DNA of 64,000 nt. Source: Luteolibacter yonseiensis (GTDB lineage Bacteria > Verrucomicrobiota > Verrucomicrobiia > Verrucomicrobiales > Akkermansiaceae). Within the stretch, counting starts at the first letter, position 1. Every line of letters begins with the position of its first letter. The notes under the pieces were generated by a model. It was not told the origin of the DNA, searched no databases, and worked only from the letters and a program-made list of their open reading frames with translations. Below are positions 1 to 64,000 of the stretch, piece after piece. Position numbers and translations under genes: made by a program. The stretch is taken from NCBI RefSeq assembly GCF_016595465.1, contig NZ_JAENIK010000013.1, forward strand, positions 186,001 to 250,000. Direction: 5' to 3'.

Positions 1-2
1 TC

Positions 3-494
3 TATCTGGTCTGCGGAGCCCTGCGCCTCGCGAGATTCAACTGCCTCGCCGCCCTGCCGAAAAAGCCCGGTGCCTCGACCGATTTCCGCGGCCTTCCGAT
101 TCCGATGGCGGCCGGGTTCATCGCGTCGCTGACGTTCCTGATCATCGATCTTCACGAGAACGACCACGAACTCGGCTTGTGGAAATACGTTTTGGCAGGT
201 GCGATGCTCGGGCTTTCCCTCCTGATGATCAGCGATGTGCGTTACCCCAGTTTCAAGAAGGTGGATTGGAAGACACGCGGCACCCTGGGTGCCATCGTCA
301 TCGCGATGCTGCTCGTTTTCGCCACGGTGTTGTTCCGTTACGTGATGCCGGTGGTGCTTTTCAGCATGTTCCTGCTGTATGGACTGGTGCGGCCTTGGAT
401 CTCCCAAAAGCTGCGCAAGGAGATCGAAGTCGAGGTGGACTCGGAGGATGAGACCGCCGTTCCACTGATCGAAGACAGCGCCCACAAGGAATAG
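3..494 (+). CDS. pssA: CDP-diacylglycerol-serine O-phosphatidyltransferase, C-terminal part
   Basis: The gene starts before the window; the frame is open from base 3 to the TAG at 492-494. The first visible residues read GALRLARFN and then FRGLPIPMAAGF, which are the conserved block after the CDP-alcohol phosphatidyltransferase motif in phosphatidylserine synthases (integral inner-membrane enzymes making PS from CDP-DAG and serine, the precursor of PE). Three further hydrophobic helices follow (about 105-190, 195-235 and 290-390), and the tail is acidic and cytoplasm-like. The catalytic CDP-alcohol motif lies upstream and cannot be checked. The next gene begins 3 bases after the stop, suggesting one transcript. 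An ATG at 105 is internal to the family domain, so it is not the start. Confidence 0.85.
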   Translation, partial: YLVCGALRLARFNCLAALPKKPGASTDFRGLPIPMAAGFIASLTFLIIDLHENDHELGLWKYVLAGAMLGLSLLMISDVRYPSFKKVDWKTRGTLGAIVIAMLLVFATVLFRYVMPVVLFSMFLLYGLVRPWISQKLRKEIEVEVDSEDETAVPLIEDSAHKE

Positions 495-497
495 GAG

Positions 498-1409
498 ATG
501 AGCGAGTTGAAAAAACGGCCCGTCGCCGTCACCCTTTTTCTCGTCCTGCTTCCCGTGTGGTTGCTCGCCTCCGGTGGCGGAGCGCTGTGGTATTATTTCC
601 ACCGGGAAAAAAAAGAAGCGCAGGTGGAACAGGAACGGTTCGTGAAAGCCGTCTCTTCCGAACTGATCGCGGATGACCTGAAGAAATTCGTGGAAGTGAT
701 CGGCGAGCGGAACACGTCGTCCGAAACCGCCGCGGCGGCCTTGTCCCGGACGTCGTCCATGATCGAAGGACTGCTCGGCCCTTCGAACACGGGATACACC
801 GTGAAAAAACACCGTGGCCCGGCGGATTGGCCGCTGCTCCAGGTGACGATCCAAGGCCAGAAATCCGACCGGCCGCCGGTATGGGTGCTCACCTCCTACG
901 ACAGCCGTGCCGGGTCGCGCGGAGCGGAAGCGAATGCCACCGGACTCGCCTCCACCCTCGCCGCCGCGCAAGCGACCGCCCGGGACAAACCTCTCTCCCC
1001 CATCCATTTCCTGTTCCTTCCCCATGTGAATGACAGCGAATCCCCCGTGTTGGAAACCGCCGCGAAACTCCACGAAGTGATAAAAGCCGCCGGTGCTCCC
1101 CATGCCGTGCTCTGTGTGGAAGCGATGGGATCGGGTGAATCGTTGTGGCTGACATCACGTGATGTTTCCGCCGCCCCCTTGGCGCTCGTTTCAGGCCTGG
1201 GGTCCGTTTACGGTGCGGAAGTGGTTTGCCTGGGGGATGATACGGATCTGGCCAGCACGCTCTTTGAAATGGATTTGCCAGCGGTCCGCGTGGCCACCCG
1301 CGCGATGCCGACCGCCGACGATAAGGATGACAAGCTTCCCTTCGCCCCGACAGTGGCCGCGTCCACGGGCCGCCTCATCGAGCTGGTCCGCCGCTGCGCC
1401 TCCAAATAA
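498..1409 (+). CDS. membrane-anchored M28-like protein lacking metal ligands
   Basis: 303 residues. A basic N-terminus and one hydrophobic segment (about residues 12-34) indicate a signal anchor with the rest outside the membrane. The middle resembles the M28 aminopeptidase fold: VWVLTSYDSRAGSRGAEANA aligns with the family pattern in which a His-x-Asp and an Asp-Asn pair bind zinc. Here the His is Ser (TSYDS) and the GADDNASG-type motif is GAEANATG, so the zinc ligands look lost. This suggests a pseudo-peptidase or a domain reused for binding. The ATG follows AAGGAATAGGAG, a good ribosome site, and lies 3 bases after pssA. The M28 assignment is by motif memory only; function is unknown. Confidence 0.6.
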   Translation: MSELKKRPVAVTLFLVLLPVWLLASGGGALWYYFHREKKEAQVEQERFVKAVSSELIADDLKKFVEVIGERNTSSETAAAALSRTSSMIEGLLGPSNTGYTVKKHRGPADWPLLQVTIQGQKSDRPPVWVLTSYDSRAGSRGAEANATGLASTLAAAQATARDKPLSPIHFLFLPHVNDSESPVLETAAKLHEVIKAAGAPHAVLCVEAMGSGESLWLTSRDVSAAPLALVSGLGSVYGAEVVCLGDDTDLASTLFEMDLPAVRVATRAMPTADDKDDKLPFAPTVAASTGRLIELVRRCASK

Positions 1410-1429
1410 GAAATTTTAAAAGTAACATT

Positions 1430-2689
1430 ATGGGTTGCGGATTTGCGGATGCGGTCCAAAATCAAACTGTCACCGTGTCTGCGGCCTACAATCCCATGCG
1501 TCCCACCGATCTCGATCCCGCCTTCATCTCCCACGCGCCCGGCTACTGGTCGGAAGAGGCAACGGAAAACTGGCATGACCACCGCTGGCAGCTCAGAAAC
1601 CGCGTGGACTCTCTCGCGGATCTTGATGCCCGGCTGAATCTCACCGACGAGGAGCGCGCGGGCGTCCTGCTGGCGGGGACCAAGCTGGCGATGGCCATCA
1701 CGCCGCACTTTTTCAACCTCATCGACCGCGATGATCCGAACTGCCCGATCCGGAGGCAGATCATCCCGCGCATTGATGAAGGCTGGACCGCTCCCGAAGA
1801 AATGGCGGACCCGTGTGGTGAGGATTCCCACATGCCGGTTCCGGGCCTCGTGCATCGCTATCCGGACCGCGTGCTGTTTCTCGTGACGGACCGCTGCGCG
1901 TCCTACTGCCGCTACTGCACGCGCTCGCGGGTGGTATCCGGTGTGGGTGAGCAACATCTCGAAACGCAATGGGAACCCGCATTCAAATACCTGGAACAAC
2001 ACACGGAAGTCCGCGATGTCCTGCTTTCCGGTGGCGATCCCCTGCTCTTTTCGGACGACCGGCTGGACAAGATCCTCACCCGTCTGAGATCCATCCCTCA
2101 CATCCAGTTCGTGCGCATCGGCTCGCGGATTCCGATCTTCCTGCCCCAGCGCATCACCCCGGAGTTGTGCGCGATGCTGAAGAAGCACCACCCGCTTTTC
2201 ATTTCCGTCCACACGAACCACCCGCGCGAACTCACCACCGAAGTCCGCGACGCCCTCGGCCGCCTCGCCGACGCCGGCATCCCGCTCGGCAACCAGAGCG
2301 TGCTGCTGCGCGGGGTGAACGACAGCGTGGAGGTTCAGAAGGCCCTCGTCCACAAGCTGCTCATGTGCCGCGTGCGGCCATACTATCTCTATCAGTGCGA
2401 CCTCATCACCGGTTCCTCCCACCTGCGGACCTCGGTTGCCGAAGGAGTTTCCATCATCGAAGGACTGCGTGGCCACACCACGGGCTACGCCATCCCACAG
2501 TTCGTCATCGACGGCCCCGGTGGCGGTGGAAAAATCCCCATCAACCCGAACTACGTCGTGGACGCGGCCGCGGGCAAGGTCACTCTGCGGAACTTCGAGG
2601 GAAATATTTTCGAATATCCGGATCCGACCCCGATCTCCGCATCAGCATTGGAGGAACTGCACCAGCGGGCGCTGAGCCGCTCGGTTTGA
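1430..2689 (+). CDS. kamA: lysine 2,3-aminomutase family radical SAM enzyme
   Basis: 419 residues, the length of KamA/AblA rather than the shorter EpmB. The radical-SAM cluster motif is CASYCRYC, in the expected context RVLFLVTDRCASYCRYCTRS. GGDPLL follows, and the C-terminal GGGGKIPINPNY carries the PLP-binding lysine. Family members convert L-lysine to beta-lysine using a 4Fe-4S cluster, SAM and PLP. No ablB-like acetyltransferase is adjacent, so a role in N-acetyl-beta-lysine osmolyte synthesis is not supported by context. The ATG at 1430 is used; an internal ATG at 1497 (MRPTDLDP) is an alternative because the first 22 residues are not obviously family-like. Confidence 0.88.
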   Translation: MGCGFADAVQNQTVTVSAAYNPMRPTDLDPAFISHAPGYWSEEATENWHDHRWQLRNRVDSLADLDARLNLTDEERAGVLLAGTKLAMAITPHFFNLIDRDDPNCPIRRQIIPRIDEGWTAPEEMADPCGEDSHMPVPGLVHRYPDRVLFLVTDRCASYCRYCTRSRVVSGVGEQHLETQWEPAFKYLEQHTEVRDVLLSGGDPLLFSDDRLDKILTRLRSIPHIQFVRIGSRIPIFLPQRITPELCAMLKKHHPLFISVHTNHPRELTTEVRDALGRLADAGIPLGNQSVLLRGVNDSVEVQKALVHKLLMCRVRPYYLYQCDLITGSSHLRTSVAEGVSIIEGLRGHTTGYAIPQFVIDGPGGGGKIPINPNYVVDAAAGKVTLRNFEGNIFEYPDPTPISASALEELHQRALSRSV

Positions 2690-2744
2690 AGAGGATCGGT
2701 TTTCCGGACAGGACGATCCGGACCGTTGCGAGGCTGGGATACCC

Positions 2745-4145
2745 CTAGTTTTCCAAGATCCGTTTCAATTCATCGGCAGGAATCTTTTCGAAAACCCGGT
2801 CCCTGAGTTCCGGATTTTCCTTGAGCACCCCATGGGCGTCCCGGATGAACCGGTCGCGGTTCGGGCCGGGATTGTCCTTGAGCCAATCCTGGGTCTGGCC
2901 GAGCACCTCCGGCATGTCCGTTATCTTCCACGTTACGGTTTTTCTCGCGAACGAGGTGCCGGTCTCACCATCCAGAAAGATGGCCAGCTGATGGATGTAG
3001 TTTTCCATGTTGGCCTCGCTGACGGAACCATCCGCGAGAGGTTTCAGAAAATCAGGATACCACCCGGGCATCCTTGTCAGGAATGCCGAGTTTGTCGCTT
3101 CCAACTGCAACTCATCCGGGAGATTCACGACGAGGGAAAGCACGGTCTCCGGGCGACCACACGCCGCTTCCGCAAGCCCCCGCACGGCGGCCTCCCGCTG
3201 CCCGCCCGGCTCCAACGAAACCACGTAATCCTGAGCCGCTTTCTCGTCCTTCCCATACAGCCTGCCCATGAGATTGTTGATACCCGCGTATGAGGAAATC
3301 CCCATCTCCTGTTCGAGCCATTTCATACCCGTGAAAATCTCGGCAGCGGATCCGGCGGGCATGGCGAAAAGTGCCGCGTATTGCCTGATGTGGGAAGGCG
3401 CGTTCCTGATGTATTCCATCGCCGCCTTCGGATCCTGTTCCGCCCAGCGGAGGAAGACCATCGGCAGGATGGTGGTTTGGAATTCCACATTCAGCGACTC
3501 CCCCCACCGGATGGCGGCCCGGGGATCACTGTCGGCGAGCCATTGCGCATAGGCATCCGCCATCCACACGGTGGCGCTTCCCACCCGGGCTCGGTTGAGC
3601 AGAGACCGGACTTCCTCCGGATCGAGACGAGGGAATTGTTTTTCCGCCACATCCTTGCTGTGATTCATGACGGGGCCGTCGCCGATGATGCCCTCGATCC
3701 TGCCGCACCAGCGGAGGGCGGCCAAGGGGTCGCGTTTGAAAAGCTCCTGGAGCTCGAGGACGAAAAAACGGTTTTCTCTGAAACCGAAGCGCCCCGGCAG
3801 CGACAAGGCGGCACGGTAGGCGGAGTCGGGATCGCGCCGGATCCATTCTTGAAAAAACGCCGCAACGATCTCCAAATCCGGCTGCGGATCCGCCTTGACC
3901 AACCAGCGGAAAAACTCGTCCGGCCGTGATTTCGCACAGCCGGCGGCCCATGCGGTGGTGATCTGCTCCGGCACCTCTATCTTTCCCGCGAGACCGGGAG
4001 GGGCGCTTTGACGCGAGCGGTCGGGTGTGACCCGGACTTCACTTGCTTCCACCCGGTCCGGAAGCGGAACCAATCCCCCGGCGAGACCGCCGACACCAAG
4101 GGCGGCCGCCACGATTTTCATCTTCCTCATGAGAGGAGCATTCAT
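2745..4145 (-). CDS. secreted DP-repeat protein, hypothetical
   Basis: 466 residues from the ATG at 4143-4145, which overlaps the TGA of the upstream gene (ATGA, 4142-4145), with GGGAGG just upstream. This implies translational coupling. The N-terminus (MRKMKIVAAALGVGGLAGG) looks like a signal peptide or anchor. The body contains imperfect helical repeats of about 35-40 residues with the signature DP.AA..W (for example RDPLAALRWCG, SDPRAAIRWGES, QDPKAAMEYIRN), as in the paralogue next door. Such solenoid proteins are common and uncharacterised in Verrucomicrobiota. The reading frame stays open upstream of 4145 only as a shadow of the neighbour. No enzymatic motif was seen; an envelope scaffold role is a guess. 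Confidence 0.7.
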   Translation of the reverse strand: MNAPLMRKMKIVAAALGVGGLAGGLVPLPDRVEASEVRVTPDRSRQSAPPGLAGKIEVPEQITTAWAAGCAKSRPDEFFRWLVKADPQPDLEIVAAFFQEWIRRDPDSAYRAALSLPGRFGFRENRFFVLELQELFKRDPLAALRWCGRIEGIIGDGPVMNHSKDVAEKQFPRLDPEEVRSLLNRARVGSATVWMADAYAQWLADSDPRAAIRWGESLNVEFQTTILPMVFLRWAEQDPKAAMEYIRNAPSHIRQYAALFAMPAGSAAEIFTGMKWLEQEMGISSYAGINNLMGRLYGKDEKAAQDYVVSLEPGGQREAAVRGLAEAACGRPETVLSLVVNLPDELQLEATNSAFLTRMPGWYPDFLKPLADGSVSEANMENYIHQLAIFLDGETGTSFARKTVTWKITDMPEVLGQTQDWLKDNPGPNRDRFIRDAHGVLKENPELRDRVFEKIPADELKRILEN

Positions 4146-5173
4146 TGCGCCTCCCTCCCCTTGTCTGAAACCGTCCGCCTGATGTGCCCCATTGCCTTGG
4201 AGCGCGACGCCTCGTCCGTGATGGTCCCCGCCCACTCCATCGCACGCTCGGGGTCTTTCACCGCAAGGCTGTTCACCATTCCCCCGATGGCAGCATCGCG
4301 ATCCGGCCCGGAGGGAAGCAGGTTCACCCACTTCGCCGCAAGATCGGGATCGGTTCTCGTCCACTCGGACATGGCCACCCGCAGTCCATTCTCCTTCATC
4401 TCCGCGTCCGGAATAGTCATCACGCCCTTCACGGCGGACACAGGGTCCGCCAGATGCCACACATTCGCCCCGCCCGCCCAGACTTTCATCAGCCCCTCCA
4501 GCGCCTGCCCGGCATGTTCGGACTTCGGCAGATCCCGAATCACCTGCAGGCACAGGTCCGGTGCCCTGTCTCCGAAGGCGTAAGCCCTGCGACTCATGAG
4601 CCATGCCCTCTCGTCCGGGTTCTGCTGGTTTAGAAGACGCATCCGCTGGTCCAGCGGGAGAAAGAAGAATAATTCGTCGCGGGCGTTTCTGGCATCCTCT
4701 CCATCGCCGAGTCCGAACGCAAGGGCGACACAGTGCTCCGGATTTTCACCAGCCAACCTCGGAATGAGTCCTCGGAAAATCAAGGCGGCGACAGGTTTGT
4801 CCCTCTGCCGGGTCAGCCAGTTCAAAAGAAGATCGTAGTGCGGGCCCTGGATGGATTTCACCAGAGCCTTCGTCAGTAGAGCGGCCTGCTCCCTGTCCTC
4901 CATGGCGTCGATCTGATCCATCACCTGACCCGGGTGATCTTCCATCCACCTCGCCAGTTGCACCGCATTTTCCGGGGCCAGCAGATGCCGGGGTATTTCA
5001 TCGGCGATGGTTCCCCGCACATTCCTCACCTCGGAGGAAGAACCGGTCGGGGAAGGAGGCCCGGAAGTGAACGGCCGGCCAGCCAACCGGAAAGAGATCA
5101 CACCCGTCCCTGCCAACACCGCCAGGCCCGCACCAGCGAGGACTTCCAGCCATGAGTGACGAGTGAGAACCAT
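4142..5173 (-). CDS. membrane-anchored DP-repeat protein, paralogue
   Basis: 343 residues. A hydrophobic segment at about residues 9-28 (VLAGAGLAVLAGTGVISF) suggests a signal anchor. The rest is built of the same DP/W helical repeats as the downstream gene: ENPEHCVALAFGLG, TDPDLAAKWVNLLP and KDPERAMEWAGTI are clear examples. It is first in a two-gene operon, with its stop overlapping the start of the next gene by 4 bases. It is divergent from purL, with about 215 bases between the starts. The pair probably arose by duplication. Function is unknown; repeat proteins of this kind could mediate protein-protein contacts at the membrane. Confidence 0.72.
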   Translation of the reverse strand: MVLTRHSWLEVLAGAGLAVLAGTGVISFRLAGRPFTSGPPSPTGSSSEVRNVRGTIADEIPRHLLAPENAVQLARWMEDHPGQVMDQIDAMEDREQAALLTKALVKSIQGPHYDLLLNWLTRQRDKPVAALIFRGLIPRLAGENPEHCVALAFGLGDGEDARNARDELFFFLPLDQRMRLLNQQNPDERAWLMSRRAYAFGDRAPDLCLQVIRDLPKSEHAGQALEGLMKVWAGGANVWHLADPVSAVKGVMTIPDAEMKENGLRVAMSEWTRTDPDLAAKWVNLLPSGPDRDAAIGGMVNSLAVKDPERAMEWAGTITDEASRSKAMGHIRRTVSDKGREAQ

Positions 5174-5388
5174 CGGATTGGATATCTAATGAAATTTTTA
5201 ATGGGCCCAAGACAAATCTGGAATGCTTCCGCAGGCGGGCGCCGCCGTCGAGGCCGGGCGGCAAAATCTGGAACGAAATAAAACCGCGCGGCGTGTCCCA
5301 TCCGGGGTGCCGTGCCATTCCGCTTGCGCTCACGGTCCGGTATCCTAGCATCCAGTGCTTTCCCAAGCTCTGCCGCTACCACGCTCCC

Positions 5389-8300
5389 ATGAATCGCATT
5401 TTCGTCGAAAAAAAAGCCGGACACAACGCCGAAGCCAGCCACCTTCTCCACGACCTCCACGAGTCGCTGGTGCTGCCCGGGTTGAAAGCCGTCCGCATCG
5501 TGCAACGCTATGACGTCGATGGACTTAGTGATGAGGAATTCACCTCGGCGGTGGGCCTGATCCTCTCCGAGCCACAGGTGGATGACACCTCCTGCACGCT
5601 CGCCATCGGGGAAGATGAAACCGCCTTCGCCGTGGAATTCCTTCCCGGCCAGTTCGACCAGCGTGCGGACTCCGCAGCCCAGTGCGTGCAGATCCTGACC
5701 GGAAAAGAGCGTCCGCTCGTCGCGTCCGCGAAAATCATTCTGCTCCAAGGCACTCTCACGGCCGACGAAATCAAAAGTGTGAAATCCTTCGTCATCAATG
5801 CCGTGGACTCCCACGAGGCATCGATGGACCTTCCCGAATCGCTGGAGCCGAACACCCACGAACCGGCCGATGTCGCGATCCTCACGGGTTTCGCCACGCT
5901 GGATCCCGCCGCGCTTCGCAAAGACCTCGGCCTCGCGATGTCCGTGGAGGACGTTGTTTTCTGCCAGACCTATTTCCGCGACGAAGAAAACCGCGACCCG
6001 AGCCTTACCGAGCTGCGCATGCTCGACACCTACTGGTCCGACCACTGCCGCCACACCACCTTCCTCACCAAAATCGACGAGGTCACGTTCGGCGAAGGCA
6101 CCGGGCCGGTGCAACGCGCATGGGAAACCTACCAACAGGCCCGCAAGGACCTGGGCCGTGAGGACAAGCCCGTCACCCTGATGGACATCGCGCTCATCGG
6201 CATGCGCGAGCTGAAGAAATCCGGCGAACTCGACAACCTCGAAGTCTCCGAGGAAGTCAACGCCGCCTCCATCGTCGTCCCCGTCTCCATCGACGGAAAG
6301 GAAGAGGAGGAGTGGCTGGTGATGTTCAAGAACGAGACGCACAACCACCCCACCGAGATCGAGCCCTTCGGCGGCGCGGCCACCTGCCTTGGCGGATGCA
6401 TCCGTGATCCGCTCTCCGGCCGTTCCTACGTCTATCAGGCCATGCGCGTCACCGGCGCGGCCGATCCTCTCACGCCGTTTTCCGAAACCCTTCCCGGCAA
6501 ACTTCCCCAGAAAAAAATCTGCCAGGTGGCGGCCAAGGGTTATTCCTCCTACGGCAACCAGATCGGCCTCGCGACCGGCCAGGTGGCGGAAGTCTATCAC
6601 CCCGGCTACGTCGCGAAGCGTATGGAAATCGGTGCCGTCGTCGCCGCCGCTCCGCGTTCGCAGGTCTTCCGTGGGGCTCCTTCTCCGGGCGATGTCATCC
6701 TCCTGATCGGCGGCCGCACCGGTCGCGACGGCGTAGGTGGAGCCACCGGTTCCTCGAAGGAACACACCGACACCGCGCTGGAAAACTCCGCGGAAGTCCA
6801 GAAGGGCGACGCCCCTACCGAGCGCAAGATCCAGCGCCTGTTCCGCAATCCGGAACTCACGAAAAAAATCAAGATCTGCAACGACTTCGGCGCGGGCGGC
6901 ATCTCCGTGGCCATCGGCGAGATCGCTCCATCATTGGAAATCGACCTCGATGCGGTTTCGAAAAAATACGACGGACTCGACGGCACCGAGCTCGCCATCT
7001 CTGAATCCCAGGAGCGCATGGCCATCTGTGTGGACTCGTCTGAAATCGCCTGGTTCATCGCCGAGTCCGACAAGGAAAACCTCGAGTGCAAACACGTCGC
7101 CAACGTCACCGACAGCGGCCGCCTCGTGATGAACTGGCGTGGCAAGACCATTGTCAATCTCTCCCGCGCCTTCCTCGACACCAACGGCGTCCAGCAAAGC
7201 ACGAAGATCCACGTCGGCGGCATTTCCAAACAGCCCGAGCCGTCCGCCAAGCCATTGGTTGACACCCTTTCCTCTCTCAACATCTGCTCGCAAAAAGGCC
7301 TCGGTGAAATCTTCGACGGCTCCGTCGGTGCCGGCACCGTGCTCTGGCCCTTCGGCGGTGACCGCCAGCTCACTCCCCCGGATGCGATGGTCGCCAAGCT
7401 TCCGCTCCTGGAAGGGAACAGCGACGTCTGCACCTACATGAGCTGGGGATTCAACCCGGACATTTCCTCCTGGTCCCCCTTCCACGGCGCGCTCTATGCC
7501 GTCACGGAATCCGTCTGCAAGGCCGTCGCCGCCGGAGCCCGCCTCTCCGACATCCGCCTCACGCTTCAGGAATATTTCCCTAAACTCGGCAACGACGCCA
7601 CCCGCTGGGGACTTCCTTTCGCGGCACTGCTGGGTGCCTACCAGGCGCAGCACTCGCTCCGTCTCGCGGCCATCGGCGGCAAGGACTCGATGTCCGGCTC
7701 CTTCAACGAACTGGACGTGCCACCCACACTGGTTTCCTTCGCGCTCGCTCCGGGGAAAACCGGACTCGCGCTTTCTCCCGAGTTCAAGAAAGCAGGCTCC
7801 ACGCTCTCCTTCGTCCAGGTCTCGCGTGATGCCGACCAGCTCCCGGACTTCGAGGAACTGAAAGCACTCGCCGGATCACTCCACCAGTTGAACGCGGACG
7901 GGAAGATCCTCTCCCTCCACCACATCGGACAGCCCGGCATCGCCGCCGCGCTTGCGAAGATGGCGTTCGGGAACCACATCGGAGCGGAGATCAACACCAC
8001 GCTCGATCTCTCGGCGGAGCGTTATTTCGGCTTTCTCATCGAGCACGCCGAGCCGCTGCCTGCCGAGTTTTCCTCCGCCGAACTGGGCAGGACCACAGAC
8101 AGTGCGACCCTCGTTCTCAACGGCGAAGCGCACACGCTCACGGAACTGGAAACCGCATGGACCGGAACACTGGAGCCGGTTTATCCGACGCAAAAGGAAC
8201 AGGATACCATGCAGGACTTGCCCCCTTCGCCACAGCCTGCCCTCCGCAAGCGCGATTCCGCCATCGCCCGGCCCAAGGTCGTAATCCCCGCCTTCCCGGG

Positions 8301-9066
8301 CACCAACAGCGAATATGATTCCGCCAAAGCTTTCCGCGAGGCGGGTGCCGAGGCTGAAATCCTTGTATTCCGGAACCTTACTTCCAAACACATCGAGGAA
8401 TCCCTCGCCGCTCTGGCCGCACAGATCCGCCAGTCCCAGATCCTCATGTTCCCCGGTGGTTTCAGCGCGGGTGACGAACCGGACGGCTCCGCCAAATTCA
8501 TCGCCACCATCATCCGCAACCCGCGCGTGGCGGATGCCATCATGGATCTGCTGCAAAACCGCGACGGTCTCATCCTCGGTATCTGCAACGGCTTCCAAGC
8601 CCTCGTCAAAACCGGACTCGTCCCCTACGGCGAGATCCGCACCGCCACCGAAGACGCCCCGACCCTGGTCCACAACCACATCGGCCGCCACATTTCCTGT
8701 TACGCGCGGACCAAAGTGATCAGCACGCTCTCCCCATGGCTCGCGAACAGCCAGGTGGGCGACATCCACCGTGTCCCGGTTTCCCACGGCGAGGGTAAAT
8801 TCTTCGCCAGCCAGGAAGCCATCGCCGCACTTGCCGCCAGCGGGCAGATCGCCACCCAGTATTGCGATGCCGATGGGGTTCCCTCCATGGACATCGCCGT
8901 CAACCCGAACGGCTCGCTCGCCGCCATCGAGGGCATCACCAGCCCCTGCGGCCGGGTTTTCGGGAAAATGGCGCACACCGAGCGCAGCGGGGCTTCCGTC
9001 GCGAAAAACATCCCCGGTGAAAAGCACCAGCCGATCTTCAGTGCGGGTGTGGGCTATTTCAAATGA
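5389..9066 (+). CDS. purL: phosphoribosylformylglycinamidine synthase, single chain
   Basis: 1225 residues from the ATG at 5389 (MNRIFVEKKAG); the frame is open further upstream but only this start gives a family-like N-terminus. The enzyme converts FGAR, ATP and glutamine to FGAM in purine synthesis. The length and order fit the clade II monofunctional FGAM synthase type: short N-terminal domain, two synthetase halves (SDHCRHTTF near residue 218; MFKNETHNHPTEIEPFGGA near 320), then a C-terminal class I glutaminase domain from about residue 960. Its nucleophile is Cys1066 in LGICNGFQ, with the His-Glu pair in VSHGEGKFFA. No truncation is seen. The gene is monocistronic; an inverted repeat follows at 9083. 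Confidence 0.95.
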   Translation: MNRIFVEKKAGHNAEASHLLHDLHESLVLPGLKAVRIVQRYDVDGLSDEEFTSAVGLILSEPQVDDTSCTLAIGEDETAFAVEFLPGQFDQRADSAAQCVQILTGKERPLVASAKIILLQGTLTADEIKSVKSFVINAVDSHEASMDLPESLEPNTHEPADVAILTGFATLDPAALRKDLGLAMSVEDVVFCQTYFRDEENRDPSLTELRMLDTYWSDHCRHTTFLTKIDEVTFGEGTGPVQRAWETYQQARKDLGREDKPVTLMDIALIGMRELKKSGELDNLEVSEEVNAASIVVPVSIDGKEEEEWLVMFKNETHNHPTEIEPFGGAATCLGGCIRDPLSGRSYVYQAMRVTGAADPLTPFSETLPGKLPQKKICQVAAKGYSSYGNQIGLATGQVAEVYHPGYVAKRMEIGAVVAAAPRSQVFRGAPSPGDVILLIGGRTGRDGVGGATGSSKEHTDTALENSAEVQKGDAPTERKIQRLFRNPELTKKIKICNDFGAGGISVAIGEIAPSLEIDLDAVSKKYDGLDGTELAISESQERMAICVDSSEIAWFIAESDKENLECKHVANVTDSGRLVMNWRGKTIVNLSRAFLDTNGVQQSTKIHVGGISKQPEPSAKPLVDTLSSLNICSQKGLGEIFDGSVGAGTVLWPFGGDRQLTPPDAMVAKLPLLEGNSDVCTYMSWGFNPDISSWSPFHGALYAVTESVCKAVAAGARLSDIRLTLQEYFPKLGNDATRWGLPFAALLGAYQAQHSLRLAAIGGKDSMSGSFNELDVPPTLVSFALAPGKTGLALSPEFKKAGSTLSFVQVSRDADQLPDFEELKALAGSLHQLNADGKILSLHHIGQPGIAAALAKMAFGNHIGAEINTTLDLSAERYFGFLIEHAEPLPAEFSSAELGRTTDSATLVLNGEAHTLTELETAWTGTLEPVYPTQKEQDTMQDLPPSPQPALRKRDSAIARPKVVIPAFPGTNSEYDSAKAFREAGAEAEILVFRNLTSKHIEESLAALAAQIRQSQILMFPGGFSAGDEPDGSAKFIATIIRNPRVADAIMDLLQNRDGLILGICNGFQALVKTGLVPYGEIRTATEDAPTLVHNHIGRHISCYARTKVISTLSPWLANSQVGDIHRVPVSHGEGKFFASQEAIAALAASGQIATQYCDADGVPSMDIAVNPNGSLAAIEGITSPCGRVFGKMAHTERSGASVAKNIPGEKHQPIFSAGVGYFK

Positions 9067-9082
9067 TCCGAGTATTCTTGAC

Positions 9083-9117
9083 TCCCTCCCGCATTGCAAA
9101 CCGCATTACGGGAGGGA
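9083..9117 (+). terminator. possible purL terminator hairpin
   Basis: TCCCTCCCG (9083-9091) and CGGGAGGGA (9109-9117) form a perfect 9-bp stem around a 17-base loop, starting 17 bases after the purL stop. There is no U-tract, so a rho-independent terminator is not certain. Confidence 0.35.
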
Positions 9118-9307
9118 AATCATGCACGATAAAAATAGGGCGACCAGCGAATGCCTGATCTGAGAAATTGGGTATTTGAAAAATTTCCGCAGACATACGC
9201 CGTTGAGACAAGAGAGGCCAATATCCCTTCGAACAGCGCAATTATGGGGGATATTATCACCACAGTTTCATAGCTCAAGGAGAACGCAAGTGATAAAGTT
9301 TTTCAAA

Positions 9308-9323
9308 TGGCACAAATTTTGCT
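9308..9323 (+). promoter_or_regulatory. sigma-54 promoter upstream of rpoN
   Basis: TGGCACAAATTTTGCT matches the sigma-54 consensus TGGCACGNNNNTTGCW at every defined position except the seventh (A for G), with the exact spacing between the GG (-24) and GC (-12) elements. The predicted start site is near 9334, giving a leader of about 40 bases before rpoN. It implies that rpoN is transcribed by its own product. No enhancer-binding-protein site was identified in 9118-9300. Confidence 0.78.
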
Positions 9324-9373
9324 TCGCTTTTTAAGCAACCCTTCTAGCATAGCGGCGGCAACAATTGCCCGCC

Positions 9374-10774
9374 ATGTCAGACGTCTACCTCCACCAGTCC
9401 CTTTCACAGCAGCAAACGCTTGCGCCTCAGATGCGCAAGAGCTTGGAAATCCTCCAAGCCGGGACCCTTGAACTGACCCAGCTTGTCCAGCAGGCGCTGG
9501 AGACGAACCCGGTTCTTGAGGACATCACCGAGGTGATCTCCCTCGACGAAGAGGGTCCGGATCCCGAGGAAGCGGATTCGCTGGATTATCTGAATGACAC
9601 CGACGACGACTGGCGCGACCGTTCCATCATGGACGGAAAAAGCTCACCTTGGACCAGCGAGGACGAGGAACGCCGCCAACGGATCTACGACTCCATCGTC
9701 GCCCCCGAAACGCTTCAACAGCATTTGCAGAACCAGCTCGACCTCTCGATGGTCGATCCTGAAATCCGCGAGGCAGCCCAGGCCATTTTGGGAAATCTCG
9801 ATGATCGCGGCTTCCTCGACCTGCCCGCGCGCACTCTCGCCACCCGGCTCGACATCCGGCCGAAAGACATGGACGCGGCGCTCACCCTGGTGCAGTCCTT
9901 CGATCCTGCGGGCGTTGGCGCCTCGGGCATCCCCGAGTCCCTTCTGCTGCAGCTGGAGCGCACGACGGGAAAGGAAACCATCGAATACAAGATCGTCCGG
10001 GACCATCTGGAAGACCTCGCCCGCAAACGTCATCCACAGATCGCACGCGCTCTCGGCACCACGGTGGAGCGCATCGCCGAGGCGGCTTCGCGCATCGGCC
10101 GCCTGACACCCAACCCCGGTGGCGAGTTTGATCCCACCGGCAATCCCTACATCCTGCCGGACGTCGTCATCGAGCGTGACGATGATGGAAACTGGTATGC
10201 GCGCCTCACCGGCGAGCATCTGCCGAACCTCCGCATCAATGATTTCTACAAGGACATGATCGGGAAGAGCGGCACGGATGCCAAGGCCCGCCAGTTCCTG
10301 CGCGACCAGATCCGCGACGGACGCAGCCTGATCCACGCGATCTCGCTGCGTCAGGAAACCATCCTCGCCATCGCCCACAAGCTTATCGAACACCAGCCCG
10401 CGTTCCTCGCGAAAGGCCCGCGCCACCTGCGCCCGCTGACGATGAACGACATCGCCGACGAGCTCAGCCTGCATGCGACCACCATTTCCCGGGCGGTGGC
10501 CGGGAAATATGTCTTCACCCCGCACGGGTTGATGGAAATGCGCTCGTTTTTCGCAACCGGCTATCAGACGAGCGACGGCACGGAGGTTTCCAACGCCGGG
10601 GTCCGCGAGGCCATCCAGCAGTTGGTCGCTGCGGAAAACCCCGCGAAGCCGCTTTCCGACGAGTTCCTGATGAAGGCTCTCGACAAACAAGGCATCAAGG
10701 TTGCCCGCCGCACCGTCGCGAAATACCGCGAGCAGTTGAACATCCTGCCTTCTCATCTGCGGAAGACATTCTGA
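9374..10774 (+). CDS. rpoN: RNA polymerase sigma-54 factor
   Basis: 466 residues from the ATG at 9374; a TTG three codons upstream is possible, but MSDVYLHQSLSQQQT is the normal family start. Region I is glutamine-rich (QSLSQQQTLAPQMRKSLEIL), followed by an acidic linker, the core-binding domain (about 95-290), the HTH region, and the RpoN box VARRTVAKYRE near the C-terminus (about residue 443). The protein directs core polymerase to -24/-12 promoters and needs an AAA+ activator. The gene sits alone, with a near-consensus sigma-54 promoter just upstream. A second candidate sigma-54 promoter is at 55128. Confidence 0.95.
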   Translation: MSDVYLHQSLSQQQTLAPQMRKSLEILQAGTLELTQLVQQALETNPVLEDITEVISLDEEGPDPEEADSLDYLNDTDDDWRDRSIMDGKSSPWTSEDEERRQRIYDSIVAPETLQQHLQNQLDLSMVDPEIREAAQAILGNLDDRGFLDLPARTLATRLDIRPKDMDAALTLVQSFDPAGVGASGIPESLLLQLERTTGKETIEYKIVRDHLEDLARKRHPQIARALGTTVERIAEAASRIGRLTPNPGGEFDPTGNPYILPDVVIERDDDGNWYARLTGEHLPNLRINDFYKDMIGKSGTDAKARQFLRDQIRDGRSLIHAISLRQETILAIAHKLIEHQPAFLAKGPRHLRPLTMNDIADELSLHATTISRAVAGKYVFTPHGLMEMRSFFATGYQTSDGTEVSNAGVREAIQQLVAAENPAKPLSDEFLMKALDKQGIKVARRTVAKYREQLNILPSHLRKTF

Positions 10775-10826
10775 TTCCTTGTCGGAAAGGCATGGCCTTG
10801 CCGCCTCCCCGCACACATCGACAATG

Positions 10827-10860
10827 CCGGACGTGAGGGAGATTCCCCCTTCACGCCCGG
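10827..10860. terminator. candidate bidirectional terminator between rpoN and isomerase
   Basis: An imperfect hairpin (CCGG-A-CGTGAGGG against CCCCTTCACG-CCCGG) lies between two convergent genes. Pairing needs small bulges and there is no long U-tract, so it is a weak call supported mostly by position. Confidence 0.35.
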
Positions 10861-10889
10861 AACTTTCCATTCGGACCGTTACGGTCTCT

Positions 10890-11933
<1,044 letters not shown>

Positions 11934-12070
11934 GGTTTTTACGATGGGTGTGTGCGGAGCATGACTGAAACGGATCGGTGGGATAAAGGAAATAATCGAG
12001 CGCCGGCTTTGCGAACCCATGTTCCCGCTTCCGGATTTCACCGTGCTGCCGGCGACACTTCCCGTATCCC

Positions 12071-12907
12071 TCACCGCCGCACATCCAAGGCAACCGCCTC
12101 CGCGTATGCGATGCCAAGCGCGCGGGTCACAGGACCCGCCACGAGATCCCGATCCTCGAAGCGGGAAACCGCCACCGGCCCACGGGTCGAGGAGCTGATG
12201 AAGATCTCGTCCGCCTCGTAAAGATCCTCCGGTCCGAGCGTCCTCTCATCGGTGGCAATCCCATGGCTTCCGGCGATTTCCAGCAATACCTCGCGCCCGA
12301 TCCCCGGCAGGCAGCCGGAGTCGGATGACGGGGTGAGCAGCGCGCCATCCTTCACGAGGAAAAGATTCGCTGTCGCGGTTTCACAGAGATTGCCTGCCGT
12401 ATTGAGGAAAACGGTTTCTTCGAAGCCGAGCTGCCGGGCGTGGTTGAGGGCCACCATGTTCTCCGCATAACATGCCGTCTTCAACCCGGCGAGCGGCGAA
12501 CGTTCGTTGCGCGGCCATGGCGAGAGGCAGAGGCGGATGGATTCCGGAACCTCACCACCCGGAAACGCGGAAAGCCAGATGAGCCGGTCCGCCCCCGGTG
12601 TGAGATCGTTGTGAAGACCGCTTCCGGCCGTGACGATGAGACGCAGCCTCGCCTTCCCTTCGATGAGCCGGTTTCTGAGCAGCAACTCCGAGGCAATCTC
12701 CCGCAGGTCCGGCAAATCCAACAACCAACCGAACCGTTCACCACTTTTACGGAGCCGTGAAACATGCCGATCCGCGAAAACCAGCGAACCATCGAGACCG
12801 AGCATCGTTTCGAAAAGACCGAGGCCGAGAAACGCACCGCGGTCCTGCGCGCTCCCGGGATAACCCGCCGCAGGCAACCAGCCGCCGTTGCACCAGATTT
12901 CAGACAT
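12071..12907 (-). CDS. class IV PLP aminotransferase (BCAT / aminodeoxychorismate lyase type)
   Basis: 278 residues from the ATG at 12905-12907 ([12 protein letters not shown]). Fold-type IV features: an N-terminal half with [14 protein letters not shown], then the PLP-lysine region [19 protein letters not shown], the conserved [20 protein letters not shown], and [10 protein letters not shown]. Family members are branched-chain aminotransferases, D-amino-acid transaminases or 4-amino-4-deoxychorismate lyase (PabC). The short length and the GLKT.CYAENM region fit a PabC-like enzyme, but there is no neighbouring pabA or pabB to support it. A strong terminator for the upstream gene separates it from the glutaredoxin gene, so it must have its own promoter. 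Confidence 0.82.
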
Positions 12908-12982
12908 GGACAGGACCCTGACGGGGCGCGGCAGGAAGCTCAAGAGGGAAGACGTGCGATCAGGTATGGCTGTCCGCTCTCG

Positions 12983-13023
12983 AAAAAAGAGCCCGTCGTT
13001 TGATGGTCAAACGAAGCGGGCTC
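12983..13023 (-). terminator. rho-independent terminator after the glutaredoxin gene
   Basis: On the minus strand GAGCCCG (13023-13017) and CGGGCTC (12995-12989) pair, continued by CGTTTGA/TCAAACG with a small internal loop, followed by six T (12988-12983). This is a textbook terminator for transcription leaving the gene at 13063. Confidence 0.85.
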
Positions 13024-13062
13024 GAAATGATGTGGCCAGGCGGTTCCGGCCAGATTTCCCGA

Positions 13063-13434
13063 TCAATCCAGGAAGCGGATCTTGCCGGGCACCGGCAGGC
13101 GTCCGAGCGCCATTTCCGCGTGCTGCTCGTCCGTGCAGGACGAATTGATCGGCGCGTCCGGAGTGGCGTCGCTTTTTTCAAAATAGCCGTTCTCAAGCAG
13201 CCATTTCTCCACTTCCTCACCGGAAATGTCCGGCAGCATGTGGCCGTCGATCTCGACACAAGGCGAGAGCGGCTGGCCGCTGCGCTGCTCCATTTCCCAG
13301 CGGAACGCGGGATTCTTGATGATGTCCTTCTCTTCGTAAGGCAGCTCATACTTGCGCATGATCGCGCGGACGCCTTCGCTCCAGCCGCAGAACGTTTTCA
13401 GGTAGGCAGTGATTTTGGGAGTTGGTTTGGACAT
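13063..13434 (-). CDS. monothiol glutaredoxin-like protein
   Basis: 123 residues. The N-terminus has the thioredoxin-like start ITAYLKTFCGWSEGVRAIM, where the usual CPYC or CGFS glutaredoxin site is CGWS, so only one active-site cysteine is present. The cis-proline is in PLSPCVEIDGHML and the GG-like glutathione contact region is replaced by PDISGEEVEKWL. A C-terminal extension of about 35 residues (SSCTDEQHAEMAL) has one further Cys. Monothiol proteins of this fold act in Fe-S cluster handling or deglutathionylation; which one is not decidable here. The gene follows fumC by 87 bases and has a strong terminator after it. Confidence 0.75.
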   Translation of the reverse strand: MSKPTPKITAYLKTFCGWSEGVRAIMRKYELPYEEKDIIKNPAFRWEMEQRSGQPLSPCVEIDGHMLPDISGEEVEKWLLENGYFEKSDATPDAPINSSCTDEQHAEMALGRLPVPGKIRFLD

Positions 13435-13521
13435 GTCGGTGATTTGTTTGGCGGTAGGATAGAGCGCGGCGGAAAAACCGCAAGCCCTGTCACGTCGTAT
13501 GGATCCGGTGCGGCAAAACCG

Positions 13522-14904
13522 TCACCGCCCGCTCATCCGCCCCGGATCCAGCAATTCCTCCAGTTCGCCCGCCGTCACGCCCAGCTCATCAGACCGGGCG
13601 ATGCAGATCTCCCGCACCGTCCGTCCGGTGGACACCGACTCCTTCGCGATCGCCGCCGCCCGGTCGTAGCCGATGCGTGGAGCCAGCGCCGTGACCATGG
13701 AAAGCGAAAGTTCGATCAGTTCCCCGCACCGTTCCTCATCCGCGCGGATGCCCTCCACACACCGTTCGCGGAATGCCTCCGCCACATTCGCCAGCAGTCC
13801 GATGGATTCCAGCAGGCAGCTCCCGAGCAAAGGCATGGAAACATTCAGTTCCAGAAAACCACCCACCCCACACCAGGTGACCGTCGTCTGGTTTCCCGCC
13901 ACCCGCGCCGCCACCATCGTGACGGATTCCGACATCACCGGGTTCACCTTTCCCGGCATGATCGACGATCCCGGTTGCGTCGCCGGCAGCACGATCTCGC
14001 CCAACCCACAACGCGGTCCCGAACCCAGCAGCCGTATATCGCCCGCGATCTTGTGCAGGGAAACCGCGATGGTGGAAAGCTGTCCGTGCGCTTCCACGCA
14101 ACCGTCCTTCGCAGACTGGGCTTCGAAGTGATCCTCCGCCTCGCGAAACGGAATTCCGGTGGACTCCGCCAACCGAGCGATGGCCCTCGCCGCGAATTCC
14201 GGATGAGTGTTCAGTCCCGTCCCCACCGCCGTCCCACCCAGCGGCAGCTCCAGCAAGGCTTCGAGCGCCTTCTCCGCGCGCCTCGCCGCCAACTCCGCCT
14301 GCCTCGCCCAACCACCGAATTCCTGTCCAAGCCGCACCGGAGTCGCATCCATCAGATGCGTCCTGCCGATCTTGAGCACTCCATGAAACTCCCCGGCCTT
14401 CCGTGCCAGCGCAGCCGCCAGCTTCTCCAACGCAGGGATCAAGGTCTGCCGGATTTCCATTCCCGCCGCCAGATGAATGGCCGTGGGAAACGTGTCGTTC
14501 GATGACTGCCCCAAATTCACATGATCATTCGGATGCACCGCATGCCCGCACAAACCCACGATGACCTCGTTCACATTCGTGTTCGTGGAAGTGCCCGAGC
14601 CGGTCTGATAAACATCCACCGGAAACTGCGCGTCGTGCCTGCCGGCGATGATCTCCTCCGCCGCCCGCACGATGTTTCCCGCGGCCACCGGATCAAGCAG
14701 GCCGAGCTCCGCATTCGTTTCTGCAGCCGCCTTCTTGATCCGCCCGTAGGCATGGATCAAGGCCGACGGCAGCCGCGTGCCGGAAATCGGGAAATTCAAC
14801 ACCGCCCGTTGAGTTGATGCGCCATAAAGCGCTTCCACGGGCACCTCCATCTCTCCCATGGAATCGCGTTCCACCCGATGGCTTTCAGCAGCGGTCTTTT
14901 TCAT
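13522..14904 (-). CDS. fumC: class II fumarate hydratase
   Basis: 460 residues from the ATG at 14902-14904; a TTG two codons upstream is less likely. It reversibly hydrates fumarate to malate in the TCA cycle as a cytosolic homotetramer without an Fe-S cluster. Signatures: DSMGEMEVPVEALYGASTQRA at the N-terminus, YQTGSGTSTNTNVNEVI, HPNDHVNLGQSSND, GRTHLMDATPVRLGQEFGG, and the superfamily motif GSSIMPGKVNPVMSES with the catalytic Ser loop. The aspartase alternative is less likely given the overall fit. It is divergent from the SLBB export gene at 15033. Confidence 0.93.
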   Translation of the reverse strand: MKKTAAESHRVERDSMGEMEVPVEALYGASTQRAVLNFPISGTRLPSALIHAYGRIKKAAAETNAELGLLDPVAAGNIVRAAEEIIAGRHDAQFPVDVYQTGSGTSTNTNVNEVIVGLCGHAVHPNDHVNLGQSSNDTFPTAIHLAAGMEIRQTLIPALEKLAAALARKAGEFHGVLKIGRTHLMDATPVRLGQEFGGWARQAELAARRAEKALEALLELPLGGTAVGTGLNTHPEFAARAIARLAESTGIPFREAEDHFEAQSAKDGCVEAHGQLSTIAVSLHKIAGDIRLLGSGPRCGLGEIVLPATQPGSSIMPGKVNPVMSESVTMVAARVAGNQTTVTWCGVGGFLELNVSMPLLGSCLLESIGLLANVAEAFRERCVEGIRADEERCGELIELSLSMVTALAPRIGYDRAAAIAKESVSTGRTVREICIARSDELGVTAGELEELLDPGRMSGR

Positions 14905-14986
14905 GATCAAACCGCATCATGCCTTCGTTCCCCGCGATTTCCACCGGAAACGTTCGTGAATGGGGATTCGATTCCATGCTTGCCAG

Positions 14987-15024
14987 ATTAACTTTTTCCC
15001 ACAAAGTTAATTTGTAATTCACCA
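14987..15024 (+). promoter_or_regulatory. operator-like inverted repeat and -10-like shared element
   Basis: A perfect 9-bp inverted repeat, ATTAACTTT (14987-14995) and AAAGTTAAT (15003-15011) with a 7-base spacer, abuts ATTTGTAATTCACCA (15010-15024). The latter 15-mer recurs exactly at 45133-45147, also 8-9 bases before a start codon. TGTAAT inside it resembles a -10 box, which would give a very short leader. Promoter or operator function is inference. Confidence 0.5.
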
Positions 15025-15032
15025 ATCCACTT

Positions 15033-15641
15033 ATGAAACGCCCGCTTCAAAACATCGCCGCATCATTGCTTTTCGTCGTCCTCCCCAGCTCCGCTCTGGC
15101 GGGATTGGAGCCGGGTGAGCAGATCAACCTCACCATCCGGGGCGTTGGGCCGGTGGAGCAGCAGAAAATCTCGGGCGTCTATCGAGTGGGGGAAAGCGGC
15201 GGGATCCGTCTGCCTCTGCTCGACGAATTGGTATCCGCACGAGGATTGACGCCCGAGCAGTTCGCACGGGCTGCGGAGGCGGCCTATGTGAAGGCCGGAA
15301 TTTACGCGCGCCCCGCCATCGAGGTGGAGGCGTTGCAGGGCAAGGACCAGCAGGGAACGGCGGTTGTCAGTGTGGGTGGGCAGGTCCGCCGCGCCGGCGA
15401 CAGCCCGTTCCGCAAGGGCATGACGGTGATCCAGGCCATCGATGCGGCGGGCGGGCGGAATGAATTCGGCGGGAGGAATCTGCTCCTGCTGCGGGATGGA
15501 AAGCAGTACTGCCTGGACTTCACCAACCTCGCCCACAAGAACATCGTCCTGCTGCCGAACGATTCCATCCAAGTCGAGCAGAAGCAGGTTTTCGACAAAT
15601 GGAAGGGAACCGAGGAAGCGGTGAGAAAACTGACGGAGTGA
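15033..15641 (+). CDS. periplasmic polysaccharide export protein with SLBB domain
   Basis: 202 residues. There is a clear signal peptide (MKRPLQNIAASLLFVVLPSS, cleavage after ALA). The mature part begins with a Poly_export-like domain (GLEPGEQINLTIRG ... YRVGESGGIRLPLLDELVSARGLT) and continues with a SLBB-like domain (VSVGGQVRRAGDSPFRKGMTV to IQVEQK). This is the Wza/KpsD export fold without the outer-membrane helix, so it is probably periplasmic and part of a larger export system not present here. It has no neighbouring glycosyltransferases. Its upstream 15-mer is shared with the PEP-CTERM gene at 45157, which hints at co-regulation of surface functions. Confidence 0.75.
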   Translation: MKRPLQNIAASLLFVVLPSSALAGLEPGEQINLTIRGVGPVEQQKISGVYRVGESGGIRLPLLDELVSARGLTPEQFARAAEAAYVKAGIYARPAIEVEALQGKDQQGTAVVSVGGQVRRAGDSPFRKGMTVIQAIDAAGGRNEFGGRNLLLLRDGKQYCLDFTNLAHKNIVLLPNDSIQVEQKQVFDKWKGTEEAVRKLTE

Positions 15642-15739
15642 GGATGCCCGGAGGATGGCAAATGGTGAAAACGAAAAATCCCCCGCCGACAGCGTTAGAC
15701 ATCCCGCGGATTTTCTGTATAAACCCCACCCGGACCGCC

Positions 15740-16486
15740 ATGCCACGCCATCTCCTCATTTCGCTGATCGCCGCCGCCTCCTTTTCCTCCGTGTTTGCCG
15801 AGGCCCGTCCTTGGAAGAGCGCGGATGGCACGCGCACAATACAGGGCGAGTTCGTAAAGCGGGACGCCACCAGCGTCACGATCAAAACGGACGCAGGAAA
15901 GGAACTCACCATCGAGTTCACCAAGCTCCATTCGGACGACGTGAAGTGGCTGGATACGAACCAGCCCATCGGCGGGCTTCCTCCGGCGGCGGACCCCACG
16001 GCGTTTTTCGACAATCTCACCTTCAAGGACACGCGGGAGACCGCGTTGAAAAAACTCAAGGTCAGCAAGCTGGTGGAGATGACGGCGGACGAGGCTTTCA
16101 TCGGCCGCTCCGGACTGAACGGCGTTTTCAAGACCCGTGCGAAGATCGGCGCGCTGGATGGCTTCCTCTACTTCGACTGGACGGAAGCGGGCAAACTCAA
16201 GGAACTCACCCTGCAAACCGACCTCCGTCCCGAATCCGACTATAAGTCCGTGTTGGAACCCGGCTGGAAACAGCTGGGCGAGCTGCTCACCGGACTCTAC
16301 GGCAAGCCGCTGCAAAAAGGTCCTCTCCCCGGCGTGACCTCGCTCACGGACGGCATGTTCTCCCCGTCCCACCTGTGGAAGATCGAGGGTGGAAGCGCGC
16401 TGCTCGGCACGGCGCGGGATGGCGCACGCTACCAGCTCGTCGTCCGCTTCACCCAGAAGAAGCCGCAGATCGTCGAGGTGCCGTAA
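15740..16486 (+). CDS. secreted protein with SHD1 domain
   Basis: 248 residues from the ATG at 15740 (MPRHLLISLIAAASFSS); the frame is open further upstream without a better start. A signal peptide ends near AEA. Residues about 23-72 (RPWKSADGTRTIQGEFVKRD to HSDDVKWLD) match the SHD1 (SLA1 homology domain 1) fold frequent in secreted planctomycete and verrucomicrobial proteins: Trp-x3-Gly, an SVTIKT strand, and the final Asp-x-x-Trp-Leu. The C-terminal 170 residues are unique, with GKPLQKG and a SHLWKIEGG strand. Function is unknown; SHD1 probably mediates binding in the periplasm. It sits about 100 bases after the SLBB gene on the same strand. Confidence 0.7.
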   Translation: MPRHLLISLIAAASFSSVFAEARPWKSADGTRTIQGEFVKRDATSVTIKTDAGKELTIEFTKLHSDDVKWLDTNQPIGGLPPAADPTAFFDNLTFKDTRETALKKLKVSKLVEMTADEAFIGRSGLNGVFKTRAKIGALDGFLYFDWTEAGKLKELTLQTDLRPESDYKSVLEPGWKQLGELLTGLYGKPLQKGPLPGVTSLTDGMFSPSHLWKIEGGSALLGTARDGARYQLVVRFTQKKPQIVEVP

Positions 16487-16513
16487 TCCCCACCCGGCGG
16501 ACTCCTGCCTTGA

Positions 16514-19423
<2,910 letters not shown>

Positions 19424-19425
19424 GA

Positions 19426-19452
19426 CCCATAGGACCCCATAAGTCCTATGGG
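19426..19452. repeat. palindrome with tandem CCCATAGGAC units after ligA
   Basis: CCCATAGGAC (19426-19435) and GTCCTATGGG (19443-19452) form a perfect 10-bp stem with a 7-base loop, starting 3 bases after the ligA stop. The preceding bases repeat ATAGGACCC. There is no U-tract. It may terminate ligA or be one copy of a dispersed extragenic palindrome. Confidence 0.55.
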
Positions 19453-19467
19453 ACCGACATCATTCCC

Positions 19468-19917
19468 ATGCTCCATCCCCTCCCAACCTTGAGGCAGGCG
19501 GCGGAAATCACCGTCGCCTTCGCGCTCTCCACCCTCATCACCGCCCTCTTCATCCGGGTGTATGGTGGCTACGTCTCGCAGGAAACCATGATCCTCTCCG
19601 GCTCCATCGCCGGGGGAAAATGGGCCATCCAGATCTTGCTCGGCTGGCTCTTGCTCGGCGCGAAAAGGTGGATCTACATCCGGGAACTCGGCATCGCCTG
19701 CCTCATCGGCAGCCTCGTTCTCATTCCCTTTTCCATCACCTCAGGTGCGGCGCTTTACTTCTTTGGCAGCCTGCTTGCCAGTATCTGCGCGATGGGAACG
19801 ACCGTCGTCATCCGTCTGAAGGCCGCGGGCTTCGCATGGCGGTGGCCGGCCCTGTGGTTCCTGCTGCTGTCCGTCGCCGTCACTCTCCAACTCACCATCG
19901 TCTTCCACATCCTCTGA
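19468..19917 (+). CDS. integral membrane protein, hypothetical
   Basis: 149 residues with four hydrophobic helices (about 12-30, 45-65, 75-95 and 120-148) and little else: EITVAFALSTLITALFI, GKWAIQILLGWLLLGA, LGIACLIGSLVLIPF and PALWFLLLSVAVTLQLT. Short basic loops (KRWIYIRE) suggest cytoplasmic turns. No family is recognised. It starts 45 bases after ligA, beyond the palindrome, and is followed after 116 bases by the S9 peptidase gene on the same strand. Confidence 0.65.
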   Translation: MLHPLPTLRQAAEITVAFALSTLITALFIRVYGGYVSQETMILSGSIAGGKWAIQILLGWLLLGAKRWIYIRELGIACLIGSLVLIPFSITSGAALYFFGSLLASICAMGTTVVIRLKAAGFAWRWPALWFLLLSVAVTLQLTIVFHIL

Positions 19918-20033
19918 GAAGGGTCGACAAGTCCCGCATCCCTTGTGCGGATTCCCCAGCCTCCCATACAGATTCCACGCAAATCCCATTTCGGTGTAAG
20001 AGGTCGGCGGGCATCCGTGTTTTCCTCCAAAAC

Positions 20034-22493
20034 ATGAGACTCCTGCCCACTTTCATCCTCCTCACCGGCCTGTGTGTTTCTTCCGCATCCTCCGGAGATC
20101 TGAGGGAGGACATGCGGCGTGCGGAAGAAACCGGCAGGAAGTCCGGCTCCCTCATCACGAACAATGATTTCCGCCCCTTCTGGTCGGCGGATGGCAGCCA
20201 CCTGGCCTACCGGATCAGGGGAACAAATGACGAGCTGGTCTTTTCCAAAGTCCATCTCCGGTCCGGCACCCTGTCACCCGCCTTCGATCACGACCTGCTG
20301 GCCAAGGCACTCGCGAAAGCCGCCGGGCGCGTGACCGACGGCAGGCATCTGCCGCTGGATCAGCTCGAAATCAGCGCGGACGGCACCGTGCGTTTCCGCG
20401 CGTTTGAAAAATCCTGGCGCTGGGACGCATCGGCCGGACAGGTCTCGCCCGATGACCTGCCGCCACAGGAAAGCCGCCTGCTCGCCCCCGAGGAAATCCG
20501 CGGCCGCTCGGGCCGCAGCGGGCCGCCCTCCGCGCTCACCATCGAAAACGGCAGCGATGGCGAGATCGAAATCTTCTGGGTCAGCGGCCGCGAACGGAAA
20601 TCCTATGGCAGGATCGAGCCCGGTGGAAAATTCACGCAGAACACCTACGCGGGCCACGTCTGGCTCATGACCCGTTCGACGGGCGAACCGCTCGCCGCCC
20701 TCGAAGCCGAGGACACCCCCACCATCGCCCGCGTCACCGGGCGGGTTCCAGCGCCGCCCCGCGTGCGGGACGATCTTTCACCGGATAAAAAATGGAAGTC
20801 ATCCATCCGGGATCACAATGTCTTCATCGAACCTGCGGAGGGCGGCGACGCCATCGCGATCAGCCGGGGTGGCACGCCGGAAAACAGCTTCAACGGGCCG
20901 CTGAAGTGGTCGCCGGATTCGAAAAAGATCGTCGCCTTCCGCACCCGGCATGTCGACACGCGGCAGATCCACATCGTCCAGTCCTCCCCGCCGGACCAGC
21001 TCCAGCCGAAGTTGAAAACCCTCGACTACGCGAAACCCGGCGACGCTCTGGAGCAGCCGATGCCCTGTTTGCTGGAGATCGAAAACCGCAGGGAAATTCC
21101 CGTCGAACACTCGCTCTTCAGCAACCCATGGGAGATCAACCATATCTCATGGGCCGCCGATTCCTCGGAGTTTTCCTTCGTCTACAACCAGCGCGGGCAC
21201 CAACTCATGCGCATCGTCGGCGTGCGGGCGGACACGGGCGTCGCGCGGAAGATATATGAAGACACAAGCGCGACGTTCATCGACTACTCGCAGAAGACAT
21301 ACATCCACGAACTTCCCGAAACCCGCGAGATCCTCTGGGCCTCCGAACGCGATGGATACAACCACCTTTACCTGCTGGACGCCGTGTCGGGTGAGGTCAA
21401 AAAACAGATCACCCGGGGAAAATGGAATGTCCGCGAGGTGGTGGAGGTGGATGAGAAGAAGCGCAGGCTGCTCCTCAAGGTCATGGGAGTGACCGGGCAG
21501 GATCCCTATCACACCCATTTCGTCCGGGTGGACTTCGACGGCGCGAACTTCACCCGCCTGACCACCAGCGATGGCAACCACGGCATCAGGTTCTCTCCGG
21601 ACGGGAATTTCATCCTGGCCACCTGGTCCCGTGTCGACCAGCCACCCGTCACCGAACTCCGCCGGGCGGATGACGGCAGGCTGATCGCGGAGCTCGCACG
21701 CGAGGACGACGAAGCGTTGCGCAAAACCGGTTGGAGCCGCCCCGAACGGTTTGTGGCGAAGGGCCGCGACGGCGACACGGATATTTACGGCGTCATCATC
21801 CGTCCCACCCATTTCGATCCCGCGAAAAAATATCCCGTCGTGGAGGACATCTACGCCGGGCCGCACGACTTCTTCGTCCCGAAAAACTACAGCACGTGGT
21901 CCGGCATGAACGCCATGGCCGAGCTGGGCTTCGTCATCGTGAAAATGGACGGCATGGGCACGAACTGGCGCAGCCGGGCCTTCCACGATGTCTGTTGGAA
22001 GAACCTCTCCGACAGCGGCTTCCCGGACCGCATCGCATGGATCAAGGCGGCGGCCGCAAGCCGCCCTTGGATGGACCTCACCCGTGTCGGCATCTACGGC
22101 GGCAGCGCCGGCGGCCAGAGCACGCTGGCGGGCCTGCTCCATCACGGGGATTTTTACAAGGCCGGCGTCGCGGACTGCGGCTGCCACGACAACCGCATGG
22201 ACAAGATCTGGTGGAACGAGGCATGGATGGGCTGGCCCGTGGACGACAGCTATGCGAACAACTCGAATGTCACCCACGCCGCGAAACTCACCGGCAAGCT
22301 CATGCTCGTCGTGGGCGAGCTCGACACGAACGTCGATCCCGCATCCACCGCACAGGTCGTGAACGCGCTGCAACAGGCGGGCAAGGAATTCGACTACATC
22401 CCCGTCATGAACGCCGGCCACGGTGCGGCCGAGACGCCCTATGGAAAATTCCGCCGCGCGGGATTCCTGAGAAAAAACCTTCTCGGAGAATAG
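20034..22493 (+). CDS. secreted S9 family peptidase (DPP-IV / prolyl oligopeptidase type)
   Basis: 819 residues from the ATG at 20034 (MRLLPTFILLTGLCVSS), with a signal peptide ending near SSG. Residues about 50-540 are a beta-propeller (DPPIV_N-like: FRPFWSADGSHLAYR, SWAADSSEFSFVYNQRGH, RFSPDGNFILATWSR). The C-terminal alpha/beta hydrolase carries the triad Ser691 in YGGSAGGQS, Asp764 in GELDTNVDP and His796 in NAGHGAAE. Such enzymes release dipeptides from proline- or alanine-containing peptides in the periplasm. The nucleophile elbow GGSAGG differs from the GWSYGG of classic DPP-IV. The gene is convergent with the GH5 gene. Confidence 0.88.
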   Translation: MRLLPTFILLTGLCVSSASSGDLREDMRRAEETGRKSGSLITNNDFRPFWSADGSHLAYRIRGTNDELVFSKVHLRSGTLSPAFDHDLLAKALAKAAGRVTDGRHLPLDQLEISADGTVRFRAFEKSWRWDASAGQVSPDDLPPQESRLLAPEEIRGRSGRSGPPSALTIENGSDGEIEIFWVSGRERKSYGRIEPGGKFTQNTYAGHVWLMTRSTGEPLAALEAEDTPTIARVTGRVPAPPRVRDDLSPDKKWKSSIRDHNVFIEPAEGGDAIAISRGGTPENSFNGPLKWSPDSKKIVAFRTRHVDTRQIHIVQSSPPDQLQPKLKTLDYAKPGDALEQPMPCLLEIENRREIPVEHSLFSNPWEINHISWAADSSEFSFVYNQRGHQLMRIVGVRADTGVARKIYEDTSATFIDYSQKTYIHELPETREILWASERDGYNHLYLLDAVSGEVKKQITRGKWNVREVVEVDEKKRRLLLKVMGVTGQDPYHTHFVRVDFDGANFTRLTTSDGNHGIRFSPDGNFILATWSRVDQPPVTELRRADDGRLIAELAREDDEALRKTGWSRPERFVAKGRDGDTDIYGVIIRPTHFDPAKKYPVVEDIYAGPHDFFVPKNYSTWSGMNAMAELGFVIVKMDGMGTNWRSRAFHDVCWKNLSDSGFPDRIAWIKAAAASRPWMDLTRVGIYGGSAGGQSTLAGLLHHGDFYKAGVADCGCHDNRMDKIWWNEAWMGWPVDDSYANNSNVTHAAKLTGKLMLVVGELDTNVDPASTAQVVNALQQAGKEFDYIPVMNAGHGAAETPYGKFRRAGFLRKNLLGE

Positions 22494-22604
22494 ACGCGGG
22501 AGACAGAAGTAGCCTGTTTGCCAGAAGTTGTTTCCGATACTCCATAAGACTTGTGGATCCTTGGCGCACTCGTTTCGGAAATGATTTTTCGCAACCGGTA
22601 TAAT

Positions 22605-22635
22605 AAAAAAGCGCCGCTCCGCAGGGGGGCGACGC
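22605..22635 (-). terminator. rho-independent terminator of the oxidoreductase-GH5 operon
   Basis: On the minus strand a GC-rich hairpin (22635-22611, ten pairs with one wobble and one mismatch around a short loop) is followed by six T (22610-22605). It lies 21 bases after the GH5 stop. Confidence 0.75.
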
Positions 22636-22656
22636 CTTGAGGGCACGATTGCCAGC

Positions 22657-23748
22657 TTATTTCGCCCCTGTCAGCGAGCGGATGAGTTTCACCTCATCCT
22701 CCTTGTACGGGGTCCCGTCCTTGCGGAAGATGTCGTGGAACCATGGGTCCGGTTCTCCGGTGTATTGCTTTTTCCAAGAGTCCCACGGGTAGATGGTCTG
22801 GCTCTTGCCGTCCACGAAGCCCCAGTTCATCGAAATGACCTTCTGTTCCTTGAAATACGGGAGCACCGCCTGGAAGGTGCTGCCTTCCGGACGCGCCATG
22901 TATTCGCTGCACATGATGGGGCGGTTGTATTTTTTCAACGCCTCCACGCGCTCCTTCGTCTTTTCCAAAGGGGTGTAGGTGTGGAAGTTGATGATGTCCG
23001 AGGTCTCCAGCTGATAGCGCGCGAAGTCATCCGGCTTCGCGAAATCTCCGATCCAGATGCCGGAGGACAATGGTTGGGTGGGCTCCGCCTCACGCGCCCA
23101 CTCGAACGTCTTTTTCAGCAGTTCCAGCGCCTTGGGGAATTTTTTCGCAGGGTCTTCCTTGAAGCGGCCGCCGTTCTCATTGTTCGGCTCGTTGTAGAGG
23201 TCCCATGCGAGGATGCGCTTGTCGTTCTTGAAATGGCTGATGACGCCGACGACATAAGGCTTCAGCTCGTCCTGCTTGGCGGAGTCCTGGAGGATCTCCC
23301 AGCCGGGACTCTGCACCCAGCCCGAGTTGTGGACATGCGGCCTCGGCTCGGGTTGCTTGCCGGGCTTCGGATCGGGATTCCAGCAGCTGTCGAAGAACAC
23401 GAACATCGGACGGATCTTGTGTTTCTCGGCGATGTCGATGAACTTCTCGATGCGCTTGATGAAGCCCTTGGAATCCGTCTTCCATGGGATGTCGTGGAGG
23501 AAGACACGCATGGTGTTGAACCCGAGGCTTTCCGCCCAGCCGAGTTCGAGATCGATTCGCTCCGGATCGAAGGTTTCCTCCTGCCACATTTCCAGCTGGC
23601 TGATGGAGGTCGCCGGCACGTAGTTCGCACCAATGAGCCACGGCTGTTTGTCATGCCAGGCGTTCGCCTCTTCCGGAGTCCATTGTTTGCCAGGAACGGC
23701 CTGCGCGACCAGTGTCGCGGCGAATAGTAGGAATAGTGGTTTTATCAT
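22657..23748 (-). CDS. secreted glycoside hydrolase, GH5/cellulase-like
   Basis: 363 residues from the ATG at 23746-23748 (MIKPLFLLFAATLVAQAVPG), with a clear signal peptide. TIM-barrel retaining hydrolase features: WLIGANYVPATS, LGFNTMRVFLHDIPW, MFVFFDSCW, the acid/base Glu in LAWDLYNEPNNEN, FHTYTP, and the nucleophile Glu in IMCSEYMARPEGS. This fits clan GH-A (GH5-like, annotated variously as cellulase or 1,4-beta-xylanase); substrate specificity cannot be read. It lies 47 bases after the Gfo/Idh oxidoreductase and probably shares its transcript, a common sugar-metabolism pairing. A terminator follows. Confidence 0.85.
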   Translation of the reverse strand: MIKPLFLLFAATLVAQAVPGKQWTPEEANAWHDKQPWLIGANYVPATSISQLEMWQEETFDPERIDLELGWAESLGFNTMRVFLHDIPWKTDSKGFIKRIEKFIDIAEKHKIRPMFVFFDSCWNPDPKPGKQPEPRPHVHNSGWVQSPGWEILQDSAKQDELKPYVVGVISHFKNDKRILAWDLYNEPNNENGGRFKEDPAKKFPKALELLKKTFEWAREAEPTQPLSSGIWIGDFAKPDDFARYQLETSDIINFHTYTPLEKTKERVEALKKYNRPIMCSEYMARPEGSTFQAVLPYFKEQKVISMNWGFVDGKSQTIYPWDSWKKQYTGEPDPWFHDIFRKDGTPYKEDEVKLIRSLTGAK

Positions 23749-23795
23749 ATGGGAAATAGGGGATATGGATTTGTGGGAGCAACCGGACAAATCTG

Positions 23796-24902
23796 TCAGT
23801 AAGGAAACTTGCCGAAGGTGAACGCCTTCCCGGTCTCGGCGGCTTCGATGATTCCGTTGATGACCTGGATGTCGCGCGCGCCCATCTCTCCGGGGACGAG
23901 ACTCGGCGTACCGGCGAGGATCGACGCCACCTGCCCGTCGATCTGCAGCGCCTGCTGGTTCACAGGACCGAAGTTCATCTCGCCATCCGGAGTGCGGCCT
24001 TTCGGGCCACCCCCGTAGTTGTAGCCGGGAGCGATTTCCACCACCCCTTTCTCCACCACGGCACGCAGGAAATTCCCTTGGCGGCCGTAGCTGGAAGTCC
24101 CTTCCGCCTTGCGGCCGTCGGCGAACTCCAGGACCCACTCGTAGGTTTCCGGCACTTCCTTGAAAATTTCCGGACGGTCCGTGAAATGTTTCGCAGTGAC
24201 GCTCACGGGATTCATGCCCGCGGTGTAGAGCGAACCCTGCACACAATAGACTCCCATGTCGTAGAGAGCGCCTGCGATTCCCAGATCCTTGCCGATACGC
24301 CACGCGTTCAACCCGGTGAAGGATTTCATGACGGAGCCGTTCGCGGTGGAGATGGATTTCCAATCGCCGAACTCCTTTTTCTTCATCGCATCCATCAGGC
24401 GCATGTGGTTCGGATCCCAGTGCAGGCGGTAGCCGATCTGCAGCGTCTTGCCCGCCTTTTTCACCGCTTCGATCATGCGCATGCAGTCCGCCGTGGTCGG
24501 TGCCATCGGTTTTTCACAAATCACATGCTTGCCGGCCTGCGCCGCACGGATGGTGAACTCCGGGTGCAGCGCGGTGGGGGTGACAACATAGACGATGTCG
24601 ATATCCTTGTTGTCCGCGATGGTGTCGAAATTCTGATAGTTGTAGATGTTTCCGTCCGGGATCTCGTATTCCTTCTGCCACTTGGGGATCTTCTCCGGCG
24701 AACCGGTGACGATCCCCGCAAGACGGGCGTTTTTCGTCTGCTTGAGCGCGGGTCCGAGCTGGTTGGTCGAGTAATCTCCCAGTCCGAGCAGCGCCACCCC
24801 CAGTTTTTTCTGGGACGCTTCCTGCGCGCGGGCGATGAAAAACGGCGAAACCGCTGCGGCGGCTCCGAGCTGGATGAAATGGCGGCGGGAAAATGGGTTC
24901 AT
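23796..24902 (-). CDS. Gfo/Idh/MocA oxidoreductase with Tat signal
   Basis: 368 residues from the ATG at 24900-24902 (MNPFSRRHFIQLGAAAAVSP). The twin-arginine motif SRRHF plus a hydrophobic stretch indicates Tat export with cofactor bound. The Rossmann NAD(P) site is LGVALLGLGDYST, followed by YVVTPTALHPEFTIRAAQAG and the signature HVICEKPMAPTTADC containing the catalytic EKP. Family members oxidise or reduce sugars and cyclitols; exported ones are typical of glycan-degrading Bacteroidota and Verrucomicrobiota. It is followed by a GH5 gene 47 bases later, in line with glycan processing. The gap to acpS is 95 bases. Confidence 0.9.
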   Translation of the reverse strand: MNPFSRRHFIQLGAAAAVSPFFIARAQEASQKKLGVALLGLGDYSTNQLGPALKQTKNARLAGIVTGSPEKIPKWQKEYEIPDGNIYNYQNFDTIADNKDIDIVYVVTPTALHPEFTIRAAQAGKHVICEKPMAPTTADCMRMIEAVKKAGKTLQIGYRLHWDPNHMRLMDAMKKKEFGDWKSISTANGSVMKSFTGLNAWRIGKDLGIAGALYDMGVYCVQGSLYTAGMNPVSVTAKHFTDRPEIFKEVPETYEWVLEFADGRKAEGTSSYGRQGNFLRAVVEKGVVEIAPGYNYGGGPKGRTPDGEMNFGPVNQQALQIDGQVASILAGTPSLVPGEMGARDIQVINGIIEAAETGKAFTFGKFPY

Positions 24903-24997
24903 GATGCTCCAACCAAGCGCAAAGCCGTGCGGATGCAATGCAAAAGGTGCGGCATCCCGGAGCCTTCCTTGAAGCGTGGTGTTGCGGAGGGTTTCAG

Positions 24998-25381
24998 TCA
25001 GATACACACCGCGATCGCATTCGCCGCGGCGTATTCCCTCGCATGCGTCAGGCTGATCTGGATCTCGCTGATGCCCTGGGCTTTCGTGAATTTCTCGGCG
25101 ACTCCCTGCAGAAGGAGCTTCGGCGCGCCCGCGGCGTCGCGGGTGACCTCCAGATCCAGCCAGCCCGCCTGTCCGCCGATGCCTGTGCCGAGGGCCTTCG
25201 AAACCGCCTCCTTCGCGGCGAAGCGGGCCGCGTAGTGGAGTTCGGGTTTTTTCTGTGCGTCACAATACGCGCGCTCGGCGGATGTGAAAAGTTTCGCGAG
25301 AAACGGTTCGCCAAGCCGCTCGATCGCGGCCGCGATGCGTCCGACCTCCACCACGTCGATGCCGATGCCGTAGATCCGCAT
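24998..25381 (-). CDS. acpS: holo-[acyl-carrier-protein] synthase
   Basis: 127 residues, the usual AcpS length. It transfers 4'-phosphopantetheine from CoA to the acyl carrier protein, and works as a trimer with Mg2+. Signatures: MRIYGIGIDVVEVGRIAAAI with the metal Asp, FTSAERAYCD, and HYAARFAAKEAVSKALGTGI with the metal Glu in AAKEA. It starts 3 bases after the pdxJ stop, the conserved pdxJ-acpS arrangement also found in many Gram-negatives. Confidence 0.95.
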   Translation of the reverse strand: MRIYGIGIDVVEVGRIAAAIERLGEPFLAKLFTSAERAYCDAQKKPELHYAARFAAKEAVSKALGTGIGGQAGWLDLEVTRDAAGAPKLLLQGVAEKFTKAQGISEIQISLTHAREYAAANAIAVCI

Positions 25382-25384
25382 GGT

Positions 25385-26128
25385 TCACGCCTGGTAAGCC
25401 GCCATGTGCAGTTTCATTTCCTGGACCGCCGCCGCAAGACCGATCCGGGTGGAGCGGGCGATGATGCTGTGGCCGATGTTCAGTTCGGAAAGGTGCGGGA
25501 TGGTGAGGATTCTGGCGATGTTCGTGTAGTTGATGCCGTGGCCCGCGTGCACCTGCAGGCTGGGGGCGCCTTCCTTCGCGGCGGCGATGAGGCGGTCCAG
25601 CTCGACCTGGACATTGTCGCCTGTCGCGTTCGCGAACGCTCCGGTGTGGAGTTCGATCATGTCGGCGCAGGCCTCTCCGGCGGCCTCGACCTGATCCAGA
25701 TCGGGGTCGATGAAAACGCTCACGCGGATGCCGGCGTCCTGGAGGCGGGCGATGACCATGCGGGTCTTGTCAAAGCTGGCGAGCACGTTCAGGCCTCCTT
25801 CCGTGGTGACTTCCATACGGTTTTCCGGCACGAGGCAGACGAACTCCGGCTTGAGCTTCAGGGCGATGCCGACCATTTCCTCGGTGACACCCATCTCAAG
25901 ATTGAGCGGGATGTTGATCTCCTCGCGGATACGGAAGGCATCCGCGTCCTGCATGTGACGCCGGTCGCCGCGGACGTGGATGGTGAGGGAGTCCGCGCCT
26001 CCGGCAACCGCGTCGTGACCGGCGGTCACGGGACAGGGCTCGGCGTTCGGCGAGGACAGCTCTTTCGCATAGCGGGCCTGGCGCAGGGTGGCGATGTGGT
26101 CGATGTTGACTCCGAGAAGCAAGGACAT
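25385..26128 (-). CDS. pdxJ: pyridoxine 5'-phosphate synthase
   Basis: 247 residues, a TIM barrel that condenses 1-deoxyxylulose 5-phosphate with 3-amino-2-oxopropyl phosphate to form pyridoxine 5'-phosphate in the DXP-dependent vitamin B6 pathway. Signatures: LLGVNIDHIATLRQARY at the N-terminus, GADSLTIHVRGDRRHM, PLNLEMGVTEEMV, FVCLVPENRMEVTTEGGL, and HAGHGINYTNI for phosphate binding. It is the first gene of a likely pdxJ-acpS unit. Confidence 0.95.
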   Translation of the reverse strand: MSLLLGVNIDHIATLRQARYAKELSSPNAEPCPVTAGHDAVAGGADSLTIHVRGDRRHMQDADAFRIREEINIPLNLEMGVTEEMVGIALKLKPEFVCLVPENRMEVTTEGGLNVLASFDKTRMVIARLQDAGIRVSVFIDPDLDQVEAAGEACADMIELHTGAFANATGDNVQVELDRLIAAAKEGAPSLQVHAGHGINYTNIARILTIPHLSELNIGHSIIARSTRIGLAAAVQEMKLHMAAYQA

Positions 26129-26274
26129 GCGCGGAAATACCCGCCGGGAAGCCTCGCGGCAAGCATGATACTTGTGGACCGGTTTTTAGGACTAAGACAC
26201 CAGATTTGAAGACATGGGAAAAGAGAATGGCGAGAAATGAATCCGACCCATGGCCGACGGGGAGACGAGCCTGT

Positions 26275-26685
26275 TCACGGCGGCGCGAGCAGTGTGAAAG
26301 GCCATGACGGAATGTTGCGAAGGATCCAGAATGCGATGAGCGCGATGGCGATGCCCCATCCCCCTTTCACACCGACATCCAGACGGAATGGCAGCGGTCT
26401 CCCTCGCACCCAGCCCAGGAGCTGGAGCCCCACGCCCATCCCCGCCAGCGGCAGAAGAATCATGCCCACCGGATTGTAGCGGAAGGCAGTGCCGATTTCC
26501 CCGTGCAGGGCGGCGTAGGCGGCGCGGGTCATGCCGCAGCCGGCACAGTGCAACCCGGTGATTTCGTGAAACATGCAGCGGGGAAGCCACGGCAGCCCGT
26601 TGGGACCGCTCTGCCGGAGCAAATACGCGGCGACCGACAGGAGAAGCACTCCGAGGGCGATCCAAAGCGCACGGTCCGCTCGCAT
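26275..26685 (-). CDS. DUF2752 membrane protein
   Basis: 136 residues from the ATG at 26683-26685 (MRADRALWIALG); the frame is open upstream only as a shadow. Three hydrophobic helices flank the DUF2752 core FHEITGLHCAGCGMTRAAYA, followed by the LHGEIGTAFRYNPVGMILLP loop. The CxGCGxTR motif is diagnostic; its role is unknown, with two cysteines close enough to bind metal. It starts 1 base after the stop of the GYF/CD225 gene and is probably the last gene of that operon. DUF2752 next to CD225/DUF4190-type membrane proteins is a common arrangement. Confidence 0.8.
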   Translation of the reverse strand: MRADRALWIALGVLLLSVAAYLLRQSGPNGLPWLPRCMFHEITGLHCAGCGMTRAAYAALHGEIGTAFRYNPVGMILLPLAGMGVGLQLLGWVRGRPLPFRLDVGVKGGWGIAIALIAFWILRNIPSWPFTLLAPP

Positions 26686-26686
26686 C

Positions 26687-27211
26687 TCAGTGATTCTGCA
26701 ACACGCCGATGGCACCAAAAAAGATGACGAACAGCAACCACAGCAAGGCAGGGACCAGCGCCGAAACGAAAGACACCCAGCACCAGGTCTTCGCGGATGC
26801 GGAAGCCGCCGACGCCCCCGCCACATCCCCCGCAGCACGCAGGCCGTCCACCTTCGCCGCATAGACGATGGCGACGATGCCGAAGGGCAGACAGCAGAAC
26901 AATGTCACCACGATGGACTGCCACAGGTAGTTGGGAATCGGAACTCCGATCATGGCCGGAGACGGATAAAATGGTGTGGAATAGGGAGAAGCCCCCGCGT
27001 TTCCCGTTACGGGCACCACCGGTGGAATGGCGGGAGAGGATACCGCACCCGACGCAAACTCCGGAACCCGGGACGCGGGCAGCCAGTCGGCCATCCCCTC
27101 TTTCCAAATCAGATCCGTGGGAAAAACCTCGCCTGAGGACAGCTTCGCACGGAGTTCATCCCCGGTGACGGGACCGAGCTGCGTGTTGTTTTTCGAGTAA
27201 TACCATTCCAT
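26687..27211 (-). CDS. GYF_2 and CD225/dispanin-like membrane protein
   Basis: 174 residues from the ATG at 27209-27211 (MEWYYSKNNTQLGPV). Residues 1-50 are a GYF_2 domain (WYY ... GPVTGDELRAKLSSGEV ... WKEGMADWLPAS). A proline-rich linker leads to a two-helix CD225-like region: NYLWQSIVVTLFCCLPFGIV, then AIVYAAKVDGLRAAGD and a final helix. The same topology occurs in interferon-induced transmembrane proteins, but in bacteria these are small uncharacterised membrane proteins. It belongs to a four-gene run (28179 to 26275) of GYF-type and DUF2752 genes separated by 1-20 bases. Confidence 0.8.
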   Translation of the reverse strand: MEWYYSKNNTQLGPVTGDELRAKLSSGEVFPTDLIWKEGMADWLPASRVPEFASGAVSSPAIPPVVPVTGNAGASPYSTPFYPSPAMIGVPIPNYLWQSIVVTLFCCLPFGIVAIVYAAKVDGLRAAGDVAGASAASASAKTWCWVSFVSALVPALLWLLFVIFFGAIGVLQNH

Positions 27212-27230
27212 GGGCGGGGTGTGTAACAAA

Positions 27231-27695
27231 TCACGGGAAATGAGCGAGGGCGAAAACGATCTGGAGAATGAACCCGAGCATCGTCAGCAGTCCCAGATAA
27301 CCGCAGATCAAACCGGTGAGAGCCATCCCCCGTCCGACGATCATGTTCCGGGAATTGTTGATCTGGTGCATCGCCATATGCCCGCAGACGACGGCGGGGA
27401 TTCCCAGAATTCCCAGGAACATGCATGACAGCACCAGGCCGAGGATGCCGCAGACCATGCTCGCGATCGCCAGGCCGGAGGTCGTCGCGGGTCGCAGCAG
27501 GTCATAACCGGCGGACGGCGGCAGAACGGCCAACCCGCCCTCAGCGCTCACCTGGCCGAGCGGCAGCCATTGTGCCATTCCCTCCCGCCAGATCAGCGTC
27601 GCCGGTCCGATCCTGCCCGCCGCGATGAGCGAGCCCAGATCCTGCTCGGAGATGGGGCCGTGGCGCTGGCCGTTTTCAGCGTGATACCATTGCAT
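27231..27695 (-). CDS. GYF_2-DUF4190 membrane protein
   Basis: 154 residues. An N-terminal GYF_2 domain (MQWYHAENGQRHGPISEQDL ... IWREGMAQWLPLG) is followed by a linker and a two-helix DUF4190 region (SGLAIASMVCGILGLVLSC ... IPAVVCGHMAMHQINNS). It closely resembles the upstream neighbour at 27715: EQDLGSLIAAGR, VSAEGGL and VLPPS are identical, indicating a tandem duplication. Function is unknown; GYF_2 domains are thought to bind proline-rich partners and DUF4190 forms a membrane hairpin. Confidence 0.8.
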   Translation of the reverse strand: MQWYHAENGQRHGPISEQDLGSLIAAGRIGPATLIWREGMAQWLPLGQVSAEGGLAVLPPSAGYDLLRPATTSGLAIASMVCGILGLVLSCMFLGILGIPAVVCGHMAMHQINNSRNMIVGRGMALTGLICGYLGLLTMLGFILQIVFALAHFP

Positions 27696-27714
27696 GGGCC
27701 TGATCCTTGCCGGA

Positions 27715-28179
27715 TCATGGTTTCTTGGCGATAGCGAAAACGACCACCGCCGCCGTCATCAGACAAAACAGGATCACCACGCACAGGTAACCATACAACA
27801 GTCCGCCGTGCGCCGTGTCCTCCCCGACGATCCTGCCCCGCGAATTACGGATCTGTTGCAGCGCCACATGACCGCAAACGACGGCGGGGATTCCGAGAAA
27901 CAGCATGCAGCTTACCAGGCCGAGTATCCCGAAGACCAGGCTGGCGACCGCCCAGCCGGAGCGTGTGCCGGGACGTAGAAGCTCGTAACCCATCGAAGGC
28001 GGAAGCACTTCCAGGCCACCTTCCGCACTCACCCGTGCCAAGGAACGGCATTCCTCCATGCCCTCGCACCAGATCATGGTCTCCACCCTCACCCGGCCCG
28101 CCGCGATGAGCGAACCCAGGTCCTGTTCGGAAACCGGGCCGAACCTGCGACCGCCTTCTCCGTAATACCATTCCGTCAT
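27715..28179 (-). CDS. GYF_2-DUF4190 membrane protein, tandem paralogue
   Basis: 154 residues. Same order as the downstream paralogue: GYF_2 (MTEWYYGEGGRRFGPVSEQD ... IWCEGMEECRSLA) then DUF4190 (SGWAVASLVFGILGLVSC ... IPAVVCGHVALQQIRNSRG) and a final hydrophobic helix. The GYF core has lost the usual W in the WLPL position (ECRSLA), so partner binding may differ. It is the first gene of the run to 26275, with 19 bases to the next. Confidence 0.78.
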   Translation of the reverse strand: MTEWYYGEGGRRFGPVSEQDLGSLIAAGRVRVETMIWCEGMEECRSLARVSAEGGLEVLPPSMGYELLRPGTRSGWAVASLVFGILGLVSCMLFLGIPAVVCGHVALQQIRNSRGRIVGEDTAHGGLLYGYLCVVILFCLMTAAVVVFAIAKKP

Positions 28180-28237
28180 CCGCGGACGAGTGTCCGACCA
28201 TCCCGTTGTGATGACAAACGGAATCGGACGTGAGACC

Positions 28238-28714
28238 TCAGCGTGACGGCTCGCCCATGTTATAACGCCTCACTTCGGGAAGCGCCTGCACCTCGGAGCA
28301 ATGACTCAGAATTCCGTGCATCGTGTAGTCGGGCATCATGACATTACCGATCATCATGCCGGGTCCTCCGTAAACCGCCTTGGTACTGTATCGCAGGAAG
28401 ACCTTGCCGCCATTGCCGACGTGGACTTCCTGCGATGCCGGGGTGACGTCACCAAAGGTGGACGACTTGTCGAATGTCATGCCGATGATGTGTCTCCCCG
28501 GTTGAAGGTCGTAGGCGAGGTAGCCTTTCATTTTCAATCTGCCCTGCCGCCGACCATCCACCGTCACGTTCGCGGCCCGACCGCCGGGGGTGGACGGCAC
28601 GCGGTAGACGATCACACGTCCTCTTCCCGCAGCCGGAGCGGAATTGGTGAAGCGGGGACCACTCGCGCCGCAGCTCATGAGGATGGGACACAACAATAAA
28701 AGCAGATACTTCAT
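28238..28714 (-). CDS. DUF2846-like lipoprotein
   Basis: 158 residues from the ATG at 28712-28714. A type II signal peptide ends with the lipobox LMSCGAS (Cys15). The mature part resembles DUF2846: GRGRVIVYRVPS, a NVTVDGRRQGRLKMKGYLAY strand pair, and GRHIIGMTF. A C-terminal 45-residue extension is rich in Gly and Met (YGGPGMMIGNVMMPDYTM). It is probably an outer-membrane-facing lipoprotein of unknown role. It is divergent from fabV. Confidence 0.72.
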   Translation of the reverse strand: MKYLLLLLCPILMSCGASGPRFTNSAPAAGRGRVIVYRVPSTPGGRAANVTVDGRRQGRLKMKGYLAYDLQPGRHIIGMTFDKSSTFGDVTPASQEVHVGNGGKVFLRYSTKAVYGGPGMMIGNVMMPDYTMHGILSHCSEVQALPEVRRYNMGEPSR

Positions 28715-28886
28715 TTTCAACCGGTGATGATGGATTTGGTTCCGAGACGCTTCGTTACCAACCGGTAACATGTCCCGAGCCTGTGCCAGGGCATGGATCA
28801 TTACGAGCCATTTCCCGTTTTCCGCAATCAACCGCCACCCGCAAAAACAGTTGCCTCCCCGCCCTGCCGCGATAGCCTCCCCACCT

Positions 28887-30080
28887 ATGATCATCGCACC
28901 CAAGATCCGTGGATTCATCTGCACCACCGCCCACCCGGAAGGTTGTGCCAAGCATGTGGCCGAGCAAATCGCCGTCGTCAAAAGCCGCGGACTGATCGAA
29001 AACGGGCCGAAGAAGGTGCTCGTGATCGGCTCCTCCACCGGCTACGGCCTCTCCTCGCGCATCGCCGCCGCATTCGGATCGAACGCGGCGACCCTCGGCG
29101 TCTTTTTCGAAAAACCCGCCGAGGCGGACAAGTGCGGCACCGCCGGTTGGTACAACTCCGCGGCGTTTGAAAAGGAAGCCGCCGCCGCGGGACTCTACGC
29201 GCGCTCCTTCAATGGAGACGCCTTCTCGGACGACGTGAAGAAGCAGGTCATCGAGGCCATCAAGGCGGATCTCGGCCAGGTGGACCTCGTCATCTACAGC
29301 CTAGCCTCTCCACGCCGCACCGACCCGAAATCCGGCGAGGTTTACAAATCCGTGCTAAAGCCCGTGGGCGAGAGCTACACGAACAAGAATCTCAACACCA
29401 CCACCGGCGTCGTCAATGAAGTGACCATCGAGCCGGCCGAGGGCGACGACATCCAGCAGACCATCGCCGTCATGGGCGGGCAGGATTGGGAACTCTGGAC
29501 GGACGCGCTGCTGGAAGCCGGCGTGCTCGCGGACGGCGTGAAAACCGTCGCCTACTCCTACATCGGGCCCTCCGTCACCTGGCCGATCTACAAGAACGGC
29601 ACCATTGGAAAGGCCAAGGAAGACCTTGAGCGCGCGCAACGCTCGCTGGATGAAAAGCTCGCACCGATCGGCGGAAAGGCCTGGGTCTCCGTGAACAAGG
29701 CTCTCGTCACCCAGGCCAGCTCGGCGATCCCCGTGGTGCCGCTCTACATCTCGCTTCTCTACAAGGTGATGAAGGCAGATGGCACGCACGAGGACACCAT
29801 CGAACAGATGGACCGCCTGCTCCGCGACCGGCTCTACAACAACAGCCCGCAGCCCGACGAAGCGGGCCGCATCCGCGTGGATGACTGGGAAATGGACGAC
29901 AAGGTGCAGGCCCTGGTCGGCGAGCGCTGGGAAACCGTCAACACCGACAACCTCGCGGAGTTCGGCGATTTCGAAGGTTACCAATCCAGCTTCCTCCGCC
30001 TCTTCGGCTTTGGCCTCAGCGGTGTGGACTACGCCGCCGACACCGATCCGAACGTCCGCGTTCCTTCGTTGGAAAAATAA
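28887..30080 (+). CDS. fabV: FabV-type enoyl-ACP / trans-2-enoyl-CoA reductase
   Basis: 397 residues from the ATG at 28887 ([20 protein letters not shown]), the standard FabV length and start. This NADH-dependent short-chain-dehydrogenase relative reduces the enoyl-ACP double bond in fatty-acid elongation and is insensitive to triclosan in known members. Seen: the cofactor site [35 protein letters not shown], and the active-site Tyr-x8-Lys region [20 protein letters not shown]. The convergent neighbour is the S1-repeat protein, 111 bases away. No other fab gene is near. Confidence 0.93.
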
Positions 30081-30191
30081 TAATCGGAATGTGATATCGG
30101 CCAGGCCGGACGACACGTAAACTCACCCGTATCCATCATCGGGGCACATCATCAAAGATAAAACTGCCGGAAACACCTCCCTCGATCAAGT

Positions 30192-33100
30192 TCACCGGAT
30201 ATCTCCCGAGCCACCGTCTTTTCTCAAGGAAAGAGCGACCCGACGCTCATCGTGGTCGACCTTAATGACGCGGGCTTCGATTTCCTCGCCGACCTTGATG
30301 ATGTCCTTGACCTTCTCCACGTGGTCCTCGCTGAGTTGCGGGTTGTCGATGAGGCCGTCGATGTCACCGTCGAGCGAGACGAACGCACCGCAGGATGCGA
30401 TTTTCACAACCGTGCCCTTGACTAGATCGCCGACCTTGAAGTGGCTGTCGATGAGGCTCCATGGGTCGTATTCGGTTTGCTTGATCCCGAGGGCTACGCG
30501 TTGGTTCGCCTTGTCGATGGCGAGCACGATGGCTTCCACTTCGTCGTTCTTCTTGAAAACTTCAGACGGGTGGTCGATCTTGCGTGTCCAGGACATGTTT
30601 GAGACGTGGATCATGCCGTCGATGCCTTCTTCCAGCTCCACGAATGCGCCATAGCCTGTGAGGTTGCGCACCGAGCCCTTGATTATGGCACCCACCGGAT
30701 AGCGAAGTTCCAGATCATCCCATGGGTTGGGATCCAGTTGGCGTACGCTGAGCGAGATTTTCCGTTCCTCGATGTTTATACCGAGAACGACGGCGGAAAT
30801 TTCCTGGCCGATTTTAAGGACATCGGAAGGACGGGTGATGCGCTTGACCCAGCTGAGCTCGGAAACGTGCACGAAGCCTTCGACAACGCGCTCGATCTCG
30901 ATGAACGCGCCGTATGGCAGGAGCTTGGTCACGCGGCCTTTAACATTGTGGCCGATGGGGTATTTGCTTACAATATCCATCCACGGATCGTCAGACATTT
31001 GCTTTAGTCCAACTGAAACCTGCCCTTTCTCGCGATCCAAACTAAGGATCACTACCGTCAACAACTGGTTTTCGTTGATCAATTCGGAAGCGGTTTGGCC
31101 TAGAAGCCATGACATATCTTCCAAACGTAGCAAACACCCCACTCCACACACATCCAAGAAAGCACCGGGCCCCGTGATATTGATAACCCTCCCGGATACC
31201 ACCTGGCCAACACGGAAAGATTCAATTGTTTCTTTCTTCCTGGACAGCTCCTTGAGTTTTTCAACCTTCCCTCTCGAAGCGAAAATCAAGGATCGTTGTT
31301 CGTCGAACCCTGTCAACATCACCTCGATCTCTTCTCCTACCATAATGGGGAATGCTTCATGAGCCATGAACGCGGGAAATCCGATATCAAGCAAATACCC
31401 CTTTTGAGTCTCTGCTACCACTTTGGCTCGGACAACTTCATCATTCGCCCCATATTTTTCAAGTTTCACGATACGCTCTTCCAATCGATTCAGGCGCGCT
31501 TGGTATCCCTTTTTCTCCTTATCTCCCACGGGATTCAAGGAAACCGTGATCTTCCGATGCATTTCATCGAGATGCAGGATATAAAAAATCTGTGGCTTGC
31601 CCGAGCCCCGTAACTCCGGTATCATCGAATGTTCCACCAGAGGATCGCTAGGCAGATATGCCGCACACCCGATGTCCACTCGATAGCCTCCCGGTTCGGA
31701 CCTCCTGATCCATCCGCGCACCCCTTGTCCCGACACATATAGTTTTTCAACCGTGGTCCACATGGATTCGTGCGTAATGATGGTGGCGACGGCATGATCG
31801 ACAGTGACCAAGGTGCGGGGTAGCGATGTCGCCTTCGTCCAGCCCCCCTTCCCTGGCCTGAAGCGGAGCAACTTGTAGCGGCTGTAGTCCTGGGAGGCAA
31901 TCATCACCACCCGTGGACGGGTTTTTGGGACTGGGATTACCAAATCATCCCACTGCGGTGGTTCGCGGAGCAAAATTGCCGACCCATTCCAAGCTACGCC
32001 CACCAATACTTTTTCCTCAAACAGCCAGCCGGCATTTCTCCGACAGGCGATTTCGCCTACCAAGGCTGCCGAAGAACCAAGATTGACAAGGGCGATCGCC
32101 CGCAACAGCTCGGCGGCTTCGCCTTGGCGGACGGGCTCCGGCAGTTCGTCCAAAAATCCGAGTACCCACCGTGCGGCAGATGGTGTCTGCATCCTACCTA
32201 ACAAGGACTTGGCCACTCTCCCCAGTGCAAGATTCAGATTTTGTTCGTCTCCTGCGCTTACAGATAACGAGAGGTATACGATTTGTTCCTCGAAGAGCAC
32301 CCGTGTCCAATCTTCCGAACGGGGGCGCTGCCGATCCAACACCTCTTTCATCTGACCTAGAAGAACTGGATCACTTGCCAGACTTTCTCTAAGTCTGCCG
32401 ACAAGGCCGGACTTCAGGATAACCAGCTTGCTATTGTTACCCGATATCCATGAGGAATTGAGAAGATCGAATTCCAAGCCGGAATCACTCTGCGGGAACA
32501 AAGCAAGCCGGGTTTTTCTCAAGAGAGCATAGTCAATGATCGCACCGAGAGACAAGGCTTTCGCCAGCACGTCTGTAGCATCGCTAAACATCCTGCCGGA
32601 CTGCTGGCCCGGTTTGTACCAATGACAAAAGCGCGCCAAGCGTGTCAGCCTTCGGGGCCAGCGGGAAGGATGAAAAGGCGAGAGGCAAACCGTATCGATT
32701 CCAGAAGCCTTCAGTTCCGTCAGGAGGTTTGTCCAGCGCCTGCGGATTTTCCAACCTTCCAAGGCGTCTTCCCCCAAGCCAAAAGTCGAGATAAAAACCA
32801 CGATCTCACCGGCACCGGTATTCCCGACAAATGATGATGACATGGGAGGCTCCGAAAGAATCTCAACCGCCCTAAGCGCTCCTCCCGCAACGCGATGGAT
32901 GGAATCAAGCAATTGGTCGCTATCGAACGCCAAAGGCCCCTGAAGAAGAGTATGGTCCAGACAGACCCGGATTGCCGTGGCAGTACCTTTTGTAAGGACG
33001 CGGGGAAGGCGACGCACCGGCAAACCACGAACCATTAGAGAAACAAGCGCATCCACATCTGGGGCACCCGGGACCTTCTTTGAAAAGATCCGGGCAATCA

Positions 33101-33551
33101 ACCCACGCAATTGACGTGCCGGCACCAATGCGTCCGGCGTGGGATGGTAACGTATCCCCTCAACGGGAAAGTCCAATTCTTCAGCCTGTGCGACATACTC
33201 CGGGCACTTTCCATGTTCCGCCGGAGGCCTTGATTCGCACAATCCGATCGGCAGGGACTTCTCTTTGACGTCGGGTTTGTGGATACGTGGTTCAGGTTGC
33301 CACGGCCGTGGCTTCGGCAACCGTATTCGTGTAGACAAAACACCACCTCCTTTTTCCACGTCCGATGCCGCCTCCGGCGAGACAGTCGGCTCTGATACAC
33401 CGGCAAATCCAACAGGTTCGGGCCGGGCGTCTCCGAGGAAATCACCTCTCAACCCAAACAATCGGGAAATTCGATCATAGTCCTTGGTGTCGGGCTGTAA
33501 GACGCCAAAAACCATAGCAAGATCCGAAAGGCCGACAGGTAGGTCACGCAT
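30192..33551 (-). CDS. vWA-like module fused to six S1-like repeats, MoxR-TIR operon protein
   Basis: 1119 residues, last gene of a three-gene operon, 16 bases after the MoxR stop. Residues about 190-345 look like a degenerate vWA fold: TAIRVCLDHTLLQG (MIDAS reduced to Asp199 and Thr201), GEIVVFISTFGLGED and DTVCLSPFHPSRWP. Residues 350-600 are an unassigned helical and beta region. The C-terminus has six S1-like OB repeats: about 610-675, 705-760 (both degenerate), 780-852, 865-938, 952-1024 and 1038-1111. The last four read like ribosomal protein S1 (YGAFVELEEGIDGMIHVSNM, KGTVVKIASCGAFVSL). It is too divergent at the N-terminus to be RpsA itself. I infer a conflict-system component whose S1 tail binds RNA or ribosomes. 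The N-terminal two-thirds is AT-richer than the tail. Confidence 0.75.
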   Translation of the reverse strand: MRDLPVGLSDLAMVFGVLQPDTKDYDRISRLFGLRGDFLGDARPEPVGFAGVSEPTVSPEAASDVEKGGGVLSTRIRLPKPRPWQPEPRIHKPDVKEKSLPIGLCESRPPAEHGKCPEYVAQAEELDFPVEGIRYHPTPDALVPARQLRGLIARIFSKKVPGAPDVDALVSLMVRGLPVRRLPRVLTKGTATAIRVCLDHTLLQGPLAFDSDQLLDSIHRVAGGALRAVEILSEPPMSSSFVGNTGAGEIVVFISTFGLGEDALEGWKIRRRWTNLLTELKASGIDTVCLSPFHPSRWPRRLTRLARFCHWYKPGQQSGRMFSDATDVLAKALSLGAIIDYALLRKTRLALFPQSDSGLEFDLLNSSWISGNNSKLVILKSGLVGRLRESLASDPVLLGQMKEVLDRQRPRSEDWTRVLFEEQIVYLSLSVSAGDEQNLNLALGRVAKSLLGRMQTPSAARWVLGFLDELPEPVRQGEAAELLRAIALVNLGSSAALVGEIACRRNAGWLFEEKVLVGVAWNGSAILLREPPQWDDLVIPVPKTRPRVVMIASQDYSRYKLLRFRPGKGGWTKATSLPRTLVTVDHAVATIITHESMWTTVEKLYVSGQGVRGWIRRSEPGGYRVDIGCAAYLPSDPLVEHSMIPELRGSGKPQIFYILHLDEMHRKITVSLNPVGDKEKKGYQARLNRLEERIVKLEKYGANDEVVRAKVVAETQKGYLLDIGFPAFMAHEAFPIMVGEEIEVMLTGFDEQRSLIFASRGKVEKLKELSRKKETIESFRVGQVVSGRVINITGPGAFLDVCGVGCLLRLEDMSWLLGQTASELINENQLLTVVILSLDREKGQVSVGLKQMSDDPWMDIVSKYPIGHNVKGRVTKLLPYGAFIEIERVVEGFVHVSELSWVKRITRPSDVLKIGQEISAVVLGINIEERKISLSVRQLDPNPWDDLELRYPVGAIIKGSVRNLTGYGAFVELEEGIDGMIHVSNMSWTRKIDHPSEVFKKNDEVEAIVLAIDKANQRVALGIKQTEYDPWSLIDSHFKVGDLVKGTVVKIASCGAFVSLDGDIDGLIDNPQLSEDHVEKVKDIIKVGEEIEARVIKVDHDERRVALSLRKDGGSGDIR

Positions 33552-33567
33552 GGCAAACGCTTCCGCA

Positions 33568-34614
33568 TTATTGCGAATTGTAAGAATTGTGCCACGAGGT
33601 GTGAAGAATGATTTCCCTCCATCGGCTCTGATCCCCGGTGCCCAACGCGGCGACGGCCTTGATGCTGTCGATGAACTCGGCGGGGCTCACCACAGCCGCG
33701 CCGCGGGTTCTGCGAAGTATGTCAAGTATCAGCCGCCATTCCGAAACCACTTGTTCATCGCTTTGGCGGAAAGTCGCCTGTGCCAGCTCCATAAGGTCTT
33801 CATCTGAAGGTGGTGAAATCTCACAAACCACGCAGCGACGGACAAAAGCTTCTGGCAACTCCCGCTCTTGATTGGAAGTGATGATCACAAACGGTTCATC
33901 CCCCGCAGAGAGAGAAGAAAATCTGACATTTTCGCCGGATTCTTCGATGGAAAACTGACGGGAACCTAGGGGGACAAGCAGGTTATTGGGAAAATCAATG
34001 TCCGCCTTGTCAATTTCGTCTATGAGTACGATCGCAGGAACGAAGTCCTTCCCGTCGGACACAGGACTCCAACCGGGATCTCGGGCTTGCACAAGCTTAT
34101 CATTCTCTCCCGCGGGAAGGCCTCGCCGCCCCGCAGAAAGCGGGTCCAAAGCCCACCACAACGAACCCGGCTCGATAAAGGGGTAAGGGCTCCGCCATAA
34201 TGGTTCGGCTTCATCCGAAAGCGAGGCCCCGCCCAGATGGGCTTCCCCTAGGCGCCTGATCGCATCGAACCGGTAGAGCAACTCTTTGGCTTCAGTGCGC
34301 GAATGCACTACGAATTCATAGTAGCGGCGCCCCATGATGCGCGCCAGATTGAAGACCATCGAAGACTTCCCGCAACCTGAGGGTCCATAAAGGAGCAGCG
34401 GGCGACCTACAATCAAGGCCACTCGAATCGCAAGTTTGAGGTCTTCACCATAGCGGTAGAAGCGACCGTCGCGCCGGTCTCCCATAGCGCTGGCCTCCTC
34501 TGGATCTCGAAAGTCAGCCACGGATGTTCCCGGTGATTCGATGAGCGAGTGAAACAGAGAGGATAAAAATGGAGTCATGACAGAAGGAAAATCTATTGGA
34601 TGATTGAGTGACAT
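33568..34614 (-). CDS. MoxR-like AAA+ ATPase
   Basis: 348 residues, second gene of the TIR operon, 9 bases after the TIR stop. Walker A is LLLYGPSGCGKSSM (Gly77-Ser85), Walker B is IVLIDEIDKAD (Asp199-Glu200), sensor 1 is FVIITSNQERELP and the arginine region is EAFVRRCVV. This is the MoxR/RavA-type layout, in which the ATPase remodels a vWA-containing partner; the next gene supplies a vWA-like module. An N-terminal 45 residues precede the core. Similar MoxR plus vWA plus TIR sets are known among NTPase-dependent conflict systems. Confidence 0.9.
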   Translation of the reverse strand: MSLNHPIDFPSVMTPFLSSLFHSLIESPGTSVADFRDPEEASAMGDRRDGRFYRYGEDLKLAIRVALIVGRPLLLYGPSGCGKSSMVFNLARIMGRRYYEFVVHSRTEAKELLYRFDAIRRLGEAHLGGASLSDEAEPLWRSPYPFIEPGSLWWALDPLSAGRRGLPAGENDKLVQARDPGWSPVSDGKDFVPAIVLIDEIDKADIDFPNNLLVPLGSRQFSIEESGENVRFSSLSAGDEPFVIITSNQERELPEAFVRRCVVCEISPPSDEDLMELAQATFRQSDEQVVSEWRLILDILRRTRGAAVVSPAEFIDSIKAVAALGTGDQSRWREIILHTSWHNSYNSQ

Positions 34615-34623
34615 GAGCGGAAA

Positions 34624-35868
34624 TCATGATTCGATAAAACTTTGTTTCGCATCAAGGTAGTCGAAGTAAGCCTCATCCTCATCGTCCGCAGCGTCACCGT
34701 AGGGCTTGAAACAGTCATAGCCAAGTCCTGAAGCCGACAATTCATCAAAGTCCGGAGTAGAGACAAGGATTTTTAAAGCCGGGAATGTATTCTGGATTGT
34801 CCTTACCAGTTGATAATCCATACCCGCCCGATGATCGAGTTTCAATATCACCGGAAACCTTTTGCCCATCGCGTAGCGGTGCAGCAAATCATTCAAACCA
34901 GCTCTCGCTCCGGCAATCGAAGTATTTTGAAACATGCGCGCCAAAGTTCCCGCGATCTGCTCCAGAATCTCCTCCACTGGATCGGACGTCTTGACATGGA
35001 CGGATGGCCAGTTTCGCCCCTGATGGGATGCCTTGAGAAGCATCTTGGCCGGAGTGAAATCCGGATGCATGCATTCCACCGCCGCTGCCTTGGGCCGATC
35101 GGCTTGCAGCAGATTTTCGCGCAATCGACTTGCCTCCGGCGACCTAATCCATTTTGTCGCAAGCAGCTCTACAAGAGACTCCATTACCCGGTCATTCTCA
35201 GCGAACGGAAGCAGACTACTTACCGCAAGTGGACCGATCCGATAGAGACAGTGCGCCAGTCCGCGCCGGGTAGTCGGTACGAGCTGAATTATTTCAGGAT
35301 GATTTGCGGCCAGAATCCGGCCAGCGCTTTTAACTCTCCTCTCGTCGAATGAGAGGAGATTAGAAATCTGATTCATGATCCACCGCTCCTCAAATGGAGT
35401 TTCATCCAAAGAATCCAAGCGGTCTATGACGCGGCCTACCAATTCCGACATCGAAACCTGTTGACGCTGTGCCTCCATATCAAGGCAGTGGTGATCCCGG
35501 ATGGAACGAATGTCCTCGGGGAGCAAATCGGCTGCTGGCATTCGTGCCCCATCATGGAGTACCGGAATGATCGATTTAGCACCGGCAATCGCCAAAGTGA
35601 GTTCCCTTCTTACGTAATCTCCGGACCTCTGCAAGCGAGGCACGCCGTCGATTACCTCATTCCAGCGCGGCCCGATCAAGCAGATGAACACTGGAGACAC
35701 ATTCACCGCCTTTTCAAGCACCGCAGAAAAAACCTCTCCAGGTTCGATTTGGGATCTGTCGAGGAAAATATCATCGCGCTCCAGTTCCCTCTCCAATTCC
35801 GAGGCCAACCATGCGGCAGTGGTATTGCCGTCATTTCGCCGATAACTGATAAAGACCCTGTAGCTCAT
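34624..35868 (-). CDS. TIR-domain protein, first gene of the MoxR-S1 operon
   Basis: 414 residues from the ATG at 35866-35868 (MSYRVFISYRRND); an ATG five codons upstream (35883) is possible. Residues 1-145 are a TIR domain: RVFISYRRNDG, DDIFLDRSQIEPGEVF (BB-loop region), VFICLIGPRW, and GDYVRRELTLAIAG with Glu89 in the place of the NADase catalytic Glu. The rest (150-414) has a helical middle part with YRIGPLAVSSLLPFA and an alpha/beta end (FPVILKLDHRAGMD), which I do not recognise. TIR domains in prokaryotic defence cleave NAD+ or make signalling nucleotides; here activity is inferred from the retained Glu. Confidence 0.82.
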   Translation of the reverse strand: MSYRVFISYRRNDGNTTAAWLASELERELERDDIFLDRSQIEPGEVFSAVLEKAVNVSPVFICLIGPRWNEVIDGVPRLQRSGDYVRRELTLAIAGAKSIIPVLHDGARMPAADLLPEDIRSIRDHHCLDMEAQRQQVSMSELVGRVIDRLDSLDETPFEERWIMNQISNLLSFDERRVKSAGRILAANHPEIIQLVPTTRRGLAHCLYRIGPLAVSSLLPFAENDRVMESLVELLATKWIRSPEASRLRENLLQADRPKAAAVECMHPDFTPAKMLLKASHQGRNWPSVHVKTSDPVEEILEQIAGTLARMFQNTSIAGARAGLNDLLHRYAMGKRFPVILKLDHRAGMDYQLVRTIQNTFPALKILVSTPDFDELSASGLGYDCFKPYGDAADDEDEAYFDYLDAKQSFIES

Positions 35869-35883
35869 CAAAAGTGACGCCAT

Positions 35884-36275
35884 TTTTAGCGGACGAATCC
35901 GAACCCACCAGCATTAAAACAAACGGAACCAATGCGTTCTACACGAATTCATTGCAACATGTAAGGAAAGGACTAAGAACGTGCCGGGCTACTTGCCCAA
36001 CATCAACACAGCTTCTGCGCCCACCCGCCGAAAAAACGATCGCTAGACTTTGCTTTCACTCCCGCATTTCGCGCGAATTCCATTCTACGCTCCCAGTGGG
36101 GCCTCACATCCTCCCGCAGACGTCCGAGAAACAGCCGGCACCGCGGCAATATTTTCTCCAAAAAAGGGTAAGCATTCAGGTAGTCTGCCAGATTTCCCGG
36201 ATGTCGGGCAATGTAAAGTTACACAAAAAAGCTTCGCCACCCCCTGTCGGCTGCTTTCTAATCCGGCGGACATTA
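35884..36275. other. intergenic region between the TIR operon and PotB-like gene
   Basis: About 390 bases between divergent genes. It must hold the promoter of the TIR operon, but no convincing -35/-10 pair or sigma-54 site was found on either strand. An ATG at 36198 in the permease frame could be an alternative start. Base composition stays AT-richer than typical host genes up to about 36270. Confidence 0.4.
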
Positions 36276-37103
36276 TTGAAAAAACACCGCACGGAACTCC
36301 TCTCCACCCTTCCCAGCTTCGGTTGGCTGGCGCTGTTCGTCCTTGTCCCGACGTTGCTGGTGCTGGCGATCGCCTTCCGTGAGACGGCACCGGCGGGAGG
36401 CATCGGCGCGGGGTGGACACTGGACCAGTTCCGCGTTTTCGGGGAGAAAAGCACGCTCGTCCTGCTCTGGCGCACGCTGTGGATCAGCGGAGCCGTCACC
36501 GCTATCTGCCTTATGCTCGCACTGCCGGTCGCATGGTTCATCTCCCGGGCGGACGCGGCATGGAGGTCGCGATTGCTGCTGCTCGTCATCGTACCGTTCT
36601 GGACGAATTTCCTGATCCGGGTTTTCGCATGGAACCAGATCCTCCACTCGGAAGGGCCGCTCGCGAAATTTTTCCGCTCCATCCACCTGCTTGGTGAGAA
36701 CGAATCGCTGCTCTTCAACTCCGGCGCGGTTGTGTTGGTCAGCGTTTACACCTACCTGCCCTTCGCCATCCTGCCCCTCTACGCGGCGGCGGAGAAATTC
36801 GACTTCGGCCTGCTGGATGCCGCGCGGGATCTCGGTGCGGGAGCGTTCCGTTCGTTCCGCTCGGTGTTCCTGCCCGGCATCCGCAAGGGCATCACCACCG
36901 CGCTGGTCATCGTCTTCGTGCCCATGCTCGGCTCCTACGTCGTGCCGGATCTGGTCGGCGGCACGGATGGGCAGATGATCGGAAACAAGATCGCCCAGCG
37001 GAACTTCGCGGACCGGAACCTCCCCGCCGCCTCCGCCATATCCGCCTTGCTCACGCTCTTCGTCCTCGCTCCGATGCTGTTCCGGAAAAAAGAGAATGCC
37101 TGA
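36276..37103 (+). CDS. ABC transporter permease, PotB/spermidine-putrescine type
   Basis: 275 residues from a TTG at 36276 preceded by GGCGGA; an ATG at 36198 would add 26 residues with no family match. Six membrane helices are visible, starting with FGWLALFVLVPTLLVLAIAF. The binding-protein-dependent transport permease signature is present: the EAA-like loop DAARDLGAGAFRSFRSVFLPG, then GITTALVIVFVPMLGSYVVPD. FAWNQILHSEGPLAKF and NSGAVVLVSVYTYLPFAILP are typical of PotB. The partner PotA, PotC and PotD genes are absent on both sides, so it is either an orphan or supplied from elsewhere. Confidence 0.82.
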   Translation: MKKHRTELLSTLPSFGWLALFVLVPTLLVLAIAFRETAPAGGIGAGWTLDQFRVFGEKSTLVLLWRTLWISGAVTAICLMLALPVAWFISRADAAWRSRLLLLVIVPFWTNFLIRVFAWNQILHSEGPLAKFFRSIHLLGENESLLFNSGAVVLVSVYTYLPFAILPLYAAAEKFDFGLLDAARDLGAGAFRSFRSVFLPGIRKGITTALVIVFVPMLGSYVVPDLVGGTDGQMIGNKIAQRNFADRNLPAASAISALLTLFVLAPMLFRKKENA

Positions 37104-37157
37104 TAGCCGCTCGCGCAACAAATTGACCGCGCATGTCATCAGCGGCATCGCGTGGAT

Positions 37158-38108
37158 TCACTCGAGATTCCTCAGCTTCTTCTGCTCGTTGATCCACGCG
37201 CGATCTTCGTCGGAGAGTTTGCTTTCGGTGGTCCGTGACCGGGTGCCGTCCGGCTCGATGAAGTTGAGCACGCCGGAGCCGCTGGAATAGGAGGTAAGTT
37301 TGGCGAAGATCTTCCGCCCCTTGCGGTCCTGCCACTCCCGGTAGCCTTTTTTCTCAAGGCTGCCGTGCCACCCCTTGATCGACTGGACGGAAACCTCCGC
37401 CGAATGCTTGAACTGCCCGAACAGGAACGTCGAGTCGCCGCGCTTGTATCCCCGGTAGCGTCCTACCACCTCGCCGTTCGGACTGACCATGACCAGGGAG
37501 GGGTAACCCATGATCTTATAGCGCTTTTTCAAACGGATGTTGTATTCCTTCACCCTGGCACGGTAGTCATCCGCCTCCTCGGACTTCATGTCCTGCACGT
37601 CCTCCTTGCTGACGAATGAGTCCACCTTGAGCCGCACGATGTTTTCCGTCGCCCAGTTGCCGAAATCATTCGTGGAGAACAGCTCCTGGCTCAGAGCCTT
37701 GCACATCGGGCTGGTCTGGGAATCCGTGAACCAGATGAGAAGGGGCTTTCCCTCGCGCATGGCACGCTGTTTCGCGATGGTCTCGCTTTCTTCCCACGGC
37801 CCGCGTTTCGGAGCCAGGAGGAGGTCGCCGAGTTCCGGCACACCGGCCTCGGGATCGTCCGGATTGGTATAGGCGATCTCGTCCGCCGAAGGGAAAATGG
37901 AAAGGTCCGGTTTCGCCCCGCCGGCGGCAATGTTTCCTCCCGGTGCGACCGGCGTTCCCGAATCTGAACTGCCCGAACGGATCAACGGTCTTTTCGTCGC
38001 GGGATTGATGGGATTCTCCTGCTTCTCCCGTTGCTCGATCTTTCCCGCGCCTCCACACGAAACAAGGGCGATGGCGGGGATCAATGTCCAGAGAGGGAGG
38101 AGTTTCAT
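37158..38108 (-). CDS. lipoprotein with thioredoxin-like and SHD1 domains
   Basis: 316 residues from the ATG at 38106-38108 (MKLLPLWTLIPAIALVSCGG). The lipobox LVSCGG gives Cys18. A disordered linker (PINPATKRPLIRSGSS) leads to a thioredoxin-like domain at about 100-245: KPLLIWFTDSQTSPMCKALS, YKIMGYPSLVMVSPNGEVVG. The usual CxxC is SPMC, so it has only one active-site Cys and probably does not act as a dithiol oxidoreductase. The end (REWQDRKGRKIFAKLTSYSS to LSDEDRAWINEQ) is an SHD1 domain, as in the protein at 15740. The location is probably the periplasmic membrane face. Confidence 0.78.
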   Translation of the reverse strand: MKLLPLWTLIPAIALVSCGGAGKIEQREKQENPINPATKRPLIRSGSSDSGTPVAPGGNIAAGGAKPDLSIFPSADEIAYTNPDDPEAGVPELGDLLLAPKRGPWEESETIAKQRAMREGKPLLIWFTDSQTSPMCKALSQELFSTNDFGNWATENIVRLKVDSFVSKEDVQDMKSEEADDYRARVKEYNIRLKKRYKIMGYPSLVMVSPNGEVVGRYRGYKRGDSTFLFGQFKHSAEVSVQSIKGWHGSLEKKGYREWQDRKGRKIFAKLTSYSSGSGVLNFIEPDGTRSRTTESKLSDEDRAWINEQKKLRNLE

Positions 38109-38122
38109 GGAAAAAAGGCGGC

Positions 38123-39181
38123 TTATTTTTTCAATCTCACCGGAGTGCCGCAGTAAGTGCAGCGGAACCATCTGAAAACCAGCATGTGGAAACTGACGGG
38201 CAGGATGTAGCCCAAGCCCGGAACATGATGTGCCTTGCTGTTTTTCAGACACATGCGCGGCACGAACAGCCTCTGTCCGCAGATACGGCAACTGCCGTTC
38301 ATGCCCCAGATCATCCATGCGATACCGACGACCGGGAGGCAGAGCGGGAAAACCAACAACCATTTGGGAACCCACTGGAAGTGCTGCGGCATCAGGTCGG
38401 AAAGCAGAAGCAGTCCCGCCGAGACAATACCCGCGGGGAGCAACAGTGTCAGCACGAGAGTCAGAATGGCACCGATGCTCAGGGAAATCGGGTGGCTGTG
38501 CAGCACGCCCCGGATGTAGCGGCGGGAACTCGGGTCCTTTCCCCGGTTCGTCTCCACGCGCGGAGCGCGGATGAGCGCCACGCGGTCGTCGTCCTGGGCA
38601 AGTTTCTTGGTGGTTCCCGTCCTGGGGGCGGGGCCGGACAGCACGTCGATGGATTTGATGCGCGCCGTGTCGATCTCGATACGGGACGGACCGGGATCGG
38701 AAATCATCACGTTGCTGGATACAGGCACCGGGGGCTTAGGATTTCTCGAGGCCGGGACGCGGTCTTCCACGCGAATTTCCAAATCGCCGGAATAGCGGTT
38801 CAGCAGGATGCCGGGCGGAATGTCCGCCACCCCGAGTTTCTGCTCCACCAGCACCTTCGCAGGCAGAGGGATGGCAAAGGGCGCGCCCGCCAGCATGGAG
38901 GCGGCTTGCGGCGATTTTTCATAGTCCACCGGCATCACCATCTCCGGGACGGTTTCCTCCTCGACTCCCGTGAGGGTGCGGGCGGTGGAAATCCATTGAT
39001 CGATGTCCTTGCGGCCGGGAGCACGTTCGGCGATCCGGAGGATCTGGTTCGCCCGCTCCAGTTCCTTGACGAGTTCGTCCACTCCCGCTTTCGCCAGGGA
39101 TTCCGCATTGGCGAATCCAGCGGCTTCAAGCAGTTCGAGAGATGATTTCCCGATGCCCGGGATACTTTGGAGATTCGTCAT
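38123..39181 (-). CDS. HhH-domain membrane protein with C-terminal zinc ribbon
   Basis: 352 residues. The N-terminus (LQSIPGIGKSSLELLEAAGF) is a helix-hairpin-helix pair of the DUF4332 type. A long polar region follows. Two to three hydrophobic helices lie at about 228-300 (ISLSIGAILTLVLTLLLPAG and LLVFPLCLPVVGIAWMIWG), and the end holds paired Cys motifs CRICGQRL and CTYCGTP, which could bind one zinc. The function is unknown. It lies 14 bases upstream of the thioredoxin-like lipoprotein on the same strand. Confidence 0.7.
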   Translation of the reverse strand: MTNLQSIPGIGKSSLELLEAAGFANAESLAKAGVDELVKELERANQILRIAERAPGRKDIDQWISTARTLTGVEEETVPEMVMPVDYEKSPQAASMLAGAPFAIPLPAKVLVEQKLGVADIPPGILLNRYSGDLEIRVEDRVPASRNPKPPVPVSSNVMISDPGPSRIEIDTARIKSIDVLSGPAPRTGTTKKLAQDDDRVALIRAPRVETNRGKDPSSRRYIRGVLHSHPISLSIGAILTLVLTLLLPAGIVSAGLLLLSDLMPQHFQWVPKWLLVFPLCLPVVGIAWMIWGMNGSCRICGQRLFVPRMCLKNSKAHHVPGLGYILPVSFHMLVFRWFRCTYCGTPVRLKK

Positions 39182-39276
39182 GGGTTAATCAACGCGTGGT
39201 CACTTTAGTCACCGTATAAGTCTTGGCAAGCGGTCACATGATCAACCGCCTTTTAATCGAAGAGGACAAGCTGCCG

Positions 39277-39305
39277 CCTGAAAGCGCGAACTTGGCGCGT
39301 TCAGG
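39277..39305 (-). terminator. candidate terminator hairpin downstream of valS
   Basis: CCTGAA-A-GCGCG pairs with CGCG-TTCAGG across a 7-base loop, about 105 bases after the valS stop. No U-tract follows on the minus strand, so factor-independent termination is uncertain. Confidence 0.35.
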
Positions 39306-39409
39306 GTTCTGACCTGCCGTCCGCTTGAGAGAGCGGCCTTGGATCTTCCCGGAGCGCGAGGGTGAAGAAAAGGGACCACGAAGCCCCTCCTCTTCAGCTC
39401 AAACCCACC

Positions 39410-42097
39410 TCATGCAAGCGCTGCGAGCATTTCGCCGAGTTGCACCAGCTTGGCCTTCCAGTCCTCCAGACGCGCCTTTTCCTGTTCGACAACCTCCGGC
39501 GGCGCGCGGTCCACGAAGCTGGCGTTGCCCAGCTTGCCCTCGCATTTCCTCACCTCGATCTGGGTGTTGGAAATCTCCTTGGTCAGGCGGGCGCGCTCGG
39601 CCTCGACGTCGATCAAGCCTTCCAGCGGCAGGTAAACCTCGCCCACTCCGGTGACGGCGGCGGGCGTGCCCTTCGGCGCCTCGTAAGCGGAATCCAGCGT
39701 GATTTGCTCGGCCCCGACGAGCAGGGCGAGCACCTTCACCTCCCCCTCAAGCCACTCCGGAGCGGCCTTGATGACGAAGCGCACGTCCTTGCGCGAGCCG
39801 ACCTTGTATTCCGCCTTGAGATTCCGCATGCGTCCGGCGGATTCGTAGATCTCCCCGGCGACGGATCGCGCGGCGGCGATCTCCTCCTCGGAAAGCTCCG
39901 CGAGAAGCGGCTCCGCAGGCAGTTCCTTCCCCATCAGGAATTCGCCCTCGGCCACGTAGCCCATGCGTGCGGACAGCTCCTCGGTCACGTGCGGCATGTA
40001 GGGGCTGAGCAATTGCAGGTAGCGGCCCATCACCGCGTCGAACACGCCGAGCGAGAGCGCCTTCGCCCATGGCTCCGCCGTGTCGCGCAAGTCGAGTTTC
40101 ACCGCTTCCAGGAACTTGTCACAGAAGTCGTTCCACAGGAATTCATAGAGTCGGTGGGCGATCTCACCAAAACGATATTCCCCGTAAAGTCGTTCCAGAT
40201 CCACGGCGAGTTCGTCGAGCTTCGCCATCACGTTGATGTGATACGGGCGGGCGGAGTCCAGCGTCTCCAGAACTTGGAACGGCTCGCCCCCCATCTGGCG
40301 CAGGCGGCAGGCGTTGTAGAGCTTGTTGGCGAAATTCCTTCCTTCCTCCACCGATGTCTCGTCGAAACGGAGATCGCTCCCCGTCGGCGCGATGCGCATC
40401 AGACCGAAGCGCAGTCCGTCCGCGCCGTATTTCTCCATCAGTTCGATGGGGTCCGGCGAATTGCCGAGCGACTTCGACATCTTCCGCCCCTTGAGGTCGC
40501 GGATGATTGAGGTGAAATAGACGTTCTTGAACGGCAGTTCTCCGGTGAATTCGTAGCCGGCCATGATCATCCGGGCCACCCAGAAGAAAATGATGTCCGG
40601 GCCGGTGACGAGGTCGTCGGTCGGGTAGAATTTCTTCAGCGTCTCGGTTTTCTCACCGACGTCCGCCATGGTCGCGAACGGCCAGAGCCAGGAGGAGAAC
40701 CAGGTGTCCATCACGTCCTCGTCACGGGTCCAGTTTTCCGCATCGGCGGGAGCCTCCACCCCGACATGGATGTCACCAGCGGAGAAATCCGTCATGCCGA
40801 GCGACTCGGCGCCCTTCAGCGCCTCGATCTTGTCCTTGCGGTACCACACCGGAATCTGGTGCCCCCACCAGAGCTGGCGGCTGATGCACCAGTCCTGCAG
40901 ATTCTCCATCCAGTGTGCGTAGGTCTTCGCCCAGCGCTCGGGGCGGAACTTGATGTCGCCACTCGCCACGGCATCGGCGGCTTCCTGGATTTTCGGATAC
41001 TTGAGGAACCACTGCATCGAGATGCGCGGCTCGATCGGCACGCCGCCCCGCTCGGAGTAGCCGACGTTGTTGTCGTATTCCTCGATGCGAATGAGCAGGC
41101 CCATTTCCTCCAGCTTCGCAGCCGCCTTCCGCCTCGCGACGAAACGGTCCAGCCCGTGGAAATCCGGCAGGTCCGGGCAGTTGATGTGCGCGTCCGGCGT
41201 CAGCACGTCGATGATCTCAAGCCCATGGCGGATGCCGATTTCAAAGTCCGCCTTGTCGTGCGCCGGGGTGATCTTGAGCGCGCCGGTGCCGAACTCGATG
41301 TCCACGTGCTCGTCCGCGATGATCGGGATCTCCGCATGGGGGAAAGGACGGTTCACCTTGCGGCCGATGTATTTCGTGAAACGCGGATCCTTCGGATTCA
41401 CCGCCACCGCCACGTCGCCCATCAGTGTCTCGGGACGCGTGGTGGAGATTTCAAGGAATTCGCCGGGAGCGTCCGAAAGCTCGTATTTCATGAAATACAG
41501 CTTGGACCGCTGGGGCGTCGAAATCACCTCCTCGTCGGAAAGCGCGGTGAGGGAGACCGGGCACCAGTTCACCATGCGTTTGCCACGATAGATCAGGCCT
41601 TTTTTGAAAAGTTCCACAAACACATGACTCACCCACTCCGTGTAGGGCTCGTCCATCGTGAACCGCTCGCGGCTCCAGTCGCACGAGCAGCCGAGACGCT
41701 TCAACTGGTTGATGATGATGTCGCCATGCTTGTTCTTGAAATCCCACACGCGCTTGAGGAACTCGTCGCGCCCGAGATCCCGGCGGGTCACGCCTTCCTT
41801 CTCGCGCAGCTCGCGCTCCACCTTCGCCTGCGTGGCGATGCCGGCGTGGTCCGTGCCCGGCAGCCACAGCACTTCCTTCCCATTTTGCCGCGCGCGACGG
41901 GCCAGGATGTCCTGAAGGGCGTTGTTCAGGACGTGACCGAGGTGCAGGATGCCGGTGACATTCGGCGGTGGAATGACGATCGAATACCCGTCCTTCTCGG
42001 ACGCGGGATTCGCTTCGAAACATTTACCTTCCAACCAGGCCGCGTACCATTTGGCTTCGACGGCTTGGGGCTCATAGGCTTTCGCTAACTCGGACAT
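39410..42097 (-). CDS. valS: valyl-tRNA synthetase
   Basis: 895 residues from the ATG at 42095-42097 (MSELAKAYEPQAVEAKWYAA). Class I synthetase that charges tRNA-Val and edits mischarged threonine. HIGH motif: PPPNVTGILHLGHVLNN; GTDHAGIATQAKVE; KMSKS motif: GRKMSKSLGNSPDP; editing (CP1) domain at about 190-360; anticodon domain after about 590; and a C-terminal coiled-coil arm (EAERARLTKEISNTQIEVRK). The length is normal. It is followed by 228 bases without a gene and preceded by the methyltransferase on the same strand, 125 bases upstream. Confidence 0.95.
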   Translation of the reverse strand: MSELAKAYEPQAVEAKWYAAWLEGKCFEANPASEKDGYSIVIPPPNVTGILHLGHVLNNALQDILARRARQNGKEVLWLPGTDHAGIATQAKVERELREKEGVTRRDLGRDEFLKRVWDFKNKHGDIIINQLKRLGCSCDWSRERFTMDEPYTEWVSHVFVELFKKGLIYRGKRMVNWCPVSLTALSDEEVISTPQRSKLYFMKYELSDAPGEFLEISTTRPETLMGDVAVAVNPKDPRFTKYIGRKVNRPFPHAEIPIIADEHVDIEFGTGALKITPAHDKADFEIGIRHGLEIIDVLTPDAHINCPDLPDFHGLDRFVARRKAAAKLEEMGLLIRIEEYDNNVGYSERGGVPIEPRISMQWFLKYPKIQEAADAVASGDIKFRPERWAKTYAHWMENLQDWCISRQLWWGHQIPVWYRKDKIEALKGAESLGMTDFSAGDIHVGVEAPADAENWTRDEDVMDTWFSSWLWPFATMADVGEKTETLKKFYPTDDLVTGPDIIFFWVARMIMAGYEFTGELPFKNVYFTSIIRDLKGRKMSKSLGNSPDPIELMEKYGADGLRFGLMRIAPTGSDLRFDETSVEEGRNFANKLYNACRLRQMGGEPFQVLETLDSARPYHINVMAKLDELAVDLERLYGEYRFGEIAHRLYEFLWNDFCDKFLEAVKLDLRDTAEPWAKALSLGVFDAVMGRYLQLLSPYMPHVTEELSARMGYVAEGEFLMGKELPAEPLLAELSEEEIAAARSVAGEIYESAGRMRNLKAEYKVGSRKDVRFVIKAAPEWLEGEVKVLALLVGAEQITLDSAYEAPKGTPAAVTGVGEVYLPLEGLIDVEAERARLTKEISNTQIEVRKCEGKLGNASFVDRAPPEVVEQEKARLEDWKAKLVQLGEMLAALA

Positions 42098-42222
42098 GGG
42101 GGCGGATGGATGCCAGACCCGGTGCGGTTTGTCCAGCATGGGAAAACGGAACGCTCGATGGAAGGGCGGCGCGTTTTTTAAGAATGTCCGCTCCTGTCTT
42201 GCCCTCCGCTCCTCGCTCTTCC

Positions 42223-43212
42223 TCACCGCATCGCCAGCAACGCCAGTTCCTTGTGATGAACCGCGAGCTGTTGCAGGCGGATTTTTCTGAAACCCATTTC
42301 CCGCAAAGTGGCAAACCAGCCCGCCTTCTCCGCCACCTGCGCCGGGTCCGTCAGTTTCAAGGTCATCAGTGCTCCACGGATGCCCGGTGCCATTTTACAA
42401 AACCGGGCACACTCCTTCAGCACCACCTCGGGGGATTGGTTCATGTCGGACATGAACCACGTCACACCTTGCCCGAGGTCCCGCTTGCTCACCAACGCGG
42501 CGGGCTTGCGGCAGTGGTGGAACCACGTCCGCCCCGGCAGGCCCTCCTCGCGGTTGGCAACTGCGGAAGCCATCACCACGTCCGCCATCTTCGCCGGATC
42601 CACGCCGATGACCGGCACCCCGCGATCCAGCAACGCGAGCACGACCCCGCCCGGTGCGCAACCCACCTCCACCACCACGTCCTTCGCAGTGAAATCCAGA
42701 TCAAAAAAACGCGCGCCTTCCTCCAGTTTCAGCCATGCCCGCGACGGCGAACGCTCCGTCATCACAATCCCCGAATCCCCCGCCGGGTCCGGGCTGAGAA
42801 ACGGTGCGTGCCGGTGAAGCCCGCTCCAGAATTCCCCCTCCCCAAGCTCCACCACGGTGCCGATCAAGTCGCCGGGCTTCGGACGCGCCGGTGCCGGACC
42901 ATCGTGCCCCCCCTGCATTTTCCGATCGTGGAACCTCGCATGATGAACCACCGGCACCTCGCCAAGCCGCGCCACCGCCTCCTCGCGCGTCGCGGATTTC
43001 CCCAGCGAAAGGCACAACCTCCGTGCGCAGGCCACCTCCGCATCCAGCGAATCCAACGTAAACGGAGTATCCGCCTTGAACGTCACGAACCCGCGCCGCT
43101 GGTAACTCAGCCGCCAGCCGAGCCCCATCGTCTCCACCTCCAGCTTCAACGCCTTTTCCGTGCCCGGATTCGTCAGGGCGAATAAAAATTCCGTCTCGCT
43201 TCGTTTCATCAT
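42223..43212 (-). CDS. RlmM-like 23S rRNA 2'-O-methyltransferase
   Basis: 329 residues from the ATG at 43210-43212 (MMKRSETEFLFALTNPGTEK). The N-terminal part is THUMP-like (LEVETMGLGWRLSYQRRGFV). The C-terminal half is an FtsJ/RrmJ-type methyltransferase with a SAM site VVEVGCAPGGVVLALLDRG, IGVDPAKMAD, WFMSDMNQSP and ALMTLKLTDP, positions corresponding to the Lys-Asp-Lys catalytic set. In E. coli RlmM methylates C2498 of 23S rRNA. RlmM identity is by architecture only, so no symbol is assigned. It precedes valS on the same strand. Confidence 0.75.
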   Translation of the reverse strand: MMKRSETEFLFALTNPGTEKALKLEVETMGLGWRLSYQRRGFVTFKADTPFTLDSLDAEVACARRLCLSLGKSATREEAVARLGEVPVVHHARFHDRKMQGGHDGPAPARPKPGDLIGTVVELGEGEFWSGLHRHAPFLSPDPAGDSGIVMTERSPSRAWLKLEEGARFFDLDFTAKDVVVEVGCAPGGVVLALLDRGVPVIGVDPAKMADVVMASAVANREEGLPGRTWFHHCRKPAALVSKRDLGQGVTWFMSDMNQSPEVVLKECARFCKMAPGIRGALMTLKLTDPAQVAEKAGWFATLREMGFRKIRLQQLAVHHKELALLAMR

Positions 43213-43468
43213 CCGATTTTCTCCGCCCAGCCTAGGACCTCGCCGCCCCGCAGCAAGCGGCAAACTTTCCGACACATCCTCAAGGGGCAGACTGACAACG
43301 AAAAGATCGAGAAAGCAGACGATCGACGACAAACGAATGCGACAACTGATCGACGAAGGGAGGAATCTTCATCCGGTCATTTTTCATCCGTCACCGCCCA
43401 TGGCGATCCCCTTTTCTTCCCTCAAAACTGAAACTGGCAACTTCCCCCGTCTCCCCTAGACTCGGACC

Positions 43469-43969
43469 ATGACCACCGAACCCACGATCCACCCGCAGGT
43501 CCGCATCGGCCACGTCCACCTGAAAGTCGCCGATCTCGAAAGATCCCTCGCCTTCTACTGCGGCGTTCTCGGCTTCCACGTCACGCAACGCTACGGCACC
43601 GACGCCGCCTTCATCTCCGCGGGCGGCTACCACCATGACATCGGCCTGAACACCTGGGAAAGCCTCGGCGGCACGCCGCCCCCGCCCCGCGCCACCGGAC
43701 TCTATCACCTCGCCATCCTCTACCCCACCCGCGCGGATCTCGCGGACGCCCTGCGACGCCTCACCCGCGCCGGCATCACCCTGGATGGCGCGGCGGACCA
43801 CGGCGTCAGCGAAGCCCTCTACCTCCGCGACCCCGACCACAACGGCGTCGAGCTCTACTGGGACCGCCCGGCCGAACTATGGCCTCGTTCCGCAACAGGT
43901 GACTTGCAAATGTTCACCCGCCCGCTCGATCTCCAGGGCCTTGTGGGGAGCGCGGCGGCGGGATCATGA
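43469..43969 (+). CDS. VOC-family (glyoxalase / extradiol dioxygenase-like) protein
   Basis: 166 residues. Two beta-alpha-beta-beta-beta units with likely metal ligands: His20 region RIGHVHLKVADLERSLAFY, GYHHDIGLNTWES, GLYHLAILYP, and LRDPDHNGVELYWDRP with the terminal Glu. This resembles ring-cleaving dioxygenase-like VOC proteins (CatE-type) with one complete metal site. Substrate unknown. It is divergent from the RlmM-like gene, 256 bases apart, and the LuxR gene follows by 43 bases on the same strand. Confidence 0.82.
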   Translation: MTTEPTIHPQVRIGHVHLKVADLERSLAFYCGVLGFHVTQRYGTDAAFISAGGYHHDIGLNTWESLGGTPPPPRATGLYHLAILYPTRADLADALRRLTRAGITLDGAADHGVSEALYLRDPDHNGVELYWDRPAELWPRSATGDLQMFTRPLDLQGLVGSAAAGS

Positions 43970-44012
43970 AACAGCAGGCTGAAGCGGATGCTTCTGACGG
44001 CTTCGGAAAAAT

Positions 44013-44861
44013 TTGAGAAATCGATCCTATCAGGATATCTCGCTTCACGCCGCGCGTTTTTACGAACAAACTGGAGGTATGGAGGGCGTTTACAGACTAT
44101 GGGACGATTTACATCGATTCCCGGCAGGAAAGACGGATGAGGCCCTGAACCATTTCGCCAGTAGCATGGCCACCCATTTCCAAGCGGACAACATCCGCTG
44201 GCTGGCGGCGATCCGCGTATTCAAAGGCGCGCATGCACGGAGAGACAAACTTCTCGGCTGGCGCGCGCGTGCCATCTACAGCCTCGTCCCCGATCCGAAG
44301 TCCTACGATGACCTCATCGCCTGGTGGTTCCAGCGGCATAACAAAATCGACCCCGACTTCCAGATCGGCCTTGCCACCCATGCGAACATCGCCGGTGCGG
44401 GCACTTTCCGCGTCCACCAGCTGCGCGACGGATGGATCCCCTTCGACGAATTCAGCCGCAGCGATCACTACCGCCTGCACTACACCGAGCTCGGCATCGT
44501 CGACCGCGTGTGGGTGACATTCCCTCTCAATGACGATGCGGAATCCATCTTCCTTCTCGACCGCAACCGCGAGCCGTATTTTTCGCAAGAGGAGATTGCC
44601 ACAGCCACCACACTCCTGCGCGGCATCCACGGATTCCACCGCCAGCTGCTTCTCAGCAAAGGGTTGACCATCGCCGAAGCACCGCTCAGCCCGACCGCCC
44701 GGCGTATCGTCTCGAAACTTCTTACTGGCATGTCCGAGAAAGAAATCGCCGCGGCGATGGGCCAGTCGGCAAACACGACGCATAAATATATCAAGTCCAT
44801 CTACGAGCAGTTCGGCGTCCAAAGCAGGGCGGGACTGATGGCCCTTTGGCTGGGGGAGTGA
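44013..44861 (+). CDS. LuxR-type HTH transcriptional regulator
   Basis: 282 residues from a TTG at 44013 (CGGAAAAA upstream); an ATG at 44079 follows GGAGG by only 1 base, so it is not favoured. The N-terminal 220 residues are a sensory-like alpha/beta region (FHTY-free; GTFRVHQLRDGWIPFDEF, VDRVWVTFPLNDDAESIFLL) with no domain I recognise. The C-terminus (about 228-282) is a LuxR HTH: LSPTARRIVSKLLTGMSEKE followed by IAAAMGQSANTTHKYIKSIY and QFGVQSRAGL. No receiver domain is present. It may control the adjacent VOC gene or the PEP-CTERM gene, but no binding site was identified. Confidence 0.8.
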   Translation: MRNRSYQDISLHAARFYEQTGGMEGVYRLWDDLHRFPAGKTDEALNHFASSMATHFQADNIRWLAAIRVFKGAHARRDKLLGWRARAIYSLVPDPKSYDDLIAWWFQRHNKIDPDFQIGLATHANIAGAGTFRVHQLRDGWIPFDEFSRSDHYRLHYTELGIVDRVWVTFPLNDDAESIFLLDRNREPYFSQEEIATATTLLRGIHGFHRQLLLSKGLTIAEAPLSPTARRIVSKLLTGMSEKEIAAAMGQSANTTHKYIKSIYEQFGVQSRAGLMALWLGE

Positions 44862-45132
44862 AGGGCGGACTGCAATCCTGCTTATACAGGTCTCCTCGCT
44901 GGCAGCGATTTCTTCCTGTCCGGAGGCACTGTTGGGAGACCCAGGTTCACCGTTGTATCGGGCGCAGGCCGGAGTCTCCGTCCCAGCCAAGGTGAAGCGG
45001 CCCGCCGCGCTCCGAGACTTCCCAGCCGGGGATCGGAGATCAATCGCCGGCTTATCGCCATCAGACGGGGGGGACCTGTTTAGGGGGTATGGTTTGTTCT
45101 TTTATCTAACTGAAACGGTCACCATGGTTTTC

Positions 45133-45147
45133 ATTTGTAATTCACCA
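45133..45147 (+). promoter_or_regulatory. second copy of the 15-base upstream element
   Basis: ATTTGTAATTCACCA is identical to 15010-15024 and lies 9 bases before the PEP-CTERM start. The upstream flanks of the two sites do not match. It contains a TGTAAT -10-like hexamer. The 271 bases before it (44862-45132) hold no gene. Confidence 0.45.
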
Positions 45148-45156
45148 GATAAAACA

Positions 45157-45774
45157 ATGTTTCAAAAATCACTTGTCCTTGTCGCCTCGCTGGCCGCCGC
45201 CTCCCTCAGCCACGGTGCGGTCCTTTTCGAAAGCGGAACCTTCGGCGCGACCAAATCGTCATGGGTCAGCTCTACGCTTGGACCCCAGTTCATAGCAACC
45301 AGATTCACCCTCACCGGCGATTCCAACATTGATTCAATAAAAGTGGAGGGAGTGTTTGCTTCGACAAACCCTGAACAATACCGCTTCAATGTCTCCATCC
45401 TGAGTGATAACAACGGAACGGTCGGCTCCCTGGTCGGGAGCAATCAATTTTCCAATATGCCTGTCAGCAACTTGTATACCGGTAGCCAACTGGACAACCC
45501 GGTATATGAGAGCACGCTCACGCCCACGACAACAATCAGCCTGGAAGCAGGCACCTACTGGCTGTCAGTGGCAAGCAACAACAAAGTCTGGGGCTGGTCA
45601 TACAGCGGCGAGCCGGACGTTCGTTTTGCCAGCACTCCGAATTTCGACTCATATCGGTATTACGATGACGGCCCCTTGATTTTCAGCCTGAATGGATCGT
45701 CAGTGCCTGAACCGTCCGCGCTCGCGCTGGGCGGCCTTGGCCTCGGGCTTCTGATGTTTCGGAAAAGACGCTGA
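45157..45774 (+). CDS. PEP-CTERM sorting-domain protein
   Basis: 205 residues from the ATG at 45157 (MFQKSLVLVASLAAASLSHG), with a signal peptide ending near HGA. The body is a beta-rich, Ser/Thr/Asn-rich domain (TRFTLTGDSNIDSIKVEGVF, LSVASNNKVWGWS). The end VPEPSALALGG, a hydrophobic helix and FRKRR form a PEP-CTERM signal, recognised and cut by an exosortase (none is in the window). Such proteins are displayed at the cell surface, often linked to exopolysaccharide and floc formation. Its upstream 15-mer is shared with the polysaccharide-export protein at 15033. Confidence 0.88.
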   Translation: MFQKSLVLVASLAAASLSHGAVLFESGTFGATKSSWVSSTLGPQFIATRFTLTGDSNIDSIKVEGVFASTNPEQYRFNVSILSDNNGTVGSLVGSNQFSNMPVSNLYTGSQLDNPVYESTLTPTTTISLEAGTYWLSVASNNKVWGWSYSGEPDVRFASTPNFDSYRYYDDGPLIFSLNGSSVPEPSALALGGLGLGLLMFRKRR

Positions 45775-46220
45775 GGCACGGGAATTCACCTTTCAATTCC
45801 TGGGAATGCGGCGCTTGAAAGTTATAAAACTCTTATCCAAAAGCTCACGGAAAAATCCGACAATCTCTTCCGATACATCAATATCCGACGCGGTCGTTGC
45901 GAGGCGTGCCTCACCAGGTGGTAAGACATTCATCCGAGGAATCGGACACGTGATGCCTCCCCCGTTAACATCGTAATCTCCGCCACAAATGTTATTCCAC
46001 TTTCGGCGCGCCGCCGATTTTCAAAGACCGGTGGCGCGCTCAAAGATAGGCTAATGCCGAAATTCCCAGACTTGTGGATTCCTTAATCACAGGCTGACGC
46101 GGATGAGCATGGATGGAAAAGGTTTTGCTAATCCAAAAGCAACGCCGCCGGCGGAAGGCCGCTCCAGAATTGAAATGACGCATCCGCCACCCGGAGGATC
46201 GGCACCTTCTCGCCAAACAC
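45775..46220. other. 446 bases without a recognisable gene
   Basis: A 6-bp inverted repeat GGAATT/AATTCC (45781-45800) follows the PEP-CTERM gene and may help end its transcript. The rest shows no reading frame with family character, no terminal repeats and no tRNA. It lies just before the accessory segment, so its edge could be an old insertion junction. Confidence 0.4.
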
Positions 46221-47428
46221 TCAGCGCTCCGGCATCAGTTCCTCATTCGGATCCGGCCAGGCGGGGTCGTGGTTCTTCGCGTAGTTGAAGAGATGAGAAT
46301 GCGGATGCTTTTTACCCATACCCGGGAGATACCTCAGATCGAAATCTATCTCTGATCGATTTATGGTAACTCGCGATACGAGATTCTCCACCAACTCCCG
46401 CTGCTTAAGATGGGACATCTTGAACCATTGGCTCACCAATTTCGCGCCATCCTTCGCTAGGGATTGAGAAGAAACCTGTTCCGCGTCCAATACCATCAGC
46501 ATCTCTTTGAGATGCTCCGTCTCCCTGGCGATCTCGATCTTCCGCGCCTCCAAAGGAACCGACTGCCGCTTGAACTCGTCAAATCCCAACGCCCCTCCCT
46601 GATAGAGATCCACCAGGGATTCCAAGCGCTTGCTGACTTTCTCCCCGTCCTTGGCCAGCGACTGCAACAGGCTCCGCTTCTCGCCAGCCGCCTCCGAAGC
46701 CTTGAGCATGTATTCCGCAAGGCGGCGGTCATCGAGCAGGAAGTCGGACATCTGCTCGATGAAGAGCGCCTCCAGGTCGTCCTTCGGGATCTTGTTGCTG
46801 CACTTGTAGCAACGGTACTTCGGAGTTCCGGTCTGGGGATACATCTTCACGTCATTCCCGCACGCCCCGCAGAACGCGAGCCCGGAAAACAAGTATTTCG
46901 GATTGCGGCCCTTTTGCATGTATCGGCCATGCCCTTCCCTCCCCTCGTTGAGAATGCGGTTGCACTCGTTCCAATCCTCCTCGCTGACGATTGGCTCGAC
47001 AGGGACATTGACCCATTCCTCCTTCGGCTTGAACTCCCACTTGCCGTCACCTAGGTTCCGGGTGAAATTGGCCAAGCGATTACCCTTCACCGTCGGATCC
47101 TGGAGCAGCTTGCCTACCGTTGAATACGACCACAGGTTGCCGGCACGCGTCCGGTAGCCCCTCTCGTTGAGAATGCGAGCGACGGTCAGCTTGCGGCGGT
47201 GCTCAAGGAAGAGGGACACCATCAATTTGCGGACGGCAGCCTCCTCCGGCTGCGGCACCATCTTGCTGTCGACCCAGTGATAACCGTAGACGGGCTTTCC
47301 GCCGGTGGACCTCCCCATCTTGGCACGGACAGGCACCGAAGCAGCAACTCGCGAGGAGATCTCCTCGCGCTCCCACTGCGCCATCGCCGCGATCATGGTA
47401 AAAAACACCCTGCCTGCGGGGCTCGACG
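46221..47428 (-). pseudogene. large serine recombinase, N-terminus deleted by IS66
   Basis: The frame begins in family-like sequence only at SSPAGRVFFTMIAAMAQWER, which is the final part (helix E) of the resolvase catalytic domain; the catalytic Ser and first about 100 residues are gone. The rest is intact: the Recombinase domain (GGKPVYGYHWVD, LNERGYRTRAGNLWSYSTVG), a zinc ribbon (CGACGNDVKM ... YRCYKCSN), and a coiled coil (about 46450-46720). The upstream join coincides with an IS66 end at 47429. Large serine recombinases integrate or excise phages and elements, so this marks a former mobile element. It cannot be active. Start codons in the upstream junk are not meaningful. Confidence 0.8.
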
Positions 47429-47436
47429 GTAAGCGC

Positions 47437-47676
47437 TCCACCGCGGTGGGGAAGAAGAACTGGCTCTTCGTGGGAGGAGAAGACACGGGGGACCGCAGCG
47501 CTGTGATCTACACGCTCCTCGAGAGCGCGAGGCGGAACGGCCACGAACCGTATGCCTACCTGCGGGATGTCCTGGAGCGTCTGCCAGACACCACGACCGC
47601 CGGACTCGACGCACTGCTGCCGGTGAATTGGAAACCTGCCGGGCAAACCACCGTCACGTTACTGGCCGCCGGTTGA
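47437..47676 (+). pseudogene. IS66 transposase TnpC, C-terminal fragment
   Basis: The frame reads GKKNWLFVGGEDTGDRSAVI, then YTLLESARRNGHEPYAYLRD and LDALLPVNWKP, the IS66 C-terminal domain ending in the WNW-like motif. The DDE catalytic core is absent; the fragment begins within 20 bases of an IS66 end, so an internal deletion joined the end to the tail of the gene. Confidence 0.8.
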
Positions 47677-47709
47677 ACCCGCCTTGTCAACCGAGGCTCC
47701 ATGTAGCGC

Positions 47710-48054
47710 TTACATTTCAACGCTGGCACCGGAAGGCAGGTTGAATGTGAGCGGAAGGAGCGGTCGGTCGGTGGTGGCGGCTTCCTCAAGACGGACTTCG
47801 ACGAACGACTGGCTGGCGGAAGCCGGGGTGTGGGCTGTTGATGCAGGCGGGGCGTCCCCCTTGCGCCGCTTCTGGATCCAGGTGGCGAAGGTGGAATAGC
47901 ACAATCCGTGCTGCCGACAAAAGGCCATGGCAGAGAGCGAACTGGCATCGAAGGCCAGGAGGATGGCGGTCCGCAGCTCGGCACGGATGAGGAGTCGGCC
48001 ACGGCGGTCCGAACGGATCATGCCGTCCGGCTTGTCAGAATTGGGAAGGGTCAT
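47710..48054 (-). CDS. IS66 accessory protein TnpA
   Basis: 114 residues. The IS66 TnpA-type HTH is clear: LRTAILLAFDASSLSAMAFC followed by RQHGLCYSTFATWIQKRRKG. The C-terminal stop (TAA, 47710-47712) lies inside an IS66 end sequence, so the tail may be truncated by a second element. TnpA is needed with TnpB for IS66 transposition, neither alone is sufficient, and no tnpB is seen. Confidence 0.72.
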   Translation of the reverse strand: MTLPNSDKPDGMIRSDRRGRLLIRAELRTAILLAFDASSLSAMAFCRQHGLCYSTFATWIQKRRKGDAPPASTAHTPASASQSFVEVRLEEAATTDRPLLPLTFNLPSGASVEM

Positions 48055-48108
48055 AGACGGACAGTCTATGACCTTTACGGATTCGTAGGGAACCGGTGCT
48101 CCGTGGAG

Positions 48109-48138
48109 CGCTTACGGTGTCTTCGCTTACGGTGTCTT
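48109..48138. repeat. 15-bp tandem repeat at the IS66 end
   Basis: CGCTTACGGTGTCTT occurs twice in direct tandem (48109-48123 and 48124-48138). The second copy sets an IS66-end heptamer CGCTTAC between two GGTGTCTT octamers, the size of an IS66 target duplication. Confidence 0.7.
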
Positions 48139-48410
48139 CGGTGATGAGGCGGGTTTTGAAGGGTATCCGCGACAAAGGGCGAAAGGGCTGAAGCGGGGGT
48201 ACCCACCCAGCCTCATTACGGCGGACAAATCCGGCAGAATGTGGTGGGAGCAGTCGAGCAGGAGACCGGAAAATTGGTCACATTGATCGTTCCACATTGC
48301 GACAGTCCGTGTTAATGATGTCCACCACTTTCTCTAGGTTTCGCACATATCGAATTCGCTTTTATAAGTTGAATCTCGGACAGCGGCATTGGCTTGGCTT
48401 GCCGGCACAC

Positions 48411-48719
48411 TCATTGACGCCCCACAATTTTCCTGCGACTCCAAGGTGACTGATTGTCCGGACGCCACGCCTCCCACCCCAGATGCAAATCACTGATATC
48501 CTTAACATAAGGATGGCGACTTAGCAAGGTTTTCAGAGCTACGATCTTTAAGGAGGATTCGTCTGCGCCTTCGGAACTAAGAAACTGCCAGTCCCCATCT
48601 GCTGCTCTTACGGCATGAACAATAGGCCTCAATTCTATTATTACGTGTCCGGTGGTGAAGACTGGAGCACTGGGACCATCCTCAAATGGCCATTCTTCGC
48701 AATTATTTTCCTCTTTCAT
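48411..48719 (-). CDS. putative immunity protein (DUF2185-like)
   Basis: 102 residues. The start overlaps the stop of the toxin-like gene by 4 bases (ATGA). Features resemble the DUF2185/immunity-type fold: FTTGHVIIELRPIVHAVRA, GDWQFLSSEGADES and DLHLGWEAWRPDN. The acidic start (MKEENNCEEWPFEDG) fits an antitoxin-like binder. Family placement is from motif memory; its role as immunity factor rests on gene order. Confidence 0.55.
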   Translation of the reverse strand: MKEENNCEEWPFEDGPSAPVFTTGHVIIELRPIVHAVRAADGDWQFLSSEGADESSLKIVALKTLLSRHPYVKDISDLHLGWEAWRPDNQSPWSRRKIVGRQ

Positions 48720-49066
48720 GGTGATTTGTTGCTTTTTTTCTTATTGTGCTCAGCGCGGCGGAGTTTTAAGTTTTTGAAACTATTAGAACCTGGTTTCACC
48801 GTCGGATCTTTCGGTTTTTTCGGGATCACATGATCTCCCTGAACCGCAGATGGCGGAACAGTGCTTCCTTTGGTCGTGCGTGGATGAGGAGTCATGATCT
48901 CACCTGTGATATCATCACGCATCACGCCTCCATTTCGGGCAATATTATCAGATTTTGCCTTATCAAGGGCGATTTTTGTAAAATCTTTTCCGGGTCTCAC
49001 ACTTGGATGGTCAGCAAGGTGGCCGTAGGTATCCCCCTTCGATAGTCCTCGTCGAGGGACAGTCAA
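48716..49066 (-). CDS. HNH-type nuclease toxin C-terminal module
   Basis: 116 residues. The C-terminus reads VQGDHVIPKKPKDPTVKPGS, then NSFKNLKLRRAEHNKKKSN, an HNH/Endo VII-like pattern (Asp-His metal pair, NSFxNL, final HNKKK). It has no signal or N-terminal delivery domain, so it looks like the detached tip of a polymorphic toxin (the first 45 residues may be linker). It sits directly before its probable immunity gene. Target would be DNA. Alternative: a free-standing restriction-like HNH protein. Confidence 0.55.
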   Translation of the reverse strand: MTVPRRGLSKGDTYGHLADHPSVRPGKDFTKIALDKAKSDNIARNGGVMRDDITGEIMTPHPRTTKGSTVPPSAVQGDHVIPKKPKDPTVKPGSNSFKNLKLRRAEHNKKKSNKSP

Positions 49067-49440
49067 TTACCATAGCCTTCGAAATTGCCGACAGCAGTCC
49101 TCTCGACCAAGAGGTCCGGAACATCGAAAAGGCCCTCAATTGCGGTATCGACTCAGTGGTCGTGATTTCGGACAGCAGCCCGCACTTCGCCGAAATTCAG
49201 CAGGCGGCCAAGGCACGCGGCATCTCAATCGAAAAGGTCACCTTCATGGAATCCGACTCCATAGGTGGATACTTCGCCTCGCTCGGAGCCACGCTGGCAT
49301 CTTACGAAACAACCTCTCGAGGGTACAGAGTTCGTGTCCATCAGGCAGGTATGTCTGAACGCGAACGCGAGGAAAGGCTCGCCGCCATCCACAGGGCGAT
49401 AGCGGAACACCAAAAAGACAACCAGCTGAAGCCCGAGTAG
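49003..49440 (+). pseudogene. C-terminal fragment of a larger plasmid/conjugation-type protein
   Basis: The frame from about 49050 reads ITIAFEIADSSPLDQEVRNI and EKALNCGIDSVVVISDSSPH, resembling the alpha/beta end domain of conjugation-associated proteins (a pattern like AVEISVTT...E..NI.KCLAAGFD). The start codon is inside sequence antisense to the toxin gene (49003-49066), so the N-terminus is missing. The C-terminus (SEREREERLAAIHRAIAEHQ) is helical. I recall the family pattern but cannot name it. Probably a decayed relic of the same mobile element as the recombinase. Confidence 0.5.
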
Positions 49441-49651
49441 CTCAGGCTGCCGCTCTGCAGAAAACACAGCCAACGACACACGGAGCTTGAGCCCGGCGAA
49501 CAGCTGCTCCGTCTTTCAGGACCAAAGGCAGGGCCAGGAAACCTGAAAGCTGATAGATGTGTCCACATCGGGCATGCCCCGGGGCCTTGAGATTACGAAA
49601 AATTTCTCAGAAGCTTTCGCACCCGCGCCGGCATGCGGTCCAATCGCGTAC

Positions 49652-49972
49652 CTATGCGGAAAGCATGTCTTGGTTCGGGTCCGGCTTGTCCGCATCGAAT
49701 CCTTTGGAATAGGAGAAGAGATCCTTGTGAAGGTACTCCACGAACTTCTCACGCTTCTCCTTGTCCAGCTTGTTCCAGATCGCGAGGTTCAGGGTGCGGG
49801 CGACCTTCATCATCATCTTGAGCGTGAGCTTGCGGCCGGATCGGGCACGCTGCACCTGCTTGTAGGTGAGCTGCTCTTCCGACGCCTCGACCAGATCGTG
49901 GCTCTCGAGGCCCCACTTCTCCATTACCGCTATCAGGGGCTGCGGCCCGAAATCTCTCTCTTCTTCGCTCAT
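49652..49972 (-). CDS. small conserved protein, paralogue of 50010-50528
   Basis: 106 residues from the ATG at 49970-49972 (MSEEERDFGPQPLIAVM). It shares a pattern with the next gene upstream: DFGPQPL, NH/SHDLVEASEEQLT, KQVQRARSGRKLTLKMM and REKFVEYLHKDL. The KxVQxARxGRxLT segment looks like a short HTH, so DNA binding is possible. I recognise it only as a small family recurrent in Verrucomicrobiota; function unknown. Its C-terminus (KGFDADKPDPNQ) lacks the HTH domain present in the paralogue. Confidence 0.6.
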   Translation of the reverse strand: MSEEERDFGPQPLIAVMEKWGLESHDLVEASEEQLTYKQVQRARSGRKLTLKMMMKVARTLNLAIWNKLDKEKREKFVEYLHKDLFSYSKGFDADKPDPNQDMLSA

Positions 49973-50009
49973 CATCTTAAGGGGTTTGTTGGCTGGTATC
50001 GGTTCGAGT

Positions 50010-50528
50010 TCAAGCATTCCTTGGCTGTCCGATTTCGATTCGGAGAAATTCCGACAGCTTCCTGATCATAGTGCCCGAGGGCTCATGGCCGCCAGCCTCC
50101 CAAGTAAAGAATGTTCCCTCCGTGACTCCGAGGCGCTTTGCCATCTCCTTCTGGGTAAGGCCGAGGCTTTTCCGAGCCGCCCTGATGCGGTCGGCAAGCG
50201 CGGAACTTGAGGTCATCCATGCGTCCCGATCCTTCCGAAAACAATGAAGACTGAATTGTAAAAAGTAGCTGTGAAGATGCTTGTGAAGGTAGGGCACGAA
50301 TTTCTCGCGGTCTTCCTTCGGCAGTTTCATCATCACCGTCTCGTTCAGGGCGCGGGTGAGCTTCTGCATGAGGTGCAGCGTGAGCTGGCGGCCCTTGCGG
50401 GCTTTCTGCACCTGCTTGTGGTTCAGTTGTTCTTCGGAAACCTCCACCAATTCATGATTGGTCAAATTCCAGCGCACCATCAGGCCGTCGAGCGGCTGTG
50501 GTCCGTGATCGCGTGTCAGTTCATCCAT
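50010..50528 (-). CDS. small conserved family domain fused to an XRE HTH
   Basis: 172 residues from the ATG at 50526-50528 (MDELTRDHGPQPLDGLMVRW). Residues 1-90 are the paralogous domain (NHKQVQKARKGRQLTLHLMQ). Residues 105-172 are a Cro/C1-type HTH: ALADRIRAARKSLGLTQKEM then AKRLGVTEGTFFTWEAGGHE. An internal ATG at 50216 could make the HTH as a separate 68-residue protein, so it may be a fusion or two overlapping products. Probably a DNA-binding regulator. It is divergent from the molybdate-locus regulator. Confidence 0.65.
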   Translation of the reverse strand: MDELTRDHGPQPLDGLMVRWNLTNHELVEVSEEQLNHKQVQKARKGRQLTLHLMQKLTRALNETVMMKLPKEDREKFVPYLHKHLHSYFLQFSLHCFRKDRDAWMTSSSALADRIRAARKSLGLTQKEMAKRLGVTEGTFFTWEAGGHEPSGTMIRKLSEFLRIEIGQPRNA

Positions 50529-50780
50529 GCGCGGGGTGTATCGCATTTCCCAAAAACCACCTACGAAAAAAATCCGCCCATGACCGTGACCGCTTGCGGG
50601 GATGAATTCCCCGCATCCCGGAGGGCGGCAATAGGCTTGCCCCTGGCTGGGGCGACGGTCCATCCTCGGACAGTGGATGGCCGCGCAGGCCGGAGGAACC
50701 CGTAGACCACGCTCATGAAAAACACCGACCTCAATCGCGGAGCCAGCGCCAGGAATGCCACGATCATATCACCACCATCC

Positions 50781-51848
50781 ATGATCCTAGCATCCCGTCA
50801 AAGCCGTTCCAATTCCGTGCAGGCGATGCGCGTCGCCCGCGACTGGTCGCAGGCGGAGCTGGCCAAACGCTCGGGCATCTCCCGGGCGGCCGTCAGCGCG
50901 ATCGAGGGAGACCGGCTCACGCCTTCCGTTTCCACGGCGCTCTCGCTGGCAGGAGTGCTGGGCTGCACGGTGGAGGAGCTTTTCGGAAGAAATGCCAAGC
51001 CAGCACCGGGCGGGCCGACATGGGCATGGCAACCGTGGCAGGAGCCGTGCCGGTATTGGGAGGCGGAGGTTTCCGGCAGGCGGCTTTTTTATCCGGTGGA
51101 GGCGACATCGCTCAATCCCCTGCCGCCCGATGGTATTTGGAAAAACGGGGTATCCCATGATTCGCAATCCGCCTCCGCCGAAATGACGCTGACCGTCGCC
51201 ACCTGCGATCCCGCCGCCGGGTTGCTCGCGCATGAGTACGCCCGCGAATCCGGTTTCCGCATGTTGGTCTTTCCACGCGGTGGCGGTGCCGCGCTGGAGC
51301 TGGCGAAGCAGCGTGGCATCCATATGGCCGCGGTGCATCGGTCCACCGGGAAGTCGCCGGACCGGAACGCCGCATCCGCACGAGACACGCTGGGTGCGAA
51401 TTCACGCCTGCTGCGTGTGGCTGCCTGGGAATCCGGCATCGCGCTGCCGTCCGACAGCCGCGTGAGTTCGGTGAAATCCCTTTCCAAACAAGCCACGCGA
51501 TGGGCAGCCCGCGAACCGGGGTCAGCCGCACGAGAATGCCTCGACCATCTGCTGGAAGGAAAAAAGCCGCAGGGGCGGGAGGTCGAAGGCCACCACGGCG
51601 TGGCCGGAGCGGTCCGCGCCGGATGGGCGGACGCGGGCATCTGCGTGAAGCTCCCGGCGGTGGAGGCACGGTTGAACTTCCTGCCGATCCAGAACGAGGC
51701 GCTGGACTTCTGTTTCCACGCTTCCCTTGAAAACGACCCGCGCGTGCAGGCGCTCATCCGCGTGCTGCGGAGCCGCCGCTACCGTCAGATGATCGACGAG
51801 CTGCCGGGCTACGACGCCCGCCTCACCGGAGAGCTGGCCTCTGTCTGA
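50781..51848 (+). CDS. XRE-family regulator with PBP-like (molybdate-type) domain
   Basis: 355 residues from the ATG at 50781; an ATG at 50715 would add 22 residues and cannot be excluded, and neither has a good ribosome site. The N-terminus is an HTH (QAMRVARDWSQAELAKRSGI, then SRAAVSAIEGDRLTPSV). The C-terminal about 260 residues resemble PBP_like/substrate-binding domains found in molybdate regulators (LTVATCDPAAGLLAHEYARE, GHHGVAGAVRAGWADAGICV, EALDFCFHASLENDPRVQAL). It is followed by a barrel protein, modA and modB, so it probably senses molybdate and controls them. Inference from order and fold. Confidence 0.72.
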   Translation: MILASRQSRSNSVQAMRVARDWSQAELAKRSGISRAAVSAIEGDRLTPSVSTALSLAGVLGCTVEELFGRNAKPAPGGPTWAWQPWQEPCRYWEAEVSGRRLFYPVEATSLNPLPPDGIWKNGVSHDSQSASAEMTLTVATCDPAAGLLAHEYARESGFRMLVFPRGGGAALELAKQRGIHMAAVHRSTGKSPDRNAASARDTLGANSRLLRVAAWESGIALPSDSRVSSVKSLSKQATRWAAREPGSAARECLDHLLEGKKPQGREVEGHHGVAGAVRAGWADAGICVKLPAVEARLNFLPIQNEALDFCFHASLENDPRVQALIRVLRSRRYRQMIDELPGYDARLTGELASV

Positions 51849-51875
51849 AACCTTTTCCCCAAACAAACACCCGCC

Positions 51876-53261
51876 ATGAATCGAAAACTACTCGCACCAC
51901 TGAGCGTTGCCATTCTCACCATTTCCAACTCCAGCCACGCGGCGGAGAAGGAGGTCACATTGTTCAATGGATGGCTCCGTCAGCAATACCCCGGGAGCCA
52001 GCCATGGGACATCGGAGCGGAACTGCGCGGCCGCTTTGAAAACAAGGACGACGCCGGGGTGAACGCTTCCACCGACTTCGTCCCCGGCATCGCCGAAAGC
52101 CGCGAGGCATTCTATTTCCGGGAGAAGATCCACGTGGGTTACAAATCGGAATGGATCGGTGGATTCGTCGAAGGCCGTGACGCGTCAGGCCACGAGGACG
52201 AGAAGGCGGACGATGTCTTCGACCTCCATCAGGCCTATCTCACGCTCGGAAACGCGAAGGAATTTCCCCTCACCGCACAGATCGGCCGGCAGGAGCTTTC
52301 CTATGGCGACCAGCGGTTCGTCGGCAAAGGAGACTGGAGCAACTACGGGCGCTCTTTCGACGCGGTGAAGCTGCGCCTTGAAAACCCGTTCGGCTGGGTG
52401 GACGCCTTCACCAGCCGCGTGGTGCTGCCCGACGACGGTAATTTCAACACCAGCAATGACTATGATTATTTTTCCGGCATCTACGCGGGATCAAAAAAGC
52501 TCATGCCATGGCAGGACACACAGGTCTATTTCCTTGCCAGAAACTATGGGAAACAGGCTCCGAACGCCATCGGCACCGGCAACCCCGGATCCCCCTCCAC
52601 GCAGCGCGACATCTACACCCTCGGCACGTTGTGGAAATCGAACGCCGACGCGTTCGGCGGCTGGGATTATAGTTTGGAAGCCGCCTTCCAGTTCGGCAGT
52701 GTCTATAACTCCGCCCAGGATGCCCGTCTCGACCAGCGGTCGCACGCGCTCTTCCTTGATGGCGGCCACACATGGGACAACATCTGGAGCACGCCCCGCC
52801 TCGGCATCGGCTATGAATATGGTTCCGGCGATGGCGATTCGACGGATGGCAGGGTGGAAACGCTGGAAAACCTTTTCGGCACCCAGCACCGCCCGTATGG
52901 CCTGATGGATCTCGCCGGCGCGCGGAACATGCACATCCCCAAGCTGGCCTTCTCCATGAAGCCGGTGAAAGGCCTCACCTTTTCCGTCGACTACCTCACC
53001 TTCATCCTCGCGGACACGGGCGATCTCTTCTACCCGGAATCCGGCGGCGGCCGCAACGCCAACGGCTATGGCATCAACTCCGGCTACGGCTCCTACGTCG
53101 GTTCGGAAATCGACATCTATGCGAACTATGCCGTCACCAAATGGTCGAACGTCCAGCTCGGCTACGGCCACTTCTTCACGGGAGACTACATAGAAGACTC
53201 CGTGGGAACCGCCGCCGAGGACGCGGATTGGTTCTACACACAACTCACCCTCACCTTCTGA
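51876..53261 (+). CDS. outer-membrane beta-barrel protein (alginate-export-type porin)
   Basis: 461 residues with a signal peptide (MNRKLLAPLSVAILTISNSS, cut near AA). The body shows alternating beta-strand sequence of a barrel (AELRGRFENKDDAG, FREKIHVGYKSEWIGGFVEG, LTAQIGRQELSYGDQRFVGK) and ends with WFYTQLTLTF, the aromatic C-terminal strand recognised by the BAM machinery. It resembles Alginate_exp-type porins. Placed between the regulator and modA, spaced 27 and 7 bases, it may admit molybdate or a chelate across the outer membrane. Substrate is inferred from position only. Confidence 0.78.
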   Translation: MNRKLLAPLSVAILTISNSSHAAEKEVTLFNGWLRQQYPGSQPWDIGAELRGRFENKDDAGVNASTDFVPGIAESREAFYFREKIHVGYKSEWIGGFVEGRDASGHEDEKADDVFDLHQAYLTLGNAKEFPLTAQIGRQELSYGDQRFVGKGDWSNYGRSFDAVKLRLENPFGWVDAFTSRVVLPDDGNFNTSNDYDYFSGIYAGSKKLMPWQDTQVYFLARNYGKQAPNAIGTGNPGSPSTQRDIYTLGTLWKSNADAFGGWDYSLEAAFQFGSVYNSAQDARLDQRSHALFLDGGHTWDNIWSTPRLGIGYEYGSGDGDSTDGRVETLENLFGTQHRPYGLMDLAGARNMHIPKLAFSMKPVKGLTFSVDYLTFILADTGDLFYPESGGGRNANGYGINSGYGSYVGSEIDIYANYAVTKWSNVQLGYGHFFTGDYIEDSVGTAAEDADWFYTQLTLTF

Positions 53262-53268
53262 AAAACAC

Positions 53269-54009
53269 ATGAAACCGTTATCCATCCTCCTATCACTTTT
53301 TCTCGCCTGCCAACTGACGGCGGCGGAGATCACCGTCTTCGCCGCGGCCAGCCTCACCGACTCGCTGAAGGAAATCGCGGCAGGCTATGAAAAGGCCACC
53401 GGCGACAAGGTGCGCTTCAACTTCGCCGCGTCCAACACCCTCGCGCAGCAGATCCAGGCAGGGGCACCCGCCGACATCTTCTTCTCGGCGGACGAAGCGA
53501 AAATGAACGCGCTCGACGCAGCCGGACTCGTCATGAAGGACACCCGCAAGGACCTGCTGGGAAACAGTCTCGTTATCATCACTCCGGAGCCGGGCGTGAA
53601 AATCTCCGCGCCGGAAGACCTGCTCAAGGGCGACATCAGACGCCTCTCGCTCGGTGATCCCAAGGCCGTCCCGGCGGGAGTCTATGCGAAGGAATGGCTG
53701 GAGAAAGCCGGCCTGTGGAAGAAGCTGGAACCGAAGGTCGCCCCTGCCGAAAACGTCCGCGCGGCCATGGCCGTGGTGGAATCCGGAAACGCGGAGGCGG
53801 GCATCGTTTACAAGACGGACGCCGCCATTTCCAAAAAGGTCCGTATCGCGCTCGCCATCCCCGCCACGGAAGGACCGAAGATCACCTACCCCGCCGCTGT
53901 CGTGAAAGACTCGCGCCAACCGGACGCCGCGCGGAAATTCCTCGTCTACCTCGCGGACAAGACCGCGGACGACACCTTCGTCAGGTTCGGTTTCACGGTG
54001 ATTGATTGA
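53269..54009 (+). CDS. modA: molybdate ABC transporter periplasmic binding protein
   Basis: 246 residues, with a signal peptide (MKPLSILLSLFLACQLTAAE). ModA signatures: ITVFAAASLTDSLKEIAAGY, VRFNFAASNTLAQQIQAGAP, ADIFFSADEAKMNALDAAGL, LGDPKAVPAGVYAKEWLEKA, and GNAEAGIVYKTDA for the anion pocket. Delivers molybdate (or tungstate) to ModB. It starts 7 bases after the barrel gene. The modA stop is followed by a 211-base gap holding a composite palindrome before modB. Confidence 0.93.
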   Translation: MKPLSILLSLFLACQLTAAEITVFAAASLTDSLKEIAAGYEKATGDKVRFNFAASNTLAQQIQAGAPADIFFSADEAKMNALDAAGLVMKDTRKDLLGNSLVIITPEPGVKISAPEDLLKGDIRRLSLGDPKAVPAGVYAKEWLEKAGLWKKLEPKVAPAENVRAAMAVVESGNAEAGIVYKTDAAISKKVRIALAIPATEGPKITYPAAVVKDSRQPDAARKFLVYLADKTADDTFVRFGFTVID

Positions 54010-54073
54010 CCCCGGCTGTTGCGGAGGCCTATGCTTTTTGCCACCGGCGCCAACCTACACAGGAGCGCGCTTT

Positions 54074-54177
54074 GGAGGGTGGACGCCATCGTCCACCCGG
54101 CCGGTGGAGAACAGGAAAAAAGCCTCACACTTTGTTCCGCAGCACATCGACTTGGTGGACGAGGGCGTCCACCCTCC
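54074..54177. repeat. composite REP-like inverted repeat between modA and modB
   Basis: GGAGGGTGGACGCC (54074-54087) and GGCGTCCACCCTCC (54164-54177) are perfect inverted repeats. Each arm folds on itself as well: GGGTGGACG/CGTCCACCC (54077-54098) and GGTGGACG/CGTCCACC (54154-54173). The structure suits a REP or small MITE. Confidence 0.75.
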
Positions 54178-54220
54178 TCAAGGCCCCCCTTCTCTCCGCT
54201 CGAAACCGCCCCATCCTGCC

Positions 54221-54886
54221 ATGACCGCCGAAGAAATCCAGATCGTCCTCTTTTCCGTGGCGATGGCGTTGCTCGGCACCCTGCTGATCCTGCCGCCGGG
54301 TGTGGCCCTCGCATGGCTTCTGGCGAGGAAGCAGTGGCCGGGGAAAAGCCTCGTCGAGACATTCGTCGCCCTGCCGCTGGTGCTTCCCCCCGTGGTCACC
54401 GGACTCGTCCTGCTACGCCTCTTCGGCAGGCGGGGACCCGTCGGAAGCTGGCTGGACCAGACATTCCAGACAGACATCGTTTTCACCTGGAAGGCCGTGG
54501 TCATCGCGCTGTCCGTGATGGCGATCCCACTGCTGGTGAAAAACGCACGCGCAGCCATCGAGGAGGTCAGCCCCGAGTTGGAACAAATGGCCCGCACCCT
54601 CGGCGCGCCGGAGTGGCGGGTGTTTTTCTTCATCACCCTGCCGCTCGCCAGACGCGGCATCCTCGCCGGCATGTTGCTCGCCTTCGCCCGCGCGCTCGGC
54701 GAATTCGGAGCCACCATCATGGTGGCCGGAAACATTCCCGGAGCCACCACCACACTCTCCGTCTCCATCTACCAGCACGTGCAGCTCGGACAGGACGACA
54801 CCGTCTGGAAGCTCGCCGCCATTTCCGCGGCCATCGCCTTCTCCGTGCTTTTCATCAGTGAGATGTTGGTGAAGAAAAAGAAGTGA
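54221..54886 (+). CDS. modB: molybdate ABC transporter permease
   Basis: 221 residues from the ATG at 54221 (MTAEEIQIVLFSVAMALLGT), a typical ModB length. Five to six helices are visible; the permease loop reads LEQMARTLGAPEWRVFFFIT, then LPLARRGILAGMLLAFARAL with GEFGATIMVAGNIPG, which is the ModB signature. The ATP-binding partner ModC is not present downstream: the next gene begins 350 bases on and is unrelated. The transporter must recruit a ModC encoded elsewhere. Confidence 0.92.
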   Translation: MTAEEIQIVLFSVAMALLGTLLILPPGVALAWLLARKQWPGKSLVETFVALPLVLPPVVTGLVLLRLFGRRGPVGSWLDQTFQTDIVFTWKAVVIALSVMAIPLLVKNARAAIEEVSPELEQMARTLGAPEWRVFFFITLPLARRGILAGMLLAFARALGEFGATIMVAGNIPGATTTLSVSIYQHVQLGQDDTVWKLAAISAAIAFSVLFISEMLVKKKK

Positions 54887-55127
54887 TCATGCCCTCATGC
54901 GGCATCACCCGCAGCTCATACGTCCGCTGTTGTCTGAAGCTGGAACCCTGGCCATCAACCGGCCTCCACTGATCCACAGGGTACGGATTTCGCCCTCGCG
55001 GCGATGATCCCGCAAATGTCTTTTGGTGGCAGTTCGCACTGAAATCCCGCACGACGCACGGCTGCGGAATTCTTTCACAAACAAATAAACCTTTGATTAT
55101 CAGTCACAAACATCCAACCAAAATATC
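54887..55127. other. intergenic region after modB
   Basis: No modC or other gene is seen. A short inverted repeat (ATGCC/GGCAT at 54891-54907) follows modB closely. The end of the region is AT-rich (about 55070-55127) ahead of the sigma-54 site. Confidence 0.4.
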
Positions 55128-55143
55128 TGGCACCTGCATTGCA
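55128..55143 (+). promoter_or_regulatory. second sigma-54 promoter
   Basis: TGGCACCTGCATTGCA fits TGGCACGNNNNTTGCW at all defined positions except the seventh (C for G), with exact GG-GC spacing. The predicted start site is near 55154, giving an 82-base leader to the membrane protein at 55236. An AT-rich tract lies immediately upstream, and no activator site was identified. Confidence 0.68.
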
Positions 55144-55235
55144 AGGAAATCAACAGGGATAGCACGCCTCGCGGATGGCGCACTTCCGTCAGCTCCGACG
55201 ATCCGCCCGAATGAAAGAACCGAAGCCAATCCATC

Positions 55236-55637
55236 ATGCGAACTTCCAATGACACCCTGCCACCCTACGGTCCCGCTGCGGAGATCTACCGATCCGCAAA
55301 CCGGAATCTGGTGATGGCGTTGTTGCTGCTCGGCGGAATCATTGCTGGAATCTTGCTCACCGCCTTTCCGGGGCTGGATGTGGGTGCGACCGGATTCGAT
55401 CCGTGGGATGTGGTTCTAGGAACCTGTATCTCCGTATTCCTCGCATCGTTGTTCGCGATCATGCTGATGTATATCAGCGATGTCCACGCCCCCGCGCATC
55501 TGGTGGCCTTCACGATGGCGATGCACGCCGGAGCGTTCGGATTCTGCGCCTTGCTCCACTTCACCGACAGCCCTCTTCAGCCTCCGTACTCCGGGTATGC
55601 GGAGAATAAGGTATGTTTGAATTTGGGGGCGAAGTGA
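55236..55637 (+). CDS. small membrane protein, probably sigma-54 dependent
   Basis: 133 residues with three hydrophobic helices (about 28-46, 63-87 and 93-110): LVMALLLLGGIIAGILLTAF, DVVLGTCISVFLASLFAIML and LVAFTMAMHAGAFGFCALLH. The ends are polar. I do not recognise the family. It lies 92 bases after a near-consensus sigma-54 promoter, so its expression probably depends on RpoN and an activator. It is convergent with the lipoprotein gene. Confidence 0.6.
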   Translation: MRTSNDTLPPYGPAAEIYRSANRNLVMALLLLGGIIAGILLTAFPGLDVGATGFDPWDVVLGTCISVFLASLFAIMLMYISDVHAPAHLVAFTMAMHAGAFGFCALLHFTDSPLQPPYSGYAENKVCLNLGAK

Positions 55638-55667
55638 ACCGCCGGCGTCCACCACGGTCGTCTTCGC

Positions 55668-56129
55668 TTACCAGGCCGCGGCGCTTTCGGTCCTGGCCTT
55701 GGTACGGAACTCGCCGACCCATTGTCTCAGTTCAGGTGAAGCCTCCGAGTGGGGGACCACATAGGTCGCCGTGCCGCCTTTCCGCATGTGGCCCTTGCTG
55801 ATGACGTAGTTGTCCGCCGCGTTGAACCGACCCGCGTCCTTCCCCGACTTGTAACTGGCCAAGGCCTGTTCATCCAACCTGCTCCACATCCGGTCGAACT
55901 CGCCGATGGAGACCAGCAGCGGCCGGTCCGCGTCGTTCTTCCCGATCGTGCGCGCCGTCCCGCTCACGGTGGCCCCCGATTCCACCAAGGTCATGATGTG
56001 GAACCCGTCGGAATCCTGGTACACATGACCGAGGGTACGCCTGTTTGAAGACGAACCGCCGCCGAAGATGCAACCGGACAATGCGAAGGCCAGCAGGAAG
56101 AGGATGGTGATGCGGAGAGAGCGTTTCAT
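55668..56129 (-). CDS. lipoprotein, hypothetical
   Basis: 153 residues from the ATG at 56127-56129 (MKRSLRITILFLLAFALSGC). The lipobox LSGC is at Cys20, followed by a Gly/Ser linker (IFGGGSSSNRR). The rest is alpha/beta with charged ends (LGHVYQDSDGFHIMTLVESG, YVISKGHMRKGGTATYVVPH). No domain is recognised. Probably a lipid-anchored periplasmic or outer-membrane protein. It is divergent from gltB by about 350 bases. Confidence 0.62.
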   Translation of the reverse strand: MKRSLRITILFLLAFALSGCIFGGGSSSNRRTLGHVYQDSDGFHIMTLVESGATVSGTARTIGKNDADRPLLVSIGEFDRMWSRLDEQALASYKSGKDAGRFNAADNYVISKGHMRKGGTATYVVPHSEASPELRQWVGEFRTKARTESAAAW

Positions 56130-56478
56130 GGGATCTGAAGCCGTCCCAGTAGCCCATCCGGCAGCGGGCGGAAAGCGCGAATTCCACTCAAGACCTTCGT
56201 CAACATTCATCCGGTTTCGCCGCCCGACCCCGCTCCCCACACTCCGCATCCAGCCGGATGGCTAGTCAGATCGAATCACTGATTTCAGGCCCGCCTCTAA
56301 CCCGTTTGTGCCTCCATCCTCCCCTTCCACGCAGCTTGACAGGTTGTCATACGATAATCAGTTTCTCAGATGTCGCCGGATGGATGGGTTTTCACGTCCC
56401 TCCCATTCGTCGGCGGAACATCTCTTTCCCGCCCCGCGCGGATGCAACCACCGCCTCCCGTCATTTTCCAACCACTCC
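56130..56478. other. upstream region of gltB
   Basis: About 350 bases between divergent genes. TGACA-GGT-TGTCA (56337-56349) is a perfect short palindrome that could bind a regulator, and TTGACA (56336-56341) has no matching -10 box. The frame upstream of the gltB ATG is open back to 56308 but has no family character. Confidence 0.4.
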
Positions 56479-59400
56479 ATGTCCTCAACGAACAAATCCC
56501 CACTTGGCTGGCCCGAACCGCAGGGCCTTTGGCATCCGTCGCGTGAAAAAGACGCGTGCGGCGTCGGATTCATCGCCCATCTCAAGGGGAAGCGTTCGCA
56601 CGACATCATCTTGAAGACGCTCACGATGAACGAGCACATGGACCACCGCGGAGCCAGCGGATCGGACCCGGCGACGGGCGATGGCGCGGGCATGCTCATC
56701 CAGATGCCGGACAAGTTCCTGCGGCGCGAGATGGCGGCCAAGGGCGTGGATCTCCCGCCCGAGGGCGACTACGGTTCGGGCCTCGTCTTCTTCCCTCCCG
56801 ACCCGTCCGTGCGCGAGGTGGCGATGCAGGTGTTCGAGCATGTCATCCGCGAGCAGGGGCAGAAGTTCCTCGGCTGGCGCACGGTGCCGGTGAAGAGCTC
56901 CATCCTTGGAAAAACCTCGGGCCGTTACGAGCCGGTGATCAAGCAGGTGTTCATCGGAAAGAGCGACGACATCACGGACGCTCGGGCGTTCGAGACCCGG
57001 CTCTACGTCATCCGCAAGCAGGTGGCCAACTGGATCCGCAACAACGAGGTGCCGAACAGCTTCAAGGATGTGCACGGAAACAAGAGCAACACCTTCCCCG
57101 GCGCGGACTACCACTATGTCACCGGACTGTCCGCCCGTACCATGATCTACAAGGGCATGCTGACGCCCTGCCAGCTTTCCGAGTATTTTCCGGATTTCCT
57201 GGATCCGGATTTCGAGTCCGCGCTCGCGCTGATGCACACGCGTTTCTCGACGAACACCTTCCCGAGCTGGTCGCGCGCCCACCCGAACCGCTTCATCGCC
57301 CACAACGGCGAGATCAACACCGTCATGGGAAATGCGAATTTCATGAAAGCCCGCCAGGCTCTCTGCCAGTCGGACCTTTACGGCACGAACATCGAGAACA
57401 TGTTCCCCGTCATCAATGAGGACGGCTCGGACTCCGCGCGGTTCGACAACGCCCTCGAGTTCATGCATTTCGGCGGCTACGACCTCGTCCATGCCATGAT
57501 GATGATGATCCCGGAGCCATGGGAGCGCCACACCATGATGGATGCGGAGAAGCGCGCCTTCTACGAATTCCACGCCTGCCTCATGGAGCCATGGGACGGC
57601 CCCGCCTCCATCACCTTCTCCGACGGCCGGATGATCGGTGCCGTGCTGGACCGCAACGGCCTGCGCCCGAGCCGCTACTATGTCACCGACGACGACCTTG
57701 TCATCATGGCTTCCGAAGTCGGCGTGGTGCCGGATCTTGATCCAAATTCCATCGTGGAAAAAGGCCGCCTGCGCCCCGGCAGGATGTTCCTCGTGGACAT
57801 GGACGAGGGCCGCATCGTCCCGGACGAGGAAGTGAAGAAGCGCGTCTATGGCGCTAAGCCTTACACGAAATGGCTCACGGAAAACCGCATCACCCTCAAG
57901 GACCTGCCGCCCGCCCGGGCACCGAAGGCGGTGGAGGAGGACCGCGTGCTGGAGCGCCAGATCGCCTTCGGCTACACCTATGAGGATCTCCGCATGTTGC
58001 TCGGTCCCACGGCGTCCACCGGGGTGCAACCCATTTCCTCCATGGGAAATGACACGCCGCTCGCCGTGCTCTCGACCAAACCGAAGCATCTCTACCAGTA
58101 TTTCAAACAGATCTTCGCCCAGGTCACCAACCCCGCGCTGGACTGCATCCGCGAGGAGCTCGTCACCTCCACCGAGACCTTCCTCGGCTCGGAAGGCAAC
58201 CTGCTCGCCCCCGGTCCGGAAAGCTGCCGCATGATCCGGCTGGACAATCCGCTCATCGACAACGAATCGCTAGCCCGCCTGCGCGAGGTGGACCTGACAG
58301 GCTTCAAGGCGACCACCATCGACGCGCTTTTCCCCGCCGACCAAGGCGGAAAGGGACTGGAAGCCGCCTTCGACAACATCTGCGCCCAGGCGGACGAGGC
58401 CATCGCCGCCGGTTACAACCTGCTCATCCTCTCCGACCGGAACCTCAGCGGGGCAAACGCCGCCATCCCCACGCTGCTCCTGATGGGTGGCATCCATCAT
58501 TACCTCGTCGGCCAGGGAACGCGCACGCTCGTCAGCATCATCCTGGAGACCGGCGAGGCCCGCGAGGTACACCACTTCTCCACCCTCATCGGCTACGGAG
58601 CGGACGCCATCAATCCCTACATGGCGTTCGATTCCATCCACAAGATGATCGCGGATGACATGCTCGCCATCGACTTCGACAAGGCGGTCTACAATTTCCT
58701 CAAGGGTTCCATCAAGGGTGTGGTGAAAACCATGGCGAAGATGGGGATCTCCACCGTCGCCTCCTACCGTGGCGCCCAGATCTTCGAGACCATCGGTCTC
58801 GGCACTGATCTGGTGAACAAGTTCTTCTGCGGCACTTCCAGCCGCTGCGAGGGCACGGACATCCACAAGCTCGCGGAAGAGGCGCTCATCCGCCACCGGG
58901 ACGCGTTTCCGGACCGGCACATCGAGGCGGAGGACATCGCGCTCGACACCGGCGGTGTCTACCAGTGGCGCAGCGATGGCGAGTATCATTTGTTCAACCC
59001 CGAGACCATCCACCTCCTGCAGAAATCCACCCGCACCGGCAGCTACGAGGTCTTCAAGCAGTATGCGAAGAAGGTCAACGACCAGAGCGAGAACATCTCC
59101 ACCCTGCGCGGCCTGATGAAGTTCCGCAGCAACCGCAGGCCGGTGCCGCTGGACGAGGTGGAGTCCGTTGAGAACATCACCAAACGTTTCAAGACGGGGG
59201 CCATGTCCTACGGTTCCATCTCGCAGGAAGCCCACGAGACGCTCGCCATCGCCATGAACCGCATCGGCGGCAAGTCGAACACCGGGGAGGGCGGCGAGGA
59301 TCCGTCCCGCTTCGTCACCATGGAGAACGGCGACAGCAAGCGCTCCGCCATCAAACAGGTCGCGTCCGGCCGCTTCGGTGTCACCGGGGAATACCTCGTC

Positions 59401-61149
59401 AACGCGGATGAAATCCAGATCAAGATCTCCCAAGGCGCGAAGCCCGGCGAGGGCGGCGAGCTTCCCGGCTCCAAGGTCTATCCATGGATCGCGAAGGTGC
59501 GCCACTCCACTCCCGGCGTCGGCCTTGTTTCCCCGCCGCCGCACCACGACATCTACTCCATCGAGGATCTATCCGAGCTGATCCACGACTTGAAAAACTC
59601 GAACCCGCGGGCCCGCATCAACGTCAAGCTGGTGGCGGAGGTCGGCGTCGGCACTATCGCCGCCGGGGTCGCGAAGGCGCATGCGGACGTCATCCTCATC
59701 GCCGGGCACGACGGCGGCACGGGCGCGTCCCCCTCCTCCTCCATCTTCAATGCCGGAGCTCCATGGGAACTCGGCCTCGCGGAGACCAACCAGATCCTGT
59801 TGCTTAACGATCTCCGCAGCCGCGTGGTCCTGGAGACCGACGGCCAGCTCAAGACCGGCAGGGACGTGGCCATCGCCACGTTGCTCGGCGCGGAGGAATA
59901 CGGATTCGCCACGGCACCGCTCGTCACCGTCGGTTGCCTCATGATGCGCGTCTGCCAGAAGAACACCTGCCCGGTGGGCATCGCCACACAGGATCCCGAG
60001 CTGCGGAAAAACTTCGAAGGCAAGCCCGAGCATGTGGTGAACTTCATGACCTTCGTCGCGATGGAGCTCCGCGAGATCATGGCCGAACTCGGTTTCCGCA
60101 CCATCAATGAAATGGTCGGCAAGGTGGAGTGCCTCGACACCAACGAGGCCACCGCCCACTGGAAGGCGAACGGAGTGGACCTCACCACCATCTTCCACAA
60201 GCCGGATGTGGCCGACAGCGTGGGTGCCTACAACACCGAGGCGCAGGATCACGGACTCAAGGCGGCTCTCGACAACACCCATCTGCTCGCGCTTTGCAAA
60301 CCCGCCATCGAGCGCGGGGAGAAGGTGAAGGCCGAGCTGCCCATCATCAACATCAACCGGGTCGTCGGCACCATCACCGGCAGCGAGATCTCCCGCAAAT
60401 ACGGCGGCAAGGGACTGCCGGAGGACACCATCGACCTCCGGTTCATCGGCAGCGCGGGCCAGTCGCTCGGAGCCTTCACCCCGCCCGGCATGACCTTCCG
60501 TCTGGAGGGCGATGCGAACGACTACGTCGGCAAGGGACTTTCCGGCGCGAAAATCATCATCCACCCGCCGAAAAACGCGCGGTTCAAGCCGGAGGAAAAC
60601 ATCATCATCGGCAACGTCGCCCTCTACGGCGCGACGGCCGGGGAAGCCTATTTCAACGGTATCGCGGGCGAACGCTTCTGCGTGCGGAACTCCGGCGCGA
60701 AAGCGGTCGTGGAAGGAGTGGGCGACCACGCCTGCGAATACATGACGGGTGGCCAGGTGATCGTGCTCGGCGAGACGGGAAGGAACTTCGCGGCCGGCAT
60801 GTCCGGCGGCGTCGCCTACGTTTACGACGTGGACGGTCTGTTCGAAAAGCGCCTGAACCACGAGATGGTGAACCTCTACCGCCTCATCGAGAGCAGCGAC
60901 GCCGACATCGGGCTGGTCAGGGACACCATCGCCAAACACGTCGGATACACCGGATCGCCACGCGGCGGGTTCCTCTTGGAAAACTGGGACACCGAGCTGC
61001 CGAAGTTCTTCAAGGTCCTTCCCCGCGATTACGAACGCATGCTGGAAGCCTTCAAACGCGTCGAGGAACAAGGCCTCACCGGTGATGAAGCGGCGATGGC
61101 CGCGTTTGAAGAAAACCTCAAGGACCTGGCACGTGTCGGGGGGAACTGA
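56479..61149 (+). CDS. gltB: glutamate synthase large subunit
   Basis: 1556 residues from the ATG at 56479. GltB converts glutamine plus 2-oxoglutarate to two glutamates with GltD. The N-terminal nucleophile is Cys27 ([11 protein letters not shown]), exposed after removal of a 26-residue propeptide, heading the Ntn glutaminase domain with [15 protein letters not shown]. The FMN/2-oxoglutarate barrel is at about 860-1250 ([35 protein letters not shown]). The 3Fe-4S cysteines are in [16 protein letters not shown], and the beta-helix (GXGXG) end follows ([20 protein letters not shown]). No truncation. gltD follows 138 bases on. Confidence 0.95.
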
Positions 61150-61287
61150 TCGAAGACTCAAGACCTCAAGACATAAGACGAAAGAGAAGGAGAGAATATG
61201 GAAGGAGAAGGAAGCGACGGAACCGACTCTCCTCTAGTGTCTTCAAATCTAGCGTCTTGCGTCTCTTAAATTCAAAGATTCAAAAAA
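61150..61287. repeat. AAGAC-type microrepeats between gltB and gltD
   Basis: AAGAC recurs several times at 61154-61183, and its complement GTCTT recurs at 61238-61265. The two blocks can pair into a long imperfect hairpin that spans most of the gap. Effect on gltD expression is unknown. Confidence 0.45.
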
Positions 61288-62784
61288 ATGGGCAAACCAA
61301 CAGGATTCATGGAAGTGGATCGGGTCACCGATTCCGAAACCCCGCCGCTTGAACGCATCAGGAACTGGTTCGAGTTCAAGATCCATTCCGACGAGAAGAC
61401 GCAACGCGCCCAAGGCTCGCGCTGCATGGACTGCGGCACGCCGTTCTGCCACACCGGCCACATCGTCTCCGGCATGGCCAGCGGCTGTCCGGTCCACAAC
61501 CTCATCCCCGAGTGGAACGATCTCGTATTCCGCGGCCGGTGGAAGGAGGCCCTTCAGCGCCTTCACAAGACAAACAATTTCCCGGAATTCACCGGCCGCG
61601 TCTGCCCCGCTCCGTGCGAGGGTTCCTGCGTGCTGGGCGTCATCGAGCCGCCCGTCACCATCAAGAACAACGAGTGCGCCATCATCGACCGCGGTTGGGA
61701 GGAAGGCTGGGTCGTGCCGAAAATCCCGGCCAGGCGTACCGGGAAAAAAGTCGCGGTCATCGGCTCCGGCCCCGCCGGGCTCGCCTGCGCGGACCAGCTC
61801 AACCAAGCCGGCCACGAGGTCACCGTTTTCGAACGCGAGGACCGCATCGGCGGACTGCTCATGTATGGCATTCCGAACATGAAGCTGGACAAGGAACGCG
61901 TCGTCCAGCGCCGCGTAAACCTCATGGCGCAGGAAGGCATCACCTTCAAGACCGGTGTCTTCGTCGGCAGGGACGGCGAATGGACCGCCACACGCCTGCG
62001 GAATGATTTCGACGCCGTGGTCCTCTGTTGCGGAGCCACCGCCGGACGGGACCTTTCCATCGAAAACCGCGACGCCTCCGGGGTCCACATGGCCATGGAG
62101 TTCCTCACCGCGAACACCCGCCACCAGCTCGATCACCAGTTCGATGGAACCAACCCCGCGCTGAACGCCACGGGCAAGGACGTCGTCGTCATCGGCGGCG
62201 GAGACACCGGCACCGACTGCGTGGGTACCAGCCTGCGCCATGGATGTAATAGCGTGATCCAATTGGAAATCATGCCGCAGCCACCGGAAAAACGCGCCGC
62301 GAACAACCCGTGGCCCGAGTGGCCGAAAGTTTACAAACTGGACTACGGCCAGGAAGAAGCCGCTGCCGTCCAAGGCCGCGATCCGCGCCACTACCTCGTC
62401 CAGACGAAACGTTTCCTCAAGGACTCCGCCGGAAACCTGGCCGGACTCGAAATCGTCAACATCGAATGGGCGAAGGATGACCAGGGCCGTTTCATTCCCC
62501 AGGATGTCGAAGGCACCCTGCGCGTCATCCCCTGCCAGATCGCCCTGCTCGCCATGGGCTTCACCGGCCCGGAAAACGAAGTCATCCAGCAGTTCGCCCT
62601 CGATACCGACGTCCGCTCGAACATCAAGGCGGACCACGGAACCTTCACCACCAACGTCCCCGGAGTCTTCGCCGCTGGCGACGTCCGCCGTGGCCAGTCC
62701 CTCGTCGTCTGGGCCATCAACGAAGGTCGCGGCGCGGCAAGGGAGTGCGACCGGTTCCTCATGGGCGAGACGAATTTGCCATGA
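61288..62784 (+). CDS. gltD: glutamate synthase small subunit
   Basis: 498 residues. It provides electrons from NAD(P)H to GltB through FAD and 4Fe-4S clusters. N-terminal cysteines: [17 protein letters not shown] and [13 protein letters not shown]. The FAD site is [20 protein letters not shown] and the NAD(P) site [15 protein letters not shown], followed by [20 protein letters not shown] at the end. Length and order are normal. It is the second gene of a gltBD unit and is followed immediately by a strong terminator. Confidence 0.95.
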
Positions 62785-62787
62785 CAA

Positions 62788-62824
62788 CCGAAGCTCGGGA
62801 TGGATCCCGAATTTCGGTTTTTTT
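62788..62824 (+). terminator. rho-independent terminator of gltBD
   Basis: CCGAA/TTCGG and TCGGGA/TCCCGA form a two-part stem around a TGGA loop, followed by seven T. It begins 4 bases after the gltD stop. Confidence 0.85.
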
Positions 62825-62903
62825 CACACGGCCCCGATCACGATCCGTAGTCCCTCCCTGCTCGCCCGAAATCGATGGCGATCCGGGGGCATGACGGATC
62901 CGC

Positions 62904-63800
62904 CTATTTACCAGCTTCGGGGATGACGCTGATGGCGTCGGGGGTGGGAAAGTTTTTCGGTTTGGGAATCGTCACCTTGTCAGTGGCGATCCACTCGACC
63001 GAGCGTTGCAGGACAAGACGGAATCCGGCGCAGTCTTAAGGAGTGGGTTTGCTTTGATCTTTCCCCATGTGTCCGGGGACGAGTGTGATGACCCGTCCCT
63101 TGCCATAGGGGATCCACCAGATCATCGGTTCGTGCACGCCCGTGCCGCCACTCTCCTTGGACGAGAAGGCGGTGGCGAGGATGCGCATGTTTTCCGCCGG
63201 GCCGCGCTGGCCGTGGTAGAGTTCGTCGGCGACGTGCATCCAGACCTTCGGCAGATCCTTGAAGATGGGATTCTGCGAGTCGCGCGTGGTGATCTGATAG
63301 GCATGACCGGCACCATGCCCCGCGCCGGGTCCCTCCCCTTTCGGCTGGCGGACGGGTTTTTCGTTTTCGTCGAGATAGACCCGGTCGCCGGAATTCGAAT
63401 CCCGCCAGAGCAGACCGGTCATCGTCTCAAATTCCTTCCACCCGCCGAACGCGTTGTTGGCGGCGTGGACGAGGGTCACGCGGCCGCCGTCATTCACGTA
63501 GGCGGTGAAGTTGGTTTTCACGGTATCCGGCCATATCTCGCCGTTGTAGTCGCTCAGGACCACGTCATAGTTCTTGAACGCGGGATTCCAGTCGTTCCAC
63601 GCGTCCTTCGGCGACTCGGGAGAAGGCGTGGTGCTCACGGTGACGTCGAAGCGCCCCGTCTCCTCAAGCAGACGTTCGATGACGGGAGTGCTGGACACCC
63701 AGTCATGGTTGTTCTGTCCGGTGATGAGGAGCACGCCGATCTTCCCCGCGGATGCGGGAAGCGCGGTGGCGATCGCGAGTGTGAGAAAGGTTCTGAACAT
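62904..63800 (-). pseudogene. ThuA-like protein with in-frame stop codon
   Basis: A signal peptide (MFRTFLTLAIATALPASAGK) and a ThuA-like glutamine-amidotransferase fold are clear: IGVLLITGQNNHDW, VVLSDYNGEIWP, GRVTLVHAANNAFGGW and GRVITLVPGHMGKDQ. Translation stops at TAA (63036-63038), but the same frame continues for 43 residues to a TAG at 62904-62906, reading DCAGFRLVLQRSVEWIATDK and VTIPKPKNFPTPDA, which is the normal C-terminus of the family. Thus a single codon interrupts the gene, whether by a nonsense change, a sequencing error or recoding. If the stop is used, a 254-residue protein lacking its last helix results. Confidence 0.8.
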
Positions 63801-63895
63801 GGGGAAGGCTTGCTGGTTCTGAGTATCCGGATTTCAAGTGAAGAGGACCGGACGGCAGGAGTTCCTTCGTCCCGACATCCGATCCATCCGCCCTG

Positions 63896-64000
63896 TCACT
63901 GCTTTTTATCTTCGAACACCTGCAGCTCGTGGATGGACCAGAAGTTCCCGTCCGCCGATCCGAGCTGGGTGATCTTGATGTATTTCGCGAGCGTGGGTTG
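63896..64000 (-). CDS. C-terminal end of a discoidin-like (F5/8 type C) protein
   Basis: Only the last 34 codons are in the window. The frame reads PTLAKYIKITQLGSADGNFW, then SIHELQVFEDK and a TGA at 63896-63898. This is the terminal strand pair of an F5/8 type C carbohydrate-binding module, common at the end of large secreted verrucomicrobial proteins. The rest lies beyond base 64000. It is the upstream neighbour of the ThuA-like gene on the same strand. Confidence 0.6.
   Translation of the reverse strand, partial: QPTLAKYIKITQLGSADGNFWSIHELQVFEDKKQ

What the first reader, a model, noticed from the sequence alone, without database searches (positions are those of the whole stretch)
30192..35883. 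TIR-MoxR-vWA/S1 operon, a candidate new conflict system
Three minus-strand genes with 9- and 16-base gaps encode a TIR protein keeping the NADase-type Glu, a MoxR AAA+ ATPase, and a degenerate vWA-like protein that ends in six S1-like repeats. TIR, MoxR and vWA partners belong to known NTPase-dependent conflict systems (established), but a ribosomal-S1-type tail as the terminal module is one I do not recall. It could let the complex sense or attack ribosomes or mRNA. Codon use is more AT-rich than neighbours, as expected for a transferred cassette.
Basis: partly seen in the sequence, partly recalled or inferred. Interest (0 to 1): 0.92.

Follow-up and report, generated by a model that had tools for sequence, protein, structure and literature searches.

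The report
Immune operon carrying copied ribosomal protein
A three-gene bacterial defence operon of a known general type carries, where its relatives carry a variable sensor or effector part, a copy of ribosomal protein S1 whose second half comes from the same bacterial genus and probably from this organism's own S1 gene, which suggests, but does not prove, that S1 is used as bait for phage proteins.

Summary
In detail: TIR (34624-35883), MoxR AAA+ (33568-34614) and a 1119-aa degenerate-vWA protein with S1 repeats (30192-33551), minus strand, gaps 9 and 16. It is not a new system. TIR-MoxR-[vWA + helical linker]-X recurs across phyla. Of 22 loci I assembled, X is an FGE-sulfatase/C-type-lectin domain in 14, TPR/CHAT/NB-ARC in 3, T6SS sheath VipA-VipB in 1, without a Pfam hit in 2, unexamined in 1, S1 only here. 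[quoted passage not shown] What I did not find in print is the origin of this tail. It is a mosaic: repeats 1-3 are distant from every rpsA compared; from codon ~850-864 repeats 4-6 are 88% identical (protein and DNA) to the resident rpsA elsewhere in the genome, group with it in DNA trees (bootstrap 97 and 99), and have since been under purifying selection (pN/pS 0.24). Best reading: S1 is an integrated decoy or bait coupled through MoxR-vWA to a TIR NADase, kept similar to the host's S1 by recombination. Rival: an RNA-binding module. Bait mechanism ~0.4; family placement ~0.8.

The parts
34624..35883 (-). TIR gene, 419 aa; TIR domain residues 10-137, about 280-residue C-terminal region aligned with relatives (third component, TERNS3-like position)
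   Evidence: E94 nearly invariant
33568..34614 (-). MoxR-type AAA+ ATPase, 348 aa, 9-base gap after the TIR gene
30192..33551 (-). 1119-aa protein: degenerate vWA + helical linker + S1 array, 16-base gap after MoxR
32604..33143 (-). degenerate vWA-like domain (residues 137-316), MIDAS-type motif lost (DHTLL where two relatives have DISAS and DYSPS)
32040..32588 (-). mostly helical linker region (residues 322-504), vWA-L-like; begins a separate gene in Streptomyces and Methylibium relatives
31005..31769 (-). S1 repeats 1-3 (residues 595-849): two degenerate and one clear; not closer to the genus's rpsA than to that of Pseudomonas or Neochlamydia; composition like the cassette (GC3 0.54)
30960..31004 (-). 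recombination junction (residues 850-864): DNA identity to the resident rpsA rises from about 0.5 to above 0.9
30219..30965 (-). S1 repeats 4-6 (residues 863-1111), 88% protein and 88% DNA identity to the resident rpsA; R4 and R5 keep the aromatic-GAF and VHVS/IHVS signature, R6 has lost it

Best explanation
This is a MoxR-vWA ternary conflict system of the TERNS3 type. The TIR protein is the NAD-cleaving third component. The MoxR ring and the degenerate vWA with its helical linker form the ATP-driven switch. The variable C-terminal slot holds a copy of ribosomal protein S1 that acts as an integrated decoy: a phage protein that binds, modifies or recruits S1 in the cell also engages this copy, MoxR-vWA remodels the complex, and the TIR domain is switched on to deplete NAD+ or make an ADP-ribose signal. 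The incoming cassette carried an older S1-like array whose repeats 4-6 were replaced, in register, by those of a rpsA of the host's genus (most likely the host's own) and then kept by selection, so the bait resembles the host's real S1. Shown: gene order, domains, mosaic tail, purifying selection, conservation of the core. Inferred: all of the sensing and activation steps, and that the cassette arrived from elsewhere.
For: Core operon conserved with the C-terminal slot exchanged: S1, FGE-sulfatase, TPR/CHAT, NB-ARC, VipA-VipB. TIR gene upstream in 15 of the 22 loci. At two loci with an FGE domain in the slot a reverse transcriptase lies just downstream, matching published DGR-diversified 'putative antigen sensors' (PMC10907252, passages). 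Tail repeats 4-6: 88% protein and DNA identity to the resident rpsA with a sharp break; nearest of 42 distinct rpsA sequences is the resident one (88.2%, next 85.5%), UFBoot 99. Tail branch: 44 synonymous and 36 non-synonymous changes, pN/pS 0.24; 36 or fewer in 0 of 2000 neutral simulations under each of three mutation models. S1 domains are known phage targets in T4: RegB is stimulated by S1 (D4-D5 minimal), RIII binds mainly D5 (PMC9409239, abstract and sections 3 and 6); ModB modifies S1 most strongly at D2 and D6 (PMC10468400, passages). Decoy effectors have been proposed for MoxR-vWA systems (PMC7159879, part 1 of section 35).
Against: No functional data exist. The S1 fusion was found in one genome only (0 of 80 MoxR loci; in 73 genus genomes no other listed R4-R6 match lies in a frame over 895 aa), so no recurrence. 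The authors who described TERNS3 read its S1 domains as nucleic-acid recognition. R4 and R5 keep the RNA-contact signature. Under an extreme C>T/G>A-only mutation model 129 of 2000 neutral runs reach the observed count. Repeat 6 alone has 10 S and 14 N changes and lost its signature, so constraint is uneven. Sites where the tail shares a minority base with exactly one rpsA show no excess for the resident gene (2, as for L049 and L010), so 'own lineage' rests on the trees; 'same genus' is firm.
Confidence: 0.4

Rival explanations
1. The S1 array is an RNA- or ribosome-engaging module: it brings the MoxR-vWA-TIR complex to mRNA or to translating ribosomes, to sense stalled or foreign transcripts or to act there. 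The host rpsA was merely a handy source of good OB folds.
For: S1 repeats are RNA-binding domains; R4 and R5 keep the aromatic-GAF/HVS signature; TERNS3 systems with OST-HTH plus multiple S1 domains, and other ternary systems with S1-like, KH and cold-shock domains, are published and read as nucleic-acid recognition.
Against: No OST-HTH among the Pfam hits of this protein at E up to 1; R3 and R6 lost the RNA-contact signature; repeats 1-2, by order the ribosome-anchoring half of S1, are degenerate (D1-D2 role from PMC9409239 section 3), though by sequence repeat 1 resembles D2 best, so the assignment is uncertain. It does not explain why the copy should be the host's own.
Confidence: 0.33
2. 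The fusion is a recombination accident between an S1-containing cassette and rpsA, now neutral or decaying, without a role of its own.
For: Single genome; R6 carries radical changes at conserved positions (F1054C, H1069D, I1070N, S1071P).
Against: Open 1119-aa frame, no stop, purifying selection overall.
Confidence: 0.12
3. The S1 array titrates a phage S1 partner passively (a sponge), without triggering the TIR domain, or it is the released effector that competes with S1 on ribosomes.
For: Kaur et al. propose both decoy and release-type effectors for these systems.
Against: The TIR protein is the evident enzymatic output; no peptidase family is among the hits of the three genes.
Confidence: 0.15

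Closest known systems
TERNS3 MoxR-vWA ternary conflict systems (eLife 2021, PMC8195603; section 6 and passages seen)
   Same: 5' gene with TIR fused to the third component, then MoxR, vWA, helical linker with a C-terminal variable module; multiple S1 domains reported in that slot; linker and effector on a separate gene, as in the Streptomyces relatives.
   Different: vWA and linker are fused into one gene here; no OST-HTH hit; S1 array is rpsA-like and partly from the host genus's rpsA. Membership of the TIR protein's C-terminal region in TERNS3 could not be tested with the libraries on hand.
[quoted passage not shown] eLife 2020, PMC7159879; sections 8, 11, 20, part 1 of 35 and passages seen)
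   Same: MoxR + vWA + third component with TIR; C-terminal variable effector slot with FGS, TPR, caspase-like and S1-like domains.
   Different: No VMAP-C or iSTAND hit in 13 TIR proteins, though presence of such models in this Pfam copy was not checked; MoxR matches only part of bpMoxR.
DGR-diversified MoxR-associated putative antigen sensors (PMC10907252, passages seen)
   Same: MoxR next to a gene with an uncharacterised N-terminal extension and a C-terminal C-type-lectin sensor; two FGE-type relatives here have a reverse transcriptase just downstream.
   Different: Slot holds S1; no reverse transcriptase seen beside this operon (by eye).
Ribosomal protein S1 (rpsA)
   Same: R3-R6 in rpsA order, R4-R6 88% identical to the resident copy.
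   Different: Fused to a vWA-like domain; the genome keeps a separate full rpsA (L002 1057-2763).
Plant NLR integrated decoys (recalled)
   Same: Copy of a host target built into an immune receptor.
   Different: No shared ancestry claimed; analogy only.

Membership tests
TERNS3 MoxR-vWA ternary system | MoxR-clade AAA+ ATPase | tested here: met
   AAA_5 E 1.1e-13 and bpMoxR 33.1 bits (cut-off 27)
TERNS3 MoxR-vWA ternary system | vWA domain partner | tested here: inconclusive
   No Pfam hit above cut-off here; VWA_CoxE weak in 3 of 17 relatives; best VIA match a vWA (Z 9.6), best Foldseek match NorQD at E 0.016 with low TM-scores; DxSxS-like motif in two relatives
TERNS3 MoxR-vWA ternary system | helical linker (vWA-L) carrying a C-terminal variable module | tested here: inconclusive
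   AF2 helices in residues 322-504, block pLDDT 45-82; linker + module is a separate gene in L041, L042, L062; no vWA-L profile on hand
TERNS3 MoxR-vWA ternary system | 5' gene with the TERNS3 alpha+beta domain | not testable with these tools
   13 of 13 TIR proteins match TIR_2; the other Pfam hits are TIR-like families or single-member extras; no TERNS3 model seen
TERNS3 MoxR-vWA ternary system | TIR domain fused to the third component | tested here: met
   TIR_2 E 2.6e-13 plus a C-terminal region aligned with relatives; that this region is the third component is inferred from its position
TERNS3 subset with OST-HTH + S1 effector | multiple S1 domains in the C-terminal slot | tested here: met
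   Pfam S1 E 3.4e-65, four stretches
TERNS3 subset with OST-HTH + S1 effector | OST-HTH domain | tested here: not met
   No OST-HTH among Pfam hits at E up to 1
VMAP ternary system | VMAP-C domain | tested here: inconclusive
   No such hit in 13 TIR proteins, but presence of a VMAP-C model in this Pfam copy was not checked
Thoeris | ThsB/ThcB-type TIR at curated cut-off | tested here: not met
   ThcB4 37.9 bits against cut-off 220; PADLOC ThsB E 2.1e-5 only
30S ribosomal protein S1 (rpsA) | stand-alone S1 protein, sole rpsA of the genome | tested here: not met
   Fused after a ~590-aa N-terminal region; separate rpsA at G000:C9

The most novel reading that the evidence does not exclude
A bacterial immune receptor uses a copy of the host's own ribosomal protein S1 as an integrated decoy, and keeps that decoy matched to its host by recombination with the resident rpsA: a bacterial counterpart of plant integrated decoys, in which acquisition of the cassette is followed by re-tailoring of the bait to the new host. 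The VipA-VipB fusion in the same slot of a Methylibium relative would be a second machine-component bait.
Probability: 0.33. Interest if true: 0.85.

Novelty: new variant of a known kind. Interest (0 to 1): 0.56.

Why it matters
What the exchangeable C-terminal slot of MoxR-vWA conflict systems does (sensor, effector or decoy) is open. A slot filled with a piece of the host genus's S1, under measurable selection, gives a concrete candidate ligand set (phage proteins that act on S1) and so makes the question directly testable. If bait, it would show that bacteria build host-protein decoys into multi-component immune receptors and update them by recombination.

Tried and rejected
Rejected: the system is new (TERNS3 layout in print); it is Thoeris (scores far below cut-off); it is the rpsA gene itself; the S1 tail was inherited whole from one donor (break at codons ~850-864 and different affinities of R1-R3 and R4-R6). 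VipA-VipB of Methylibium as a copy of its own T6SS: not supported, no other VipA/B match in that genome, whose completeness is not told.

Led nowhere: close relatives of the N-terminal region in genome contigs and phages and of residues 1-849 in viral contigs (none; these searches reach close relatives only); the five MoxR loci from viral contigs gave no N-terminal-domain hit; N-terminal domain profile against PDB sequences (none). A clean empty site was not obtained: FabV has a match in 33 of 41 genus genomes, but the permease that follows the operon gave no match in the 8 FabV regions inspected (13-16 kb each), so insertion borders are unknown. Ten short hits of the N-terminal region (E 8e-4 to 9e-3) were not followed, and L046 (a further MoxR region of G433) was fetched but not examined.

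Paper searches. No paper describing a host-derived S1 copy in such a system appeared in those listings; subscription papers and preprints are mostly outside that library. PMC12409349 (passages) reviews decoys in phage defence; the passages shown name decoy nucleotides and DNA mimics, not built-in host-protein copies.
Full report
Observation. The three minus-strand genes are present as described: TIR 34624-35883 (419 aa), MoxR 33568-34614 (348 aa), and a 1119-aa protein 30192-33551, with 9- and 16-base gaps. Their GC is 0.52-0.55 against mostly 0.57-0.68 in the listed neighbours. Pfam finds TIR_2 (E 2.6e-13), AAA_5 (1.1e-13) and bpMoxR (3.8e-8), and S1 (3.4e-65, four stretches); no hit covers the first ~590 residues of the large protein. 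The putative catalytic Glu is residue 94 of the ORF and is nearly invariant in an alignment of 13 TIR proteins; SARM1/tir-1 NADases are the solved structures found.

The N-terminal region. It is collinear with the split proteins of Streptomyces (27% over 455 aa, E 2e-21) and with a same-genus protein (27% over 421 aa, E 4e-15). In an alignment of 17 sequences two carry DxSxS (L060 DISAS, L068 DYSPS) where the window protein has DHTLL. Pfam VWA_CoxE is reached weakly by 3 of 17. The AF2 model of residues 1-600 (13-row alignment, mean pLDDT 62, confident about 140-315) has the vWA domain of 1shu as top VIA-align match (Z 9.6; next 8.7, an unrelated HPRT) and NorQD, itself a MoxR-vWA complex, as top Foldseek match (E 0.016, TM 0.16/0.34; no match at E up to 0.001). 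'Degenerate vWA' is therefore likely, not proven. Residues about 322-504 are mainly helical.

The operon family. A MoxR search of plasmids and a search with the N-terminal region found, on two Streptomyces plasmids, the order TIR - MoxR - vWA-like gene - [linker + CHAT, or linker + NB-ARC/TPR]. A MoxR-profile scan of genome contigs returned the best 80 loci, 13 of which encode the N-terminal domain by my HMM, L069 only weakly. Further loci came from genome searches. After merging duplicates (L045 = L070, L084 = L152, from contig lengths) I count 22 loci including the window. The C-terminal module is FGE-sulfatase in 14 (one with NACHT; six by Pfam, eight by my own FGE HMM), CHAT, NB-ARC/TPR or TIR-AAA-TPR in 3, VipA-VipB in 1 (Methylibium L062, E 1.7e-36 and 1.5e-123), without a Pfam hit at E up to 0.001 in 2 (L061, L063), unexamined in 1 (L069), S1 in 1. 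A TIR gene lies upstream in 15 of 22; L063 has one downstream; my HMM found none at L065, L066, L069, L154, L155, L156. This census is a by-product of MoxR-led and profile-led searches and is biased. The systems are rare: N-terminal domain in 4 of 335 genomes of the class and 3 of 300 in the order of Methylibium, centre genomes included; only 5-7 candidates per genome were scored, so these are lower bounds. In the genus, 2 of 73 genomes have the MoxR at E up to 1e-8: the window's and G520, a 12.6-Mb assembly with 6% contamination whose operon has an FGE domain. At two FGE loci a reverse transcriptase lies just downstream (RVT_1), as in published DGR-diversified putative antigen sensors (PMC10907252, passages).

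Comparison with what is known. PMC8195603 (section 6 read) describes TERNS3 systems: 5' third component most often fused to TIR, MoxR, vWA, and a separate gene with the helical vWA-L linker and C-terminal effector; [quoted passage not shown] PMC7159879 (section 11) lists S1-like domains in the sister VMAP class, and a passage in its section 22 reports ribosomal L12/ClpS insertions in another. So both the operon type and S1 in the slot are in print. I place the locus with TERNS3-type systems at about 0.8; the TERNS3 domain itself could not be tested. OST-HTH was not found.

What I did not find in print: the origin of the tail. The genome has a separate rpsA (568 aa, L002 1057-2763). Against it, repeats 1, 2, 3 and 4-6 of the tail are 27, 27, 41 and 88% identical in protein and 39, 40, 50 and 88% in DNA, with the change at codons ~850-864 and again at the end of R6. 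GC3 is 0.57 for the N-terminal region, 0.54 for R1-R3, 0.74 for R4-R6 and 0.83 for rpsA. R1-R3 score alike with rpsA of Pseudomonas, Neochlamydia and the genus/family (75.9-87.0 bits), lower with Parabacteroides (73.2) and Pusillibacter (54.3); single repeats R4, R5, R6 are 78-90% identical to genus/family rpsA and 30-59% to the four other phyla. So, by inference, an older S1-like array had its R4-R6 replaced in register. In one search, 29 rpsA loci were given and 26 gave a frame; 24 distinct full ones plus the tail entered the first tree, which joins tail and resident rpsA with UFBoot 97. In the second tree 53 sequences were gathered, tail included; identical ones were dropped, leaving 42 rpsA and the tail; the value is 99 and DNA identity 88.2% against 85.5% for the next. 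Against this, sites where the tail shares a minority base with exactly one rpsA number 2 for the resident gene, the same as for two others. Same-genus origin is firm; own-lineage origin is probable.

Selection. Polarised with 23 other rpsA sequences, the tail branch has 44 synonymous and 36 non-synonymous changes (pN/pS 0.24), the resident rpsA branch 13 and 3 (0.07), with 4 unassigned. In 2000 neutral simulations of 80 changes per model, none had 36 or fewer non-synonymous under equal, kappa-4 or observed-spectrum mutation; 129 of 2000 did if only C>T and G>A were allowed. By repeat (S, N): end of R3 6, 5; R4 13, 9; R5 15, 8; R6 10, 14. R4 and R5 keep the aromatic-GAF and HVS signature (recalled as S1 RNA contacts), R3 and R6 do not.

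Mechanism. In T4, RegB is stimulated by S1 (minimal D4-D5), RIII binds mainly D5 (PMC9409239: abstract, sections 3 and 6), and ModB modifies S1 most strongly at D2 and D6 (PMC10468400, passages). D1-D2 anchor S1 to the ribosome (PMC9409239 section 3); the repeats in that position here are degenerate, though which S1 domains they derive from is unclear. A receptor with host-like R4-R6 but no good ribosome anchor is what a free bait would look like. An RNA-binding role is nearly as likely and is what earlier authors propose. Why the copy should resemble this host's S1 is the point that favours bait; rarity and lack of recurrence are the points that weaken it. All links to phages of this organism are inference.

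Verdict. Observation confirmed; interpretation as a new system not supported; new variant of a known kind, with an unusual, testable origin of its variable module.

Noticed in passing
L062 11019-13814 (Methylibium sp. NZG): Same TIR-MoxR-vWA operon with T6SS sheath proteins VipA and VipB fused behind the linker; the genome shows no other VipA/B match.
   Followed up: partly
L044 11009-12106 and L045 13072-14085: Reverse transcriptases beside FGE-type members in genomes of the same phylum, probably DGRs; template and variable repeats were not looked for.
   Followed up: partly
L059 10655-16009 (Pirellulaceae): 1785-aa frame with linker, NACHT and FGE-sulfatase domains in one member.
   Followed up: no
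L042 4857-6929 (Streptomyces europaeiscabiei plasmid): TIR protein with an N-terminal match to DpdA (deoxypurine in DNA), E 1.2e-47; perhaps a misplaced start or a fusion.
   Followed up: no
window 46221-47396: Serine-recombinase-type gene (Recombinase and zinc-ribbon domains) in a second lower-GC stretch about 10 kb from the operon.
   Followed up: no
window 26687-28179: Three neighbouring GYF_2-type small genes near FabV (one confirmed by Pfam: GYF_2 and DUF4190); similar genes lie directly beside FabV in 5 of the 8 related regions inspected and about 5 kb away in 1.
   Followed up: partly
L043 5462-6538: MoxR 41-43% identical to the window's, with no vWA-like or TIR gene seen beside it (by eye in the ORF list).
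   Followed up: no
G498 contigs C55 and C97: Two rpsA-like frames (413 and 597 aa) in one genus genome; may be contamination or a duplication.
   Followed up: no
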